NCBI GenBank assembly: GCA_948567375.1
Contig: OX419757.1
Span: 74,717,836 to 74,781,835 of the forward strand
Direction of reading: 5' to 3'
Source: Lunularia cruciata
Lineage: Eukaryota; Streptophyta; Marchantiopsida; Lunulariales; Lunulariaceae
DNA length: 64,000 nt
The translations under genes were made by a program, and so were the position numbers. Shown piece after piece: positions 1 through 64,000 of the stretch. Each line of letters begins with the position of its first letter. Positions within the stretch are counted from its first letter, which is position 1. The notes under the pieces are model-generated. The model saw only the letters and a list, made by a program, of their open reading frames with translations. It was not told the DNA's origin and made no database searches.

Positions 1-23
1 TAGAAGCAAGAATACTGATACTA

Positions 24-719
24 TCACTTGCAGTTGCAAGGGTTGCATGAACAATTGTCACCGCACTTGCATCCTTCGTTGGCGCCCTCAAAACTGCAAA
101 ACCAATGCTTCAAACACATGGTAAATGGTATAGTAGGAGTAAATAAGAAACACAATCTTAAGATTCACTCGCCAAACTGTCTTAGTGAATCTTAATCAAT
201 ACCAGGCATGAGCGTGCACGTTATTAACATTATTTCAGCAGCAGGCATTGCCTTTTCCATTTCTTTGGAATCAATGTTTATGAGTTGGGAGATCCATACC
301 CTGTCATATCGTGATCGAAGAAGGCCATGGACCCCTTGGAACAGCAGCTGTCAGCAATGAACAATCATAATAATACATGATTTTCTGCACAAACACAAGC
401 ATGCTATTCCCGCCCAAATGTCTACTGAGTAGATCTGGACACGTAGCACTCCGCATATATTCGTGCAAAGGAAATATTCAAACAGATGGAAAAGTGGGAT
501 CGTCTGTCTTCTGGGCTGGTTCTATTGAAAATTGGAAATTGAGGTGGTGATGTCTCACCACCTCAAAGCAGATGCATCGAGTTTCTGGTGACTGTTCTCC
601 TAACGCGCATGAAATGCATGCATCGTGACCAGATTCCATGGACAGACCACATACCTGTTACCGCTGCTGCACTTGCAGGAAGCGCCACATGAACAACCAG
701 AGTTTCCGCAGCCTGACAT
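24..719 (-). CDS. Metallothionein-like protein, copy A (three exons)
   Basis: Coding exons on the minus strand are 655-719, 300-347 and 24-93 (65, 48 and 70 nt). They give 60 residues ending in TGA at 24-26. Both introns (348-654 and 94-299) are phase 2 with GT-AG ends; donors read GTATGT and GTATGG. The protein has 13 cysteines: C4, C9, C11, C15, C17, the pair C23-C24, then a 21-residue Cys-free linker and a C-terminal cluster CKCGDNCSCNPCNCK. That C-terminal spacing is typical of plant type 1/2 metallothioneins, cytosolic proteins that chelate Cu, Zn and Cd and buffer metals. Copies B and C have identical exon lengths and phases, which supports the model strongly. Each exon is too short to appear as an open reading frame of useful size. 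The gene diverges from a dead partner at 1905. Its polyadenylation site lies outside the window. Confidence 0.9.
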
Positions 720-859
720 CTTGGAATGTTTGATAGGAGCTTGATGACACTAGGAACAAAGTTACAGATTTGAATGGAATAGATTTCGATTGAACAAGCC
801 GGAGAACTAGAAGGTTTGAGCTTGGTGAGTGCTGCTGAAGATTGTGCAATTCCTCCGAC

Positions 860-867
860 TTTATATA
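860..867 (-). promoter_or_regulatory. TATA box of metallothionein copy A
   Basis: Minus-strand TATATAAA lies about 140 bp upstream of the copy A start codon, a normal distance for a short 5' leader. The same position in copy B carries TACATAAA. Confidence 0.6.
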
Positions 868-1494
868 CTCGTCTGACTCAGATGTCTATGTCCACCCTCC
901 GCCAGTAGTGGCCAACGTGGAGATCGAACTCACAGCAAAATCCATATATGATAATTCAGAAAGGGTGAGGACTTATCTTTAGCTCAACTGTTCATAAGGA
1001 GACATGTAACTCGTGTCCCTTGACCGGACCAGTCCGTGTAATATATTTTAACTTCTTCCGACCTATTTCTTTGTTTCGGGTGTGCAGAGAGCTAATGGGA
1101 GTTCCCACTTCCGTATTTGGCAAGCAGCCATGGTAAATAGCTCATGTACGTTAGCGCATCTTTCCTATTGATGTAAGAAATTCAACATAGATTGAGGGGT
1201 TTCGCAGAGGCGTATGACATTGCACTTGTATCCAGTCCATGAATACGTACTTGTTTCCATGTATATCAGAGATCTATTTCGTTGTGCCCGTCGCCGAAAT
1301 GTCATGAACGTATGGGCACAAGTGCTAGCTACAATAGATCACTCCGCCTCGAATAATCATAAACATGTGTGAATACAAGTAGAGACCCAAGGAAAGGACT
1401 GGTAATGCCGGTCGTTCGTGGCTTCGGACACAGCGAAAGTGACCTCTAGCCATTCTGAGAAGGCAAGCGCGGTTTAGTGTGAATTACAGTTGCT

Positions 1495-1656
1495 GTGAAT
1501 AATTGGTGGAGAAGATCCATAGATTGGGTAAGGGTATAGGTATAGTGTTTTGACCACCAGCTCACGTTATTTACTGTGAATAATTGATGGAGAAGACCCA
1601 CAAATTGGGTGACGGTATAGGTATAGTATCTTCGACCACCGATTCTCGTTCATTAA
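1495..1656. repeat. 81-bp tandem duplication in promoter, pair 1
   Basis: Two imperfect 81-bp units start at 1495 and 1576 (each begins GTGAATAATTG). They share a GGGTAAGGGTATAGGTATAG-like core. The first unit has TTGACCACC and the second CGACCACC, so the W-box-like TTGACC core is lost in the second unit. The same duplication exists at 11460-11623. Confidence 0.75.
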
Positions 1657-1723
1657 GGCAAGGGAAGTGCTGAGATCGCTTTTACGCCAATCACAGGGGA
1701 GTTTCATCTTGATGTTTGGTGAG

Positions 1724-1731
1724 TATATATT
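1724..1731 (+). promoter_or_regulatory. TATA box of dead metallothionein copy D
   Basis: TATATATT is at the position equivalent to the TATA box of copy C (11690-11697), in the same local context (GAGTATATATTCAG). Confidence 0.5.
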
Positions 1732-1904
1732 CAGCTTGGAAATTGCAGTCTTCAGCAACACAGCACACCTTCTGGTTGTCTGCCAACTCCATCTATATGC
1801 GCAAAGTAAATCCTCTGGCTTGTCTGCGTACTCTACAAAGATTCAAGTCCATTATCTTAGCTTCAGTCTGTAGTTTCAACGTTGAGTCACTATCCACTTC
1901 AAGA

Positions 1905-1971
1905 ATATCTGGCTGCGGAAACTCTGGATGCTCATGCGGTATTTCCTGCTAATGCAACTGTGTGGAAATGG
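1905..1971 (+). pseudogene. Metallothionein exon 1 remnant, copy D
   Basis: This is homologous to exon 1 of copy C. The start codon is ATA instead of ATG at 1905-1907, and the codon for Lys16 is a stop (TAA, 1950-1952). Cysteines equivalent to C4, C9, C11, C15 and C17 are still readable, and a possible GTGAGT donor follows at 1972. Exons 2 and 3 were not found. The copia LTR cluster beginning near 2237 occupies the place where they should be, so the gene was probably truncated by retroelement insertion. The 1972-2236 stretch shows nothing recognisable. Confidence 0.8.
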
Positions 1972-2236
1972 GTGAGTCCCATGCTCTGGCACCATATTAT
2001 GCTTAAAGTTTTATTTGATAAGCACAATCTCACACTTCATACTGATCATTGACGGATTGGAAACAGAGGTTACGAGACAATCACCATGAAATAGGAATGC
2101 AATATCTGTCCATCAGAATTCTGTTGCATTTTTCTTTCTTTCTCCTGAGGTTGCATCAGATTACACGGCCACGTTCATCCTAGACAAAGGAATCATCAAG
2201 AGGCTAAACTCAGACTTGACCGGTTCATTAGCAGCC

Positions 2237-3188
2237 GATAGAACAGAGAAAATACATGCAAGTGTGCGTAGGCTAGCTGGCAATTCTCCAAATGAATATC
2301 TCATAATGATTGTAGAAGTGATAGAACAGAGAAAATACATGCAAGTGTGCGTAGACTAGTAGGCAATTCTCCAGAAATGAATATCTCATAAGGATTGTAG
2401 AAGTGATAGAACAGAGAAAATACATGCAATTGTGCGTAAGCTAGCAGACAATTCTCAAGAGATGAATATCTCATAATGATTGTGAGTGCGATATCTCGAT
2501 ATACATAACTGAATAGATTTGACCTTTCAAGTAGTTATGTCCTTTCAATGTGTTACTTGATTTATTCAGTAAGTCATCACATAAAGTTTCACTTGCTATC
2601 GACAATAAATAGTCATTATTTATCCTTTGTATACTATTGTCTCCAACACTCCCACTTAATGATAATTAATTATTGACCTTTATAGATTTGACCTTTCAAG
2701 TAGTTATGTCCTTTCAATGTGTTACTTGATTTATTCAGTAAGTCATCACATAAAGTTTCACTTGCTATCGACAATAAATAGTCATTATTTATCCTTTGTA
2801 TACTATTGTCTCCAACACTCCCACTTAATGAATATCTCATAATGATTGTAGAAGTGATAGAACAGAGAAAATACATGCAAGTGTGCGTAGACTAGTAGGC
2901 AATTCTCCAGAAATGAATATCTCACAAGGATTGTAGAAGTGATAGAACAGAGAAAATACATGCAATTGTGCGTAAGCTAGCAGACAATTCTCAAGAGATG
3001 AATATCTCATAATGATTGTGAGTGCGATATCTCGATATACATAACTGAATAGATTTGACCTTTCAAGTAGTTATGTCCTTTCAATGTGTTACTTGATTTA
3101 TTCAGTAAGTCATCACATAAAGTTTCATTTGCTATCGACAATAAATAGTCATTATTTATCCTTTGTATACTATTGTCTCCAACACTCC
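2237..3188 (-). repeat. Cluster of rearranged copia LTR fragments
   Basis: Minus-strand LTR pieces of the family that begins TGTTGGAGACA and ends CTCTGTTCTA. The LTR 3' end (GATAGAACAGAGAAAATACA on the plus strand) recurs at 2237, 2320, 2405, 2856 and 2941, giving 83-85 bp tandem steps. Longer copies of the body run about 2405-2660, 2680-2850 and 2941-3188. The arrangement indicates repeated unequal recombination or slippage within one LTR. No coding sequence is present. Confidence 0.75.
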
Positions 3189-3208
3189 CACTTAATGATA
3201 ATTAATTA

Positions 3209-3443
3209 TTGTCACTAACAAATGAAATGTTATGTTATGACTTACTGAATAAATCAAGTAACACACTGAAAGGACACAAGGACCTGAAAAGTCAGATCTA
3301 TTCAGTTATGTATCTCGAGGGTATCTCGAGATACATCATGACCTGAAAGGTCAGATCCTTCACTATCATTATGAAATATTCATCTCTCGAGAATCGCCTG
3401 CTAGCCTACGCACACTTATGTATATTTTCTCTGTTCTAACATT
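3209..3443 (+). mobile_element. 5' LTR (5'-truncated) of copia element
   Basis: This is the inverted homologue of the LTR pieces at 2941-3188. It ends CTCTGTTCTAACA and is followed at once by a primer-binding site, so it is the 5' LTR of the plus-strand copia element downstream. The first 45 or so bases, present in the related piece at 6929-7073, are missing. Confidence 0.7.
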
Positions 3444-3455
3444 GTATCAGTCTCT
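3444..3455 (+). other. Primer-binding site (initiator tRNA-Met type)
   Basis: TTGTATCAGTCT directly after the LTR end resembles TTGGTATCAGAGC, complementary to the 3' end of initiator tRNA-Met, the usual primer of plant copia elements. Confidence 0.55.
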
Positions 3456-4066
3456 TTTTCAATCTGACAACCTAAAATCCTAAAATCCTCAATTCTCAGG
3501 AGGCTGCCGTCGGCCAACTGCAGTCTGAGGCCCCTGTTAACATGACAGCGGCCATCCTCAGAAAACAGAATTCAAAGCACAATCACACACTTCTGTGCTA
3601 GCATTACCATTGAAAGCTTTCACATTAACATTTTACAAGCACGAATTCACATTCTTGCAGAACTACCACATGATGGCAGTTTCACCCAAGTTCACATTCT
3701 TGCAGAACTACCACACGATGGCAGTTTCACCCAAGTTTTCCACGAGAAAGCCATTCGCCATTGCATTGCCGACCGTATTTGGAGTGTGAAGTGACCTGGG
3801 TCTTTCCCTGCATACACACTACATCTGCAGCCAGCCGCCCAACGGCCTTCTCCAGTGTTTTTCATCCATGCAGCGCTACCAACAATCACGTGAACTGAAG
3901 TTAAAGCAGACAAGACATTGCCACTCCAAGAAGTGGCCTGCCTCAATTGTTTCACGTAACAGCAACCTGCACCCACGCAGTGGACTTCAAAGTTGTCCCG
4001 GAGACAACTGCAGGTTCCTGCAACCAAGACATTTAATCACAAAAGCTTCCTTTCAAAGAACTTCCG

Positions 4067-4990
4067 ATGTCTAATGCATTAGACACAAAATCCTGGCCCA
4101 TATTTGACGGCACACATTATGCAATATGGAAATATAAAATGTCACAAAATTTTGATAGTGAATCACGTTTACCCATTGTCGATGGGGCAGAGGCTTACCC
4201 AATACCAATTCCTAAACATTACGCAATATGGAAATATAAAATGTCGCAAAATTTTGATAGTGAATCACGCTTACCCATTGTCGATGGGGCAGAGGCTTGC
4301 CCAATACCAATTCCTAACGCCACTGCAGGCCAACCGCCCCCAAATCAAGCAGCAAGCACCACGTGGGTTACACAAGATAAGAAGGCCTTCATGGCCATTA
4401 CTGATTGTTCATAGACAACCTCATCATGTCCTGCACAACCGCGCATGTAGCCTTGCAAATGCTTGAACGCGATTATGCACAGTCCAACTTAATCACTAAG
4501 TCCCACCTTAAATGCAAATTTTGGCACATGTGGATGCAAGCAGGGCAATCAGGCACCCAATATCTCACTACGTTCAAGACCCTAATAGCTCAATTGCAGG
4601 CAATGAACTTAACCGTGGAATGTGAGGATGAAATAGCCAATCTAATCAAATCTATGCCACCCTCGTATGACACATTAATTCAAGGACTGCAGGCACAACT
4701 TAGCCGACTCATAGTACAGGAGATAATGAGCACCTTCCTCCAAGAAGAGGAAACTCAAACTCAAAGGTTGTCGGACGGCAACCATTTGCTATACGCCGGC
4801 CAAAAGCCCTCAAAGTCAGATAAGAAGAATCAAGGCAAATCCAAGCCAAAACCTAAAACCGCGTGTCCTCACTGCAAGAAGATGGGGCACTAGGGTGCCG
4901 ATTGCTTTGAGCACCCAGTCAATGGGGAAGCCAACCGCAATAAGAAGAAAAAGAAAGGCTTCAACACTCAAAAGCAAAATTCTTCTAAAC
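4067..4990 (+). pseudogene. Copia gag remnant
   Basis: The start MSNALDTKSWPIFDGTHYA and the W-x-Y-K-M block are typical of the copia gag N-terminus (UBN2/DUF4219-like). The frame shifts near 4405 and continues through MLERDYAQSN and a middle gag region. It then reaches a zinc knuckle CPHCKKMGH-stop-GADC at about 4864-4905, where the Trp codon after His is TAG. A basic stretch follows. Gag forms the particle and packages RNA. The N-terminal part is duplicated in tandem (see 4115-4318). Confidence 0.8.
4115..4318 (+). repeat. 102-bp in-frame tandem duplication in copia gag
   Basis: Two near-identical 102-bp units (start 4115 and 4217) encode the block from HYAIWKYKMSQNF to YPIPIP or CPIPIP twice. 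The length is 34 codons, so the frame is kept. Confidence 0.85.
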
Positions 4991-5046
4991 TGAAAGGCAA
5001 AGAGAAGGTTCTCGTAACATGCCTGGTCTCACAAAATCAAAGGCAA

Positions 5047-5460
5047 TTGAATCAAGGTGATACCTCCTGGTATGTGGACATGGGTGTCACTCATCACATT
5101 GCCTTCGACCGGCAAGCCTTCACCATGATGGAATCCCTCCCAGCACAGCAGGACAATACAATCTTACTTGGAGACAGCAGCACCGTCGCCATAGCTGGGC
5201 GCGGCAATGTGCACGTCCAAATTCCAAGCACTTGAGACATCATAAATGTATATTGGGTCCCGCAGCTCACGAAAGATCTTTTCTCAGCCAAAGAACTCAA
5301 TAGGAAAGGTGGCTCGCTCACTCTCCAAAACCGTAAATGCATTCTCACAGTTGGAGAGGGAGACATCATTGCCAAGTGTTCACTCCAAGATAATCTCTAC
5401 CTGCTTGGACACACACTTCCCCTCTCAGCAAGCCCATCCCAGCATGCACTCAACTTGAAT
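5047..5460 (+). pseudogene. Copia aspartic protease and pre-integrase remnant
   Basis: SWYVDMGVTHHIAFDR matches the copia protease active-site block, in which DSG is expected; here it reads DMG, so the catalytic motif is altered. NTILLGDSSTVAIAGRGNV and YWVPQLTKDLFSAKELNRKG follow in the usual copia order. A TGA stop interrupts at 5233-5235. The frame runs on to about 5688 without recognisable integrase. Confidence 0.75.
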
Positions 5461-5690
5461 ATACCATACACAGCCACTCCAGTCTACGGCACGGAGTTCC
5501 CACTCCACAAATTTGGAGAGGAATCCCACCTCACGGAATCACTGCATCGATGTGCCCTCATTACGCTCCAGCCCCTCATGAAGCAATCACTCTACCTACC
5601 GGTCCGTCGAACTAACACTCAGAAGGCCACTTCACATGGCTCAATGATGTACGTCAGTTTTGACGTCCGTCAGCCTCTAAAACATTGACG

Positions 5691-6928
5691 GAAAGAGTAT
5701 AATCATGTGTCCATGGGAGTGCATAGGTCCGGCAGTTAATTTGGACGTACGTCAACCTCATATGTATACTTGTGATGACGGGTCACTTTGGATGATTGAC
5801 TGGCGTTAATAGATAACCAGTTCTCGAATTAGGTTATGTAAAGTTAAGAGTTCGGGGTTTACAAATCACTAAGAAAATTTTCACATTCGTTTTACACAAA
5901 AGAGTGATCATCAAATTTAGCTTTTCGTTTTCCTATATATACAACAAAAGAGTGATCATCAAATTTAGTTTTTCGTTTTCCTATATATTGATGAATTTTT
6001 ATGATTTCATACTTTCATGATTAATGGAATTTCAAACAGAAAATCTTATGGAATTAATCACATTAGTAACGGGAAAAAAATTTATGAATAAAAAGAAAAT
6101 ATTACACCCAAGTATTGGAATTGGTTTTCATTGACAAACCATTTCTTTTCCTATCTCAAAAAAGAATATTAATAAAATGCTTTCATTCTTAAGTCACTCA
6201 TGACCAACATTGAATAACGGTCCAAAAATGAAAAAAGGTAAAACATATTACATCTGCATCCAGTCTCGAAAGTCAAAAATTAAAATCGAAAATATATTTA
6301 CTTGGAAAGATTAAAGACTCGATGTAGCAAAGACGCGAAGTAGACAGGTTCATTCTGGGGCAAACCTGTCAGAGGAAGGGCATTCCGATAATTTTATTGC
6401 ACGTTGTATCAACCCGACCCATTAATCTAGAAAATTCCCGGTTCGCAAAGGTTCAAACGGAACTAGAGTTGCCTCACGGATCAACTCCGGCTGAGGCTTT
6501 GAACGTCAGACAGACCTGACGTGCACATGAGCTCCGTCAAAATTCTAATTGCCGGACTTTGTCTTTTAGTGGGCCGCCGGAGCCCAAAAGAGCCATGTGA
6601 ATCGCCTAAGAGCAAGGCTGTCAAGCCATAGGAGACGGCTCAGGAACTCGACGCCCCTTCCTCGCCATTTCTTCCGAAGACGTCAGCCGCTACCTTGCTA
6701 CCCAGCCTCACCTCAATGACTTCACGGCTGGGTAAACCCTAACTGGCCATTCAAACGGTAACATCCCGCCTGGCCACATTAGTCAACCACAATTAACCTT
6801 ATACAGCTATAAGGGTCAGAACGCCTTAATAATCCGAGAACCACCCGCTTTTAGTGATTACACTTACCCTACCAGCCAGTCACTGCATTTTATCACCTCC
6901 AAAAATTTTCCTTTCACTATTACTTTCG
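5691..6928. other. Unassigned spacer with a 48-bp direct duplication
   Basis: No gene was recognised. A 46-bp segment is repeated at 5896-5941 and 5944-5989 (ACAAAAGAGTGATCATCAAA...). The part from 6340 to 6900 is richer in G and C and could be an old LTR or an untranslated region, but nothing diagnostic is seen. Confidence 0.4.
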
Positions 6929-7073
6929 AAGTACATAACTAAATAGATCTGATGTTTCAGGTCCTTATGTATTTTCAGTGTGTTACCTGACTTATTCAAT
7001 AAATCATAACATAACGTTTCACTTGTTATCTCCCTAAGTAGTCATTATTTATCCTTTGTATACTGTCTCCAAC
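6929..7073 (-). mobile_element. Copia LTR fragment, inverted
   Basis: The minus-strand reading begins TGTTGGAGACAGTATACAAA at 7073 and matches the copia LTR family at 2237-3443. It carries the LTR 5' end that is missing there. About 145 bp remain. Confidence 0.75.
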
Positions 7074-8399
7074 AAGAAGAATATCTCACGCGCATTAAGA
7101 GGAAAAGGAGTCATATCTTCCCAGACATGGCTCTTTTCCATGGGATAGAAATCATAGTTTAAACTTGGTCAAGAAATATCCGCATTTGATTGTTCTTTGT
7201 GGTGAAAGTCATCTAACATAGGGATTTTCTTATGATTCAGAGGAATGATGGAGTTTGTGGATCTTGATTTCACTTTTGGTAATCATACATCAAAATTTTA
7301 CAAGGTCTATTATGGGCAACCTATGGGCAAAAGATAATTGAAATCTCAAATTTACATTTCTTCTGAATCCATTTTGTTACACGGTCTTTAGAATACCCCG
7401 TATTTATATATAGGTCTTAACTGTCAGAATGAAGTATTTCATTTAGATGCTAGTGTGTAGTCAAGATGGATTGAACCGTAATGATGGGAGAGTAGCGATG
7501 AAGAGAGCGAGGCAAGACAACACAAGCAACAAGTCAGAGTGCTCCATTAGTTTAAGATCTGCATTCTAGCTTACACGTAATCCAGTCTTCATTTCATATA
7601 TAATTAGATATATAATAAGAGAAAGTCAGTAGAAGTGCTTTAATTATCTTGTAGTGCTCTTTTTATTTTATAATTGAGGTGTAGATTTGTATCAATTTCA
7701 TGACTTTTTAATAAATTTTGTGCTTACATTTCTTTCCGTGTCAAGAGTGACAAAAGGTTATTTTTAAAATAAAATTTAAGATAGATTGAGAGACTAAAAT
7801 AGATATTTAGATCTCAAAAACTAGATTAGATATTTTGGGTCCAAGAGTAAATTGGGACACAACAGGAACAAAGAATGATATGAGAGGATTTCTTGATATG
7901 GTAATTCCTTGTGATTATTATCTTCTAGATAATATTCACCAAGAATAGATATAAAAAATAAAAATAAACAGCCATAGCAAACAGCGAAAGATAGATAGAC
8001 AGGGCATGAAAAATGCTATAGAAATGTATAGCTGTGGAACTATAAAAGAGACATACTTATAGAGACTAATCAATTGAAAAATCACAAACCAGATTTGGAG
8101 TAGATTGCTTACATCACATAGCAATATGCTTCATAGAACAAGCATGTTCCCCAAAAAATATTGTTCAATTATAAACGAAACCCAGTGAAGACATAATAGT
8201 TGATTTTAGCCAAGTAAAAGGTCTTGCTAGTCAGTTAAGTAGCCAAGAAAAAAGTCTTGGTAATCAATTAGGTAATCTTGGTGTAAGAATAGACCATTCC
8301 TCAATCATCATGAACACTATTTGTAGTTTTCCATGAACTTATAGCCATATACTAGGAGCATAGGAACATGTACCTAAGAAGTAGCAAACCATCCAGAGC
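7074..8399. other. Unassigned AT-rich sequence
   Basis: No coding sequence, RNA gene or clear repeat was recognised. Open frames are short and of unremarkable composition. Confidence 0.4.
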
Positions 8400-9080
8400 C
8401 TTTTTGTAAGATTTCTTAAGGGAGAGAGCCTTTATAGCTATTGCTAGAAGAAACAATGGAACATCAAGTAGCTACAATAGTGTGACTCAAAAGGAGACCA
8501 GTATTTCTCAACCAAAGAAGACAACAAGCTATTTTGAGTGTGGAAAGAAGGGGCTCTAAGTAAGAGAATAAAAAGGTGACTAAAACCTTCAAAGAAGAAA
8601 GCACCACAATGCAGCAAACCCTAGAACTCAAGCAAGTGCTCTAACAACACCAATTTTAGCATTTGCTTCTAGTTCTAGCATTGTTAGCAAGATGTTTGCT
8701 ATGGTTATGGAGGAGCTTCAAAGCACATGCTTGATAGACGTGGGTGGTTCCAAGATTTCAAGAATATGAAAGAAGTACCAATGTATGTTGTTGACAATCC
8801 TGAGGTCTAGGTTGTTGGAGAGAGAGACATTTTATTTCTTGTGAGATAGATGCAATAAGACAAGGAGTCATCAATTGAGTTCTCTAATCTCCAAAGCTGA
8901 GGCAAAACTTGTTCAACCTTGGTCAAGCAATACAAAAAGGCATCCTGTAGATCATTTAGAGGGAAAAAAAATCAGATTGAAATGCATCTAGGATGCCAAT
9001 ATGAGAGACAATACAAAAGAAAATTACCATCCTACAATTCCTAGAAAGGAGACTTTGTATTTGTATAACAACAAAAACTA
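8400..9080 (+). pseudogene. Heavily decayed copia gag-protease remnant
   Basis: At 8530-8571 a zinc-knuckle ghost can be read with exact CX2CX4HX4C spacing: Y-F-E-C-G-K-K-G-L-stop-V-R-E-stop, with the first Cys, the His and the last Cys all mutated. About 150 bp later, CLIDVGGSKISRI resembles the copia protease block LIDSGAS. The flanking reading frame is broken throughout. 9081-9743 shows only low-grade remains. Confidence 0.45.
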
Positions 9081-9743
9081 AGGTTGTGAAACCATACAAC
9101 ATAGACAATGTGAATGAATACAAAGCTGATAAATTTCATTACAAGGTTTGTTTATTACAATGTTTAGTCACCACGAAGTTCCATGGATACAAAGTTCCGG
9201 TCAATACAATTTCTGTGGTTAGTCAAAGAGCCTCCAAAGAGCCTCCATGTGTCCTGCATGAAAGCGCAACCAATGAATGGATATTTAACCCTACCACATC
9301 AATGACATGCATATAGGACTCAACCGTGACCTTTCACCAACTGCCGATGACAATGGCTGAAGGGCAGACAGGTTCGATCGGGACTATAAAAAAGACAACT
9401 CCATGAGCCAGAAATTTTTATCTTTTGCAACCAAAGATTTTGTTGTGTTGTGCATGAATCTATCCTCGTTACCAACACAAACCATACAGTTGAGGCCAGA
9501 ATACACTAATTCATAGAAGAATATGGAAAGTTGGCATCCATACCAATGATCTCAAAATTGTGCAAACTTTCCTTGTTACCTTATCTGTTATCCAGTAATC
9601 CATGTTTTCCGAAGCTTTGCCGATGTATTGTATTTACGGGTAGGACTTGTTATCCGATTTTGGTCTTACAGAACGGAAGTTAACACACACCATGTCTCCA
9701 AATCCAGTGATGTGAGATGTTATTAGTCAATGAACACTGATGT

Positions 9744-9749
9744 TTTATT
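9744..9749 (-). terminator. Polyadenylation signal of metallothionein copy B
   Basis: Minus-strand AATAAA lies about 250 nt beyond the copy B stop codon, inside a CTGAAATAAA context shared with the signal of copy C (12754-12759). Confidence 0.5.
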
Positions 9750-10000
9750 TCAGTCGGTCAACACCGAAACATCTTGATTTCATGTACAAGTCTGCGAGAC
9801 AGTTATCTCCAGATTCTCAACTAGATGACTGAACGCAACCTGATGTTTATGTTCACCATGTAAAACTAATCGAGAAAGACGGCTAGCAGCAAAGCCAACG
9901 GTACTTATTATCCAGGCCACATGACATAGTCAAGGTGATGAGAATGGCGATATGGCCCAATAAGCTGGAGACGTATGCATAAGCAAGACCACTGACGCTA

Positions 10001-10686
10001 TCACTTGCAGTTGCAAGGGTTGCATGAACAATTTTCACCGCACTTGCATCCTTCGTTGGCTCCCTCAAAACTGCAAAACCAATACTTCAAACACATGTTA
10101 AATGATAGGGTATAATAAGAGTTAGTAAAATAAACACATTCTGCGAAGATTCACTTCTGAACTCTATTAGTAATATTAATCAATACCATGCATAATTGTG
10201 CACGTTATTAACATTTATAGCCGCAGGCATTGCCTTTGTCATATGTTTCAATGTTCATAAGTTGAGTTGAGAGAACCGTACCCTGTCATCTCGTGATCGA
10301 AGATGTCCATGGACCTCTTGGAACAGCAGCTGCCAGCAATGAACAATCACAATAATATATTATTTTTTCATAAAGACAAGCATTTGTCTTTATGATATTC
10401 CCGCCTCTTATGTTTACAGACGAGATCTGGAGACGTAAGAGACATAGCACTCTGCAAAGTATTGAAATAGATAGAAAAATGTGATTTCTGTCTTCCGGGT
10501 CGGTTGTGTTTGAATATAGACATGTGATTGTCTTACCACCTAGGCCAAGATGCATCCAGCTTCTGCTGGATGTTCCGCGCATGAATGCATTGCGACCAGA
10601 TTCCATGGACAGATGACATACCTGTTACCGCTGCTGCACTTGCAGGAAGCGCCACATGAACAACTAGAGTTTCCGCAGCCCGACAT
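10001..10686 (-). CDS. Metallothionein-like protein, copy B (three exons)
   Basis: Minus-strand exons are 10622-10686, 10282-10329 and 10001-10070, again 65, 48 and 70 nt with phase-2 introns. Donors are GTATGT and GTACGG; acceptors end CAG. The 60-residue product keeps all 13 cysteines, including CKCGENCSCNPCNCK at the C-terminus. It differs from copy A mainly in the linker (IFDHEMTG instead of FFDHDMTG) and by Gly8 to Ser. Cytosolic metal chelation is inferred from the family. The gene lies in the same orientation as copy A and head to head with copy C, with a 1135-bp spacer between start codons. Confidence 0.9.
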
Positions 10687-10827
10687 CTTCAAATGTTTGA
10701 TGGAAACTTGATGACACTAAGGAACGAAATGACAGATCTGAATGGAATAGATTTTGATTGAACAAGCCGGAGGACTAGAAGGTTTCAGCTTGGTGAGTGC
10801 TGATGAAAATTGTGCACTTTCGCTGTC

Positions 10828-10835
10828 TTTATGTA
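10828..10835 (-). promoter_or_regulatory. TATA-like box of metallothionein copy B
   Basis: Minus-strand TACATAAA about 140 bp upstream of the start, aligned with TATATAAA of copy A. One substitution may weaken it. Confidence 0.45.
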
Positions 10836-11459
10836 CTCGTTTGACGTAGATGTCTCTGTCCACCCTCCGCCTCTAACGGCCGACGTGGAGATCGAACTCA
10901 TAGCGAAATCCATATTTTATGATTCAGAAAGGGTGAGAACTTAACTTAGCTCACCGGTTCATAAGGAGATATGTAAGTCGTGTCCCCTGATCGGACCAGT
11001 CCGTGTAATACATTTTAACTTCTTGCGACCTATTTCCTTGTTCCGAGTGTGCAGGGAGCTAGTGGGAGTTCTTACTGCCGTATATTGCAAGCAGCCGCGG
11101 TAAATAGCTCATGTATGTTAATGCATCCTTCCTATTGATGTAGGAAATTCAACATAGATCGACGACTTTCGCAGTGGCGTATGACATTGCACTTGTTTCC
11201 AGTCCATGAACAAGTACTTGTCTCCATGTATATCAGATATCTATTTCGTTAATGACTATCGTTACAGAGTCATGAACGTATCGCCGCAAGCGCTAACTCC
11301 ACTGGATCACTCTGCGTCGAATAACCATAAACATGTGTGGATACAAGTAGTTGGACCCAAGGAAAGGAGCGGTAATCTAGGTCGTTCTTTGCCTTGATAA
11401 CTACGAAGGTGCCCTCTAGCCATCTCGAGAAGGCAAGCCAGGCTTTAGTTGGCGTTACT

Positions 11460-11623
11460 GTGAATGATTGGTGGAGTAGATCCACAGATTGGGTAAGGGT
11501 ATAGGTATAGTATCTTTGACCACCAGTTCAAGTTATTTACTGTGAATAATTGATGGAGAAAACCCACAAATTGGGTAAGGGTATAGATAAAGTATCTTTG
11601 ACCACCAATTCACGTTCATTAAG
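11460..11623. repeat. 82-bp tandem duplication in promoter, pair 2
   Basis: Units start at 11460 and 11542. Each ends in TTTGACCACC followed by a C- or A-rich tail. It is equivalent to 1495-1656, so the tandem duplication predates duplication of the gene pair. Both units here keep the TTGACC core. Confidence 0.75.
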
Positions 11624-11689
11624 GCAAGGGATGTGCCGAGATCGATTCGACGGCAATTACAGGGGAGTTTCATATCGATGTTTGATGAG

Positions 11690-11697
11690 TATATATT
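11690..11697 (+). promoter_or_regulatory. TATA box of metallothionein copy C
   Basis: TATATATT lies 125 bp upstream of the ATG at 11822, conserved in position with 1724-1731. Confidence 0.6.
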
Positions 11698-11821
11698 CAG
11701 CCCGGATATTGCTGTCTTCGGCAATACAGCACACCTTCTGGTTGTCTGCTAACTCCATCTATATCCATTCAATTTGCTTTGCTCTAGCCTGCTTGCTTCA
11801 ACTTCTACTGTCTAATTCAAG

Positions 11822-12611
11822 ATGTCTGGCTGCGGTAACTCTGGGTGCTCATGCGGTGCTTCCTGCAAATGCAGCAACGGCAATAGGTATGTGGTGCTCA
11901 GTCATCGTACTGTGATCATAATTTTCTCGTCAGGTACAAGGCCATACTTCAGACAGATTATTGGCCAAACTCGATCGGGAGACATACACTTACGGCCAGG
12001 AAGAGAATATCTAGCAATGAGAAGATTATGGACTCCTCGCACAAGATCTCCTCTGAAAGGTCTATATAAAAAAGCATTGTGTTCCCGTAGGTACGCGGTC
12101 ATATAAAATAACCCAAGTTTCTAATTTTGTTGCTCTTTATTGCCTTCATAACAGTTGCTGCTCCAAGATGGTTATGGACACATTCGACTTGGAGATGAAA
12201 CGGTATGATTGGCTGTCCTTTGTAATTTTTTGCAGTCAGAGGCAAGTATACAGATAGAGATATATAAGATCTGCAACTTTGGTGCGTAAACATCACAAAC
12301 TGTAAAAAGATCCTTATCCGAGAGAAGTATGCCAGGACTAGCTCTAGAAGCAGACTTCGAGAATGTAAGACAAGTAGGCCTAGCAATGATTCCCAATAGA
12401 TTAGCTAATCCCAATCCTCTGTTTTATTTAATTGTATATAGGTTTGAGTAAGGAAGATTTCTAATCTTCTCACAAGAAATTCTAATGAATGTTAAGGAGA
12501 TCGTGGTTGATCTAAGTCTCATTCCAACTTCTGGTGTGTAGCTTTGAAGGTACCAACGAAGGATGCAAGTGCGGTGACAACTGTTCATGCAACCCTTGCA
12601 ACTGCAAGTGA
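11822..12611 (+). CDS. Metallothionein-like protein, copy C (three exons)
   Basis: Exons are 11822-11886, 12155-12202 and 12542-12611. Introns are 11887-12154 and 12203-12541, phase 2, GT-AG. The product has 60 residues: an N-terminal Cys domain (C4, C9, C11, C15, C17, C23, C24), a short linker MVMDTFDLEMKRFEGTNEG and a C-terminal domain with six Cys. Lys16 is kept where pseudocopy D has a stop. The linker differs most from copies A and B, so C is the more diverged paralogue. The first exon is visible in a 94-codon open frame that reads through the intron and is not the real protein. Confidence 0.92.
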
Positions 12612-12753
12612 TTAACAGTTGTATGTACATATGGGTCCTGGAGTCTGGAGAGAACATTCAACTAGGTTCTCAAACTCTCTTCTGAGAATGACAGTTCCAG
12701 TACGAGCTAGACACTAGGAATGCTTCTGAAACAAGCGAAGTTTCATGATCTGA

Positions 12754-12759
12754 AATAAA
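12754..12759 (+). terminator. Polyadenylation signal of metallothionein copy C
   Basis: AATAAA lies 143 nt beyond the stop codon, in the CTGAAATAAAG context shared with copy B. Confidence 0.55.
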
Positions 12760-14837
12760 GTTCTTCTCTAGCATCCCAAAGCTGACTGTCATGAAAATTG
12801 CACTAACACAACCATATTAGCACCATGGCCTATTTTCATATGGAATTATAAATTTTGACTGATTGTTTTGATCTTGAGTGGTTGTGGGCAATCTATTGTT
12901 GCTTTTTCTTCAACATGCTGTCAGAGTCATGTCCTCAAACAGCCACATTCATGGTACATGTTGGTCTTTATTTGCACACATATTATCTACATTTAGACAT
13001 GAACGTAAGGACGAAGCCACCAGATCGACATGTAAAGCACATATATTCACACCATATATTCCGAATCTGTCCTGCCAAACTGACGGCAACGGGAAGCATC
13101 AACAATTCTGGAATAGCCTTGGGAGAAACAATAGAGAATGTAGTAGAAAGAAAAACTACCTTGAGGTGAACTACATGTTCTTCTTGCAATTGCTCTATGG
13201 CGATGCTTTGCTTTGGAATGCATGTTATGCTCTATCGCTTCGACTACCTTGTGACTAAAACTTGTTTCATTAGATGTTGCATACTGGGCTATATACTGAA
13301 TACCAAACTCATTCTTCATGAGATCTTATCAGTCTTCAGCTACGCGTTGCAGCAATTTGCAACGTGTGTATTGTCCAATTCCGAAAAGCTTAGACTTGCA
13401 AAGAGTCGCTTAGATCTGCATGCGTTCAGTCTGCATCGGTACTGTCCTAAGTGTGTGGAGACACCGTGCCCGATAAACAGCTCCTGCTCTCGTTGCTCGT
13501 TCATCCTAACAGACAAAGTCTCACAAACACAGTACACAGGACAATTTTCACTACCAAAATCTGGAACTGGTTCCAGAAATTACAACACAATGATACTTAG
13601 GGGAAGCTTATCGACTCTATCGAGTTAGGTACTTCCAGAGATATTGTTCCGAAAGAACAGGAGTTTTCAGCGCGTGGTAATTAAGTTTCTAGGCCATCCT
13701 TAATCTCGTAATGGACTGAAAGCGACACAGTTCAAAATGCTGGAATCATTCTAGGCTATATTTCATCCTTTTTCTTCGGGGACGAACTTTTTGGAATGAA
13801 AATATTCTAAGTGAGGTCGCTAATATTTTCATATCTTGGTTTCCACAATATCATTGAATAGTCTCGACTCCAGCGAGTATTTTTCTTTCTTCGTGCATCT
13901 TTTCTCCTCTTTTTACAGTGAACACTATCTCCTAATTCTACTGCTACTTCTTTTCACCTTTTGTTCTTCAGACTTTCCACTTTGTAGAAAATGGTGTTTA
14001 ATCTTATTCAACTCCTTTGGCATTGATTCTGAAAGTGTATACTTGAGATATTCTGCGATTACCTCTCTTAATTGGTCACACACCACTCTAGTACAGATTT
14101 CCATCGCCGGAGCAACCCTCCACTACTGTTGCCCTTACTCCTGCAGTAACTATGGAAACGATTACAAGATACTAAGTGTGACTAAGTGTGCCGCAGTACA
14201 TTTCTTTTATTTGCTTTTTGTAGATTCTAGCCACGAGAAGCATAGGAATAGTCATTTGGTAAACAAACAGAAGAAAATGATCACCAAGACAACCTTAGGC
14301 GAGGGAGCACTTTGGCCTGGAAGGTCTTCGCCCTGAAAGCATATCTTCATCTTGGGAAGACCTTAGGCTAGAAATATCATTTGTCTTAGGAAGACCCTCA
14401 GCTTGAAGCAACCTGCTTGAAGATAGTGCCGACAGATCAAGAACCATAATGTAGACCTTTGGATTGGGCTAACCTCTCACATTTGCGAGTAGTGATGGCT
14501 CACCAAAGTCTGCGCTTACCAAAAGGTTGTAATGGTTGAACCAACAGGATAAATATTAGTCTAGAGCCTGGAATCTCTTCACATTTTGCAGAATTCATCT
14601 CAGCCAGATCAGCCATGCTACCTTCTGCCTCAGCAAGAAATCTTTGCTTAGACTTGTGCATTTTGAAAGAGAGACCGCACTAAAAGGAGTAGGAAGGGTA
14701 AACAAGAGCAAGGAAGGATGAGATGACAGAAAGGAAAGGAAGTAGCCACCCCATTTGCACAAAGCTCCAGAATTCATCATTAAGTCCCCTGGACTTGTCA
14801 AGGGAGGACTGGACTGTAGGTAGGTACTGTAGATCTA
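12760..14837. other. Unassigned region downstream of metallothionein copy C
   Basis: Several open frames exist (for example 13197-13628, 143 codons, and 13836-14336, 166 codons, rich in Phe, Leu and Ser). None shows a known motif, and their composition looks like chance translation of T-rich DNA. No RNA gene or element terminus was recognised. Confidence 0.35.
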
Positions 14838-16953
14838 GTTCGCAGCAAGAAGCTCAAATTCTTGATGTGGAACTGGGAATTGAGTGATCATGCTATGTTG
14901 CATGAAAACTGGGATAACTGGGATCTTAAGCTGATCAATTTAAGGGGGTATATGTTTTCTTGGACAGAAGAGCATTGGCAGAAAGTGATGGGGCTTAGTA
15001 ATTCACAACCAGATGGCATGACTCCAGACAGCATTTGGACTAGACCAGATTTGACCTTTGAGGCCAAATTCAAGTCTACCTTTTGTTATAGGAAGACCAA
15101 TAATGGTTTGTCTATGCCTGGAATTAATGATCTTGCAAGAAGAATCTTGGTAGAATCAGTCATTAAGTTGTTCAAGTCCAAACAAACAACTTATTTAAAT
15201 AATAGCCAGGCTATCTTTTTGAGTACTTGTACCAAGGAAGACCTGTGGATTGGGCAGCAATGTTCTGGGCTAGAACAAGGGAGCTTGCAAGATCAATGAA
15301 TGAAGAAGGTAGAGTGACTCTTGTTGCTCCCTATGTCATCCATTTCTACCTAGGCATGGGATTGCTAACCAAAAAAGAGAAGAAGAAGTACGCCAACCAC
15401 TTCTTCCCAAAAATACACTTTGACGAGCCTTGGGAAAGAGCGTTGATGATGTGCAAATACATTGAGGTAGATGTAGATTTTTCCCACACAAGGATATATG
15501 TGGAAGTGAAAGAAGCCTACAACACTTGGGCTTTGAGAAGCAGAGGCAAGATGAAATTGCCACAGAGCCAAAATATCTAAACATGACCCGCTACCCCTGC
15601 CAAGCCAAAGGTAAAGGCCACCAAGAAAATGAGGAGAATTCTCTTGCAAGAGGAAGAGGAGGACAAAGAAGCAGAAGTCCAAGGAGAAGAAGAGACAAGA
15701 CCACAATGGGATCCTACGCCCACAACAAGCAAACAATTGCTCACACATATTGTCATCTCATCCAACAAGGATGCGGTAGAAGGTCGTGAAGGTGGAGAAG
15801 TACAATCCACCCCTAGCCCAACTTTTCTCCATGTGATCCATTTTCAAGGGGAGGAACAAATACCCTTGGGCATAACAACCACAAAGCCAGACCTTCTAGC
15901 CCAAAGAAAAGCATGAGATGATCAAATCCCCTTTATTCCTGATCATAGGGAAAGTAGAGTTAAGAGAAGAGTGTATCCTTCATGCAAAGAGATACTCAAG
16001 GCAGAAGATGCAGGTTCAAGCCAAGAAAATGCCAAGAAAATGCCAATCCCCATGCCAAAGAACAGCTTTGTCAGCACCAATCAAAGGTAAAATCAAGAAT
16101 CATCCAAGGTAGAGACATCTACATCAACCAAACTAATATATGAGCAATGAGAGCAGATTGTCTTTGTAGACATCAAAGAGAGCGGAGAGGGGGCCCTTGG
16201 CCTCATTCAAGATAGACAGAGGAGAAAGCTTGAGCAGGAAGAAGGTTAGGCATATGGTAGTAGTGCCTCTTTCCTCATTAATAGTGCACAAGGTGGGCCT
16301 GGCTCTCAACTTGATGGGATAGCTTCTAACCATCTAATGGAATCCAACATGAATTCACAGACTATGTGACCCTTGTCCGACATCTTCACCACCTTGTATG
16401 AGTTGCAAGTGTGTCAACACCTTAAGCTAAAAGAATAGCTAAAGGTGCAAGAGGAAGAGATTGATGAGCTAAAGGGAGAAATAGAGAAGGTAGGGGTATC
16501 TCTTGTGGCAATAGAAGTTTTTCATCAATAGGAGCTACGAGTGGCAAACACCTAAGTCAAGAAGCTCACATAGGCCTTAGAAAAGATAGAGGACAAACAC
16601 AAGAAGGAGAAGGCCACCACTTTGGAGGAAATTGTGGCTGAAATGCAAGAACAACAAACCTAATTCAATTTGGAGAGAACAACTACCTTTGGCAAAGATG
16701 GAGATGGTGCAAGACCATCCACATGAGATAGTGGAAGTCTCCTTGGAGAAACTGAAGTCTTGGGACCCCCAATCCCAAGTACATACCTTGACCTACTCCA
16801 ACAAACTATTGCAGCAATTAGCAGATAGGTTGATGGAGCACACTTACAAGAAATTTGAAGAAGCCATGAGAGTGCTATTGTTGGAAATCACAAGGTATTG
16901 GGAACATGCAGAATTGCTGATTAAGATTTTCAAAGGCAAAGGTAGCTCCTTGT
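14838..16953 (+). pseudogene. UF1 family copy 1: unknown protein, N-terminal domain plus coiled coil
   Basis: This is the best-preserved copy of an unrecognised family. The frame opens near SKKLKFLMWNWELSDHAMLH (about 14847) and runs to 15299. A frameshift near 15230 continues it in 15227-15580. Blocks shared with other copies are W-W/N-x-EL-x-DHAMLHE, EHWQKVMGL, the IKLFKSKQTTYLNN block, GRPVDWAAMFWA and IHFYLGMGLLTKKEKKKYANHF. A Lys/Glu/Arg-rich linker (15580-16130) and a coiled-coil region with several stops (16390-16950) follow. The C-terminal end YKKFEEAMRVLLLEITRYW is shared with copy 2. No reverse transcriptase, transposase or nuclease motif is seen. It may be a multicopy host gene or a gag-like protein of an unknown element. 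Confidence 0.6.
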
Positions 16954-17960
16954 AGTAGACTTAAGGAGGAAGATAGTTGTTAGCGCAAGGGCAAGAGGCA
17001 AAAAAAATTTAAGTATAGAATACATCCTTAGCCTAAAATTCTCTTTGGCCTTGAACTCTTTCTTTGCCTTGATGTATATCTTTGTCTAGAAATACTTTTT
17101 TGACTTAGGACCAGTTTTATAGCCAATGATTGCAGAAGTGTAATTACTTGTATAGTAAATGACAAGGAGTAGTTGTGATAGGCAATGGTGGCATAATCAC
17201 TTCTTAATTGCAATTTGGATAAGATCAATAGGTAGTATTAGCATTAAGTGGAATAGGAGCAATTAGGAGAATATGGGAATCCTCAACCAGTTGATCTTCT
17301 TCAATTCATAGTTATGAAACTATATATATATGGGTTGTGACCTATAGAAACAATGTACACATCTTTTATAAACAAAGTATTTAGCTCAAACCTCTCTTTT
17401 GAGTCTTTGTGTTGGATTACTTTTGCTTACACCTTTGATTGGATACCTTAGTCAAGTAGAGGTGAGGAATCTTGTAGTAGGAGCATGTGTTTGAGTACAT
17501 GATTATGAAATTTGCACTAAATCAAGGAACTTACCCTTGACATTCAACAAGAATTAATGCTTGAGTACTTAGGTAGGAAATTTGCACATTATCAAGGAAG
17601 TTACCCTTGACATTTTGAACAAGCAAGTCAATGTGAGGAAGGGTTATGGGAACAATGGAGAATTGGTAGTATCATGGAATAGAAGACAAAAGCAAGCAAT
17701 CAATTTTGGATTTTTTGGGATTGTGTTTTCTAGGAAGAGATGTGGTTGATCATCAATGACATTAGGGTGAAAGAACCTTTGGCCTAAAATCTGACCATTG
17801 GCCTAAACACCAACCTTTGGGGTGAAATATACCTATGGGAAGGGACTAGCCACTAAGGTAAAAGAGGCTCTTCAGGAGGAAGAGGCCTTCAGCATGAAGT
17901 GTACCACCACTATCCAAGGCTTGTTAGATTATGTCTCTAGATTGAGTGGTTGTTAATTTG
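16954..17960 (+). other. Spacer downstream of UF1 copy 1 with a 75-bp direct repeat
   Basis: No coding sequence was recognised. A TATA-like run (TATATATATG) is near 17325. A direct repeat of about 75 bp spans 17490-17640 (TTGAGTAC...AAATTTGCAC...TTACCCTTGACATT twice). The phrase GTAGAGGTGAGGAAT at about 17457 recurs after copy 2 at about 22924, so this spacer is part of a larger repeated unit. Confidence 0.5.
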
Positions 17961-18175
17961 TCTTTTCTATAGGATGCCACAACGGATATCCCTACCCTCT
18001 TTTGGGAGTGGTTCTGCCCAAGAGGTTAAACATGCAACAATAGACAACTAATGACATTGTGACATTTTTTCTTCATTTCTAGTCAATTCCAACCTGTATC
18101 CTTAGGAGAGTGATCTATTCTCATCATTAATAGTATAAGTACATTGATATTGGGTTGTCACACTAAGATCTTGCA
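17961..18175 (+). repeat. Conserved 3' module of UF1 unit 1
   Basis: Matches 23262-23500 downstream of UF1 copy 2. Both contain a readable block LWEWF-x-PKRLN (here split by frame), then CTTCATTTC and a TATAAGTACATTGA segment. It is preceded by a pyrimidine-rich TTTTCTATAG, possibly a splice acceptor, suggesting a second exon. Confidence 0.45.
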
Positions 18176-18179
18176 ACTC

Positions 18180-19330
18180 CCACTCTATCTAATGTAATCT
18201 TTTCCTCCAACTCTTGGATTTTGAAGCTTGGTAAGTTCTAGCTCTTCCTTTGTCATAGTTCTTCATCCTTCATTTGTCACACTTGATGAAGTTCAAACTC
18301 TATATTGATCTTAAGTTCCTCCATGACTTGATGCTCTTGTTCATTGTTAATCAACTAGTTCCTCAACTAAAAAATTTGTATCTCCATAGTCCTCTACAAA
18401 ATGTCACTCTTCATCCAAAGATGATCCAACTCCTCAAGTATACTTTTTGAGCCAAAGAAGATGTGCCTACACCATGCTTACATGATATTTGTTCTCCTTG
18501 TGCAACTCATAGACCTTCTCCTTTAGCTCTATCTTTGTATTCTTGCTCTCATGGAGGTTTTTTTTTTATTTTTCAACCTTTGTCCTTAAATGTTGCATTG
18601 AACTACCGGCTAACACACTTCTAACATCATCTTTGATAGTCCCTTAAGTAACAAAGGTCTACTTGTCTAACTTGCCAAACTCTACCTTTGCACAAAATTT
18701 GATTCTAGCCCTTCAAATAGGTCATAGATGCCCATATCTTTGGTCTTAACATCATCCTTTGACACCAATACTTCCATCTGAGAAGCTTCTTTCTCCTTGT
18801 CAATGTCAATGTTCTCGTCTTTGCCTTTAGACATTGACAACTCAACCATTGATGAAGAGATTTCTTTTATCTCAACTTTTGCCTCAATAATTGCTTTCTA
18901 ACATTTGCTTGTTCTCATGGGAAGTACTCTTGCCAAAATTTCTCCATATGCCTCCCCCTTTGACTTGGCCAATCTTTAGGAACTTTGTATCACATTCCTT
19001 GATTGCTTGGAGAACCTTCTCTTCTTAGTTGGGTCACAAAGTAACCATTCAAAATGAAATGATCACAAAAATCCACTTGTTTGGTGGTAAACAATCCCAT
19101 CCCTACATAGAAATGAATGGCAAAGAGAACCAAGTAATAGCATTGTATATCTTCTGGATATAGTCATGGAAGATGCATGCCCACTCAAATACCTCTCCTA
19201 CAAACAGATTCTCAAAGAAGATTGCTTAGTTTATCAATAAGTGAGTGTTCATTGTGGTCAAGATAGCTTCATTTGCACAATTGTAGTTGCTCTCTTTGCC
19301 AAATCTTTGTAATATGCTAAAGACCATCTT
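18180..19330 (-). pseudogene. UF1 family copy 4 (inverted, decayed)
   Basis: The minus strand reads IHFYVGMGLFTTKQVDF at about 19050-19105, matching IHFYLGMGLLTKKEKKKY of copy 1. FEWACIF upstream of it matches VDWAAMF. A Glu/Lys-rich coiled-coil tail full of stops runs down to about 18200. It is tail to tail with copy 1. Confidence 0.5.
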
Positions 19331-20338
19331 TGGTGACTTGTTGTGGTGCTCCCCTTTCTCAAGATTTGTTTTTATTTATTATATCAAGCTTAAGTGCTAA
19401 AGAGAGCCATGGAGAATGATAGGATTATCGGGATAAGTACTTCAAAAGAGAGGTACTTGGAGGAGTGGCCATGGCAAGCTAGAATGGGAGAAAGCACTCA
19501 ACTTTATTGTAGGTTAATCCCAAGTACTTGCAAGCTGGCCTACTTGAAAGATTTTTAGATAATCAGAGTGATGTAGGATAATCCCTAGTGCTTGAGGATG
19601 GAATAGTACTCAAAGTGTTGGGGGACCAATTGGAGTGCTTGTAGGAGTTGAAGCACTTAGAGTGCCAATAGGTGAAGTGTGTAGTGCCAAGTGCCACCAT
19701 GGCACTCAAAGGGAAGTGCCGCCAAAATTTGAAATGGCCGCCAATAGCACTTACCTCTAATGGCACTTGCCACCAAGGGCTCTTACCTACAAGATAACTA
19801 TTGGCACATGGTGGACAAGTGTGGTACGGGAGAAAGTGGTTGGCAAACAGATTTTCCAGCACGTGGGAGAGTGACTTCACTTGAGAGCAACATGCAAGAC
19901 CTTTTGCCTATATAATGGTGAGTGCCTATCTGCTCTATAACCACCCAATTGTTAAATAATGACCAAGATCTAAGTGTATAAATTGAAGTGCCTAGCCTGC
20001 AGTGGCACTTTTTGCAATCCAACTTGTCTTCCTAGCTGATCAAGTAGTGACTTGAAAATTTGGTGAAGTAGTGAGTGCTTAGAGTTAATTTTGAGAGTGG
20101 CACTTGGCATACCTTAGGTACTTGGTGTGAAAAGAGGTACTCATCATAGTACATCATTAGCTCATAGCATCCTTTGTGTGCAAGAATCATGGTAGTCACT
20201 CCCAAAACTTACAATAAGGCTCTTGAGGCCATTTCTTAGATCCCTTGATACAAAAAAATGGATTGTTATTAGAGATCCAAGTCCATGTTCTAATAGAGAA
20301 TGGATGTCATTAGAAGTAAGCACTTAGGATTCCTACCC
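19331..20338. other. Spacer with GGCAC-rich short repeats
   Basis: No gene was recognised. Between about 19600 and 19810 the words GTGCC, GGCAC and GCACTT recur many times on both strands, an unusual local composition. A possible TATA-like TATATAATGG is near 19911. Confidence 0.35.
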
Positions 20339-22340
20339 TAGAATTGGTAGTTATCAAAATTCCACATGATTCATGAAATGAGAGGAAAGAGAGAGAAAAC
20401 ATCATGGGAAATGTACTGTAATCCATGGAATTTGACCAAGGTCCATTGGCAAATGGTACTCTCCTTGGATGTTGCAAGAGCCATGAAAATAGACACCAAA
20501 TTTTTAGACAATGAGTTGACCTCCAAAGTTAAAAGTCACTTCAATAGTAAGCACTCCAAGAACAATAGAGTGTAGCTAGTTACAAAGACTCCACTAGAAG
20601 AGCCATTGTAGAAGCAATGATGAAACTTCTCTAACAAAAACAAACTACAATTTAACCAATAGCTAGGCAGTGTTCTTTAACTACATGTATGCAAGAGAGC
20701 TTGTAGATTGGGCCAAAATGTTTGATAAGCAATGCAAGCTCCTACAAATGGATTTCAAAGTTGAGGGAGGAGCTACATATTTTGTTCCCTTTGCAGTACA
20801 TAACTAAATGAGATGAACCTCCTAACCAAGGAAGAGAGGAATTGGTTCCTACTCACTTTCATCCTCCATGTTATTTTGAAGAACAACTTGAAGGAACTAC
20901 CCAAATCACCAGTATCAACTAGCGGATGCAAAGTTTGCAAAGATAGGCCAATTCATGCATGTGGATGAATAGTTGGTCCTACCCAAGGCTCCAAAGAGAA
21001 AAATACCCTCCCAAAGAAGCAACCTATGGGAGAAAAAGCAAAGCAATCTATGGGAGTAAGGTTCCTTCACTCGACAAGGATTGACCTACACCTCAAGAGA
21101 TAATGAAGAAGGAGAAAAGACTTGCAGGATGCTTAGTCTGCTCCTAAGTTTAGGACCAAGACATGGATGAGAGCCTATAGATGAAGACAACATTGAAGAA
21201 GAAGGGAGAGTACTTGAGCAAGCACCTTTAAGCCCTAGAACTCCAAAAGAAGAAATTGCAGCAGAAGTGCAAGATTGGGTTGAGTGCTTGAAGGACTAGG
21301 AACTTTGGCCAAGAGTAGAAGAAAGTGTTGATGATCAAACAAAAGAGGAAGAATGCATCACTAACAATGCCAAAGAAGAAGAAGAACTTGACATCTTTGA
21401 TCTTCCTAAGGCTGCACCGGAATTGCAAATCAAAGTAAAGAAGGCATCCATAACATCCAAGTTGGTGTAGGTGCTAGGTGGCACAAACTTCATCATTCAC
21501 TCAATAGGTCTTACATTGCACTAGATGGAAGAACTAATGCCCTAGTACTAGGCCAAGTGCGCTTATGTGTTAGACTACACCATGCTAATCAAGGCCATGC
21601 ACAAGTAAGTTTACATTTGGACGGCCAAGGAAGACTTGGTGAAGGAGGCAATGAGTGCCAAGAAACTATACAAGGCAAAGGCATTGAAGGTAAGTGCCTT
21701 GATGTAGGAGAACCCAAAGTTAAAAGGATAAGTGTCATTGTTGAGAACAAACAAGATATTCAATCATTTGAGACTAAGAAGTTTGAGGAGGATTGGAAGG
21801 TACGCTACCTTGAGTTTGAGCAGTTCAAGAAGGAAGCCAAAGATTGACTTCAAAGAAAGTGCCAACACTTGGAGTCCCTTGCATGAGAAGCATGACCAAG
21901 TGGTGATGTTGAAACTATAGATGCAAGAGTACCAGATAGAAGTGGAAATTCAGCTACAAAATATTAGCAAGGAAGTAGAAAAAGAACAAGTAAAGCATAC
22001 AAAAGGTCTCCAAGAATAAAAGGCCAAATAGGGTAGGCAGTTTAAACAATGAGAGAAAGATAAATTGAAGGCACTACACCGAGTAGAAGAAACGTAGGCC
22101 TTGTTCATGGAGATGTTGAAAGAGGGATCAATGCAAGCCTTGAGGACTACATACCATGAATTGAAAATGCAAGTCTAGTGCTTGCAAAATCAGGCCTACA
22201 AGGAGGAATGTATGTACAACTTGTCCTTGCCATTGAAGGACCATTCGGATAAGAAATTTAATGAAGTATGCCAAACCTTCTTGTTAGAAATTGTTAGGTA
22301 TCAAGCCTAAACAGATCAATTAATTAGATACCTAAGAGGT
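20339..22340 (+). pseudogene. UF1 family copy 2
   Basis: MIHEMRGKREKTSWEMY opens a 69-codon frame (20366-20575) with VHWQMVLSL, DTKFLDNELTSK and SKHSKNN. It aligns with copy 6 almost residue by residue. Later stops break the rest. A charged, coiled-coil-prone region runs 21180-22320, including the 96-codon frame 21557-21847. The C-terminal block KKFNEVCQTFLLEIVRYQ matches KKFEEAMRVLLLEITRYW of copy 1, which fixes the 3' end of the protein. Confidence 0.55.
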
Positions 22341-23261
22341 GAATGAAGCACTTCATCTCCTAGCTCCAACCCAAGGCATTTCCTCAAAAGGAAGTCCTTC
22401 AATTAGACAAGCATTGCTTAGAAAGGATTTGGTACACAAAGTTGGACAATTGTCAAGCACTATGAGTAGGCCGGTCATACTTGCACTTAACATCACATGT
22501 ATTTTAGAAGAGTGCACTTGGAATGGTACTACACTTGAAGTTGTATATACTTGCAAAGGAGGCCTCAAGTTTGGATAAGTACTCAAGGGTGTATACTAAA
22601 AATGAGTAGGGAAGGGTAATATCTCCCTTGACACATGTAGGAGCCTAATCATTTTGCAAATGATTAGGATAAGATAGGATTATGATAGTAGAATAAATGA
22701 TGGACAGTTTAGACTAAGATTTTTTTAGCATTCACTTAGGATTCTGATCCCTTTGGCTTGGAGCCAAATTTTTATATAAGGTAGAGTGTTGTTTGCACTC
22801 ATGTTTGTTCACTCATTCTTTTGCAATACAAGCTTCAATTACAAGTAAAGAGTGAGTTCAATTCACTTCTTTGCAAATTCTATGTCCTACATTTTGCATG
22901 ATGTTATAATGTCTAATCCATAGTAGAGGTGAGGAATTTTATAATAGGTCTTCAATGCTTAGTGCTAGGTAGGTACTCATCTTTGCTTAGAGTGTCCATT
23001 GAAGAATTCAAAGGAGTGAACTTGTGCAACGAGTAGATTGGGAAGCTAAACATGCATGCAGTACCATAGAATCAAAAACTTTAGACTAGAAGTAGCAAAA
23101 AGCTTAGACTTGCAAGTTGTGCCTTCTAGGAATGGTAGAACATATTTGTAGACACTACATCTTTGGAATGGAATGGCACTCAAAGTTGTATGAACCATCA
23201 CCTTCAAAAGCAATCCCAACTAGATTCTATAGTGAAAGTGATTAGTTTGATGATTTCTTAT
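22341..23261 (+). other. Spacer downstream of UF1 copy 2
   Basis: Equivalent to 16954-17960: a TATATAAGG near 22775, then GTAGAGGTGAGGAAT near 22924. The open frames 22339-22578 and 22353-22586 on opposite strands show no known motif. Confidence 0.4.
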
Positions 23262-23500
23262 TGTTGTAGTCCATCTTAGAGGGTGACACTAACCTCTTAT
23301 GGGAATGGTTTCTACCCAAGAGGTTAAATAGGAGACAATAAATGAATTGAGATTTGGTGATAAGTATGTGTTTCACCTCATTTCCAAGCATTTTCAAATA
23401 GTATCCTTGTGTGAACAAACTGTTTTTATTGACTATATTATAAGTACATTGACACTAAGTTATCATACTTATATGAGATGGACTCCATCAACTAGGAGTC
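23262..23500 (+). repeat. Conserved 3' module of UF1 unit 2
   Basis: Homologous to 17961-18175. The LWEWFLPKRLN block is readable at about 23297-23330, followed by a CTCATTTCCAAGCATTTTCA segment and TATAAGTACATTGACACTA. Confidence 0.45.
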
Positions 23501-24331
23501 CTTCTTCACTATTTCAACATATTGGAAATCAAGCATATCTCTACCTTCTTTCTCTCACATCATCTCTATGGGCTATGCTAATGTCCTTCAGTCCAAGAGT
23601 ATCTCAATGTCAATTTTGCACACTTTGTATCTCAGGGGTGACAACCATAGATCTTTAACTCTAATCCTACTAGAGAATTGTAAGGTGGAGCCTCTTAAGA
23701 AGCTCCCTTTGTTCCCATCTCCCAATTATCAATTACTGAAGTGAAAAGCTTCAAGGCCATTGTCTTGCCCTTTAAGACTATTTTGAGCACCATCATATAG
23801 ACTCTAAGAAACTCTACCCCAATAGATTTCCACCTCAAACAATTATTCACTTTCAACTCATTATCTCACTCCCAAATTGCACTCTCTTACCTCCATCAAA
23901 ACTACCCTAGATTTGGGATTAATAAAGCTTACAATAAGACCTATTTGATATGAACACCACCAATGTGTAACCCGCAACTCTAGCTTGTCACTTTTAAGCT
24001 ACTATTCAATCAATTGTCTCATGTGTTTGGCACCTTATTATTATTGGAAGATGACAAGGTTTTTTACACTTAAACTATTTACACTTACTCCACCTTCTAC
24101 TACATGAGTCCAACTACAAGTCTTCAACTACAAAGAACTACCTTATACTACAAAGAATTACCTTTGGCACTCAAGATCATAATCAACATATCCACCTTCT
24201 CCTTGTAATCTACAAATTAGAGATCAAGAACTACAATTGATGATAGTTCAATTTTTCTAACCACTCATGTGTATGAAAAGCAAATGCTCACCAAAGAGCG
24301 CACATATCAAACATTCATAATGGTTAGGACA
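23501..24331. other. Unassigned sequence up to a solo LTR
   Basis: No gene was recognised. The last five bases, GGACA (24327-24331), are one copy of the target-site duplication of the solo LTR that follows. Confidence 0.4.
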
Positions 24332-25062
24332 TGTAATACCAAGAGCTAGCTATATGATCTAGATGTGGAATTTGGTTTGGTAATATCTATAATGATGTTA
24401 TACATGATGGTTGAAATAGATCAGATAGAAATATCACCAAAAGAGTACTTCTAGTAATAGAGCAGAAATCGAAATAGACTTAAGAACCTTAGAACCAATA
24501 CCTAGACATATGATTTAAAGGTGAGAATTGGTTTGGTAACATCTGGAAGGATGTTACACATGATGGACTAAACAAATCAGAAAGAAGTATCACCAAAAGG
24601 AGACTTCTACTAATAGAGTAGGAACCAAAATATCTAAAATCTTTGAAGGCAATTTTGGAGGCCTAAACGGATGAATTAGGTTTCAAAAATGTGCATGTTT
24701 TTGTCTCCAATGAAATAAAAGTTGTCTTTCCCTCCCCATGATTTGTCTCGTTGAGAGTTCTCCAATGGTACCTTACGTGATTTTGAGACTCCTACAAGAA
24801 GATTCCCTAATAGATTCCCTCCGATCAAAGCTTGTTTGACCAACCAGATAAGACCTAGACTGACATGTCACCCATCCAAGTAAGTAATCTAAGGGTGGAG
24901 CTTGCTGACATGTCACCTATCTGTGTGCCTAATCCTATGGTGGAGCTTCCTTGGAGGAGATCTTCTTTGTCTATATAATAAAGAGAATGTGCTCCTTTGG
25001 AGCACCAAATGTTGAGTGTGTAATCTATATTTTCTCCCTTCTCTTGTCCTTGGAGTATTACA
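24332..25062 (+). mobile_element. Solo LTR, 731 bp, with GGACA target duplication
   Basis: Begins TGTAATACCAAGAG and ends GGAGTATTACA. It is flanked by GGACA at 24327-24331 and 25063-25067. A TATATAATAAAG promoter-like motif lies near 24974. A second member is at 39576-40331. A solo LTR forms by recombination between the two LTRs of an integrated element. Confidence 0.88.
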
Positions 25063-25329
25063 GGACATCACCTTAAATAATCCTTATTGGGCTTAGATCC
25101 CTTTCACTTTTTGTAGAGTTAACTAGCATGAGCCTATTTAGGATTTCCTCACCCTTAGCAAGAAGTTCTAGTACTTAGGAATTCAAATTGTGAGTGTGTG
25201 ATTGTGCAAGGAGGATAAGGAAGTGCAAGATGAATTGAGAAGAATGAGAAGATCAAAAGGACAGGAGTAGCAACTCCTTGAAGGCCTAGGAAGATGAGAA
25301 GAGCATCTTAATTTATAATCAAGTCCCCA

Positions 25330-26600
25330 AGATTGGTTAAGTCTGCATTGCATTGTAGGAAAGAGTTAGTCTATAGCAAGAAGGTGGAGCTCTTGTTGTG
25401 GAATTGGGAGTTAAGAGACCATGCAATGTTGCATGAGATCAAGGACAATTGTGATCAAGGGATGGTGACCTTGAGAGAGAATCTCTTTGCCTAGATAGAG
25501 GACCATTGGTGGAGAGTGTTAGGCCTAGAAATTCTCCTCTAGACACCACTACTTTAGAAAATAATTGAACTTGCCCTAACTTGACTCTCAAAGCCAAGTT
25601 CAAGGCAAAATTCAAGGATTAAAAGACCAAAAATAGTTGGTCTATCCCTAAAATCAATGATATTGCTACAAGAATCTTAGTCAAATCAGTAATGAAGTTA
25701 TTCAAGTCTAAATGAACAACTTGAACAATAATCAAGCCTTGTTCTTTGAGTATCTATATTACGGAAGGCCCATCAATTGGACAGCAATGTTCTAGGCAAG
25801 GGCAAAGGAGCTTGTGGGAATATGAATAAAGAAGGTAGGTTGACTTTGGAATCTTTCTTTGCCATCCATTTCTACCTAGAAGAACCAACCAAGAAGGAGA
25901 AATATCCCAATCACTTCTTACCTATAGGAAATTTTGAAGAGTCTTTTAAAGAAGCAATGATGGTGAGGAATTATGCCAAAGCATATGTATAGTTTTCTCA
26001 CATAAGGAAGTACATTATTGTGAAGAAGCCTACAAAACATCAGGCTTTAAAAAGTAGAGGCAACAAGACATCATGTTAGAACCTATGATCAAGAAGAGAC
26101 ATGCAGTGCCTTCTAGGCCAAAAGTGATGACTATGAAGAGGACTCCTATGGATGAAGAAGTAGAGGACAAAGGCAGCACTAAATCACAACTAGATTCCAC
26201 ACCCACCACCAACAAGTGGGTGTGGAATCATTCACTAGGATTGTCATTTCTTTGGACAAGGAGATGGCCAAGGATCAAGGTGGAGAAGTACAATCAACTC
26301 CAACCAAAACTCTTCCAAGAACAAAGAGTGATCTTTTGGTAGAAGAATGGATGATTGTCATAAGGAGAATTAATGAAGAAGTTGGACATTCTAGCCCTAC
26401 AAAGATTATAGTCAAAAGTCCTAGGATGGAAGGTTCTCCTTTGTTGTCACTTGTAGGAGATGCTAAATTACAAAGAAGAAAGAGTACTTAGAGGAGAAGA
26501 GGTAATCACATAGAAGAAGTAGCAAAAGATGTGAGCTTATACTAGGCCAAGGAGGCCCTTGGGCCAAAGATAAACTTTAGACAAAGGAAGGAATTCAATC
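25330..26600 (+). pseudogene. UF1 family copy 3
   Basis: Reads SKKVELLLWNWELRDHAMLHE at about 25377-25440, nearly the same as copy 1. EDHWWRVLGL, the VMKLFKSK block and MNKEGRLTLESFFAIHFYLEEPTKKEKYPNHF (in two pieces, ORF 25777-25992) follow. Frameshifts and stops separate the blocks. A Lys-rich charged tail follows to about 26500. It belongs to the same subgroup as copy 1. 25068-25329 and 26601-26837 show nothing recognisable. Confidence 0.55.
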
Positions 26601-26837
26601 ATAAAGTGAGCTTAAGGACAAAGGATTGTCCAAGATCCAAGTCCACACTTTGTGTAGGAGGAACCAAAGCACGACAAACCCCTTTTTCCTAAATATTTCA
26701 AACAACTTTGGTAACGCATCCAAAGTCACTTGCACTTTGATCTCAATTACTTTGGATTGGGTCATTCTACCTTCACTCAAAGTCCAAGTGAGATTATCTA
26801 TATCACTACTAACTAAATCTAAGCTAACATATACATT

Positions 26838-27254
26838 TGTAAAAGACTAAGTCTGAGGAGAGAAATAGGAGAATGGAAAACTGGAATATAAGATCACTTT
26901 GAGATCCTTGAATAACAAAAACTCCAAATGCCTAACATGAGCTTAAGCTTTGGTATTTATAGAAAAATATACAAGGCCCTTGAGAAGCTTCTCAAGAAGC
27001 TTCCTAAAAGCCATTTTCTTGGAATACAAACCAAGTTAATCAAGAAGCTTCTTGAGAAGTTGAGAAGCTAAAAGTTGCCTACTTGGCATCCAAGCTAAGG
27101 TAGCCAAGAAGCTTCCTTCTTGGTATGCACATTACCCAACTCTTGGAAGGTACTAAGTAGCTTCCTAGATGCTTCTAGAATATTCTTAGCTAATTTGGCC
27201 TATTTTCTACTTCATTAGTCTTGACTAAGTCATTGATAGCTCCATGTTGTTACA
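26838..27254 (-). mobile_element. Solo LTR of the GYP-C chromovirus family, inverted
   Basis: The minus-strand reading starts TGTAACAACATGGAG and ends CTTTTACA, matching the LTRs at 41308-41709 and 46490-46897. It includes the AAGCTTCTTGAGAAGCTTCT-type palindromic repeats and TATAAATACCAAAG promoter region. CATT flanks both sides (26834-26837 and 27255-27258), a likely 4-5 bp target duplication. Confidence 0.8.
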
Positions 27255-28034
27255 CATTAGTTACTACTTCTATCATCTTCCTATCTACTCTATCTTTAAG
27301 ATGATTAACAAAATATTCAAGTTGGTGTCCTTTACTTTACATCTATGAGTCTCTTGCACTAGTAACTTCAACTCATGTAGGTATGACTCCTCCAATTTTG
27401 CCTCAGCTACAATATTGAGTACTAACTTTAGATGTGTAGCAGGTTTACTTTTTGTACCCAAACCACTCTACTCTGAGCATGACTTTCAAGTCACGTCTTC
27501 TACAACTCCTCATGATACTTTGCCTCCAACTTCCTAGGTTCTTCAATCTAATGAGCAACATAAGCTCAAGTAGTCTTAACTTAGTCTTACAACCATTATT
27601 CTTCTTGCACTTTACTGGCTAATTCTTGTTGTTAGGCCCAATCCTTGTTTACACTAACTTGCTTGAGTTTATCTAAAGCTTGTTCATGCATCTCGAGTTG
27701 CTCTTTATGATGATTCAATTCCACTTGGCCATGCTCAAAGTGCTTCTTCCATTTCTTGAGCTCCTCCTTCTTTTCTCTTAGTTCCTCCTTTTGGTGCTCT
27801 AGATAACCACTACATTGCTCAAGACTCTCCTATAGATCATCAAGGCTTTATTGTTGGATTGTTGGATTGTTGCATCCTCCCAAAGTACTTTGGCTTCCTC
27901 TTTGCTCTTTGACAACCTTGCCTTCAATTGCAAGATCTCTTCTTTGTACAATTCCACCAACTAAAGCTCATTCTTTACTTTTGGATACTCCTTGTGCTCT
28001 AGCATCTGCTCCTATAAATACACTAACAATGGAC
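27255..28034 (-). pseudogene. UF1-like coiled-coil tail, copy 7
   Basis: The minus strand reads a clear heptad-like charged segment at about 27640-27810 (QKEELREKKEELKKWKKHFE and HHKEQLEMHEQALDKLKQ). No N-terminal UF1 domain is seen. The segment is cut by a GYP-D-type LTR at 28035 and by the solo LTR at 26838-27254. Assignment to UF1 rests on composition and position only. Confidence 0.4.
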
Positions 28035-28726
28035 TGTAACACCCATATGTGCATGTGTGTGGTATTGTGATATTTAACTTGGTATTACAAGTACTTAAGA
28101 GATATTATTTATATAGAGATAAAGGATGGTTCTATATTAGTCATGGTTAGCTAAAGTTAGTCATAGCTAGGATAGAGGGGACCTTACTTTAGAGGAAGTA
28201 GAAAAGATGAGCACCACTATTTTGGATTTTAGTGTGTTGACTTGGTATTATTCCTAGGTGTTTGGCTTTGAGGAAAGAGTTGAGAACTCTTGGGCCCGCA
28301 AGCCTTTTTGTTTTGGATTCTTCTTTAGTCCAAGGATAGCCCATGTGAAGGAATCCTTGACTTAGTGGTTGGGTCAAGATAGGACCACATGCTTAGGAGA
28401 ATATGCCCATGTGAATGGATATTCCTTTCTACCCTTTGACTTTACTTGACTTTTAGTCTAGTAACTTGAGTTACTACGGTAATTAGTAACTTTGGTACGT
28501 AACTATTTCACAAGTATATAAACAAGGGGTGAAGAGGTACTCATCATCCTTTCATTTGCAACTATCTCTCTCTCATTGAGTTCTCTAGTGATCAATATCT
28601 TGAGTCTTGGAGTGTTAGCCTTGGAAGAGTATGATGGAGTTGGGGTTCCTTGCTTTCTTAGTCCATGGTGCGCTATTATAATAGCCATCAAAGGTTCATC
28701 TTGAGTGAGAGACAGGCCGGCTCACA
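28035..28726 (+). mobile_element. Complete solo LTR of the GYP-D family (692 bp)
   Basis: Starts TGTAACACCCATATG and ends GGCTCACA. Its length is identical to the LTRs at 51419-52110 and 55687-56378. It is flanked by GGAC on the left and AGAC on the right, so no perfect target duplication remains. Confidence 0.85.
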
Positions 28727-28730
28727 AGAC

Positions 28731-28851
28731 TATAACACCAATTTGTGCATGTGTGATATTGTGATATTTAGTTTGGTATTACAAGTGCTTGAGAGATATT
28801 ATTTATATAAAGATAAAGGATAGTTCTACCTTAGTCATGATTAACAAAATT
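28731..28851 (+). mobile_element. GYP-D LTR, left part, interrupted by GYP-M
   Basis: The first 121 bp of a second GYP-D LTR (TATAACACC...), separated from the preceding LTR by only AGAC. It stops where the GYP-M LTR begins. The right part of such an LTR resumes at 40332-40675, after GYP-M and another LTR. Confidence 0.75.
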
Positions 28852-29290
28852 TGTCACGCCATTTGTAGTGTCGCATCTAAATTGCTTAGAAATTGGAGTT
28901 CCAATGATAGTAGTTAGAGTTATTTTAGTAGTTTCTCATAGACTACTTTCCGACGGTCAGATTTTGTGTTTGGGGTATTGACTTCACGGTGGGGCACCGT
29001 CACTTTGCACCGTTTGCACCGTCAAGTGTGCCATCAATTGCACCGTCAAGTTCAGACCTAGCTTGAGTCCAAGAGGTATACTTTCAAAGTGCAACTCCAG
29101 AGAGCTCATTTCTTTGATGTTGAGTCTTCAAGTTCCTAGCTGTGGTGGATAGAGGCCAATGAGCGTCACCTTGATTCTCTATGTTGGAGTGCATGTGGCT
29201 TGACTATAATCAGTGCTCAATTGTTGGCAGTTTATAGAGTGATAGATCAAGTGTTGACTTGAGTTGAGAGTGGTAAACAATCTGATTACA
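28852..29290 (+). mobile_element. 5' LTR of GYP-M
   Basis: Begins TGTCACGCCATTTGTAGTG and shares most of its sequence with 39251-39575 (plus) and 37391-37945 (minus). The right border is placed at TCTGATTACA by loss of similarity, and is less certain because the inverted copy continues about 120 bp further with different sequence. Confidence 0.65.
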
Positions 29291-29390
29291 TCATAGAAGT
29301 GAAGCCATGGGGAAATCAGGTGCAAGAACTTTGAGTGTTGGTGGTGGTCTCCAAGCTCGGTGGATCATTGGTAGCTCAATTCCAGTTCAG

Positions 29391-30440
29391 TTTTTCCCTA
29401 GTGTGCAGAAGCTTGTTCAATTGATATAGATTTGGCAATAAGGCAAACGGTGTACAGAAGCGCTGGCCAATTTTTTAGCAAAGAAAGAGCAAATTTCGAA
29501 GCATTGGTTGTGATTTTGAGCTCAAGAGGTGAAGGCAAGACCAATTTGTTGTGAGTTGGGCTTAGAAAGTCAAATTGAAGGAGGAGTTGGGAAGCTATAG
29601 TTTGGAGGACTTTTGCAAGTTTAGAGGAGTTTTGCCAAATTTTGGAGGAGGTTTGAAGTGGCAAGAAGAAGGGCCTCATTTTGGCCTTTCAAGGCTTCGA
29701 GGCATAGGGCCGTGGGCTATGAGAGGCTACAAAAGCCTAGACGTTTTTCCCTAGTGTGCAGAAGCTTGTTCAATTGATACAAATTTGGCAGTAAGGCAAA
29801 CGGTGTATAGAAGCGCTGGCCAATTTTTTAGCAAAGAAGGAGCAAATTTTGAAGTAGTGGTTGTGATTTTGAGCTCAAGAGGTGAAGGCAAGACCAATTT
29901 GTTGTAAGTTGGGCTCAGAAAGTCAAATTGAAGGGGGAGTTGGGAAGCTATAGTTTGGAAGACTTTTGCAAGTTTGGAGGAGTTTTGCCAAATTTTGGAG
30001 GAGGTTTGAAGTGGCAAGAAGAAGGGCCTCATTTTGGCATTTCAAGGCTTTGAGGCATAGGGCCGTGGGCTATGAGAAGCTACAAAAGCCTAGAAGTTTT
30101 TCCTTGGTGTGCAAAAGCTTATTCAATTGATGCAGATTTGGCAGTAAAGCAAACAGTGTGCGAAAGCACTGGCCAATTTTTGAGCAAAGAAGGAGCAAAT
30201 TTCAAAGAAATGGTTGTGATTTTGAGCTCAAGAGGTGAAAGCAAGACCAACTTGTTGTGAGTTGGGCTCAAAAATTCTAATTGAAGCGGGAGTTGGAAAG
30301 CTATAGTTTGGAGGACTTTTGCAAGTTTGGAGGAGTTTTGCCAATTTTGGAGGAGGTTTGAAGTGGCAAGAAGAAGGGCCTCATTTTGGCATTTCGAGGC
30401 ATAGGGCTGTGGGCTGTGAGAGGCTACGAAAGCCTAAAAG
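29391..30440 (+). repeat. 353-bp tandem repeat, three units, in the GYP-M leader
   Basis: Units start at 29391, 29744 and 30097, exactly 353 bp apart. Each starts TTTTTCC(C/T)T and contains GTGCAGAAGCTTGTTCAATTG-like and GAGGTTTGAAGTGGCAAGAA segments. They lie between LTR and gag. Minus-strand open frames of 93 codons in units 1 and 2 are near identical because of the repeat. Confidence 0.92.
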
Positions 30441-30534
30441 TGCCAACAAGCTAGCTTGTTGGTGTGAGGCTAGCTAGTTTAGAGTAGATCTTGGTCATTG
30501 GTTGGCAAAATCTACCCATCTTGCTAGATTATGC

Positions 30535-30597
30535 GCAACAAGATTTGACCCCTAGATCTCTTGTTCCTAGATTGGTGCTCTAGCCAATTGGTCCACC
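30535..30597 (-). ncRNA. tRNA-like sequence with A and B boxes (SINE head or tRNA relic)
   Basis: The minus strand has TGGACCAATTGG (30584-30595), close to a pol III A box, continuing CTAGAGCACC as in many tRNAs. About 34 nt later GGGTCAAATCTT (30540-30551) resembles a B box. Stem pairing is poor, so it is not a functional tRNA. Confidence 0.3.
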
Positions 30598-31141
30598 CTT
30601 ACTTGTTGTCCTAATGATTGTGCTATTGTTATCTATGCATTTGTAGCTTTGGCTAGGAGAGACAGTTTGATCCCATTCTTGGTGATCTTGGTAGCTTAGG
30701 ACTTAGATATAAACTTCTCTTATGTCAAATGCCAAATGGTGGCAGAGTCAATCCCATGTTGTTTTATGAGATGGAGGGTTTTTGTTTAGATTTCTTGTGA
30801 TTGGACTCCCTCCATTCTTTGCTTCTTGTTTGTGCACCATATTTGTGTGAGGTGCCCTAACTTTTGAGCGTTGGCACTCTGGTGTGTTCTCTGTAGTGAG
30901 GCTAGAGTGATGACTAGTCAGACTACCTTTGTTTCTCTCCGGTGAGGCAAGAAGTGATGACATGTAGACCGTGAGAGTGCATGTTGTGATGGTAAGTTAT
31001 AGGTTGCCCTTTCCCCTAGTGTAGTTATCTTAGCTAGAGTTACATTAGTGAGTGGTGTTCCGTGGGTGTTGGCACTTGGTGAGGTACTTGCAGTTGCAGT
31101 TTGTGGTTCCGGTTTGTGGTTGCAATTGTGGTTACTTTGTC

Positions 31142-33148
31142 ATGACTGAGTTTGTTGGAGATTTTAGAGGATTTAGCCCTGCAGTACACAATGGGTTTAC
31201 TTAGAGTGGTGATCGGTATCAGCCTGTATCTCAAGTCCCAATAAAAGAGGAGATTGACTCTAAGGTGGAGTTTGACACAAGAGTTAATTCAATTGAGAGT
31301 GCACTTGGTGTGTCTGCACCGTTGTTGTAGGATATGGATGAGATTTATGGGGCCTCCAAAGGCCTTAGGCATTACTCTGGTATAATGGGTACCATTGAGT
31401 TGGATGACTTCATCCAAGAGTTTGATAGTTGGTGTGATCTGTAGTGGATGCGGAACCCGACTTTGTTCACACCCTTCATGGCATGGAAAGGGTTGTTTCA
31501 GCACTTGGAGGGTCCATCGATGGACGACTACCATGAGTTCAAGAGAGCTCATTTGGAGGAGATTGAGTTATGGAGACAGTATTGGTCTCCAAACTATGTC
31601 TCTATCACTTTAGGTTTGGTGGCCAAGAATAGATCGGCTGTACCTACGAGTTCTAGCTCAAGTAGTGTTGGTGGAGCTAGTGGAGGTGCACTAGCTGGAG
31701 ATAGTGTTACCACAAGTGGAGATACCGCTACAAGAGGTGGTATGGTATTGGGGTTTAATCCCATGGTGGAGTTCTTCCTATGTTTGAGGTAGAACTACCA
31801 AGGAGTGCAGATTGACAAGCTGAGGAGCTTGTAGGAGTTCCAATGGAAGGCTAGAGAGAACCTACACAAGGCATACACTCACATGGGGCGGCTAATCAGT
31901 TTCACTCAAGGAGTTATTGAGGCCCAAGCAGTCCAATTTTGGTTTGGGATACTGGATAGGGAGTTACGACGTAGAGTTTATGATGCTACATTGTTGCAAG
32001 TGACTTTGCTCACTTTGGGAGTGGTCTTTGGTTTGGCTGAGCATATTGAGCTCAGCATAGTGGAGGAGAGAGTGGTGACATTTGGATTTGGTAGGAAGAC
32101 CTCATCCACGGCTGTGACTTCTTCTAGAGTGCAATAGAGTGCACCACGCCTAGTTGGCTTTTGAGGACAAGGTGGACAGCCCAAATCCTATGGAGCGAGT
32201 GGAGGGCCTAGTAGAGCTAGACCCTTACCTTCATTTTTGGGTCAATAGCAGCCAATGAGTGGTAGTGTTGCTTGTTGGACTTGTGGTGGACCTCACCATA
32301 GGAGAAATTGTACTTAGGGTAGTGGACCTGATACCTCTAGTGCATCATAGGCAGCACAAAGGCAATGTGAGCATTGCCACAAATTTGGTCACACTAGTGA
32401 CCGGTGCTTTGACCTACACCTGGAGTTATGGAGTGGTAGGGCTACTATGGCAGGTAGTAGAGGAGCTCCAGTTCATGGAGCATGAGGTAGTAGAGGATCT
32501 ACACCTAGTAGGGGTGCAATACCTGCCCTTACTTCTGATACAACTATGGCTACTCGGATTGAGCAGTTGGAGCAGAGATTGGCTAGTATAGCTATTGCTC
32601 AGAGGAGATCAGATTTGGGTGCTGAGGCTTCCACCTCATATGTTGGTGACAGAGATGCTTTGGAGTTCATGTGCAGAGCAGCACAAGTAGATGCATTTGC
32701 AGTAGTGACTAGGAGTGCAGTACATGCTCCAGAGCCTAGAGGAGCATTAGTGGAGTTGGACCCACATAGAGGAGAGGTTGGGAGACAAGTCAAACTTCCC
32801 TAGTCTTTCATGCTATTTGAGGCACTACAGACAACATCCATAGTTCCTAGACATCCCAATGCAGGTGTGGTGGGTGGTGATGGAGTGCATGATGGACTAC
32901 TTGTTAGCCAACCACTTGCTACTACACAAACTAAGTCTAGCATGATGTTGGGGGCGGCTCAGCTGATTATGCGGCATCCTTTGTTTTCAGCTAGTGACAT
33001 GTTCACATTGGGAGTTGACCCAGCCCTAGTGTTCCGGTTGGCTACCACACTTTGTGAGAGTAGGGAGAATGCAATTCTTACTACTAGAGTAGAGGTGGTT
33101 GGTAGTGGAGCTGACTTGGTTGAGGAGCATGAGATCCATTTAGCATGA
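31142..33148 (+). pseudogene. GYP-M gag with two CCHC zinc knuckles
   Basis: A single frame runs from ATG at 31142 (MTEFVGDFRGF) to 33148, interrupted by at least a dozen stops. The gag capsid-like part includes WCDL-stop-WMRNPTLFTPF and a region to about 32130. Two knuckles follow: CWTCGGPHHRRNC at 32273-32311 and CEHCHKFGHTSDRC (exact CX2CX4HX4C) at 32366-32407. A short coiled segment (RIEQLEQRLASIAIAQRR) and an Ala/Val-rich linker lead to the protease. Gag packages the RNA. Most stops are TAG replacing CAG. Confidence 0.75.
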
Positions 33149-33191
33149 GACCAGTGGTTTATGGCAGGCAATAGCGGCTAGACTAGAGGAG

Positions 33192-33893
33192 TTGCCAACT
33201 AGACCGGCCTTTGAGAGAGCACAATTCACACCTGGAATTGTCCTATTGGATAACCAAAGGGGGATTTTCCATTTTGTGAGACCTTTAGGGAAGGTCTATA
33301 CACCACAAAGAGTCTTGTTAGACTTTGGTGCGCAGCCCCTTATGTTGGGGAAGGTTGCAATTGTCGATCTGGAGTTATGGAAGACCGATGTGGAGAGGTG
33401 TCCATTTCAGATCCAGACATCTCTAGGTGGTGGTTTGACATAATACATCACACGTAGGGAGCTTGTTGTCTAGGTTCAACCTGGTCATCTGATTGATAGC
33501 TTGGTGGTGAGAGCTCAGGCTATTGCGACAATAGTTGAGTCATATGATGTGCTAGTTGGGGGAGCAATGTTATTCTCCATGGGTTTCAGCATTGACTATT
33601 GGGAGGAGACAATCTCCTATAGACCAAGTTGGCAATCTGGTGAGGGATGGGTATGTTGCCTACCAGTACACTTCAATAGTAGCAGTATTGGCTCACTACA
33701 GTCCGGGACCATGGTAGCATCAGTTTTAGCTTTCAATGGTGCAGTTACTTGGCTTGGTGACTTGTTTGAGGGGAATGCCCATGCAGAAGATACTCCAATA
33801 CCAGAGGAGATCACTTGGATTTGGAGTACAAGTGGGATTGTTCCATCCACCTTGGATGTTCCATTGTGGATTTCAGAGGAAGCATTGCAGTAG
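33192..33893 (+). pseudogene. GYP-M aspartic protease region
   Basis: RVLLDFGAQPLMLGK at about 33309-33353 corresponds to the retropepsin active site (D-S/T-G-A expected; here D-F-G-A at 33321-33332). SYDVLVGGAMLFSMGFSIDYW follows, a conserved post-protease block ending near WQSGEGW. The frame is offset from gag, implying a frameshift near 33150-33190. A linker (33660-33970) leads into the methyltransferase. Confidence 0.7.
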
Positions 33894-33977
33894 CATGCAG
33901 ATTGGTTGGTGCAACAGGCTTGGAGTGGAGCCTTTGTACCATCAAGGGATGAGTGTGAGGATGAGCCTCCAAATTCA

Positions 33978-35000
33978 ATTGCTTTGACACCTCTAGATAC
34001 CACACTCATTGCTTTGCAGTATCTAGTAGAGGGGATTTGTCTATTGGAGTTGTTTGGTGAGATTAGCACCGGACTAGTTGCAGTATTACACGTGGGTATA
34101 CGAGTACAGAGGTACTTGTATGTAGAGAGAGATAAGACTGCTAAGCAAGACTCTATACGTTATGTGGCACACTTGGCCTATCGGTATCCGGAGTTATTAC
34201 CGATGTCAGCAGTCAGAGGTTACCAGAAGGCCCTACCAGCAAACATTTCCTTACTGGGGGCACATGATCTAGAGAGACATGAGCCTATTCACTTGGTGAT
34301 TTTTGGATGGCCATGTTAGGGACATACACGTGCGGGCCGTGGTTTAGGTCTTCAGGAACCTTGTTATGGTGTGTTTTGGGAGATATTATAGATACTACAA
34401 CATCTCCAGGTTCATCAGTCCATTTCTCTAGCTTACCTTTTGGAGAACATGCCTTTGATGGGTGATTCCCGCACCAGAGTGGTGGTGAGGACACATCAGG
34501 TCTATTCTTGAATGGGATCTATTGTATTGTTAGATGCAGCCAGAGTGGGATCACGGGCTCATTGTCTTTGTCTTTGGTGGACGAACCTCTTACCCAAAGA
34601 GGTTTTATAGCGTGCTTATAATGGGATTCAGCAACTTGAGCACATCCTTGTTGATGACATCTTGGATGTTGGATGTTAGTCTCATACAAGTAGTAGTGGC
34701 TGATAGGTCATCTATGGCAATGGTGAACCTAGTTGGATAGCCTAGAGCCACGTTTGCCACACTCGTGAGTTTCCCAAGCCCTCATGCGTTTTGAGAGGGA
34801 GGACCTGGACTTGTTTGGGACTCACAGTTACAAGAGTTGGTGGAGCCCAATGCTGATGAGAGAGAGCAAGCGATGGGTTTTTGCACCGGTATAACCACTA
34901 TTCCAATAGTATCAGAAGCATCAGGTGTTAGGTCAAGCTATGGACCTAAACTGTTTGACCTGGATTATGAGCCTTGGCTTGGCAAAGCAGCGTAGGATGT
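33978..35000 (+). pseudogene. C5-cytosine DNA methyltransferase domain inside GYP-M
   Basis: Motifs appear in the standard order. Motif I is LELFGEISTGL (34044-34076, cofactor-binding loop, with Glu where Gly is usual). Motif II is YLYVERD (34113-34133). Motif IV is FGWPC-stop-G at 34302-34322: the catalytic Cys is TGT at 34314-34316 and the expected Gln codon is TAG. Motif VI is LLENMP (34437-34454). Motif VIII is GSRAHCLCLWWTNLLP (34548-34595), where two expected Arg are Cys by CpG-type change. Motif X is VLGQAMDLNCLTW (34925-34963) after a frameshift. A target-recognition region lies between VIII and X. Such enzymes transfer a methyl group from S-adenosylmethionine to cytosine C5. The order I to X excludes the permuted plant DRM type. 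It lies between protease and reverse transcriptase in the same polyprotein. Confidence 0.88.
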
Positions 35001-35329
35001 GCTTGATAGGCATCACCACTTGGACACTTGTGAGCCCTATGCCAATCAAGACGATTCAGGCACATGCTGGGGGCAATGGACCGAGTAGACATAGTATTCT
35101 TGGGACACAACTAGTAGCTACTAGGGAGAGTGGTCTACTTGGAGTCCATCCAAGTGAGCGTGGGCTACTTGGAGTCCATCCTTGGTCCACTTGGGATGCA
35201 GCTAGAGGATGTGTGGAGCTTGCAGTCAAAGTGGAGGGAGTTTTTCACATAGAGATTGGGAGCTCTAGTGGTCAGGGGCATGACACAATTGCTCCCAAGG
35301 GCCCAGTGTAGCAGCCAATCAGTACGTCT

Positions 35330-36740
35330 CCCACTCTTACTACAGTTACAAAGGATACTTGGGAGCCAGATCTTGGACCCAAGCTTATTAGAGAGGAAAG
35401 ACAGAAGGTTTGGAGGTTCTTGAGGAGTCAAACAAGTTGTTTTACCTTTAGTATAAAGGATTTGGGTGCTTTAAAGGGACCTGGTATACGGATTGAGCTG
35501 ACTAGCAATACACTAGTTTTCCAACGTCCTTATCGATACAGTGAGATGGAGAGGACATTGATTCAGAGCCGGAGTAGTGATCTTTTTGAGGCTAGTTTGG
35601 TGGAGATTTTACATGGAGAGTATGCATCAGCGACAGTGATGCCAACCAAGAAGGATATGCATGGCAACTACACAGATAGGTGGATGTGTGGATATTACCG
35701 TCCTATCAACCGACAAACCAGGGCTGACCGGTATGCCATGCCTACATTGGAGGAGATTTTTGATGCAATTGGGCATGCAAATGTCTTCAATACTTTGGAT
35801 CTTTGAGCATGATATCATCAATTGCTGATCAGAGAGGAGGATAAGTCCAAGACAGCATTTTAGGCTATTGATCCTCAAGGTAAGGATGTGTTATATTAGT
35901 AGAGGTTCTTACCGTTTGGGTTAAAAAACGCTCTTGTTGAGTTCTAAAGGGTCATGGATAGGATCCTAGTTGGATTGGATTTTGCTCGATGCAATATTGG
36001 ATATTGATGACATTTGGTCTATAGGACTACTATGGAGGAGCATGAGAGATAGTTGTTGGAGGTATTTGAGAGGCTGAGATCTCATGGACTCAAATTACAT
36101 CTTGGGAAGTGTAGGTTCTTCTACAAGCAAGTTGAGTATTTGGGTCACACTATCTACCCCGGAGGACTTGGTGTTTAGCAGACCAAGGTGGAGGCTATTG
36201 CACGTATTCCTCGGCCTACGGATGTGAGCAAAGTGCAAGCATTCCTTGGGTTGGCAAACTTTTATCACCGCTAAGTTAGAGGATTTAGTGTCATCGCCAA
36301 GGCCTTGACGAAGCTGACCAAGCTTACACAGGAGTGGTGTTGGGGAGATGAGCAAGAGAGAGCTTTTGTAGAGCTCAAGGAGAGGTTGACATCTACTCCT
36401 ATTTTGAGGAGACCAATCAGAGGATGACCATTTTAGGTTCATACTGATTGGAGTATGTTGGGGCTTGGAGCGGCGCTCACCCAACATGATGATGAGGGGA
36501 AGGAGTTTGTGGTGGCCTATGCTAGTAGCTCCAACAATTTAGCGGAGGCAAAGTATATAGTTCATATGAGAGAGAGTGCTTGGCAGCATTTTAGGTAGTA
36601 GCACATTTCTGATGTTACCTATTTGGTAACCCCTTCACTGATCATCAACCACTAAAGTAGTTGATAGAGTCCGACAAGCTTTCGTGGAAGCTTGCACGTG
36701 GGCTCTGATTTTACAAGAGTATGATGTCACAGTTGTTCAT
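35330..36740 (+). pseudogene. GYP-M reverse transcriptase and RNase H
   Basis: ORF 35420-35806 reads through CGYYRPINRQTRADRYAMPT to NVFNTLDL, the palm A block with the first catalytic Asp. A stop follows, then WYHQLLIREEDKSKTAF and FLPFGLKNA. The YIDD-equivalent (ATTGATGAC at about 36001-36009) lies across a frameshift. KLHLGKCRFF, VEYLGHTI and VQAFLGLANFYHR are typical Ty3/gypsy. RNase H starts at VHTDWSMLGLGAALTQHDD (about 36436-36490). Stops are largely CAG or CAA to TAG or TAA. Confidence 0.88.
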
Positions 36741-37039
36741 AGACTTGGAGTGGTGAACCATGATGTAGATTGGTTGAGTAAAAACCCATGTCCCAGCCAA
36801 TAGGATCAGATTGGAGCACGTTGGCATGGTGAGACAGATAAGGAGATGGTGCCAAGTTGGCATGCATCTGCCTTTCTATGTATATTTTTTGAGGCTTTTG
36901 TGGTATCTCTCTCAATGCATACAGGAGGAGATATTGAGGTCACAGATCCAAAGAGTGAAGATATTGGTACAGTTCAGCGAGACATTCATGATGATGTCTT
37001 AGTGATGGACTACTTCACACTGGTGTTGTGGGTGGCATA

Positions 37040-38600
37040 GTTGGGGCCAAGGAGAGAGACCATGTTCTTCAGCGAGCTCGACGGTTCAGATTGGAGGGCA
37101 GACACCTTTTGCATGTATGGGAGGATAGTAGAGTGCAAGTAGTACCATTTCCATCTCAAAGACCATAGTTGGTCCATCATGCTCATGAGGAGCTAGGACA
37201 TTTTGGAGTCAAGCGTACATATAGCTTACTCTAGAGTCACTATTGGTGGTGCGGTATGCAGACTGAGGTATAGCAGTTTGTTGCCAGATGTGTGGTTTGT
37301 GACCAAGTTAGAGCATCATTCAATGCTCTTATGCCACAATTACACCCATTACCTATCATGGGATTGGGTTACCATTGGAGTTTGGACTTTATCGTACGTA
37401 TATACATTGCTACACAACATACATTGTTGTCAACATCATACACTATAGAAACACAACTCACACATAAGTCATACATAGACTCTAAAGTGCCACAATAATC
37501 AAATTGTTTACCACTCTCAACTCAACTCAACTCATATTAGTACTTGATCTGTCATTCTATAAACTGCCAACAACTGGGCACTAATTACAGTCAAGCCACA
37601 CCCACTCCAACATAGAGAATCCAAGTGACGCTCATTGGCCTTTGTCCACCATAGCCAGGAACTCGAAGGCTCAACATCAGAGAAGTGAGCTCTCTGGAGC
37701 TGCACTTTGAAAGTATACCCCCTGGACTCGAGCTAAGTCTGAACCCTAACGGTCCCACTGATGGCACACCCAATGGTGCAAATAGTGCAAAGTGATGGTA
37801 GGCCCCACTGTGAATTCAATACCCTAAACACAAAATCTGACCATTGGAAAGTAGTCTATGAGAAAATGTTGAAATAACTCTAACTCCTATCACTGGAACT
37901 CCAGTATCTGAGCAATCTAGATGCGACACTACAAATGGCATGACAACTTTGCTAGACCTTTACCGCTGACTGTGAGACATCATTGGTATGTTTTGGTGAT
38001 GGTGGAGCACTTCTCCAAGTGGATTGAGTTGGTGGTACTTCTTGACAAGTCTAGTGAAGGGACAGCTTACTTGTTCTTGGATCGAGTTCTTAGTCATTTT
38101 GGTGCACCAGTTGAGGTTTTGACTGATCAGGGTACAGAGTTCTTGGGAGAGTTTCGGGTCTTGTGTGACAAGGCTTTGATTGATCACCGTACTACCTCCC
38201 GAGATCACCCTGAGGCAGATGGCTTAGCAGAGAGAGTGGTCCAAATGGTGAAGAGAGGATTATGAAAGTATGGTTTGTAGAGAGGCCACTTGGGAGATTG
38301 GGATCTCCAGTTACCTTGGTTGGCCATGGGCTATAGGTTCAGCCTCCTTAGCATCCTTCTCTCCGTACTTTCTACTCTATGGAAGAGATCCAGATTTACT
38401 TGCAGCCATTCATCGAGATGTTATTGTAGTTTTGGACTTGGATGACCCCGATGTATAGATAAGCGCATGTTCTCAATGGGCAAAGATCTTTCGGAGAGTG
38501 ATGCCGATGGCCTTTGAGAACTTGGCGATTGCTCAACATAGAGATACTTTATGCTATGCTACCATTTGAGGAGGAGGTTATAGACCCTCAATCCGTCAAT
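37040..38600 (+). pseudogene. GYP-M integrase, split by an inverted LTR fragment
   Basis: The HHCC zinc-binding part (HAHEELGHFGVKRTY ... CVVCDQV) precedes 37320. The catalytic core begins WSLDF (first Asp) and is interrupted at 37391. It resumes at 37951 with ARPLPLTVRHHWYVLVMVEH, LTDQGTEF (second Asp, about 38125-38148) and DGLAERVVQ (catalytic Glu, about 38218-38244), so all three acidic residues survive. FSPYFLLYGRDP and a GPY/F-like module (38600-38780) follow. Confidence 0.88.
37391..37945 (-). mobile_element. Inverted GYP-M LTR insertion in the integrase, ACTTT target duplication
   Basis: The 555-bp insert is flanked by ACTTT (37386-37390 and 37946-37950). Removing it joins the integrase frame exactly at WSLDF. 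The minus strand begins TGTCATGCCATTTGTAGTGT, the family LTR start. After about 435 bp it continues into sequence like 39135-39248 and ends GTACGAT, not the canonical CA. Confidence 0.85.
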
Positions 38601-38656
38601 TTCATCCAAGCAACTATGTATATCTACAGGAGACCGCACCAACGACACTTGATGTC

Positions 38657-38974
38657 TTGATAGGCCACACTATCTTGAGAGTGTGTGAGGTTTTGCCATC
38701 TGGAGTCCTTGTGTTAGAAGGACGTGATGGTGTTGTTTGGAAGGATCATGTGCGCAATTGTGTGCCATACCACCTCCCAAACATTGATGGTACTATGAAC
38801 CTAAGCTTGGCACTTGTATGTGCAAGCTTGAGGTGTATGTTATGTGGCTCTTCTGGTGGAGCTGCTACTATGTTAGTGGGTGATAGTTGTTTGAGAGGAT
38901 GGCATATGGCATGTATGACTCCTCCCCTCATGGTGGTTCTTCAAGGACAATGGTTATGTCCTAGATGTATTTGA
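38657..38974 (+). CDS. C-terminal part of the GYP-M polyprotein with PHD finger
   Basis: This intact 105-codon stretch ends the polyprotein. Residues 1-41 are the end of the integrase GPY/F-like module (LRVCEVLPSGVLVLEGRDG). Residues 60-104 (38834-38968) form a PHD finger: C60-x2-C63, G75 in place of the third Cys, C78, H83-x2-C86, W99, C101-x2-C104, with the TPPL and GQWLCPRC signatures of PHD fingers. PHD fingers bind histone H3 tails, often by Lys4 methylation state. By analogy with chromodomains of chromoviruses it may steer integration. The GGT codon at 38879-38881 has lost a zinc ligand, so this copy probably does not fold. The methionine is not a true start. Confidence 0.85.
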   Translation: MIGHTILRVCEVLPSGVLVLEGRDGVVWKDHVRNCVPYHLPNIDGTMNLSLALVCASLRCMLCGSSGGAATMLVGDSCLRGWHMACMTPPLMVVLQGQWLCPRCI

Positions 38975-39250
38975 CCTATAGCTAGTTCATTCTTTATATG
39001 GTATAGATTGCAGACAGGCGACTAACGATGGGGCTCCATAGCACCCGGCCTCCTAATCTTTGCCCATCATAAGGTATACCATATACTTGGAATAGATGGC
39101 TATCTAGAGTTAGAGGGACCTAACCGCCAGCTAGGAGGACGATTGTAGCACTTTAGAGTCTATGTATGACTTATGTGTGAGTTGTGCTTCTATAGTATAT
39201 GGTGTTGACAGCAATGTATGTTGTGTAGCGATGTATATACACACAATAGT
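38975..39250 (+). other. Non-coding stretch between GYP-M polyprotein and 3' LTR
   Basis: No coding sequence. The part 39135-39248 (GCACTTTAGAGTCTATGTAT...) is repeated in the inverted insert at 37391-37500. A purine-rich AGAGTTAGAGGGA is near 39107-39119, but no convincing polypurine tract abuts the LTR. Confidence 0.45.
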
Positions 39251-39575
39251 TGTCACACCATTTGTAGTATTATATCTAGATTGCTCAGACATTGGATTTC
39301 TAGTGATAGTAGATAGAGTTATTTCAGTAGTTTCTCATAGACTACTTTTTGACGGTCAGATTTTGTGTTTGGGGTACTGATTTCACGGTGGGGCTCACCG
39401 TCACTTTGCACCATTTGCACCATCAAGTGTGCCATTAGTGGGACTGTTAGGGTTCAGACCTAGCTCAAGTCCAAAGGGTATACTTTCAAAGTGCAGCTCC
39501 AGAGAGCTCACTTCTTTGATGTTGAGCCTTCGAGTTCCTGGTTATGGTGGACAAAGGCCGGCGAGCATCACCTGG
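39251..39575 (+). mobile_element. 3' LTR of GYP-M, truncated
   Basis: TGTCACACCATTTGTAGT matches the 5' LTR start. The LTR runs 325 bp and is cut by the LTR beginning at 39576. Confidence 0.7.
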
Positions 39576-40331
39576 TGTAATACCAAGAGCTAGCCATATG
39601 ATCTAGATGTGAAATTTGGTTTGGTAACATCTAGAATGATGTTATACATGATGGTCAAAATAGATTGGATAGAATTATCACCAAAAGAGTACTTTTACTA
39701 ATAGGGCAAAAACCAAAATAGACTTGAGAACCTTAGAACCAATAGCTAGACATATGATTTAAAGGTGAGAATTGGTTTGGTAACATCTGGAAGGATGTTA
39801 CACATGATAGACTAAACAGATCAGAAAGAGGTATCACCAAAAGGGGACTTCTACTAATAGAGTAGGAACCAAAATATGCCTGAAATCTTTGAAGGCAATT
39901 CCGGAGGCCTAAACGGATGAATTAGGCCTCAAAAATGTGCAGATTCCCCCCCCCCCTCTCCCCCCCCTCCCCACACTAGAGGAAAGATTGGCCTTCCCTC
40001 CACCTTGCTTTGTCTTGTTGAGAGCTTTCCAACGGTACCTTACGTGATTTTGAGATTCCTATAGGAAGATTCCCTAAAAGATTCCCTCCGGTCAAAGCTT
40101 GTTTGACCAACCAGATAGGACCTAGACCAGACATGTCACCCATCCAAGTAAGTAATCCAAGGGTGGAGCTTGCTGACATGTCACCTATCTTTGTCCCTAA
40201 TCCTATAGTGGAGCTTCCTTGGCGGAGATCCTCTTTGTCTATATAATAAAGAGAAGGTGTTCCCTTGGGGCATCGATTGTTTGAGTGTGCAATCTGTGTT
40301 TTCTCTCTTCTCTTGTCCTCGGAGTATTACA
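39576..40331 (+). mobile_element. LTR of the same family as 24332-25062
   Basis: Begins TGTAATACCAAGAG and ends GGAGTATTACA (756 bp). It contains a C-rich homopolymer-like run at about 39945-39972 absent from the other copy. No target duplication: the left flank is a GYP-M LTR and the right flank starts in mid GYP-D LTR, so it sits at a recombination or deletion junction. Confidence 0.8.
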
Positions 40332-40675
40332 TTGGGTCAAGATAAGACCACATGCTTAGGAGTATATTCCCAAAGTCTGGATATTCCTTTAGCTTTTTGA
40401 CTTTTAGCATAATAACTTGAGCTACTCCAATAATTAGTAACTTTGGTGTGTAACTATTTCATAAGTATATAAACTAAAGGTGAGGAGGTACTCATCATCC
40501 TTTCATTTGCAACTATTTCTCTCTCATTGAGTTCTCTAGTGAGCAATGTCTTGAGTCTTGGTGTTAGCCTTGGAGGAGTATGATGGAGCTGGGGTTCTTT
40601 GCCTTCTTAGTCCATGGTGCGCTACCATAATAATCATCAAAGGTTCATCCTAAGTGAAAGAAAAGTTGGCTCACA
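40332..40675 (+). mobile_element. GYP-D LTR, right part
   Basis: Starts inside the LTR (TTGGGTCAAGATAAGACC) and runs to the LTR end GGCTCACA, followed by AGAC. With 28731-28851 it makes an incomplete LTR into which GYP-M inserted. AGAC flanks the reconstructed locus on both sides. Confidence 0.75.
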
Positions 40676-40689
40676 AGACAAACTACACT

Positions 40690-41302
40690 TGATAGATAAT
40701 TTACCCCCTAGAACATGTCCTTGTCTACATCTCCTTCATCTTCTACCACTATGACTGGTGTTGTAACTTAAAGTCTTGAGCTTCTCACCTTTAGACTAAC
40801 ATCCTCTAAGCTTTCTTCTCCTTCCACCTCAAGTTCACTTGGTCCAACTTGGGCAGCTTTGACAAGTCTTTGGGATTGCACCTCCCTCTAGAACACCACC
40901 CAAAATTTTCCTCCTTCTTTGAAATATCCTCTTCTTGCAAATCCATGCAAGGGTTGTTGCTTCCTTCCATGTGATTGATTTTTGCATAGAACTCACAATC
41001 CAAACCTTCTTCAGCCTCCTCTTCCATTGGCTGCTCAACTTTGAGTTTGCCCTCACTTTCACTAGTTGACTCTATCGAGTCATCTCCTCCAAGTCTTCAT
41101 CCTTAGACTTAGCTTCTTCTTTGTCTTCTTCTTCAGCCCCTAATGATAAATCCACCACGGCAATAGCTTGACTTAGGTTTACTCTCCAAGGAGCTCTCCA
41201 CTTGGCTGGCAACATAGTGTCTTTGTGTCAGCTTCTCTTCTTTGATCAAGGAATTGATACCATCATTGTCTTCTCCTTATCGGTCCTAGCAAAGTATTGG
41301 TC
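40690..41302 (-). pseudogene. Charged minus-strand ORF interrupted by GYP-C, downstream part
   Basis: Minus-strand frames at 40806-41027 and 40835-41062 are rich in Glu and Lys (MEEEAEEGLDCEFYAKINH, KKRIFQRRRKILGG). No known domain was recognised. Together with 46903-47204 it would form the sequence that GYP-C split. It may be another UF1-type linker, which is not proven. Confidence 0.3.
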
Positions 41303-41307
41303 ATTGT

Positions 41308-41709
41308 TGTAACAATATGAAGTTTAATGACGTAGTTAGTAAGGCTAATGATGTAGAGAATAAGCCAAATTAGCCTAAAATATTCTAGAAGCATCTAGGA
41401 AGCTTCTTAGAAAGCTTCTCAACTAGTTTAACTTGCACCCCAAGTAGGTAGCTTCCAACTAGTTTAGCTTACACGCCAAGTAGGTGGCTTCTAGAGAGAA
41501 GCTTCTTGAGAAGCTTCCTGGTTAATTTGGCTTGCACTCTAAGAAAGCAGCTCAATGAAACTTCTTGAGAAGCTTCTCAAGGCCCTTGTATGCTACCTAT
41601 AAATACCAAAGACAAAGCTCATGCTAGGCATTTGGAGTTTTCCCACATTCAAGTGTCCCAATGTAAGTTTCTATTCTCCTATTTCTCTCCTTGGACTTAG
41701 TCTTTTACA
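41308..41709 (+). mobile_element. 5' LTR of GYP-C
   Basis: 402 bp, TGTAACAATATGAAG to CTTTTACA. It contains repeated AAGCTTCTTGAGAAGCTTC-type palindromes and TATAAATACCAAAG, a plausible core promoter. Confidence 0.9.
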
Positions 41710-41722
41710 TTGGTATTAGAGC
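41710..41722 (+). other. Primer-binding site of GYP-C
   Basis: TTGGTATTAGAGC differs by one base from TTGGTATCAGAGC, the complement of the initiator tRNA-Met 3' end, the usual primer of chromoviruses. Confidence 0.8.
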
Positions 41723-41959
41723 ATGAATGGGATGGATGGAATTTATAGACCACCAAATCCACTTCCACCAAACCATTGGGATTTTTGTGTCCAAGTACTA
41801 CCCAAGCATTGTTTCACACAATTCATCACCTCAAACTTTGGACAAGATTTTCTGCATATGATCACCATATCTACGGTACACTTGGTGCTTCCGGTTGTAA
41901 CTTATGGAGAATAGTGGACACACTTCTTTTATGTATTAATCAATTAGATAGATTAGGAG

Positions 41960-42880
41960 TGGCGTGATAGAGTAGCAACCATGGTGGCAATGCCCGATGT
42001 TATCCTTGCTATGCAACAACAAATTGAGCACCTTACTTGATTGTTAGATGAATGAGATCTTTGACAACAAGAGCATGTAGAGAGAGTACCAATTCAAGAA
42101 GGAGAAGATCAAATCTAATTCTCTAAACCCAAGGTATTTGAAGGTAAGAATCTCCAAGGTGCAGTGGAGAATTTTATGTTTGACTGTGAACGCTATTTTG
42201 AAGCAACAATCTGCAAGACAAGCAAAAATATATTCTCTTGGCTTCTAGCCACTTGAATGGAATAGCAAAGCTATAGTGGAGATTCCTAGTGGAGCAAGCT
42301 GAAAAAAAAATTATTGCACCAATCTTGACATGGGTAGAATTCAAGAGTGTAATAATAAGTTGGTTCCAAGCTATTAATGTCACACGAGCTACACAAGATA
42401 GGTTGGCAGAGTTGAGACAAATTGGCTCTATAAGAAGTTACATCATGCAAATTCTAGATATTTTGGAAGGTGAAGCTCTGGATGGATTTGTGGGGGCTTG
42501 AAGTCAAAACCAAATCAGAGGTAACCATGCAAGAGCCACAACACTTGGATGAAGCCATGCGGTTGGCCGAACATTTTGATTCCTTGGTTGCAACAACTTG
42601 GTCTCAACCTCAATCTCCATAGAACCTACCAATACACTACACACAAGTGGAGGAGCCGGCTCCAATGGAGATTGATGCCATTCACTGGAGACCACTTGGC
42701 ACTATAGATAGAGAGAAATTGTGACAAAATGGTGATTGTTTTTATTATCACCAATTGGTACATTGCATCGTTGAATGTCCACTCAAGCATGGATGACCTT
42801 GACAAGTAGCCTAGATGGAGTTTGTGGAGCAAGATGATCAGGGAAATGAGGAATCCCAATAGGAGATTTTGAGCCACCTA
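41960..42880 (+). pseudogene. GYP-C gag remnant
   Basis: Readable pieces include KPKVFEGKNLQGAVENFMFDCERYFEA and LDEAMRLAEHFDS. A zinc-knuckle relic CFYYHQLVHCIVECP follows at about 42738-42782, where the second Cys is Tyr. Stops are frequent. Confidence 0.65.
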
Positions 42881-42888
42881 CTGGGAGC

Positions 42889-43245
42889 TTGATTAGTTCC
42901 AATGGGATTCAAGGCTTGACCTATGCAAGTTTGTTTCACTTGCAAGGTATGATATCTAATCGAGATTGTAGGATTTTGGTTGATTTTAGAAGTTCAAAAA
43001 ATTACATGTCTATGCAAGTAGCAAAGGAATTGGGTATTCCTATCAAGCCAATAATTAGAAGAAGATTGATGATGGCGGATGGTCTAAAGCGTTTTTCATT
43101 TTGTACCTTGCATCCGATCACCTTAAAGATTGGGAAGGAGTATTTGGAGTGTATGAGGTTTGTAGTGGCACCTCTACACTACGGTATTATTCTAAGACTA
43201 TCTTGGCTTGAACGTCATAAGGTTCAATTTGATTGGACCCGATGA
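42889..43245 (+). pseudogene. GYP-C aspartic protease
   Basis: A 118-codon open frame. CRILVDFRSSKNYMS is the active-site region (D-S-G expected; D-F-R seen). MADGLKRFSFCTLHPITLKIG and the LRLSWLERHKVQFDW end are typical of the retropepsin of chromoviruses. Confidence 0.75.
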
Positions 43246-43320
43246 CAAATTCAAGTATAGCACCAAGGTAAGAATTTCTGATTAGGTAGTCTGGCACCTT
43301 TGAGTAAGACACCTAAAAAT

Positions 43321-43500
43321 AATCAGTCCCAAGATAGGAAGTTTGTCAAGAAGGTAGCCATAGAGCAAGCCTTGAAGGGGGATGAGTCCCAAGATGGGAA
43401 GTTTACCAAGAAAGCAGCCATGGAGCAAGCTTTGAAGAAAGATGAGTCCCTAGATGAGAAGTTTGTTAGTGAAGCAGCCATAGAGTAAGCTTTGGAGGAA
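43321..43500 (+). repeat. Three 60-bp coding repeats between GYP-C protease and reverse transcriptase
   Basis: Each unit encodes 20 residues of the pattern DESQDGKFTKKAAMEQALKK. The three units keep the reading frame. Charged and Ala-rich, probably helical. Confidence 0.9.
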
Positions 43501-43603
43501 GATAAGTCTATTTTTGTAGTGTAGATCAAGCCGATTGCACAAAGACAATCTAAGGAGGGCCAAGAGCCTCATCAAGCAATGGTTGATCATATAGTTCAAG
43601 AGT

Positions 43604-44960
43604 TTGCATAACTTATTTTTAGATGATCTACCAAAGGGATTACCCTCCGATTGTGGTATGCTCTTCAAGGTTGAGTTATTGCCAAAGAATACTTTAGTGA
43701 GTAGACCAATCTATCGGCTCTCACCAAAGGAGTTGGAGGAGTTGCAAACAACACTTACAAAGTTGTTGGAGAATGACTTCATATGACATGATACCTCTCC
43801 TTGGGGAGCACCGATACTATTTGTTCCAAAGAAGGATGGAGGACTTTGTTTTTGTATTGATTACCTTGGGCTCAATAAGCAAATAATGAAGAATGCATAT
43901 CCCTTACCTTGGATTGATGACTTCATTGATCAATTGAGTAGAGCACAGTACTTTTCCAAGTTGGATCTCCATAGTGGCTATTGGCAAGTCCCCATTGATA
44001 GGAAGGATGTGCAAAAAACTGCCTTTCACACAAGGTATGGGCATTTTGAGTAGAGAGTTTTACCTTTCGGGCTGCCTAATGCTCCATTAGTCATCATGGA
44101 TTAGATGCATTGGGTGTTGGATGGACTATTGGATTGGTACATGGTAATGTTCTTGGATAATATCTTAATCTATATAGTAAGACATAGGCAGAACACATGA
44201 ATCATGTGCAAGAAGTCCTAAGATGACTATAAAAATGGTGATTTTATTGCAAGAAGTCAAATTGTGCCTTTAGTCAAAAGGAAGTCACCTTCTTGTCTCA
44301 CAAGATCTCATTGAAAGGGATCAAGATGGAAGAGGAGAAAAATCAAGGCCATTATTGATTGGCCTACTCCAAAGGATGTTAAAAAAAGTACACGCATTTA
44401 ATGGATTGGCTAGTTTTTATTGACGGTTCATTCATTATTATGCTCATGTGGTTGCACCATTGACTGACCTCTTGAGAAAGAACTTGAACTTCCAATGGAT
44501 CACCAAGCATGAAAAAGCATTCTAGAAGTTGAAACATATGGTATCTTCAAGACCCATCCTTCAACCATATGATCCTCAACTACCTTATGTGGTTGATTTT
44601 GCTACTTCTAACTTTGCAATTGGAGCAGTGTTGCAATAAGAATTCTTGGATGGACTACATCCCAATGCCTTTGTGTCTTGTTGACTAAATACAACTGAAA
44701 GAAATTACTCTGCTTGAGATCAAGAACAACCTACAATGGTATATGCCACCAAGGTATGGAGGCATTATCTCTTGGGGAAACAAGTGATCATGCAAATTGA
44801 TGACAAATCATTGTTGTAGACCTTACACTTGGAACACATGAAGAGTCAACATTGTTGATGTGAGGAGCAACTCCAATTGTTTGATATCAAACTTGAGTGC
44901 AAACTAGGTTGGTTCCATGTCATCCTTGATGCTCTATCACAACGACCTGATTTGAAGTCT
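43604..44960 (+). pseudogene. GYP-C reverse transcriptase and RNase H
   Basis: [67 protein letters not shown] and LPFGLPNAP are standard Ty3/gypsy blocks. The YxDD-type site reads FLDNILIY (44150-44173), so the second catalytic Asp is Asn. Frameshifts follow. The RNase H part is only recognisable in pieces near 44520-44960. Confidence 0.85.
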
Positions 44961-45049
44961 CTTCCTCTCATCACGGTAGCAATTACAACTGACTCCAAGA
45001 TTACAACTGACTACAATTGACTCCAAGATCCAAAATGAGTTTTGGTCTG

Positions 45050-46250
45050 CTCTACAGCAGATCCCTTCTTCCAAATGGTACATGGTCATCTTACAGCATG
45101 TGACAAGGAGTACAACACCTTCTCCTTCAAGGAAAGCCTTCTATTCTATGCGGACCGGATCTATATTCTAGCCAAAGGTGATCTTTGACTTGTGCATCTT
45201 CAAGAAGCCCATGATTTACCAATAGCTAGTCACATGGGTGTGGACAAGACCTTGGATACCCTCCAATGCCAATGGTGGTGGCCCAACATGACACGAGATG
45301 TTTGAGAGTTTGTCTGATCATGTGAAAACTTTCAATGCAACAAGGCCAACAACCAGAAGCCAAGTGGACTCCTTCAACCACTCCCCATTCCATCCGCTTG
45401 ATGGGAACATATGAGTTTAGATCTCATCACATCCTTGCCCAAGACAAAGCAAGGACATACAGCAATTGTGATGTTTGTGGATAAGCTTAGTAAGCAAATC
45501 CACTTGGCACCAACCTTTGATACCATGGATGCTCCAACCTTAGCGCAAATCTACTTTGACAATGTCTTCAAGTATGCCATGTGTACTCATCTCTGACCAT
45601 GATCCTTGATTCACTAGGAAGTTTTGGCAAGCACTCTTCCAGATACTTGGCACCAAGTTTGCTTTGTCCACAGCCTATCATCCTCAAACTGATGGACAAA
45701 CCAAATATGCAAATCATACCTTGGAAAATACGTTGTGTGCCTTTGTTAATGTCCACCATACCAATTGAGATGAATATCTTGTAGTTGTAGAATTTGCCTA
45801 CAACAATTCCAAATATGCAAGCACTAGATTTTCTTATTTCTTTTTCAATTTTGGCCAAGATCTGCTTGTTCTAGATTCTCTTCTTGCTCCTCCCTCATAC
45901 TTCAACCTTCTTGACCACCATCTCCCAATCTCTCCAACAAGCCAAATCTCACCTCCTTGTTGCTTAGAATTGTCAAAAACAATATGCTGACCACCATCAT
46001 TGTGATCTCACCTTTGAAGTTGATGATAAAGTCATGTTATCCTCTAGTAACCTACCCCTCCCACTAGATACCCAAGTTCCTAAACTTGCCCTTAATTGGA
46101 TAGGACCCTTTGATGTCACCCAAATCATCTCTCTTGTTGCTTATCAACTTGCCTTACCTTGTCATATGTGCATCCACCATATCTTTCATATTTCCAAGTT
46201 AAAACCCTTTGTTCCTAACCCATCTTCCTTTTCCTCTTGTGTCTAACCTC
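45050..46250 (+). pseudogene. GYP-C integrase remnant
   Basis: MSLDLITSLPKTKQGHTAIVMFVDKLSK (ORF 45411-45596) is the core start with two Asp. Downstream frames switch repeatedly. The C-terminal part KLALNWIGPFDVTQII (about 46082-46130) is the GPF module. Confidence 0.75.
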
Positions 46251-46261
46251 CTCTTCCTCCC

Positions 46262-46455
46262 ATCCCTATCAATGATCATGAGAAGTACGAAGTTGATTGT
46301 ATCCTTGCACGTGGTCACATTCAACGAGGATGCCAACAACATATTGAGTACAAGGTCCTTTAGAAAGTGTATCCCCTTCATGATGCCACATGGGAACCTC
46401 TTTCTCACCTCCAAAATGCACAAATGGCCATCCAGGAGTTTGAAGCTTCAATGGC
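46262..46455 (+). pseudogene. Chromodomain at the end of the GYP-C integrase
   Basis: Across one frameshift and a stop one reads DHEKYEVDCILARGHIQRG, then HIEYKVL-stop-KVYPLHDATWEPLSHLQNA. The ATWEP block is diagnostic. Chromodomains bind methylated histone H3 and direct chromovirus integration to heterochromatin. Confidence 0.8.
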
Positions 46456-46477
46456 AACAAGGACGTCACCAACTAGC

Positions 46478-46489
46478 GGTGGGGAAATA
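46478..46489 (+). other. Polypurine tract of GYP-C
   Basis: GGTGGGGAAATA immediately precedes the 3' LTR and is the expected plus-strand primer. Confidence 0.65.
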
Positions 46490-46897
46490 TATAACAATAT
46501 GGAGTTTAGCGACATAGTTAGTAGGGCTAATGAAGTAGAGAATAAGCCAAATTAGCCCATAATATTCCAAAAGCATCTAGGAAGCTTCTTGGGAAGCTTC
46601 TTGATTAGCTTAACTTGCACCCCAAGCAGGTAGCTTCTAGAAGGAAGCTTCTAAAAGCTTCCAACTAGTTTACCTTACACGCCAAGTAGACAACTTCTAG
46701 AAGAAAACTTCTTGAGAAGCTTCTTGGTTAACTTGGCTTTCACTCTAAGAAATTGGCTCAAGGAAGCTTCTTGAGAAGCTTCTAGAGGGCCTTGTATGCT
46801 ACTTATAAATACCAAAGCCAAAGCTCATGCTAGGCATTCGGAGTTTTCCCACATTCAAGTGTCCCAATGTGAGTTTCCTTGGACTCAATCTTTTACA
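46490..46897 (+). mobile_element. 3' LTR of GYP-C
   Basis: 408 bp, TATAACAATATGGAG (first G mutated to A) to CTTTTACA, followed by the ATTGT duplication. It is clearly diverged from the 5' LTR, so the insertion is not recent. Confidence 0.9.
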
Positions 46898-46902
46898 ATT
46901 GT

Positions 46903-47204
46903 CTTGCACTTCTATCATGTATTTTTGCTCATCCTCATCCACATCTTGATGCCCGTCTTGATGAAGATGAGACACCATTTATCTTCTCTCCTTGGAGCTG
47001 AAAAAATTCAAACCCAAACACAAATGGGCTACAAATTTGCCTTTTGTAGGTCCAATTGTTCTCCAATTCCAAATCATATGCCTCATCCTCAGATAGAAAC
47101 AACTTCCCCAATTCACATTCTCTACTGCAAACATGAGATGGAAGAAGATCACTTGCTGCTCCATGATATATGTAGTCTGATCCAGCTTCATCATTAGCCA
47201 TCAT
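46903..47204 (-). pseudogene. Charged minus-strand ORF interrupted by GYP-C, upstream part
   Basis: ORF 46935-47204 (89 codons, MMANDEAGSDYIYHGAASDL, then an acidic SEDEAYDLELENN stretch). No known domain. It lies on the other side of the GYP-C insertion from 40690-41302 and may be the same broken gene. Confidence 0.3.
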
Positions 47205-48235
47205 AGTCTTGATGATACTTTGCCTCCTTGGGTCTACATAGTATCTACCTTGTAGCCATTCTTCTTCTGAGGTTGACTAAAAGAAGCCTTCAATTCCTCT
47301 ATTTCTTCTAACAAATTACACTTCTAATCAAAGGTGAATTCTAGTGTGCTCTCATGCCTCTTTCCCCAATACTAATCTCTAGTCTGCATTGGTCCAACAA
47401 GCAGGATTTCTCTCACTTCCCTTCCTTAGTTGGTTTGTCTTTGCACTTACTAGCTATAATCTCAACTATGAAATTTGGAAAACTAAGATTCTAGTCCCAT
47501 GCTAAGAAGGTGATCCAAAGTTAGCTTAAGACTTCAAAACTTGCTAGAATATCAATTTGTATAATCATAAGGTTTTGGACCAAGATGCTTGAAACTTATT
47601 TCCCACTCTTCATTGGTATCTTGCTCTTCTCTACACTTGGTTTTGTCCAAATGAATCTTGCAATTTGATTATCAATTCTAACCCAAGTTTCAAAGTTGGG
47701 CAAAGGAACAAGATAATCTCTCAACATTGCAAATTCTCCTCAATGAAATCTTGATTTTATACTCACTTGATGCACTAGCATTCTTCAGTCTAACTTTAGT
47801 TGAGAATCACATCTTCTACATCCCTTACTCTTGTCACTTTTGAATTTATCCTCACACAAAGTAGCCATTTGTAGAGGTACTTTCTTGGCTAGTACAGCTT
47901 GAGTGAAGGTTGTTAAGGATACTCAGATTGGGTTACTCATTCCAATGTAAAGTGTCCTCACTTTGAGTCTTTTATCCTTCTAAGTCCAATTTGAGTCTTC
48001 ATCTCCTCCGATCAAAAGTCTACTTCCTTGGATCAGATCAGACTTTTTACTTTGAATCCCAAAACACAACACTTCTCTTCATCTATCTTCACCTTTCTAC
48101 TTAAAAATACACTTTCTATCCTAAAACTACCACACCCCAAAAATGTGGGTACCATTTTTTTTTGTAGATGCATCTTGGTTTGTACCGACTATGACATGAA
48201 GATGGTAGAAGCTAAAGCTACCTAGCAAGATGATT
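47205..48235. other. Unassigned sequence
   Basis: No gene or element terminus was recognised. Confidence 0.35.
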
Positions 48236-48990
48236 AGGACACAATAGTTAAATTTTTTGTGTACAACATCATCCAAGTATGGATGTCCCCTAGAATTGGT
48301 AAGCAATAGAGGAGTACACTTTTTGAATGGCCTAGTGGAGTCCTTCACCAAACATTTATAGATCAAGCATTGGAAGACCACTCCCCTACAACCCAAAGGT
48401 GATTGGCTTGATCAAGAAGGCAAATGGACTTCTATGCAAAATTTTGAACAAGGTTATAGTTTATTACACCTATGATTGGGACAAAAAAATACCAATGGCA
48501 TTGTGTGCTTACTGCACCATAGAGAAGATCATTATAAAACACATGCCATACTTCTTGACCTTTGGTCTATGTCCAATCTTTCTGGTGGAATTTCAAGTAC
48601 CAACCTACCAAATCCTCTCAATGGAGCAAATGTCACAAGAAGAGAACAAAGATATTCAATTGCAATAATTGATGTTTCTAGAAGAGAAATGGAATGTCTC
48701 TTACAAATGCACCAAGGCTACTCAATTGCAAAGGAAGGAGCATCATGGTAGAAAAATCAAACTTTTGCATGTAGCCAAAGGAGATCTAGTATTATTGTAT
48801 TAATGTATTATATTATCTAGGAAATTGCATCTTAGATGGATGAGACCATATCAAATAAAGAGCATTTATGATAGTAGTTTGTTATAAGTAGCTGATCTAT
48901 AAGGAAATTTATTTACCACCCAAATCAATGGTTGGCAACCAATGTGTGTTTGTAGGAATACTCACATTTGAGGAGGGAAGTATGTGGTGC
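48236..48990 (+). pseudogene. Ty3/gypsy integrase fragment
   Basis: Frame pieces read NGLLCKILNKVI, YTYDWDKKIPMALCAYCTIEK, KHMPYFLTFGLCPIFLVEFQVP, then KLLHVAKGDLVLLY and RKLHLRWMRPYQIKSIYDS. This is the C-terminal half of an integrase core plus the GPY/F module of a gypsy element different from the other three here. No LTRs were found nearby. 48991-49380 shows nothing recognisable. Confidence 0.7.
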
Positions 48991-49389
48991 CCATATTTTT
49001 GCATCATGTTGTCTTTAATTTCATCTTTATTTTTGAGAAAATCATAGGTTACTACAATCCTCAAGGAGGAAGCTCTTAAATATAGCATTCTTCTTGGTTG
49101 TGCTTAATGAGCCAACAACATGAAGCAAAGAGTATAAGCCAAAAGGTCAACTAGATAGCTCTAATTTGCAATTGAGTATTATTTTCCCAACTTTCCTAAT
49201 TTCTGGCCAAACCACATCCATCCTCATTTCAAGCAAAGATGGTGATTATTTATAAACCCATGAGGAAGGCCTCCAAAGCTATTCTTAAAAGTCCAATAGT
49301 GAGTTAATAGGTATTGTACTATAAGAGAGAAGTAATCCAAAGCAAGAATTTAGGTTTCTTGGTCTTTATTGGGATTTGATAGATTTTGA

Positions 49390-51000
49390 GATGATCCATG
49401 AGACAATGGGAAGGAGGGAAGAATAGTGTGGATGTGAGAGAGAAATCTTATCCTTGGACCAAATGACATTGGAAGAATGCTCTCAGCCCAAATGTAGGCC
49501 TATCAAGGGCAATGACTATTGATACTAAGTACTTCAACAAGGAGTTGACCCCATAGATAAAGTCTACCTTTGGAGAATTGTGCAACCAAAACAATGGTTG
49601 GAGGGTTCTTAGTTATAAGGATCCAGCCCAAAGTGCAATATTCAAGGCAGTTGTAAAGTTGTTCTTACACAAATGGATGACTTACCTAACCAATGGTCAA
49701 GAAGTTTTCTTCCACAAAATGTATATGGTGAACCTAGGAATTGGGCTCACATGTTTTACCTACAAGCCCAAATCCTTCACCAAGATTTCTTGGACAAAGG
49801 AAGAGCCACCTACCTAGTCACATTCATGATCCATTTCTACATATTTCTTAATTACTAAAAGAGGAAGAATGGATAAGATTTCTTGCCCACTACCCTTCCA
49901 CATGGTACTTTGCTTCCCAACCCAAAGGGAAATTGATGATCAAGACATATCAAGAAGCAAACATAGAATTTGTTAAGACACACAAATTTATGCTTGTGAA
50001 GGAAGAAGTAGCATGACCAAAACCCAAGAAGAAGCATTTTCTTCTAGTTCAAACTACCACTCCAACAAAGAAGAGAGCAAAGAAGACCCTCCAATTGTCA
50101 AAGTGACTTCAAACAAAGAGGAAGAAGCGACATCAGAGGAAGATACCAATAAGGAAGAAAAGATCAAGAGGAAGAAGGATCTTTTACTTGATAGGGTACC
50201 ACAAAAGGAGAAGAAGAAGAAGAGTATGAGGATGCTCAATCTGCTCCCCATCCAAAACCCTCAAAAAATTAAGAAAGCAAGGGAGAAGGAGTATAAGAAA
50301 GGATAATCAATCCCTTACTTGAACCTCTTAATCTTACTCCTCAACCCCCTATCATTGGAGAAGGAGGTTGCACCATCAAAAGAAGGGAAGGAACTTTGGG
50401 TTGAAGTTCAAGAAGAAATTTGGCTCAAAGATAAGAATGGAGCCAAAGATAAGAAGATTGATATCAAGGTCAAGAATACTACAACACCAGTAGCAAAAGA
50501 ACTAAAAGTCCTTGAATTTGGGCAAGTATAACTTGAATTGGCGCAACTTCAAATGGAGAAGAAGGCGATGTAAATCAACTACAAAGACCAATTGCAAGCA
50601 AGATATGAAGAGGTGCAAAGCCTATATAATAATCTCAATGATACCATAGTTTGGAATGCCACTCTAGACCTTCAAATGCTTGAATATATGAAGGAGGTGG
50701 CATTGTTGTTGGAAACCCAAGCAAAGGAACTAGCATTGTCAATTGAGAAAGAAGCCAAACAAGAGCAAAAGCACAAGGCATTGGAGGAGGGATTTCAAGA
50801 AAGGTGTATATAGTTGGAGGAGAAGAAGAAGAAAGGAATCTAATGAGTCAAGAAGTTCAGACTCAATTTATGGAGCTACTCTAAAAGGATTCCTATTTAA
50901 CCTCTTGGACATGAACCACTCTCAAAAGAAGGTAGTGTCATCCATTATAGCATGCTATAGCAAAAAGAAAACAAAAGGATCACTTTCACTCTAAATTCTA
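49390..51000 (+). pseudogene. UF1 family copy 5
   Basis: MIHETMGRREE matches MIHEMRGKREK of copy 2. Further blocks are DTKYFNKELTP, the VVKLFLHKWMTYLTNGQEVFFHKMY block, NWAHMFYLQA and FMIHFYIFLNY, spread over several frames. A Lys/Glu-rich linker (50013-50306) and a coiled-coil frame (50592-50813, YEEVQSLYNNLND, ETQAKELALSIEKEAKQEQK) follow. 51001-51418 has no further recognisable gene. Confidence 0.55.
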
Positions 51001-51418
51001 ACCAAGATTGCTCTTGAATGTGAGGGATTGCTTCACTCCAGGTGCCACTCCATCCCAAATTCATTGTCATTGCATCCTTCCCAAAAGGTATAATTTACAA
51101 GACTCGCTTCAAATTGGCCTCACCTCTACTCTTGCTTAGAGACATTGACAACACATAAAATAGATAGAAAGGATGACTGCATTAAGAAAATGAAGGATGT
51201 GAAGACCACATCAAGCCATACAAGGGAGAGATGAAAAGGTAAAAAGGGGTTAAGCACCAATAGAGTCTATATGAGAAATTTGCCCCATAGCACCTAAGAT
51301 ATCCAAGCTATGCAAGTCTTGTGGTCTATAAACAATTGGAGCATCCAAAGAAGCATCACCTAGTGTGATTGCTCTCCTATGGATTGTACCAGCCACTACC
51401 CTCTATAGAGTAGTGGAC

Positions 51419-52110
51419 TGTAACACCCATATGTGCATGTGTGTGGTATTGTGATATTTAACTTGGTATTACAAGTACTTAAGAGATATTATTTATATAG
51501 AAATAAAGGATGGTTCTATATTAGTCATAATTAGCTAAATTTAGTCATAGCTAAGATAGAGGGGACCTTACTTTAGAGGAAGTAGAAAAGATGAGCACCA
51601 CTATTTTGGATTTTAGTGTATTGACTTGGTATTATTCTTAGGTGTTTGGCTTTGAGGAAAGAGTTGAGAACTCTTGGGCCCGCAAGCCTTTTTGTTTTGG
51701 ATTCTTCTTTAGTCCAAGGATAGCCCATGTGAAGGAATCCTTGACTTAGTGGTTGGGTCAAGATAAGACCACATGCTTAGGGGAATATGCCCATGTGAAT
51801 GGATATTCCTTTCTACTTTTTTGACTTTACTTGACTTTTAGTCTAGTAACTTGAGTTACTACGGTAATTAGTAACTTTGGTATGTAACTATTTCACAAGT
51901 ATATAAGCAAGGGGTGAGGAAGTACTCATCATCCTTTCATTTGCACTATCCCTCTCTCATTGAGTTCTCTAGTGAGCAATGTTTTGAGTCTTGGAGTGTT
52001 AGCCTTGGAGGAGTATGATGGAGTTTGGGTTCCTTGCCTTCTTAGTCCATGGTGCGCTACCATAATAGCCATCAGAGATTCATCCTAAGTGAGAGACAAG
52101 CCGGCTCACA
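51419..52110 (+). mobile_element. 5' LTR of GYP-D
   Basis: TGTAACACCCATATG to GGCTCACA. A likely core promoter is near 51899-51907 (AGTATATAAGC). Confidence 0.92.
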
Positions 52111-52114
52111 TTTT

Positions 52115-52133
52115 TGGTTCCGTTGCTGGGATC
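52115..52133 (+). other. Primer-binding site of GYP-D (tRNA-Asp type)
   Basis: TGGTTCCGTTGCTGGGATC resembles TGGCGCCGTTGCCGGGGAT, used by plant gypsy elements primed by tRNA-Asp, with a few mismatches. Confidence 0.6.
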
Positions 52134-52969
52134 TCTCTAGAAGGCAAGATAATGTTCGGCGTTCAATTCTACATTAGGCAGAAGGAGGCTATGAGAGCTC
52201 ACTTGGAGAGAACATTAGGAGAGGAGAGGGTTGAACTTATGTTAGAGAACCAAGATCCATTTTTATACCCTGTAGTTCATTATGATGTCTTTGAGGTGAT
52301 TTTGTACATCTTGTACACATGAGAGGAATTGGAGAGATTGTGTGAGGTGGATTGCAGATTTTTGGGATTAAGGTGATTTTGGGCAAAATCTCAAGTTTTA
52401 GATCTGGACTTGAGATTTCTACACATGATAGCTTGGGTTATCTTTCAGTTAGCACACTTGAAATTATTGTGAGAGCTTCTATGCGCACTAGGCTAGAATT
52501 TTTGAAAGTTGATAGGGTAAAGTGCTCCCGCAACTACATGCTCTTTGGAAAATTGTACAAATCCTGCCATTTCTTTACTTTTCAGTGAATTTTCCTAAAA
52601 CTTTCCAAGAAAATTCAATGCATTGTATCCTACCTGCTGCCACAAAAATTAGAGAGAGATCGTTCTTGCGCATGTAGTAATGAGTTTTTGAAGTGAAGGG
52701 GGTAGATTTCAGACCAAATCTGAAATATGGGTGCTGAATAGAAAGGTGTCTAGGCCAAATGACTCGATGAAAAGATCTGAAATTTTGCAGGGAGTGATGC
52801 CCTAGAGTTGTGATCAAGTGTGCCAAATTTCAGAGGACTGTGACATAGTGGTTGGGAGATTTGAGTGACATTGTGAGGAAGGGTCAATTCTGCAGAGTGG
52901 AGATCTCATGCATGAGGAGTTTGAGATCAACAAAAAGCATGTTTGAGTGTTTAGATTCATCTTGGGAAC

Positions 52970-53443
52970 ATGGAGGGTCATCAAGAATGGAAATTGAGAT
53001 TATGCAAGGTTCCCCAAGGGTTTGAGGTGATTATAGGGGTGGATTTGAGGAAAAGAGAGTTTACATTAGAATTTGAAGAGAGTGTTGAGAGGATTCAAAA
53101 ACCTACACCACTTGGAGAAAAGAGTGAGTCTAAGTGCTTTCTATGTGGAGAGAAGGGACATAAGGCAAGTTCATGTCCACTGACCTTTGAGAGCAAGAGA
53201 TTGAGGGAAAGGAGAGGCTTACTTGACTTGGGTTTGCATGTTGGACCTTCTTCACCAAGATTAGGAGGGAGAAGATCTAAGACCAAGGAGTTATGTGAGG
53301 TTTGTGGAGTGGAAGGACTTCCAAAAGGACATGAGTGTAGTGGAGTAAAAGCACTTTTGGAGACTTTGGTGAAGGATCTTGGAGAGAGACTTAGTACAAC
53401 TATAGAAATACTACCACCTTCATCAGCTAGTTCTCAAGATTAG
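52970..53443 (+). CDS. GYP-D upstream ORF with zinc knuckle
   Basis: An intact 157-codon frame, MEGHQEWKLRLCKVPQGFEV to a TAG. CFLCGEKGHKASSCP (residues 57-71) is an exact CX2CX4HX4C knuckle. A second cluster CEVCGVEGLPKGHEC (108-122) could bind another zinc. It ends in a Ser-rich tail. The frame lies before the gag start at 53677, the reverse of the usual order (capsid then knuckle). It may be the surviving C-terminal part of a first gag-like ORF, whose N-terminal part (52137-52900, VQFYIRQKEAMRAHLERTL) is broken, or a captured gene segment. Function is unknown beyond likely nucleic-acid binding. Confidence 0.6.
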   Translation: MEGHQEWKLRLCKVPQGFEVIIGVDLRKREFTLEFEESVERIQKPTPLGEKSESKCFLCGEKGHKASSCPLTFESKRLRERRGLLDLGLHVGPSSPRLGGRRSKTKELCEVCGVEGLPKGHECSGVKALLETLVKDLGERLSTTIEILPPSSASSQD

Positions 53444-53676
53444 TGATGGAGATAATCTTTCAACTTATGGATAAACTATCCATGAGAGTTAGATTAATAT
53501 GCACTCTAGAATTTGATGTTGCTATAGAAATCTTGGAGAAACCTGAACCTTTTGTGTTCCCTAGAGTGGATTATTCTCAGATGGTGTTAGTCATGTATAT
53601 ACTTTGTTAGTAATAGAGTGAGAGAAAAGAAAAGAGAAAAAAAAATTGAGAGAAAGAAAGATAGTGAGAGGTTAAG

Positions 53677-53790
53677 ATGGGGAAACTTCCGGTTTTCTTT
53701 GGCAAGGATGGAGAAGATATGGAGGCCTTTGTAAGAGACTTCAAGAGAACTTGTCATCTTCTCATTTTCCAACAAGGCTTATGCATTGAC
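53677..53790 (+). pseudogene. GYP-D gag N-terminus, joined to polymerase by a deletion
   Basis: MGKLPVFFGKDGEDMEAFVRDFKRTC is a typical gypsy gag start (VFFGKD-E-D-x-AFVRDF). After about 26 residues the sequence passes into the region preceding RNase H, showing an internal deletion that removed protease and the polymerase palm. Confidence 0.65.
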
Positions 53791-54754
53791 CATCAACATG
53801 AAGAAGGATGTAGATTACATGGTGATTTTGGAAGACAAGGAGGCTCTCAAAGCTTTTGAGGAGCTCAAGAAATCCCTTGTTGTAGCTCCAATTCTTGCTA
53901 AACCTGATTGGAGTAAGCCTTTCATCCTCTACACTAATGCTTCTAATGTAGCTATAGGATGCACTCTTAGTCAATTAGACCAAGATGGGCATGATCATCC
54001 AATAGCTTATGCTAGTAGGCAGATGGTTTCAGCAGAGAAGAACTACTCTGTCACGGAGAGAGAAGGGTTGGCAGTGATCTTTGGTCTCAAGAAGTTTAGA
54101 CACTACTTGATTGGAGGGAAAGCCACCATTGTCACGGATCACAAGGCTTTGAAGTACATCTTCAACAAGCCTAATATTGAAGGGAGACTAGCAAGATGGA
54201 TGATACTCTTGTCTGAGTATGACTACACCATTGAGGATAGGCCAGGAAAGAAACATGCAAATGCTGATTTGTTATCTAGAGCCTATGATCATGATGGAGA
54301 TGAGCCAGTGGATGACTCCTTCCCAAATGAGGAGCTCATGACAATCTCAATCACTCAAGAGGTTCCAATGGAGTACAAGGAGATTGTGGACTTTGTGACA
54401 AGAGGTAACTATCTAGAAGGGATGCATGCTAGGGAGAGGAAGGCCCTTGTAGCAAGATCTAGACCTTACACAATGGTGGAGGATATTCTTTTTCACCAAG
54501 GAGCAGATGGTCTACTTCGAAGAGCAGTGTGTAAGGAAGAGTCTATCCTACTCATAAAGGAGTTTCATGAAGGTTTAGTATGTGGAGGACACTTTGCAGG
54601 AAAGGTGATTGCTTTCAAGATTCTAGATGCAGGTTACCATTGGAGAGGGATTTTCAAGGATTGTCTTGATTATTGCAAAACTTGTCATGTTTCTCAAGCT
54701 TTTGCTAGAAAGTCTACATCCACTCCACCACTTAGATCAATTCTATTGCTATGA
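53786..54754 (+). CDS. GYP-D RNase H and integrase zinc domain
   Basis: A 322-codon open frame. AFEELKKSLVVAPILAKPDW ends the polymerase connection. FILYTNASNVAIGCTLSQ starts RNase H (first Asp of the usual TDAS is Asn). YASRQMVSAEKNYSVTEREGLAV and TDHKALKYIF, RPGKKHANADLLSR complete it. The integrase HHCC domain (EFHEGLVCGGHFAGKV ... CLDYCKTCHV) follows. The frame ends at a TGA (54752-54754) in place of an expected CGA. Confidence 0.85.
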   Translation: MTINMKKDVDYMVILEDKEALKAFEELKKSLVVAPILAKPDWSKPFILYTNASNVAIGCTLSQLDQDGHDHPIAYASRQMVSAEKNYSVTEREGLAVIFGLKKFRHYLIGGKATIVTDHKALKYIFNKPNIEGRLARWMILLSEYDYTIEDRPGKKHANADLLSRAYDHDGDEPVDDSFPNEELMTISITQEVPMEYKEIVDFVTRGNYLEGMHARERKALVARSRPYTMVEDILFHQGADGLLRRAVCKEESILLIKEFHEGLVCGGHFAGKVIAFKILDAGYHWRGIFKDCLDYCKTCHVSQAFARKSTSTPPLRSILLL

Positions 54755-55638
54755 CCTTTTGAGAAGTGAGGAATTGATTTTGTAGGTCCTCTCAATAGAA
54801 CCCCAAGGAACAATTGGTACATTGTGGTAGTTACTGATTACCTTACCTATTGGGTTGAGGCTAGACCATTGAGGGACAAGAATGAAGATGAAGTGGGTAG
54901 ATTTCTTTATGAACGCATTATCACTAGGTTTGGATGCCCTTTGGAGTTAGTTTCTGATAGAGGAGGAGAGTTTACATGAAGCATTACTACAGCCATGCTA
55001 CGTCATTTCTCTATCACACATAGAGTAACTACATCCTATAAGCCAAATTCCAATGGCTTGGCAAAGAGAACCAATCAGACCTTGTGCATGATGTTGGCCA
55101 AAGATGTAGAAATGGAGGGGGCTAAACATCATTGGGACAAGAGGATTCATGCAGTTTTGTGGGAGTATAGGACAACCATGAAGACTTCCACCGGATTTTC
55201 TCCATTTCAATTGGTGTATGGTATTGAGTCTACCTTACCTATTCACTTTGATCTTCCTATGTTCCAAAGCATTCATAGGAGATTGAAGAAAGCACAAGGA
55301 GGTGATGAGAGAAGTCAAGAAAGGATCAACTCATGGAGTTGGAAGAGGCAAGAGCAGTTGCTATGGTTCGAGTGGAGCAAGCCCAAAGGAAACAAAAGGA
55401 GAGCTACAACAAGAGGCAAGGCAAGAAGAAGGTGGAGACTTTCAAAGAAGGTGATTGGGTAATGTTGTTTGATTCCATTCGATTCAAGAGAGTGCAAAAG
55501 AAGTTTTTGCCTAAGTACTTTGGACCTTTCATAATGGAGAAGGTGTGGGGCAATTACACCTATGATCTCAAGGAGTTGGGAGGAAGACACTTTGATAGAA
55601 TCAACCATGATAAGTTGAAGATGTACCATAGAAGGTAG
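54755..55638 (+). pseudogene. GYP-D integrase core and C-terminus
   Basis: GIDFVGPLNRTPRNNWYIVV and LVSDRGGEF give the two catalytic Asp. At the position of the catalytic Glu the sequence is NGLAKRTNQTL, so Glu is Lys. WEYRTTMKTSTGFSPFQLVYG ends the core. The C-terminal module (KKKVETFKEGDWVMLFDS ... KFLPKYFGPFIMEKVW, ORF 55333-55638) is in another frame. No chromodomain or PHD finger follows. Confidence 0.85.
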
Positions 55639-55686
55639 AGAGACCTTCACTTTGAGGACAAAGTGAAAACTTAGTTCGGGGGTAAA

Positions 55687-56378
55687 TGAAACACCCATAT
55701 GTGCATGTGTGTGGTATTGTGATATTTAACTTGGTATTACAAGTACTTAAGAGATATTATTTATATAGAAATAAAGGATGGTTCTATATTAGTCATAATT
55801 AGCTAAATTTAGTCATAGCTAAGATAGAGGGGACCTTACTTTAGAGGAAGTAGAAAAGATGAGCACCACTATTTTGGATTTTAGTGTGTTGACTTGGTAT
55901 TATTCTTAGGTGTTTGGCTTTGAGGAAAGAGTTGAGAACTCTTGGGCCCGCAAGCCTTTTTGTTTTGGATTCTTCTTTAGTCCAAGGATAGCCCATGTGA
56001 AGGAATCCTTGACTTAGTGGTTGGGTCAAGATAAGATCACATGCTTAGGGGAATATGCCCATGTGAATGGATATTCCTTTCTACTTTTTTGACTTTACTT
56101 GACTTTTAGTCTAGTAACTTGAGTTACTACGGTAATTAGTAACTTTGGTATGTAACTATTTCACAAGTATATAAGCAAGGGGTGAGGAAGTACTCATCAT
56201 CCTTTCATTTGCACTATCCCTCTCTCATTGAGTTCTCTAGTGAGCAATGTTTTGAGTCTTGGAGTGTTAGCCTTGGAGGAGTATGATGGAGTTTGGGTTC
56301 CTTGCCTTCTTAGTCCATGGTGCGCTACCATAATAGCCATCAGAGGTTCATCCTGAGTGAGAGACAGGCCGGCTCACA
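55687..56378 (+). mobile_element. 3' LTR of GYP-D
   Basis: Begins TGAAACACCC (T to A at the third base) and ends GGCTCACA. It is preceded by TTCGGGGGTAAA, a short purine-rich primer candidate. Confidence 0.92.
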
Positions 56379-56382
56379 GGAC

Positions 56383-57249
56383 ACACACAGTCTAAAATAT
56401 ACTACAAAGTATGGGAGTGAGAGTGGTACCCATGGCACCTAACATGATAAGCTCTTGCGCACTCCTTGATGGATGTGTCATGCCATGTCCATCACTCCAT
56501 ATAACTCCAAGGCTAGAGGAACAAAGATGTGACCTTGTTGCATGCCCTATACTTGGAGACCTTGCAACCTGCTACTGTGCTTACTACCCATCCAAGGGGA
56601 TGGGTAATCACTCCTTCCAAAATTCTATCTTGCATTAGGTCTATAACCACAACACATAAAATAGAAAAACATAGAACTTGCAAATAATTTACCACACTCT
56701 TTATTGGTAATCAAAGTATGAAGAAACAAACACAAGTAACTTTGGTCCTTAGTCTTAAGTACCTTTTTGGTTTAAGCAAAAGGGATCAAGAGCCCAAGTA
56801 GTAGATCTCTTGAAAATCCTAATCTATATTGGACACCACTCACATAATATCCTAATCCTATCTTATCCAAATCACATATAGGTTGATTAAACACCTAACA
56901 CATTTCAAGGAAGGTGTCAGGTCTTCCCTCCTAATCTAATTTTATCCTACAACATTTGGACCTACAATTCCAAAATCTTTTACAAATTTGAGTGCATTCT
57001 TTAAGAAGTATATAAAATTCCAAGTGCCACCTACTATACAACTCCAAGTATTTAGCTAGATATGGTAGAGTACCATTGTACATGAAGGGCTTCCCTTTGG
57101 ATGAGTGCTTTTGGCTGGTTTTTGGAGCAGTGGAATACATTTGCCTCTTAGGTACCTAATTAACTAATTGGTTTGAGCTTGGTACCTAACTATTTCTAAT
57201 AGATAGGTTTGGTAGGTTGTTTTGAATTCTAATTGGTTTGCTCTCTTAA
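56383..57249. other. Unassigned sequence right of GYP-D
   Basis: No gene was recognised. Short open frames on both strands overlap and lack motifs. Confidence 0.35.
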
Positions 57250-59420
57250 TGCAAGGATAGCAAGTTCATTCTCTTCTCCTTGTAAACTTGATCCTCCAAT
57301 CTCTAACGCTTGAACTTTAGCTCATGATGTCTTTTTTGTAGTGCTTGAAGTTGTTCTACTCTTTTAGATTCTCAACAAATAAATTTTGGGCCTCCTCTAT
57401 TTGATGAGTTGTCTTGAGCTAATCTTCTTCCATCTCTTTTGTCCAAGTATCCCATTTTTCCTTTTGTATGTCTTGAAAGCAAGCATTCTCTACATGTCTT
57501 GAAAGCAAGCATTCTCTACTTGCTTGGCCTCTCATCCTCCAATTCCTTGGTCAAGCAATCCAATTGTAATACCACCTCTTTTTGATATTCTTACATTTGA
57601 AATTCTAAGGTGACAACTTGATCATGGCTTTTCCTTCAATTCACTCCAAGTACTCTCCAACTCTTGGCACTTGCCATAAAATTGGTCCTCAACTTCCTTC
57701 TTATATTTCTTGTACTCAATGTTGAGTGCCATCAATTCATCTTGCACTTTTTGGGTTTTCTTGGCTCGATGGTCATGCTCATTCAACAAGGTGGCACTCC
57801 ACATTTTGAGCTCTTGGTTTTCCTATAAAGAAGTGCTTACCTTTGTTGCTTGTTCCTTGTACATGTCTTTGGCCTTTCTTACTTTCTCCTTGACCAAATC
57901 TTCTCTAGCCTTCCACATGTAGACTTGTTTATATATGTTTTAGACAAGTGAGGTATAGTATACAATGTTGGGACTTTTGGCTTGGTACTAGGGTGGCAAT
58001 ACCTCCATCAACTATAGTGTCACTCCTACTTAATGTATCATAAAATTCAAATTGGCACTAGTATCAAAGGTATTGATTCCCCTTCAAGTGTAGACCATGT
58101 CCCTACTGCAAGATCTAGTACATCAATATGAATGTTGATATACTCCCCTTTGGCATGCTCAATGATTTGGTCATCCTCTAACTGTATGACTTTGGCCTCA
58201 TCTAGAACTTTAAGTTGAAGTTCTTGGGCACTTGAGCACTTGGCTCAATCTTGGTGTTCTTTGGTAGCTTCTTCCTCTTTGATGTGACTCAATATCATTG
58301 GTTTTAGCATTATAGCCCTCCTCTCATCTCCTCTTCAAGTCCTATAGGAGATTCCTCCATTTCTTGGTATTGCAATTTTGGAATAGATTGTGCATCCTCC
58401 CAAGTCTCTTCTTCTTCTTCCTTGTTTGATATGGAATATGATGCTTGTAGGGTAAAAGATCATTGTTCCTCTTCATCATCTTTGTCATTTTCTAATACAT
58501 CTACTAATTGAGTGTTTGCTTGTGGCTTCTTAATTAAGGTTGCTTCTTTGGGGTGGTTTTCTTCCTCTTGGTAGCCTTTGGTACCACCAATTCTTCATCT
58601 ATGGGCATAAAAAGTCCTATCTTAGTAAATTTTGCATCCATCCCTTTGTACTTGGCAATCAATGCTTGTCCTTCAAGCTGGTTATCAAATAACCTACAAG
58701 ATGTAAGTGAGTGGGAAACCTCTTCCTATCTTCTTTAGTTAGGAGATTGGTTCCCATGTAATAGTGTATAATAAATGGAGCAAAGTAGGTAGCACCTTTG
58801 TCCGTCTCAAATCCTTTGTGTAAGGTCTTGTCTTATCAATCAAACATATGTGCCCAATGTATTGGCTTACTTGAGTACATATAATCAAAAAACACAACCT
58901 GTCTATTTGTCAAGTAAGTGGTTTGTTTGAGTTTGAAAAGTTTCATAATCACCTCTACTATAGCTCCTCATGTAGAGTCTTTGTAAATGGCTACACTCCA
59001 CCTATTGTTCTTTGACCTCTTGTTGTTGAAGGTGATCTTGATCTTGGCCGTTAGATCCTTGTTTGCAAACTTAGAGTCCAAGATCATTGCTCTTGAAACT
59101 CTTAGACCCATATTGAGTACCATTTTCCAATGGTCCTTCATCCAATTATAGAGATTACTTCTCATTCCCCTTGGTGTCTTTTCTCTCTTCTCCCTCATCT
59201 CATGGATCATGGTGACGTCAATCAATTCCCAATTCTAAAGCAAAAACCCAAAGTATTTGCTTTGAATGACTATAGTCCTACAATGAATGGTCCATTTGTT
59301 TACTACAAAAGACCTAAGGATGGCCTTTGAAATCTTTCTATATGTTCTTAGTGCAAACACCATGATTCTTGACAGTAGAAAAGAAAAAAAACCATTGATT
59401 GTTCTACTCTGAGTATTATA
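57250..59420 (-). pseudogene. UF1 family copy 6
   Basis: The minus strand reads SKYFGFLL-stop-NWELIDVTMIHEM from about 59270. KDHWKMVLNMG, DSKFANKDLTAKIKITFNNKR and SKNNRWSVAIYKDST (ORF 58968-59225) follow. IMKLFKLKQTTYLTNRQVVFFDYMY and PIHWAHMFD come next, then FIIHYYMGTNLLTKEDRKRF. A Lys-rich linker follows. A long coiled coil lies at 57620-57930 (EYKKYKKEVEDQFYGKCQELE). The N-terminal domain is the most complete of the family, about 190 residues with few breaks. Blocks align with copies 1, 2, 3 and 5. Confidence 0.6.
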
Positions 59421-59599
59421 CATCACTCCAATTGCTACCTCACTAAAATCATACCAAAGCTTTGTTACGGTTCCAAGTAAAGTGCAAGTGCTAAGCAATC
59501 AGCAATGCAAGCAAGTGAATCTCCAAAAAGTGCAATTGTTAGCCAAACTCCTCCTTTTATAGTCTAGATCCTTTTTCATTCCTCAATCCTTTGGCAGTT

Positions 59600-60030
59600 C
59601 AAGAGCATATGTGCACTAACTATCCGTACATGTGAAGGCATTTGCATGGTATCTTTTGTCAAGTATCATGCTCTCACATGAAATGATTCTTTTCTTATTT
59701 TGTTTTGTTTTCTACCCATAACAATAAGTTTTCTAAAGATGTTATGCCCTTTCAAAAGATCCACTAAAGCAATTAAAGAGTCCATATCTATCCTCATTAG
59801 TTGTTTGAAAATGGGAGGATCAAGTGCAAAGAAAAAGTTAAACACAAATTTGTTTCTATGGGATGCTTCAAATCTATCCTTTAAATATCTCCACCTATAG
59901 ATAAAATCCCACCATTTACAAAGTCTTTCCAATCATCCATGTCTTCTTCATCACTCCATTCCTCTAAATCCAAGGAGTCCTCAAAAGCCCAAGAACCTAA
60001 AGAGGAATATACACTCTCATCATTGTCCAT
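59600..60030 (-). pseudogene. Small acidic unknown protein remnant upstream of UF1 copy 6
   Basis: ATG at 60028-60030 (minus) opens MDNDESVYSSLGSWAFEDSL and an acidic run EEWSDEEDMDDWKDF. After a frameshift the 88-codon frame 59666-59932 reads YRWRYLKDRFEASHRNKFVF and LMRIDMDSLIALVDLLKG. No family was recognised. It could be a separate gene or part of the UF1 unit. Confidence 0.35.
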
Positions 60031-60655
60031 TCTTCCATATTAGTATTACGTGCAATTTTGGGGATGCATTAATTCTTTTACTTCTGTCTTGAGTAATGAT
60101 CCGGTACTAAGGTGAGGCATTATAGGATTCTCAATTTGCTCAAATTCCACCCTCTTCCAAAGATCTACTCCAATTTGAATCTAATGCAAACTTTTGTATT
60201 TAACACCTCCTAATTTGATGCAAAAAAAGTTTTGAATAAAACAATAGCAATTGCTACCACAAGCACTTTGCAACACAAGAACAAGCAATAATAGGAACCC
60301 AAATGAAATAAAAAACAAGACAGATTGAAGGATTGCATTAAAAGTATGTCACATGTCTTATAGTTTCAAATAGAATTAAAGGAGTCATTAAGAATTACAA
60401 GAGTATCCCTTAATCCCCTTAACTCCCCAAAGATCTTATGGGTCATGAAAAATATGACCCATAACCTATTTACGGCTACAAGTTATGCTCATAATGGTCT
60501 TGAAGAGAATGATACTCAAGAATTGTTCTTTAGTATCACTCCCTTCCGCCTCATAAACTTTAACAAAACCTTTTGTAAAAGTTCTTTATGGGACCCTTAT
60601 GGACCCCAGAAATGCATCATTGAAACCCTTAATGTAGATCTTCTCATTATATGAC
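60031..60655. other. Unassigned sequence
   Basis: Includes a 69-codon plus-strand frame (60445-60654) without known motif. Confidence 0.3.
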
Positions 60656-63600
60656 TTGTTGATGTTTTACAAGCTTCAACAATAAGTGTAAATATGATTA
60701 TAAAATGTAGACTCTTTTCAAGATAATATAAACTATCCATCAACTTATCCAAATGTGTCATATAAAAGGAATACTACATAGTTATTAGTTATTTATAAGC
60801 ATTTAAAGATCCATAAAAATTAAAGTGATGTTTATGGCATAACAAAATGACATTTTATTTTATTTTTATATAATTAGCTAATCCACTAAAGGATATTTTA
60901 TGCATTTTTATAAATCTACATGTAAATGATAACTTTACAAATTACCATTTTAATAGCTATTTTGTACTTAAATTTGGCTTAGCTAGTTTGCTAACCTTCA
61001 ACAAGGCTTGATGAAGTTATTTTAGCTTTAGTAAGCTTCTTAAATCCTTAATTAGCTAAAATGTGACATTTGGGATTAGCACAATATTGACCCAAATTCA
61101 AATGTAGAGGAGTACTTTGATTTTGACCAATAACCAACAAGGTTATGAAATCTTTTACTAGTGATTAAAATGGCTACACGCACAAGATCAGTGATTAAAT
61201 ATCAAACTCCATATGAATCTATCTTCTCATACCTTTTATTATGGAAGTTGAATTGATCTAAAAAGCATGATCAAAAGATTAAAATAAAATATTCCTTCCA
61301 ATAAAGCATGCAAACCTTTGATTATGGATAAGTCATGATGTAAGACAAATTTTTAAATCAACTATTATATTTTTGTATCTATAAAAATAACATAAATTCT
61401 TATTTCAAAGAATAAATAATAGTTAATATTATATAATCCTTAAAATAATATAGTATATTTTATATTTAAATAATTTTAAATATTAATTTATAAATTATTA
61501 CATATAAAATTTTATACAATATGTAAAATAAATTTTAGGAAATGTAACTTTTTTTTAGTTTTAACAAAAAAACTACTTCAATATTTACATAAAAGTGAAA
61601 TCTTTACTTTTATTACTTGATCAACCTCCAAGTGAGAAAATTGGATAAATAATTGTTGTTAGAAAGTGGAATTAAAATTTCAAGTCATAAATTATATTCA
61701 TAAATTAATTTTAATTTTAATTACATGATATAATCATTGTTGTTAAATAGTTCTACATATCATTGAGTAAAAAGTTGAAATATGTTTAAACTTCATTTTT
61801 TGGAATAGCTTTGTTAACGATATTTCTCTAGCTACTTTAAAACTATGAGTTCTAAAGTTCCGATTCAAACTAAACTTGTTTATTGTGAAAATTCACAAAT
61901 TGCTTCATTTAGTGTCTCCAATCAATAATTACTTGTGGAGGCTTCTAAGATATGCTAAAAGAAAATATGGTAAGAAAAGAGTGAAAGAAACTAGAGCATA
62001 ATAAATCAATAATTAGTTGTGGAGGCTTCTAAGATATGCTAAAAGAAAAATATGGTAAGAAAAGAGTGAAAGAAACTAGAGCATAATATCTTTTTATTTG
62101 ATTAATATGGTCATTTAGGAAAAATAAATAAATAAATAAAATTCTAGTTTCCTGATTTATATGATACAAACATTCTTGATGGATGGCTTATCAAATCCTA
62201 GACTAGATTTATAACAAAAATTTAATTTAATTATAATTAATTCATCGTATATCATTATGAATAATATACAAATATTGATCATCTACACATAATTATTGAT
62301 TTGCTAATAGGCTTTCCATCTTATATCTTGGTCAAATAAAATGATCATCTGACATTTAACTTTTTACCTTTGATTTATAAGATACTGTAGCATTTAATAA
62401 ATTTGGATTAACTAGAAGAATTTTAGGTTAATTATTTAAATATTTCTAATTTAAAACTTAAAAATAGCATAGTATATTACATTCTATTACATTACAATAT
62501 CTTCTACCTTGGAACGTAGCTTTTTCAATTTTGATACAGGACATATAAATTTTATTTTGGTATAGAAGATACAAAGTTCAAGGATGTTCTTACATTAATT
62601 TTATCATTTTATTTTTTATATGAGTGGTAAGAGTTTAGGACTTGGGATCATTGGACTTTGGACAAATCAAATAGTTAGGTTTGTATTTAAAACTTAAGGA
62701 TGGTCAATACTATTTTTTGCTGTCAATCCAAATGCATATTATCCTTCAAATTCTGGTAAGACTAACCATTGATTTAGGATAAAGACATCTTCTCTGCGCT
62801 TAACTATTCTTAGTTGACTCAAAAGTAGCATGAACAAGCCTAACTCTAGCTTTTTTACTCTCAACCATGTTAGTTCAAGAAAAAAATAATTTTATTTCAG
62901 TAATAATAAAAATCAAATTTTTAATTAAAAAATATATGGTTCAACTTAGCTATTATTTATATCAAATCTACAAAAAGATATTTGAATAATCCTCGTGATA
63001 GGACCTTATCTTCAACAAAACTATCCACACATTTTAATAGCTTGCATCGTCATCTGAAAAGTTAACCCCATTTAAGATCTTGATTGAGTATGAATTGTTC
63101 TTTCTTTCATACATATTAATGTTTTGTGTGTGTATATATCTATATATAGATCTATCTATATGTATACACACCTGAAATTAAAAGTAATCAAATTTCAGTA
63201 TGCTAACCTGTTTATCAAATGAAAATAAATCAAAATCTTGATCTTTAACTAGCTTATGATTGTGGTGAGAATTAACTATACGTCATAACCACTTACCTAG
63301 TTAGAATATGATTCAATAAAAAACAAATTCAGTCAATAATAAATAACACTTTGAAATTATAGTTTAGAAATAATACAAAACAAGCAGATAAAGGTGCAAA
63401 AGGACAGAATATTATTTGATAAATCATATAGATCACCATTTTGACGAAACATATCCATACTTAGGCTAAAAAACTATTAAAAACTAATATAATAGCTTAT
63501 CGGCATATTAATCACAAATAACCATAGTTGAAACTCAAGGAATTTATCGAGAAGTTTTTAAGAATCATTACACTTGACGATGATATGAATCTAGAGGAAA
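60656..63600. other. AT-rich non-coding region
   Basis: About 3 kb of very AT-rich DNA with many short A/T runs, no open frame of note and no recognised element ends. It holds a GTGTGTATATATCTATATATAG simple repeat at about 63128-63170 and AATA repeats near 62123-62142. It may be a matrix-attachment-like or old intergenic segment. Confidence 0.5.
61921..62088 (+). repeat. 84-bp tandem duplication
   Basis: Two nearly identical 84-bp units (61921-62004 and 62005-62088) beginning ATCAATAATTA and containing TTGTGGAGGCTTCTAAGATA. Confidence 0.88.
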
Positions 63601-64000
63601 ACATTACAATGTGTAGGTCATAGTTCACTTCTTCTAATGGCATGTAATAACATGGTGTTCTACGTGGTCGCCTTTCTCTTCTTCTAATGGTACGTAATAC
63701 CGAGGCTTGTGATCCTCATTCGTTCTTCCCCGAATAAGATGCACTTAACCATGTCTCTTGGAGAATCGCCTAAATAATGTGAATTGAGGCGCCCATAGTC
63801 CATTAAGATGGGGAGTGGCACCATGCGTGCGTAACATGGAGAACAGAAAGCCCTCCTGCGCTCTTGTCGTGAGCGTACTAGCTAGGGTTCCCGACTTGCC
63901 TACGTTTTAATGCCAGGATGTGTCCGCGAACGGGCAAACCGTAACCTCATCTCGCCGAGTCGTAGAGAGTCTTGGCCAGTTCGTATCGTCGAACAGATGC
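63601..64000. other. Window edge with normal base composition
   Basis: GC content rises sharply after about 63640. An imperfect 50-bp repeat starts CTTCTTCTAATGG at 63628 and 63678. The sequence could be the upstream region of a gene beyond the window. No coding frame was identified. Confidence 0.35.

Follow-up and report, generated by a model that had tools for sequence, protein, structure and literature searches.

A decayed Ty3/gypsy retrotransposon in the liverwort Lunularia cruciata that encodes a DNMT3-type cytosine methyltransferase

A decayed, unpermuted C5-cytosine methyltransferase of the DNMT3 type is encoded at 34,041-34,951 on the plus strand of the window (the whole stretch of 64,000 nucleotides of Lunularia cruciata DNA that was analyzed), inside a Ty3/gypsy element. 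The reading favored here, with moderate confidence, is that an integrase-bearing Ty3/gypsy retrotransposon, equipped with a DNMT3-type methyltransferase of its own that it would use as proposed below, left this old copy, which was once methylated and has since decayed. The initial annotation of this DNA had reported methyltransferase motifs in order within a gypsy element, and that description holds: along the plus strand lie motif I (34041-34076), motif IV (34302-34316; FGWPC), motif VI (34437-34454), motif VIII (34551-34586), the region of motif IX (34858-34881) and motif X (34928-34951). The catalytic Cys is retained and the reading frame is disrupted; given two frame changes (one ahead of motif IX, another ahead of motif X) and 7 in-frame stops among 338 codons when the frame of a sister copy is followed, the window copy is dead.

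With stops written as X, the main piece of the window domain finds 29 PDB sequences at E ≤ 1, all of them DNMT3A, 3B or 3C (best E 2.8e-4). Among proteins it has 53 matches at E ≤ 0.01, the best at 61% identity and E 2.4e-92, with liverworts and Sphagnum among the relatives; taken together, the matches are far above chance level. The surroundings, at first taken for those of a vascular plant, are contradicted as such by the named relatives (Calypogeia, Marchantia, Riccia, Sphagnum; most other matches are metagenome proteins); the suggestion that such an element occurs in a land plant was correct, a methyltransferase-bearing gypsy element being present in this liverwort genome. In the proposed profile check against Pfam DNA_methylase (PF00145) the main window piece reaches E 0.038, below the cut-off, and neither of the short pieces, which bear motifs IX and X, gives a match; the domain of an open sister copy exceeds the cut-off, with E 3.4e-7, and stays under that of the NCBIfam dcm model. 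The sister domain has 31 PDB matches at E ≤ 0.01, of which 29 are DNMT3A, 3B or 3C; the others are the HaeIII methylase and 4onj, which we take to be a DRM-type entry and which spans only the first part of the domain. A structure model of the sister domain, built from 43 aligned sequences, has a mean pLDDT of 93.7, and the best 50 of its 183 PDB fold matches (E ≤ 0.001) are all DNMT3A, 3B or 3C, some entries being complexes with 3L; the best E among the matches listed is 5.8e-20. The element enzyme has DNMT3 proteins as its best matches and motifs I to X in order.

Table 1. Parts of the element copy in the window, with positions counted from the first letter of the window
Feature	Position	Strand	Basis or remark
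A1, 5' terminal repeat, begins TGTCACGCC	28852..29288	+	83.6% to 449-bp A repeat of sister copy L014; start motif at 28852
gag part of ORF1, decayed	31088..33145	+	tblastn, sister ORF1 residues 19-706, 80%
Retropepsin active-site region	33312..33347	+	D-F-G here; D-S-G in 16/17 matches among 20 sister copies
DNMT3-type C5-cytosine methyltransferase domain, motifs I to X, broken, 2 frame changes	34041..34951	+	motif positions, Pfam, PDB and protein matches
ORF1 end: UAG then CAGCCA, = CARYYA leaky-stop context	35309..35317	+	read in window copy
Reverse transcriptase and RNase H, decayed	35672..36720	+	tblastn of sister ORF2, Pfam bounds; positions computed
Integrase (zinc-binding part and rve core), split by solo A-B unit	37154..38211	+	Pfam and sister ORF2; positions computed
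Solo A-B unit, 556 bp, same family, reversed within integrase	37390..37945	-	flanked by 4-bp duplication ACTT
PHD finger at ORF2 close	38834..38968	+	Pfam PHD E 9.5e-9 window; 2.2e-10 sister
B1 repeat	39142..39244	+	93% to B repeat of L014
A2 repeat, broken off at 39575	39251..39575	+	86% to first 324 bases of L014 A repeat

The element comprises an ORF1 encoding gag, protease and methyltransferase, followed after one stop, in the same frame, by an ORF2 encoding reverse transcriptase (RT), RNase H, integrase and a PHD finger (Table 1). The CCHC zinc knuckle of gag is seen in 19 of 20 copies. The protease assignment has its basis in a conserved L-L-D-S-G-A-Q site in the sister copies; a relative, P0068, shows an aspartyl-protease match under the cut-off (E 1.7e-4). 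Pfam gave no match for the RT and protease pieces of the window, RT and RNase H are clear by Pfam in sister ORF2 (which matches the window at 67-90% identity across six pieces), and the integrase piece of the window matches rve at E 1.3e-10. The PHD pattern occurs in 19 of 20 copies, one interrupted by a stop, and the finger matches the PHD entries of CHD4 and KDM5B in the PDB; there is no chromodomain among the Pfam matches of ORF2 (E ≤ 0.1), the PHD finger being present instead. A B2 repeat was sought within the window and not found. Recombination between A1 and A2 of a different copy would account for the solo A-B unit with its ACTT duplication.

Copies elsewhere in the genome show that the methyltransferase is no peculiarity of the window. 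A PF00145 search (123 scored of 2,161 candidates) returned mostly matches to the same stretch of the model; copies were also picked by RT, for which 150 of 21,521 loose candidates were scored and 20 copies taken, spread through the list of the best 150. Among these 20 the methyltransferase is whole in 18, interrupted by an insertion in one and partial in one, where the last 370 of 1,280 methyltransferase bases remain. All 19 RT-picked copies that cover the domain have the Pro-Cys site, and 5 of the 19 are without a stop in the domain. The ORF1-end pattern has 2,049 exact matches in the genome (reversed control, 0); because it demands UAG-CARYYA, it counts copies and not the degree of conservation of the stop. 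At about 9.95 kb, the length of one copy, these matches would amount to roughly 20 Mb if every copy were full length. Since an ORF1 frame of 1,428 or 1,431 codons is found at at least 11 distinct places, and 16 of the best 150 RT matches are stop-free in the 1,037-codon ORF2 frame, the family has probably been active recently. The A repeats of four sister copies have diverged (K2P) by 0.009, 0.020, 0.032 (measured over just 129 bases) and 0.110, against 0.157 for those of the window copy.

Selection was quantified as median pairwise dN/dS in young and in older pairs of copies chosen for long open frames, with the window copy left out. With rising divergence the ratio for the methyltransferase falls from 0.70 to 0.23 (0.77 to 0.37 in the RT-picked sample), and from young to older pairs it falls from 0.45 to 0.22 for RT-RNase H, from 0.77 to 0.23 for gag, from 0.81 to 0.41 for the protease and from 0.61 to 0.33 for the integrase; purifying selection acts on the enzyme. 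In the window copy itself dN/dS is 0.52 for the methyltransferase versus 0.27 for RT-RNase H. The 18 whole domains among 20 RT-picked copies, together with a dN/dS that falls with divergence as it does in gag and RT, show that in this genome the methyltransferase domain is a fixed and regular component of the element and is under selection.

Comparison of the window copy with two sisters yields 435 differences, of which 318 are C>T or G>A, and these fall on 95 of 318 CG sites, 133 of 551 CHG sites and 90 of 1,840 CHH sites. Because such changes are far more frequent at CG and CHG than at CHH, the window copy was once methylated at CG and CHG and then mutated away. This decay is compatible with host silencing and does not separate methylation by the host from methylation by the element. 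The CpG observed/expected ratio, taken for this family and the window only, is 0.40-0.47 across 20 sister copies, 0.27 for the window element and 0.28 over the window as a whole; with CHG decay pointing to host methylation of the CMT type, the decay is no proof of self-methylation.

The stop that ends ORF1 reads UAG-CARYYA in 21 of 21 copies, comprising the window copy and 20 others selected because their open frames are long; among the 20 RT-picked copies, an exact string located the site in 14, all of which read UAG-CARYYA. CARYYA is the readthrough context of tobacco mosaic virus (TMV), as described in the available part of PMC4132726. Since the motif tolerates most transitions, finding it in recent copies says little for selection, and DNA in which the stop context can be read comes from this genome only; a scan of viral contigs for relatives showing the context in other species found no relative. 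At the protein level, ten relatives among 22 proteins with a readable motif X (P0012, P0034, P0042, P0056, P0058, P0065 and P0068-P0071) end 86-140 residues past that motif without RT, and P0054 of this genome likewise ends 119 residues past it without RT; five of the 22 end within 49 residues of motif X and are uninformative. Five plant gene models (P0051, P0059, P0061, P0064, P0076) continue from the methyltransferase into RT, P0066 and P0067 each contain both, and P0082 has the other gene order. In the models that join methyltransferase to RT the stop may have been spliced out by the model, or they may be true fusions.

The ends of the element show an unusual arrangement of repeats. In 18 of 20 copies the 3' end consists of B1 (107 bp), GC, A2 (449 bp) and B2 (107 bp), an arrangement missing from L017 and L026; the B1-A2 join is exactly GACAGCTGTC in 11 of the 18 and a variant in 7. 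The 5' end is a single A repeat starting with TGTC in all 13 of those 18 copies in which it was read, the remaining five 5' ends lying outside the fetched stretch or not being found (L010 showed only 74 bases of A). The element termini are TGTC and GACA, and perfect 4-bp target duplications flank 11 of the 13 copies, L021 and L013 being those without. Integrated copies therefore have split direct repeats in the order A-internal-B-GC-A-B, with 4-bp target duplications. An ordinary two-LTR element was dropped from consideration, as the B repeat flanks the 3' A repeat on both sides. As to a DIRS element, an rve integrase occupies the place of the tyrosine recombinase, and the copies carry target duplications, whereas to our knowledge DIRS retrotransposons make none. 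The candidate primer-binding site matches what we take to be a Met-tRNA site in part only, and no claim is made for it. Copies of the form A-B-A-internal-B, expected if a circle were opened at either B-GC-A site, were not seen among the copies, which had been picked by other criteria. In L013, A1 and A2 are just 88% alike, discordant and without target duplication, yet ORF2 is open; this copy is possibly a recombinant.

The activity of the enzyme, the readthrough, self-methylation and the replication route are predicted here from the sequences, as follows. A minority of ribosomes would read through the ORF1 stop, which would place the methyltransferase in the particle at Gag level, with RT and integrase at a lower level. 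In the particle or the integration complex the enzyme would methylate CG sites of the new element DNA, and the new copy would arrive pre-marked, resembling silent host DNA. Reverse transcription may run from a primer site after A1 to a purine-rich tract before B1 (both located by eye), giving a B-A terminal repeat; the element DNA would then close A to B, and the integrase would open the palindrome GACA-GC-TGTC within the B-A repeat, yielding A-internal-B-A-B. The PHD finger may direct the integrase to chromatin in a given histone H3 state, a role like that ascribed to the chromodomain in chromoviruses.

Other readings of the enzyme differ in how well they survive. It is unlikely that the enzyme works chiefly in trans, methylating host chromatin or rival elements and so disturbing or exploiting host silencing, rather than its own DNA: the algal counterpart considered below has land-plant-like methylation patterns according to its authors (PMC5890265, in the part available). 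The abundance of the element (2,049 motif matches), the de novo (DNMT3) type of its enzyme and a PHD finger that reads chromatin would all suit action in trans, but ORF1 fuses the enzyme to Gag, so a location in the particle is expected. Somewhat less likely again is an RNA or RNA-DNA hybrid of reverse transcription as substrate, with the enzyme serving replication and not silencing; it is encoded adjoining RT and some C5-methyltransferases do act on RNA, but the closest sequences and folds are those of the DNA enzymes DNMT3A, 3B and 3C, not of DNMT2. That the domain is retained as a structural or DNA-binding part without catalysis is improbable: although catalysis is here a prediction, the catalytic Cys is present in every RT-picked copy that covers the site, and 26 of the 29 retroelement rows of the tree set have P-C or E-C there (the remaining three do not fit the pattern). 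A chance and functionless insertion of a host DNMT3 or DRM gene into the window copy alone, for which the broken state of that copy might speak and against which the initial annotation had proposed the test of genome copies, is ruled out by the whole domain in 18 of the 20 RT-picked copies, and selection on the domain and the single clade of retroelement domains apart from host DNMT3 and host DRM also count against it. Methylation by the element of its own new DNA is the predicted role retained; it may, as the initial annotation proposed, soften host silencing.

The origin of the enzyme was addressed with trees. A tree of 44 rows unites the 28 retroelement domains in a single clade (100/100), outside of which stand host DNMT3, DNMT3C (a row that is presumably mouse) and 14 metagenome enzymes; the element enzyme is a separate, long-stemmed clade outside the few cellular DNMT3 rows. 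It is a reduced version of a 74-row tree, in which the same retroelement clade was recovered: of the 42 metagenome rows there, one in three was retained, and the long rows of host DRM and P0086 were dropped. Both trees carry long-branch warnings. Within the clade, 19 rows of the order protease-methyltransferase-RT (99/96) stand against nine of the order RNase H-methyltransferase-integrase (99/96), the kind having been assigned by kinship for proteins that end before RT. RT lies ahead of the enzyme in seven of these nine, and P0081 and P0084 show only the integrase within the same protein. A 14-row RT tree holds the RNase H-methyltransferase-integrase kind together (92/81), with P0086 and one poorly covered window element placed without resolution. 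The PHD finger occurs in both gene-order kinds (that of P0086 is below the cut-off). These results fit one ancient uptake of the enzyme followed by relocation; two uptakes from one source are possible.

Among the sequences of the host itself are the unpermuted DNMT3-like L001 and L004 and a permuted DRM-like exon, L002. DRM enzymes have motifs VI-X ahead of I-V, an order found in L002, whereas the element runs from I to X. The argument of the initial annotation from unpermuted order against capture of a DRM gene is borne out by the trees, where the element enzyme groups neither with host DRM nor with host DNMT3; DRM capture is excluded by the motif order and by this grouping apart from host DRM.

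Chromoviruses (Ty3/gypsy elements with a chromodomain) resemble the liverwort element in having a chromatin-reading module after the integrase; unlike them, it has a PHD finger, and ORF2 has no chromodomain match. The Chlamydomonas element CrREM1, a gypsy retrotransposon of a green alga, also has a PHD finger; we know of no methyltransferase in it. The closest known system is KnitGypsy-Dnmt3 of the charophyte alga Klebsormidium nitens, which has a DNMT3 domain in gypsy Pol (de Mendoza et al. 2018, PMC5890265) and is compared here by its published description only, in the part available. Alike in both are the gypsy domain composition (RT, RNase H and rve integrase, all found here), an unpermuted DNMT3-type enzyme in the coding region (in the alga, the Pol ORF), purifying selection on the enzyme and the repeats, for which the legend in PMC5890265 states a DIRS structure given as A-coding-B-A-B; here the B-A-B end is seen in 18 of 20 copies and both ends were read in 13. 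The liverwort element differs in its land-plant host, where it has 2,049 motif matches, and may also differ in the PHD finger and in the leaky stop, by which the enzyme comes to lie with Gag. In yeast no methylation by the Klebsormidium enzyme was shown, a result its authors call inconclusive (PMC5890265). No row named Klebsormidium occurs among the relatives listed (in one case the best 120 of 605), most rows being nameless. SymbioDIRS-Dnmt3 of Symbiodinium, as described in the same partly available source (PMC5890265), is alike in its DNMT3 domain in Pol and its split repeats, and CG methylation by its isolated domain was demonstrated in yeast by the authors; it has a tyrosine recombinase, unlike the liverwort element with its rve integrase and 4-bp target duplications. 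A literature search, covering few subscription journals, recognized no report of such elements in bryophytes or other land plants, and the available part of a 2025 paper (PMC12344493) mentions no cases beyond those of 2018 from a streptophyte and a dinoflagellate. The liverwort element represents, in a land plant, a variant of the type first described from Klebsormidium.

Cytosine methylation is one of the main routes by which plants silence retrotransposons, and an element with a selected, de novo-type methyltransferase still reaches thousands of copies; why it does so is testable in land plants, and Marchantia and Sphagnum carry relatives of the element. The placement on the Gag side and the split repeats lead to concrete predictions on dose, DNA closure and integration. 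Linde et al. 2023 (PMC9985172, in the part available) ascribe most of the extra size of the large Lunularia genome to Ty3/Gypsy bursts, and the methyltransferase-bearing element is one candidate for them. As a tentative and rather doubtful generalization, there may be a gypsy clade spanning the green lineage that arose by a single uptake of a DNMT3-type enzyme with a PHD finger, holds the enzyme before RT or after RNase H, opens its closed DNA by integrase at the repeat palindrome, delivers the enzyme at Gag dose and has helped to enlarge one liverwort genome.

Several minor observations were made. Beyond the PHD finger, the C-terminal part of P0079 has a DPWAGTG...TSPW pattern that by eye resembles an N6-type methyltransferase, with no Pfam match at E ≤ 0.01. 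Rfam and tRNA searches of the window found none. Other gypsy remains lie at 43655-45575 and 53756-55240, 27-32% identical to ORF2 and without a match to the methyltransferase ORF. The stretch 2291-3198 holds direct repeats that are almost perfect and lie 169 to 536 bp from one another. The 5' leader of the element contains, at 29390-30395, three tandem unit copies with 353-bp spacing, each matched by one and the same stretch of L014. A 300-bp stretch occurs in three copies (28035-28334, 51419-51718 and 55687-55986), 98-99% identical to a reference copy, and one of them sits about 500 bp upstream of the 5' end of the element.
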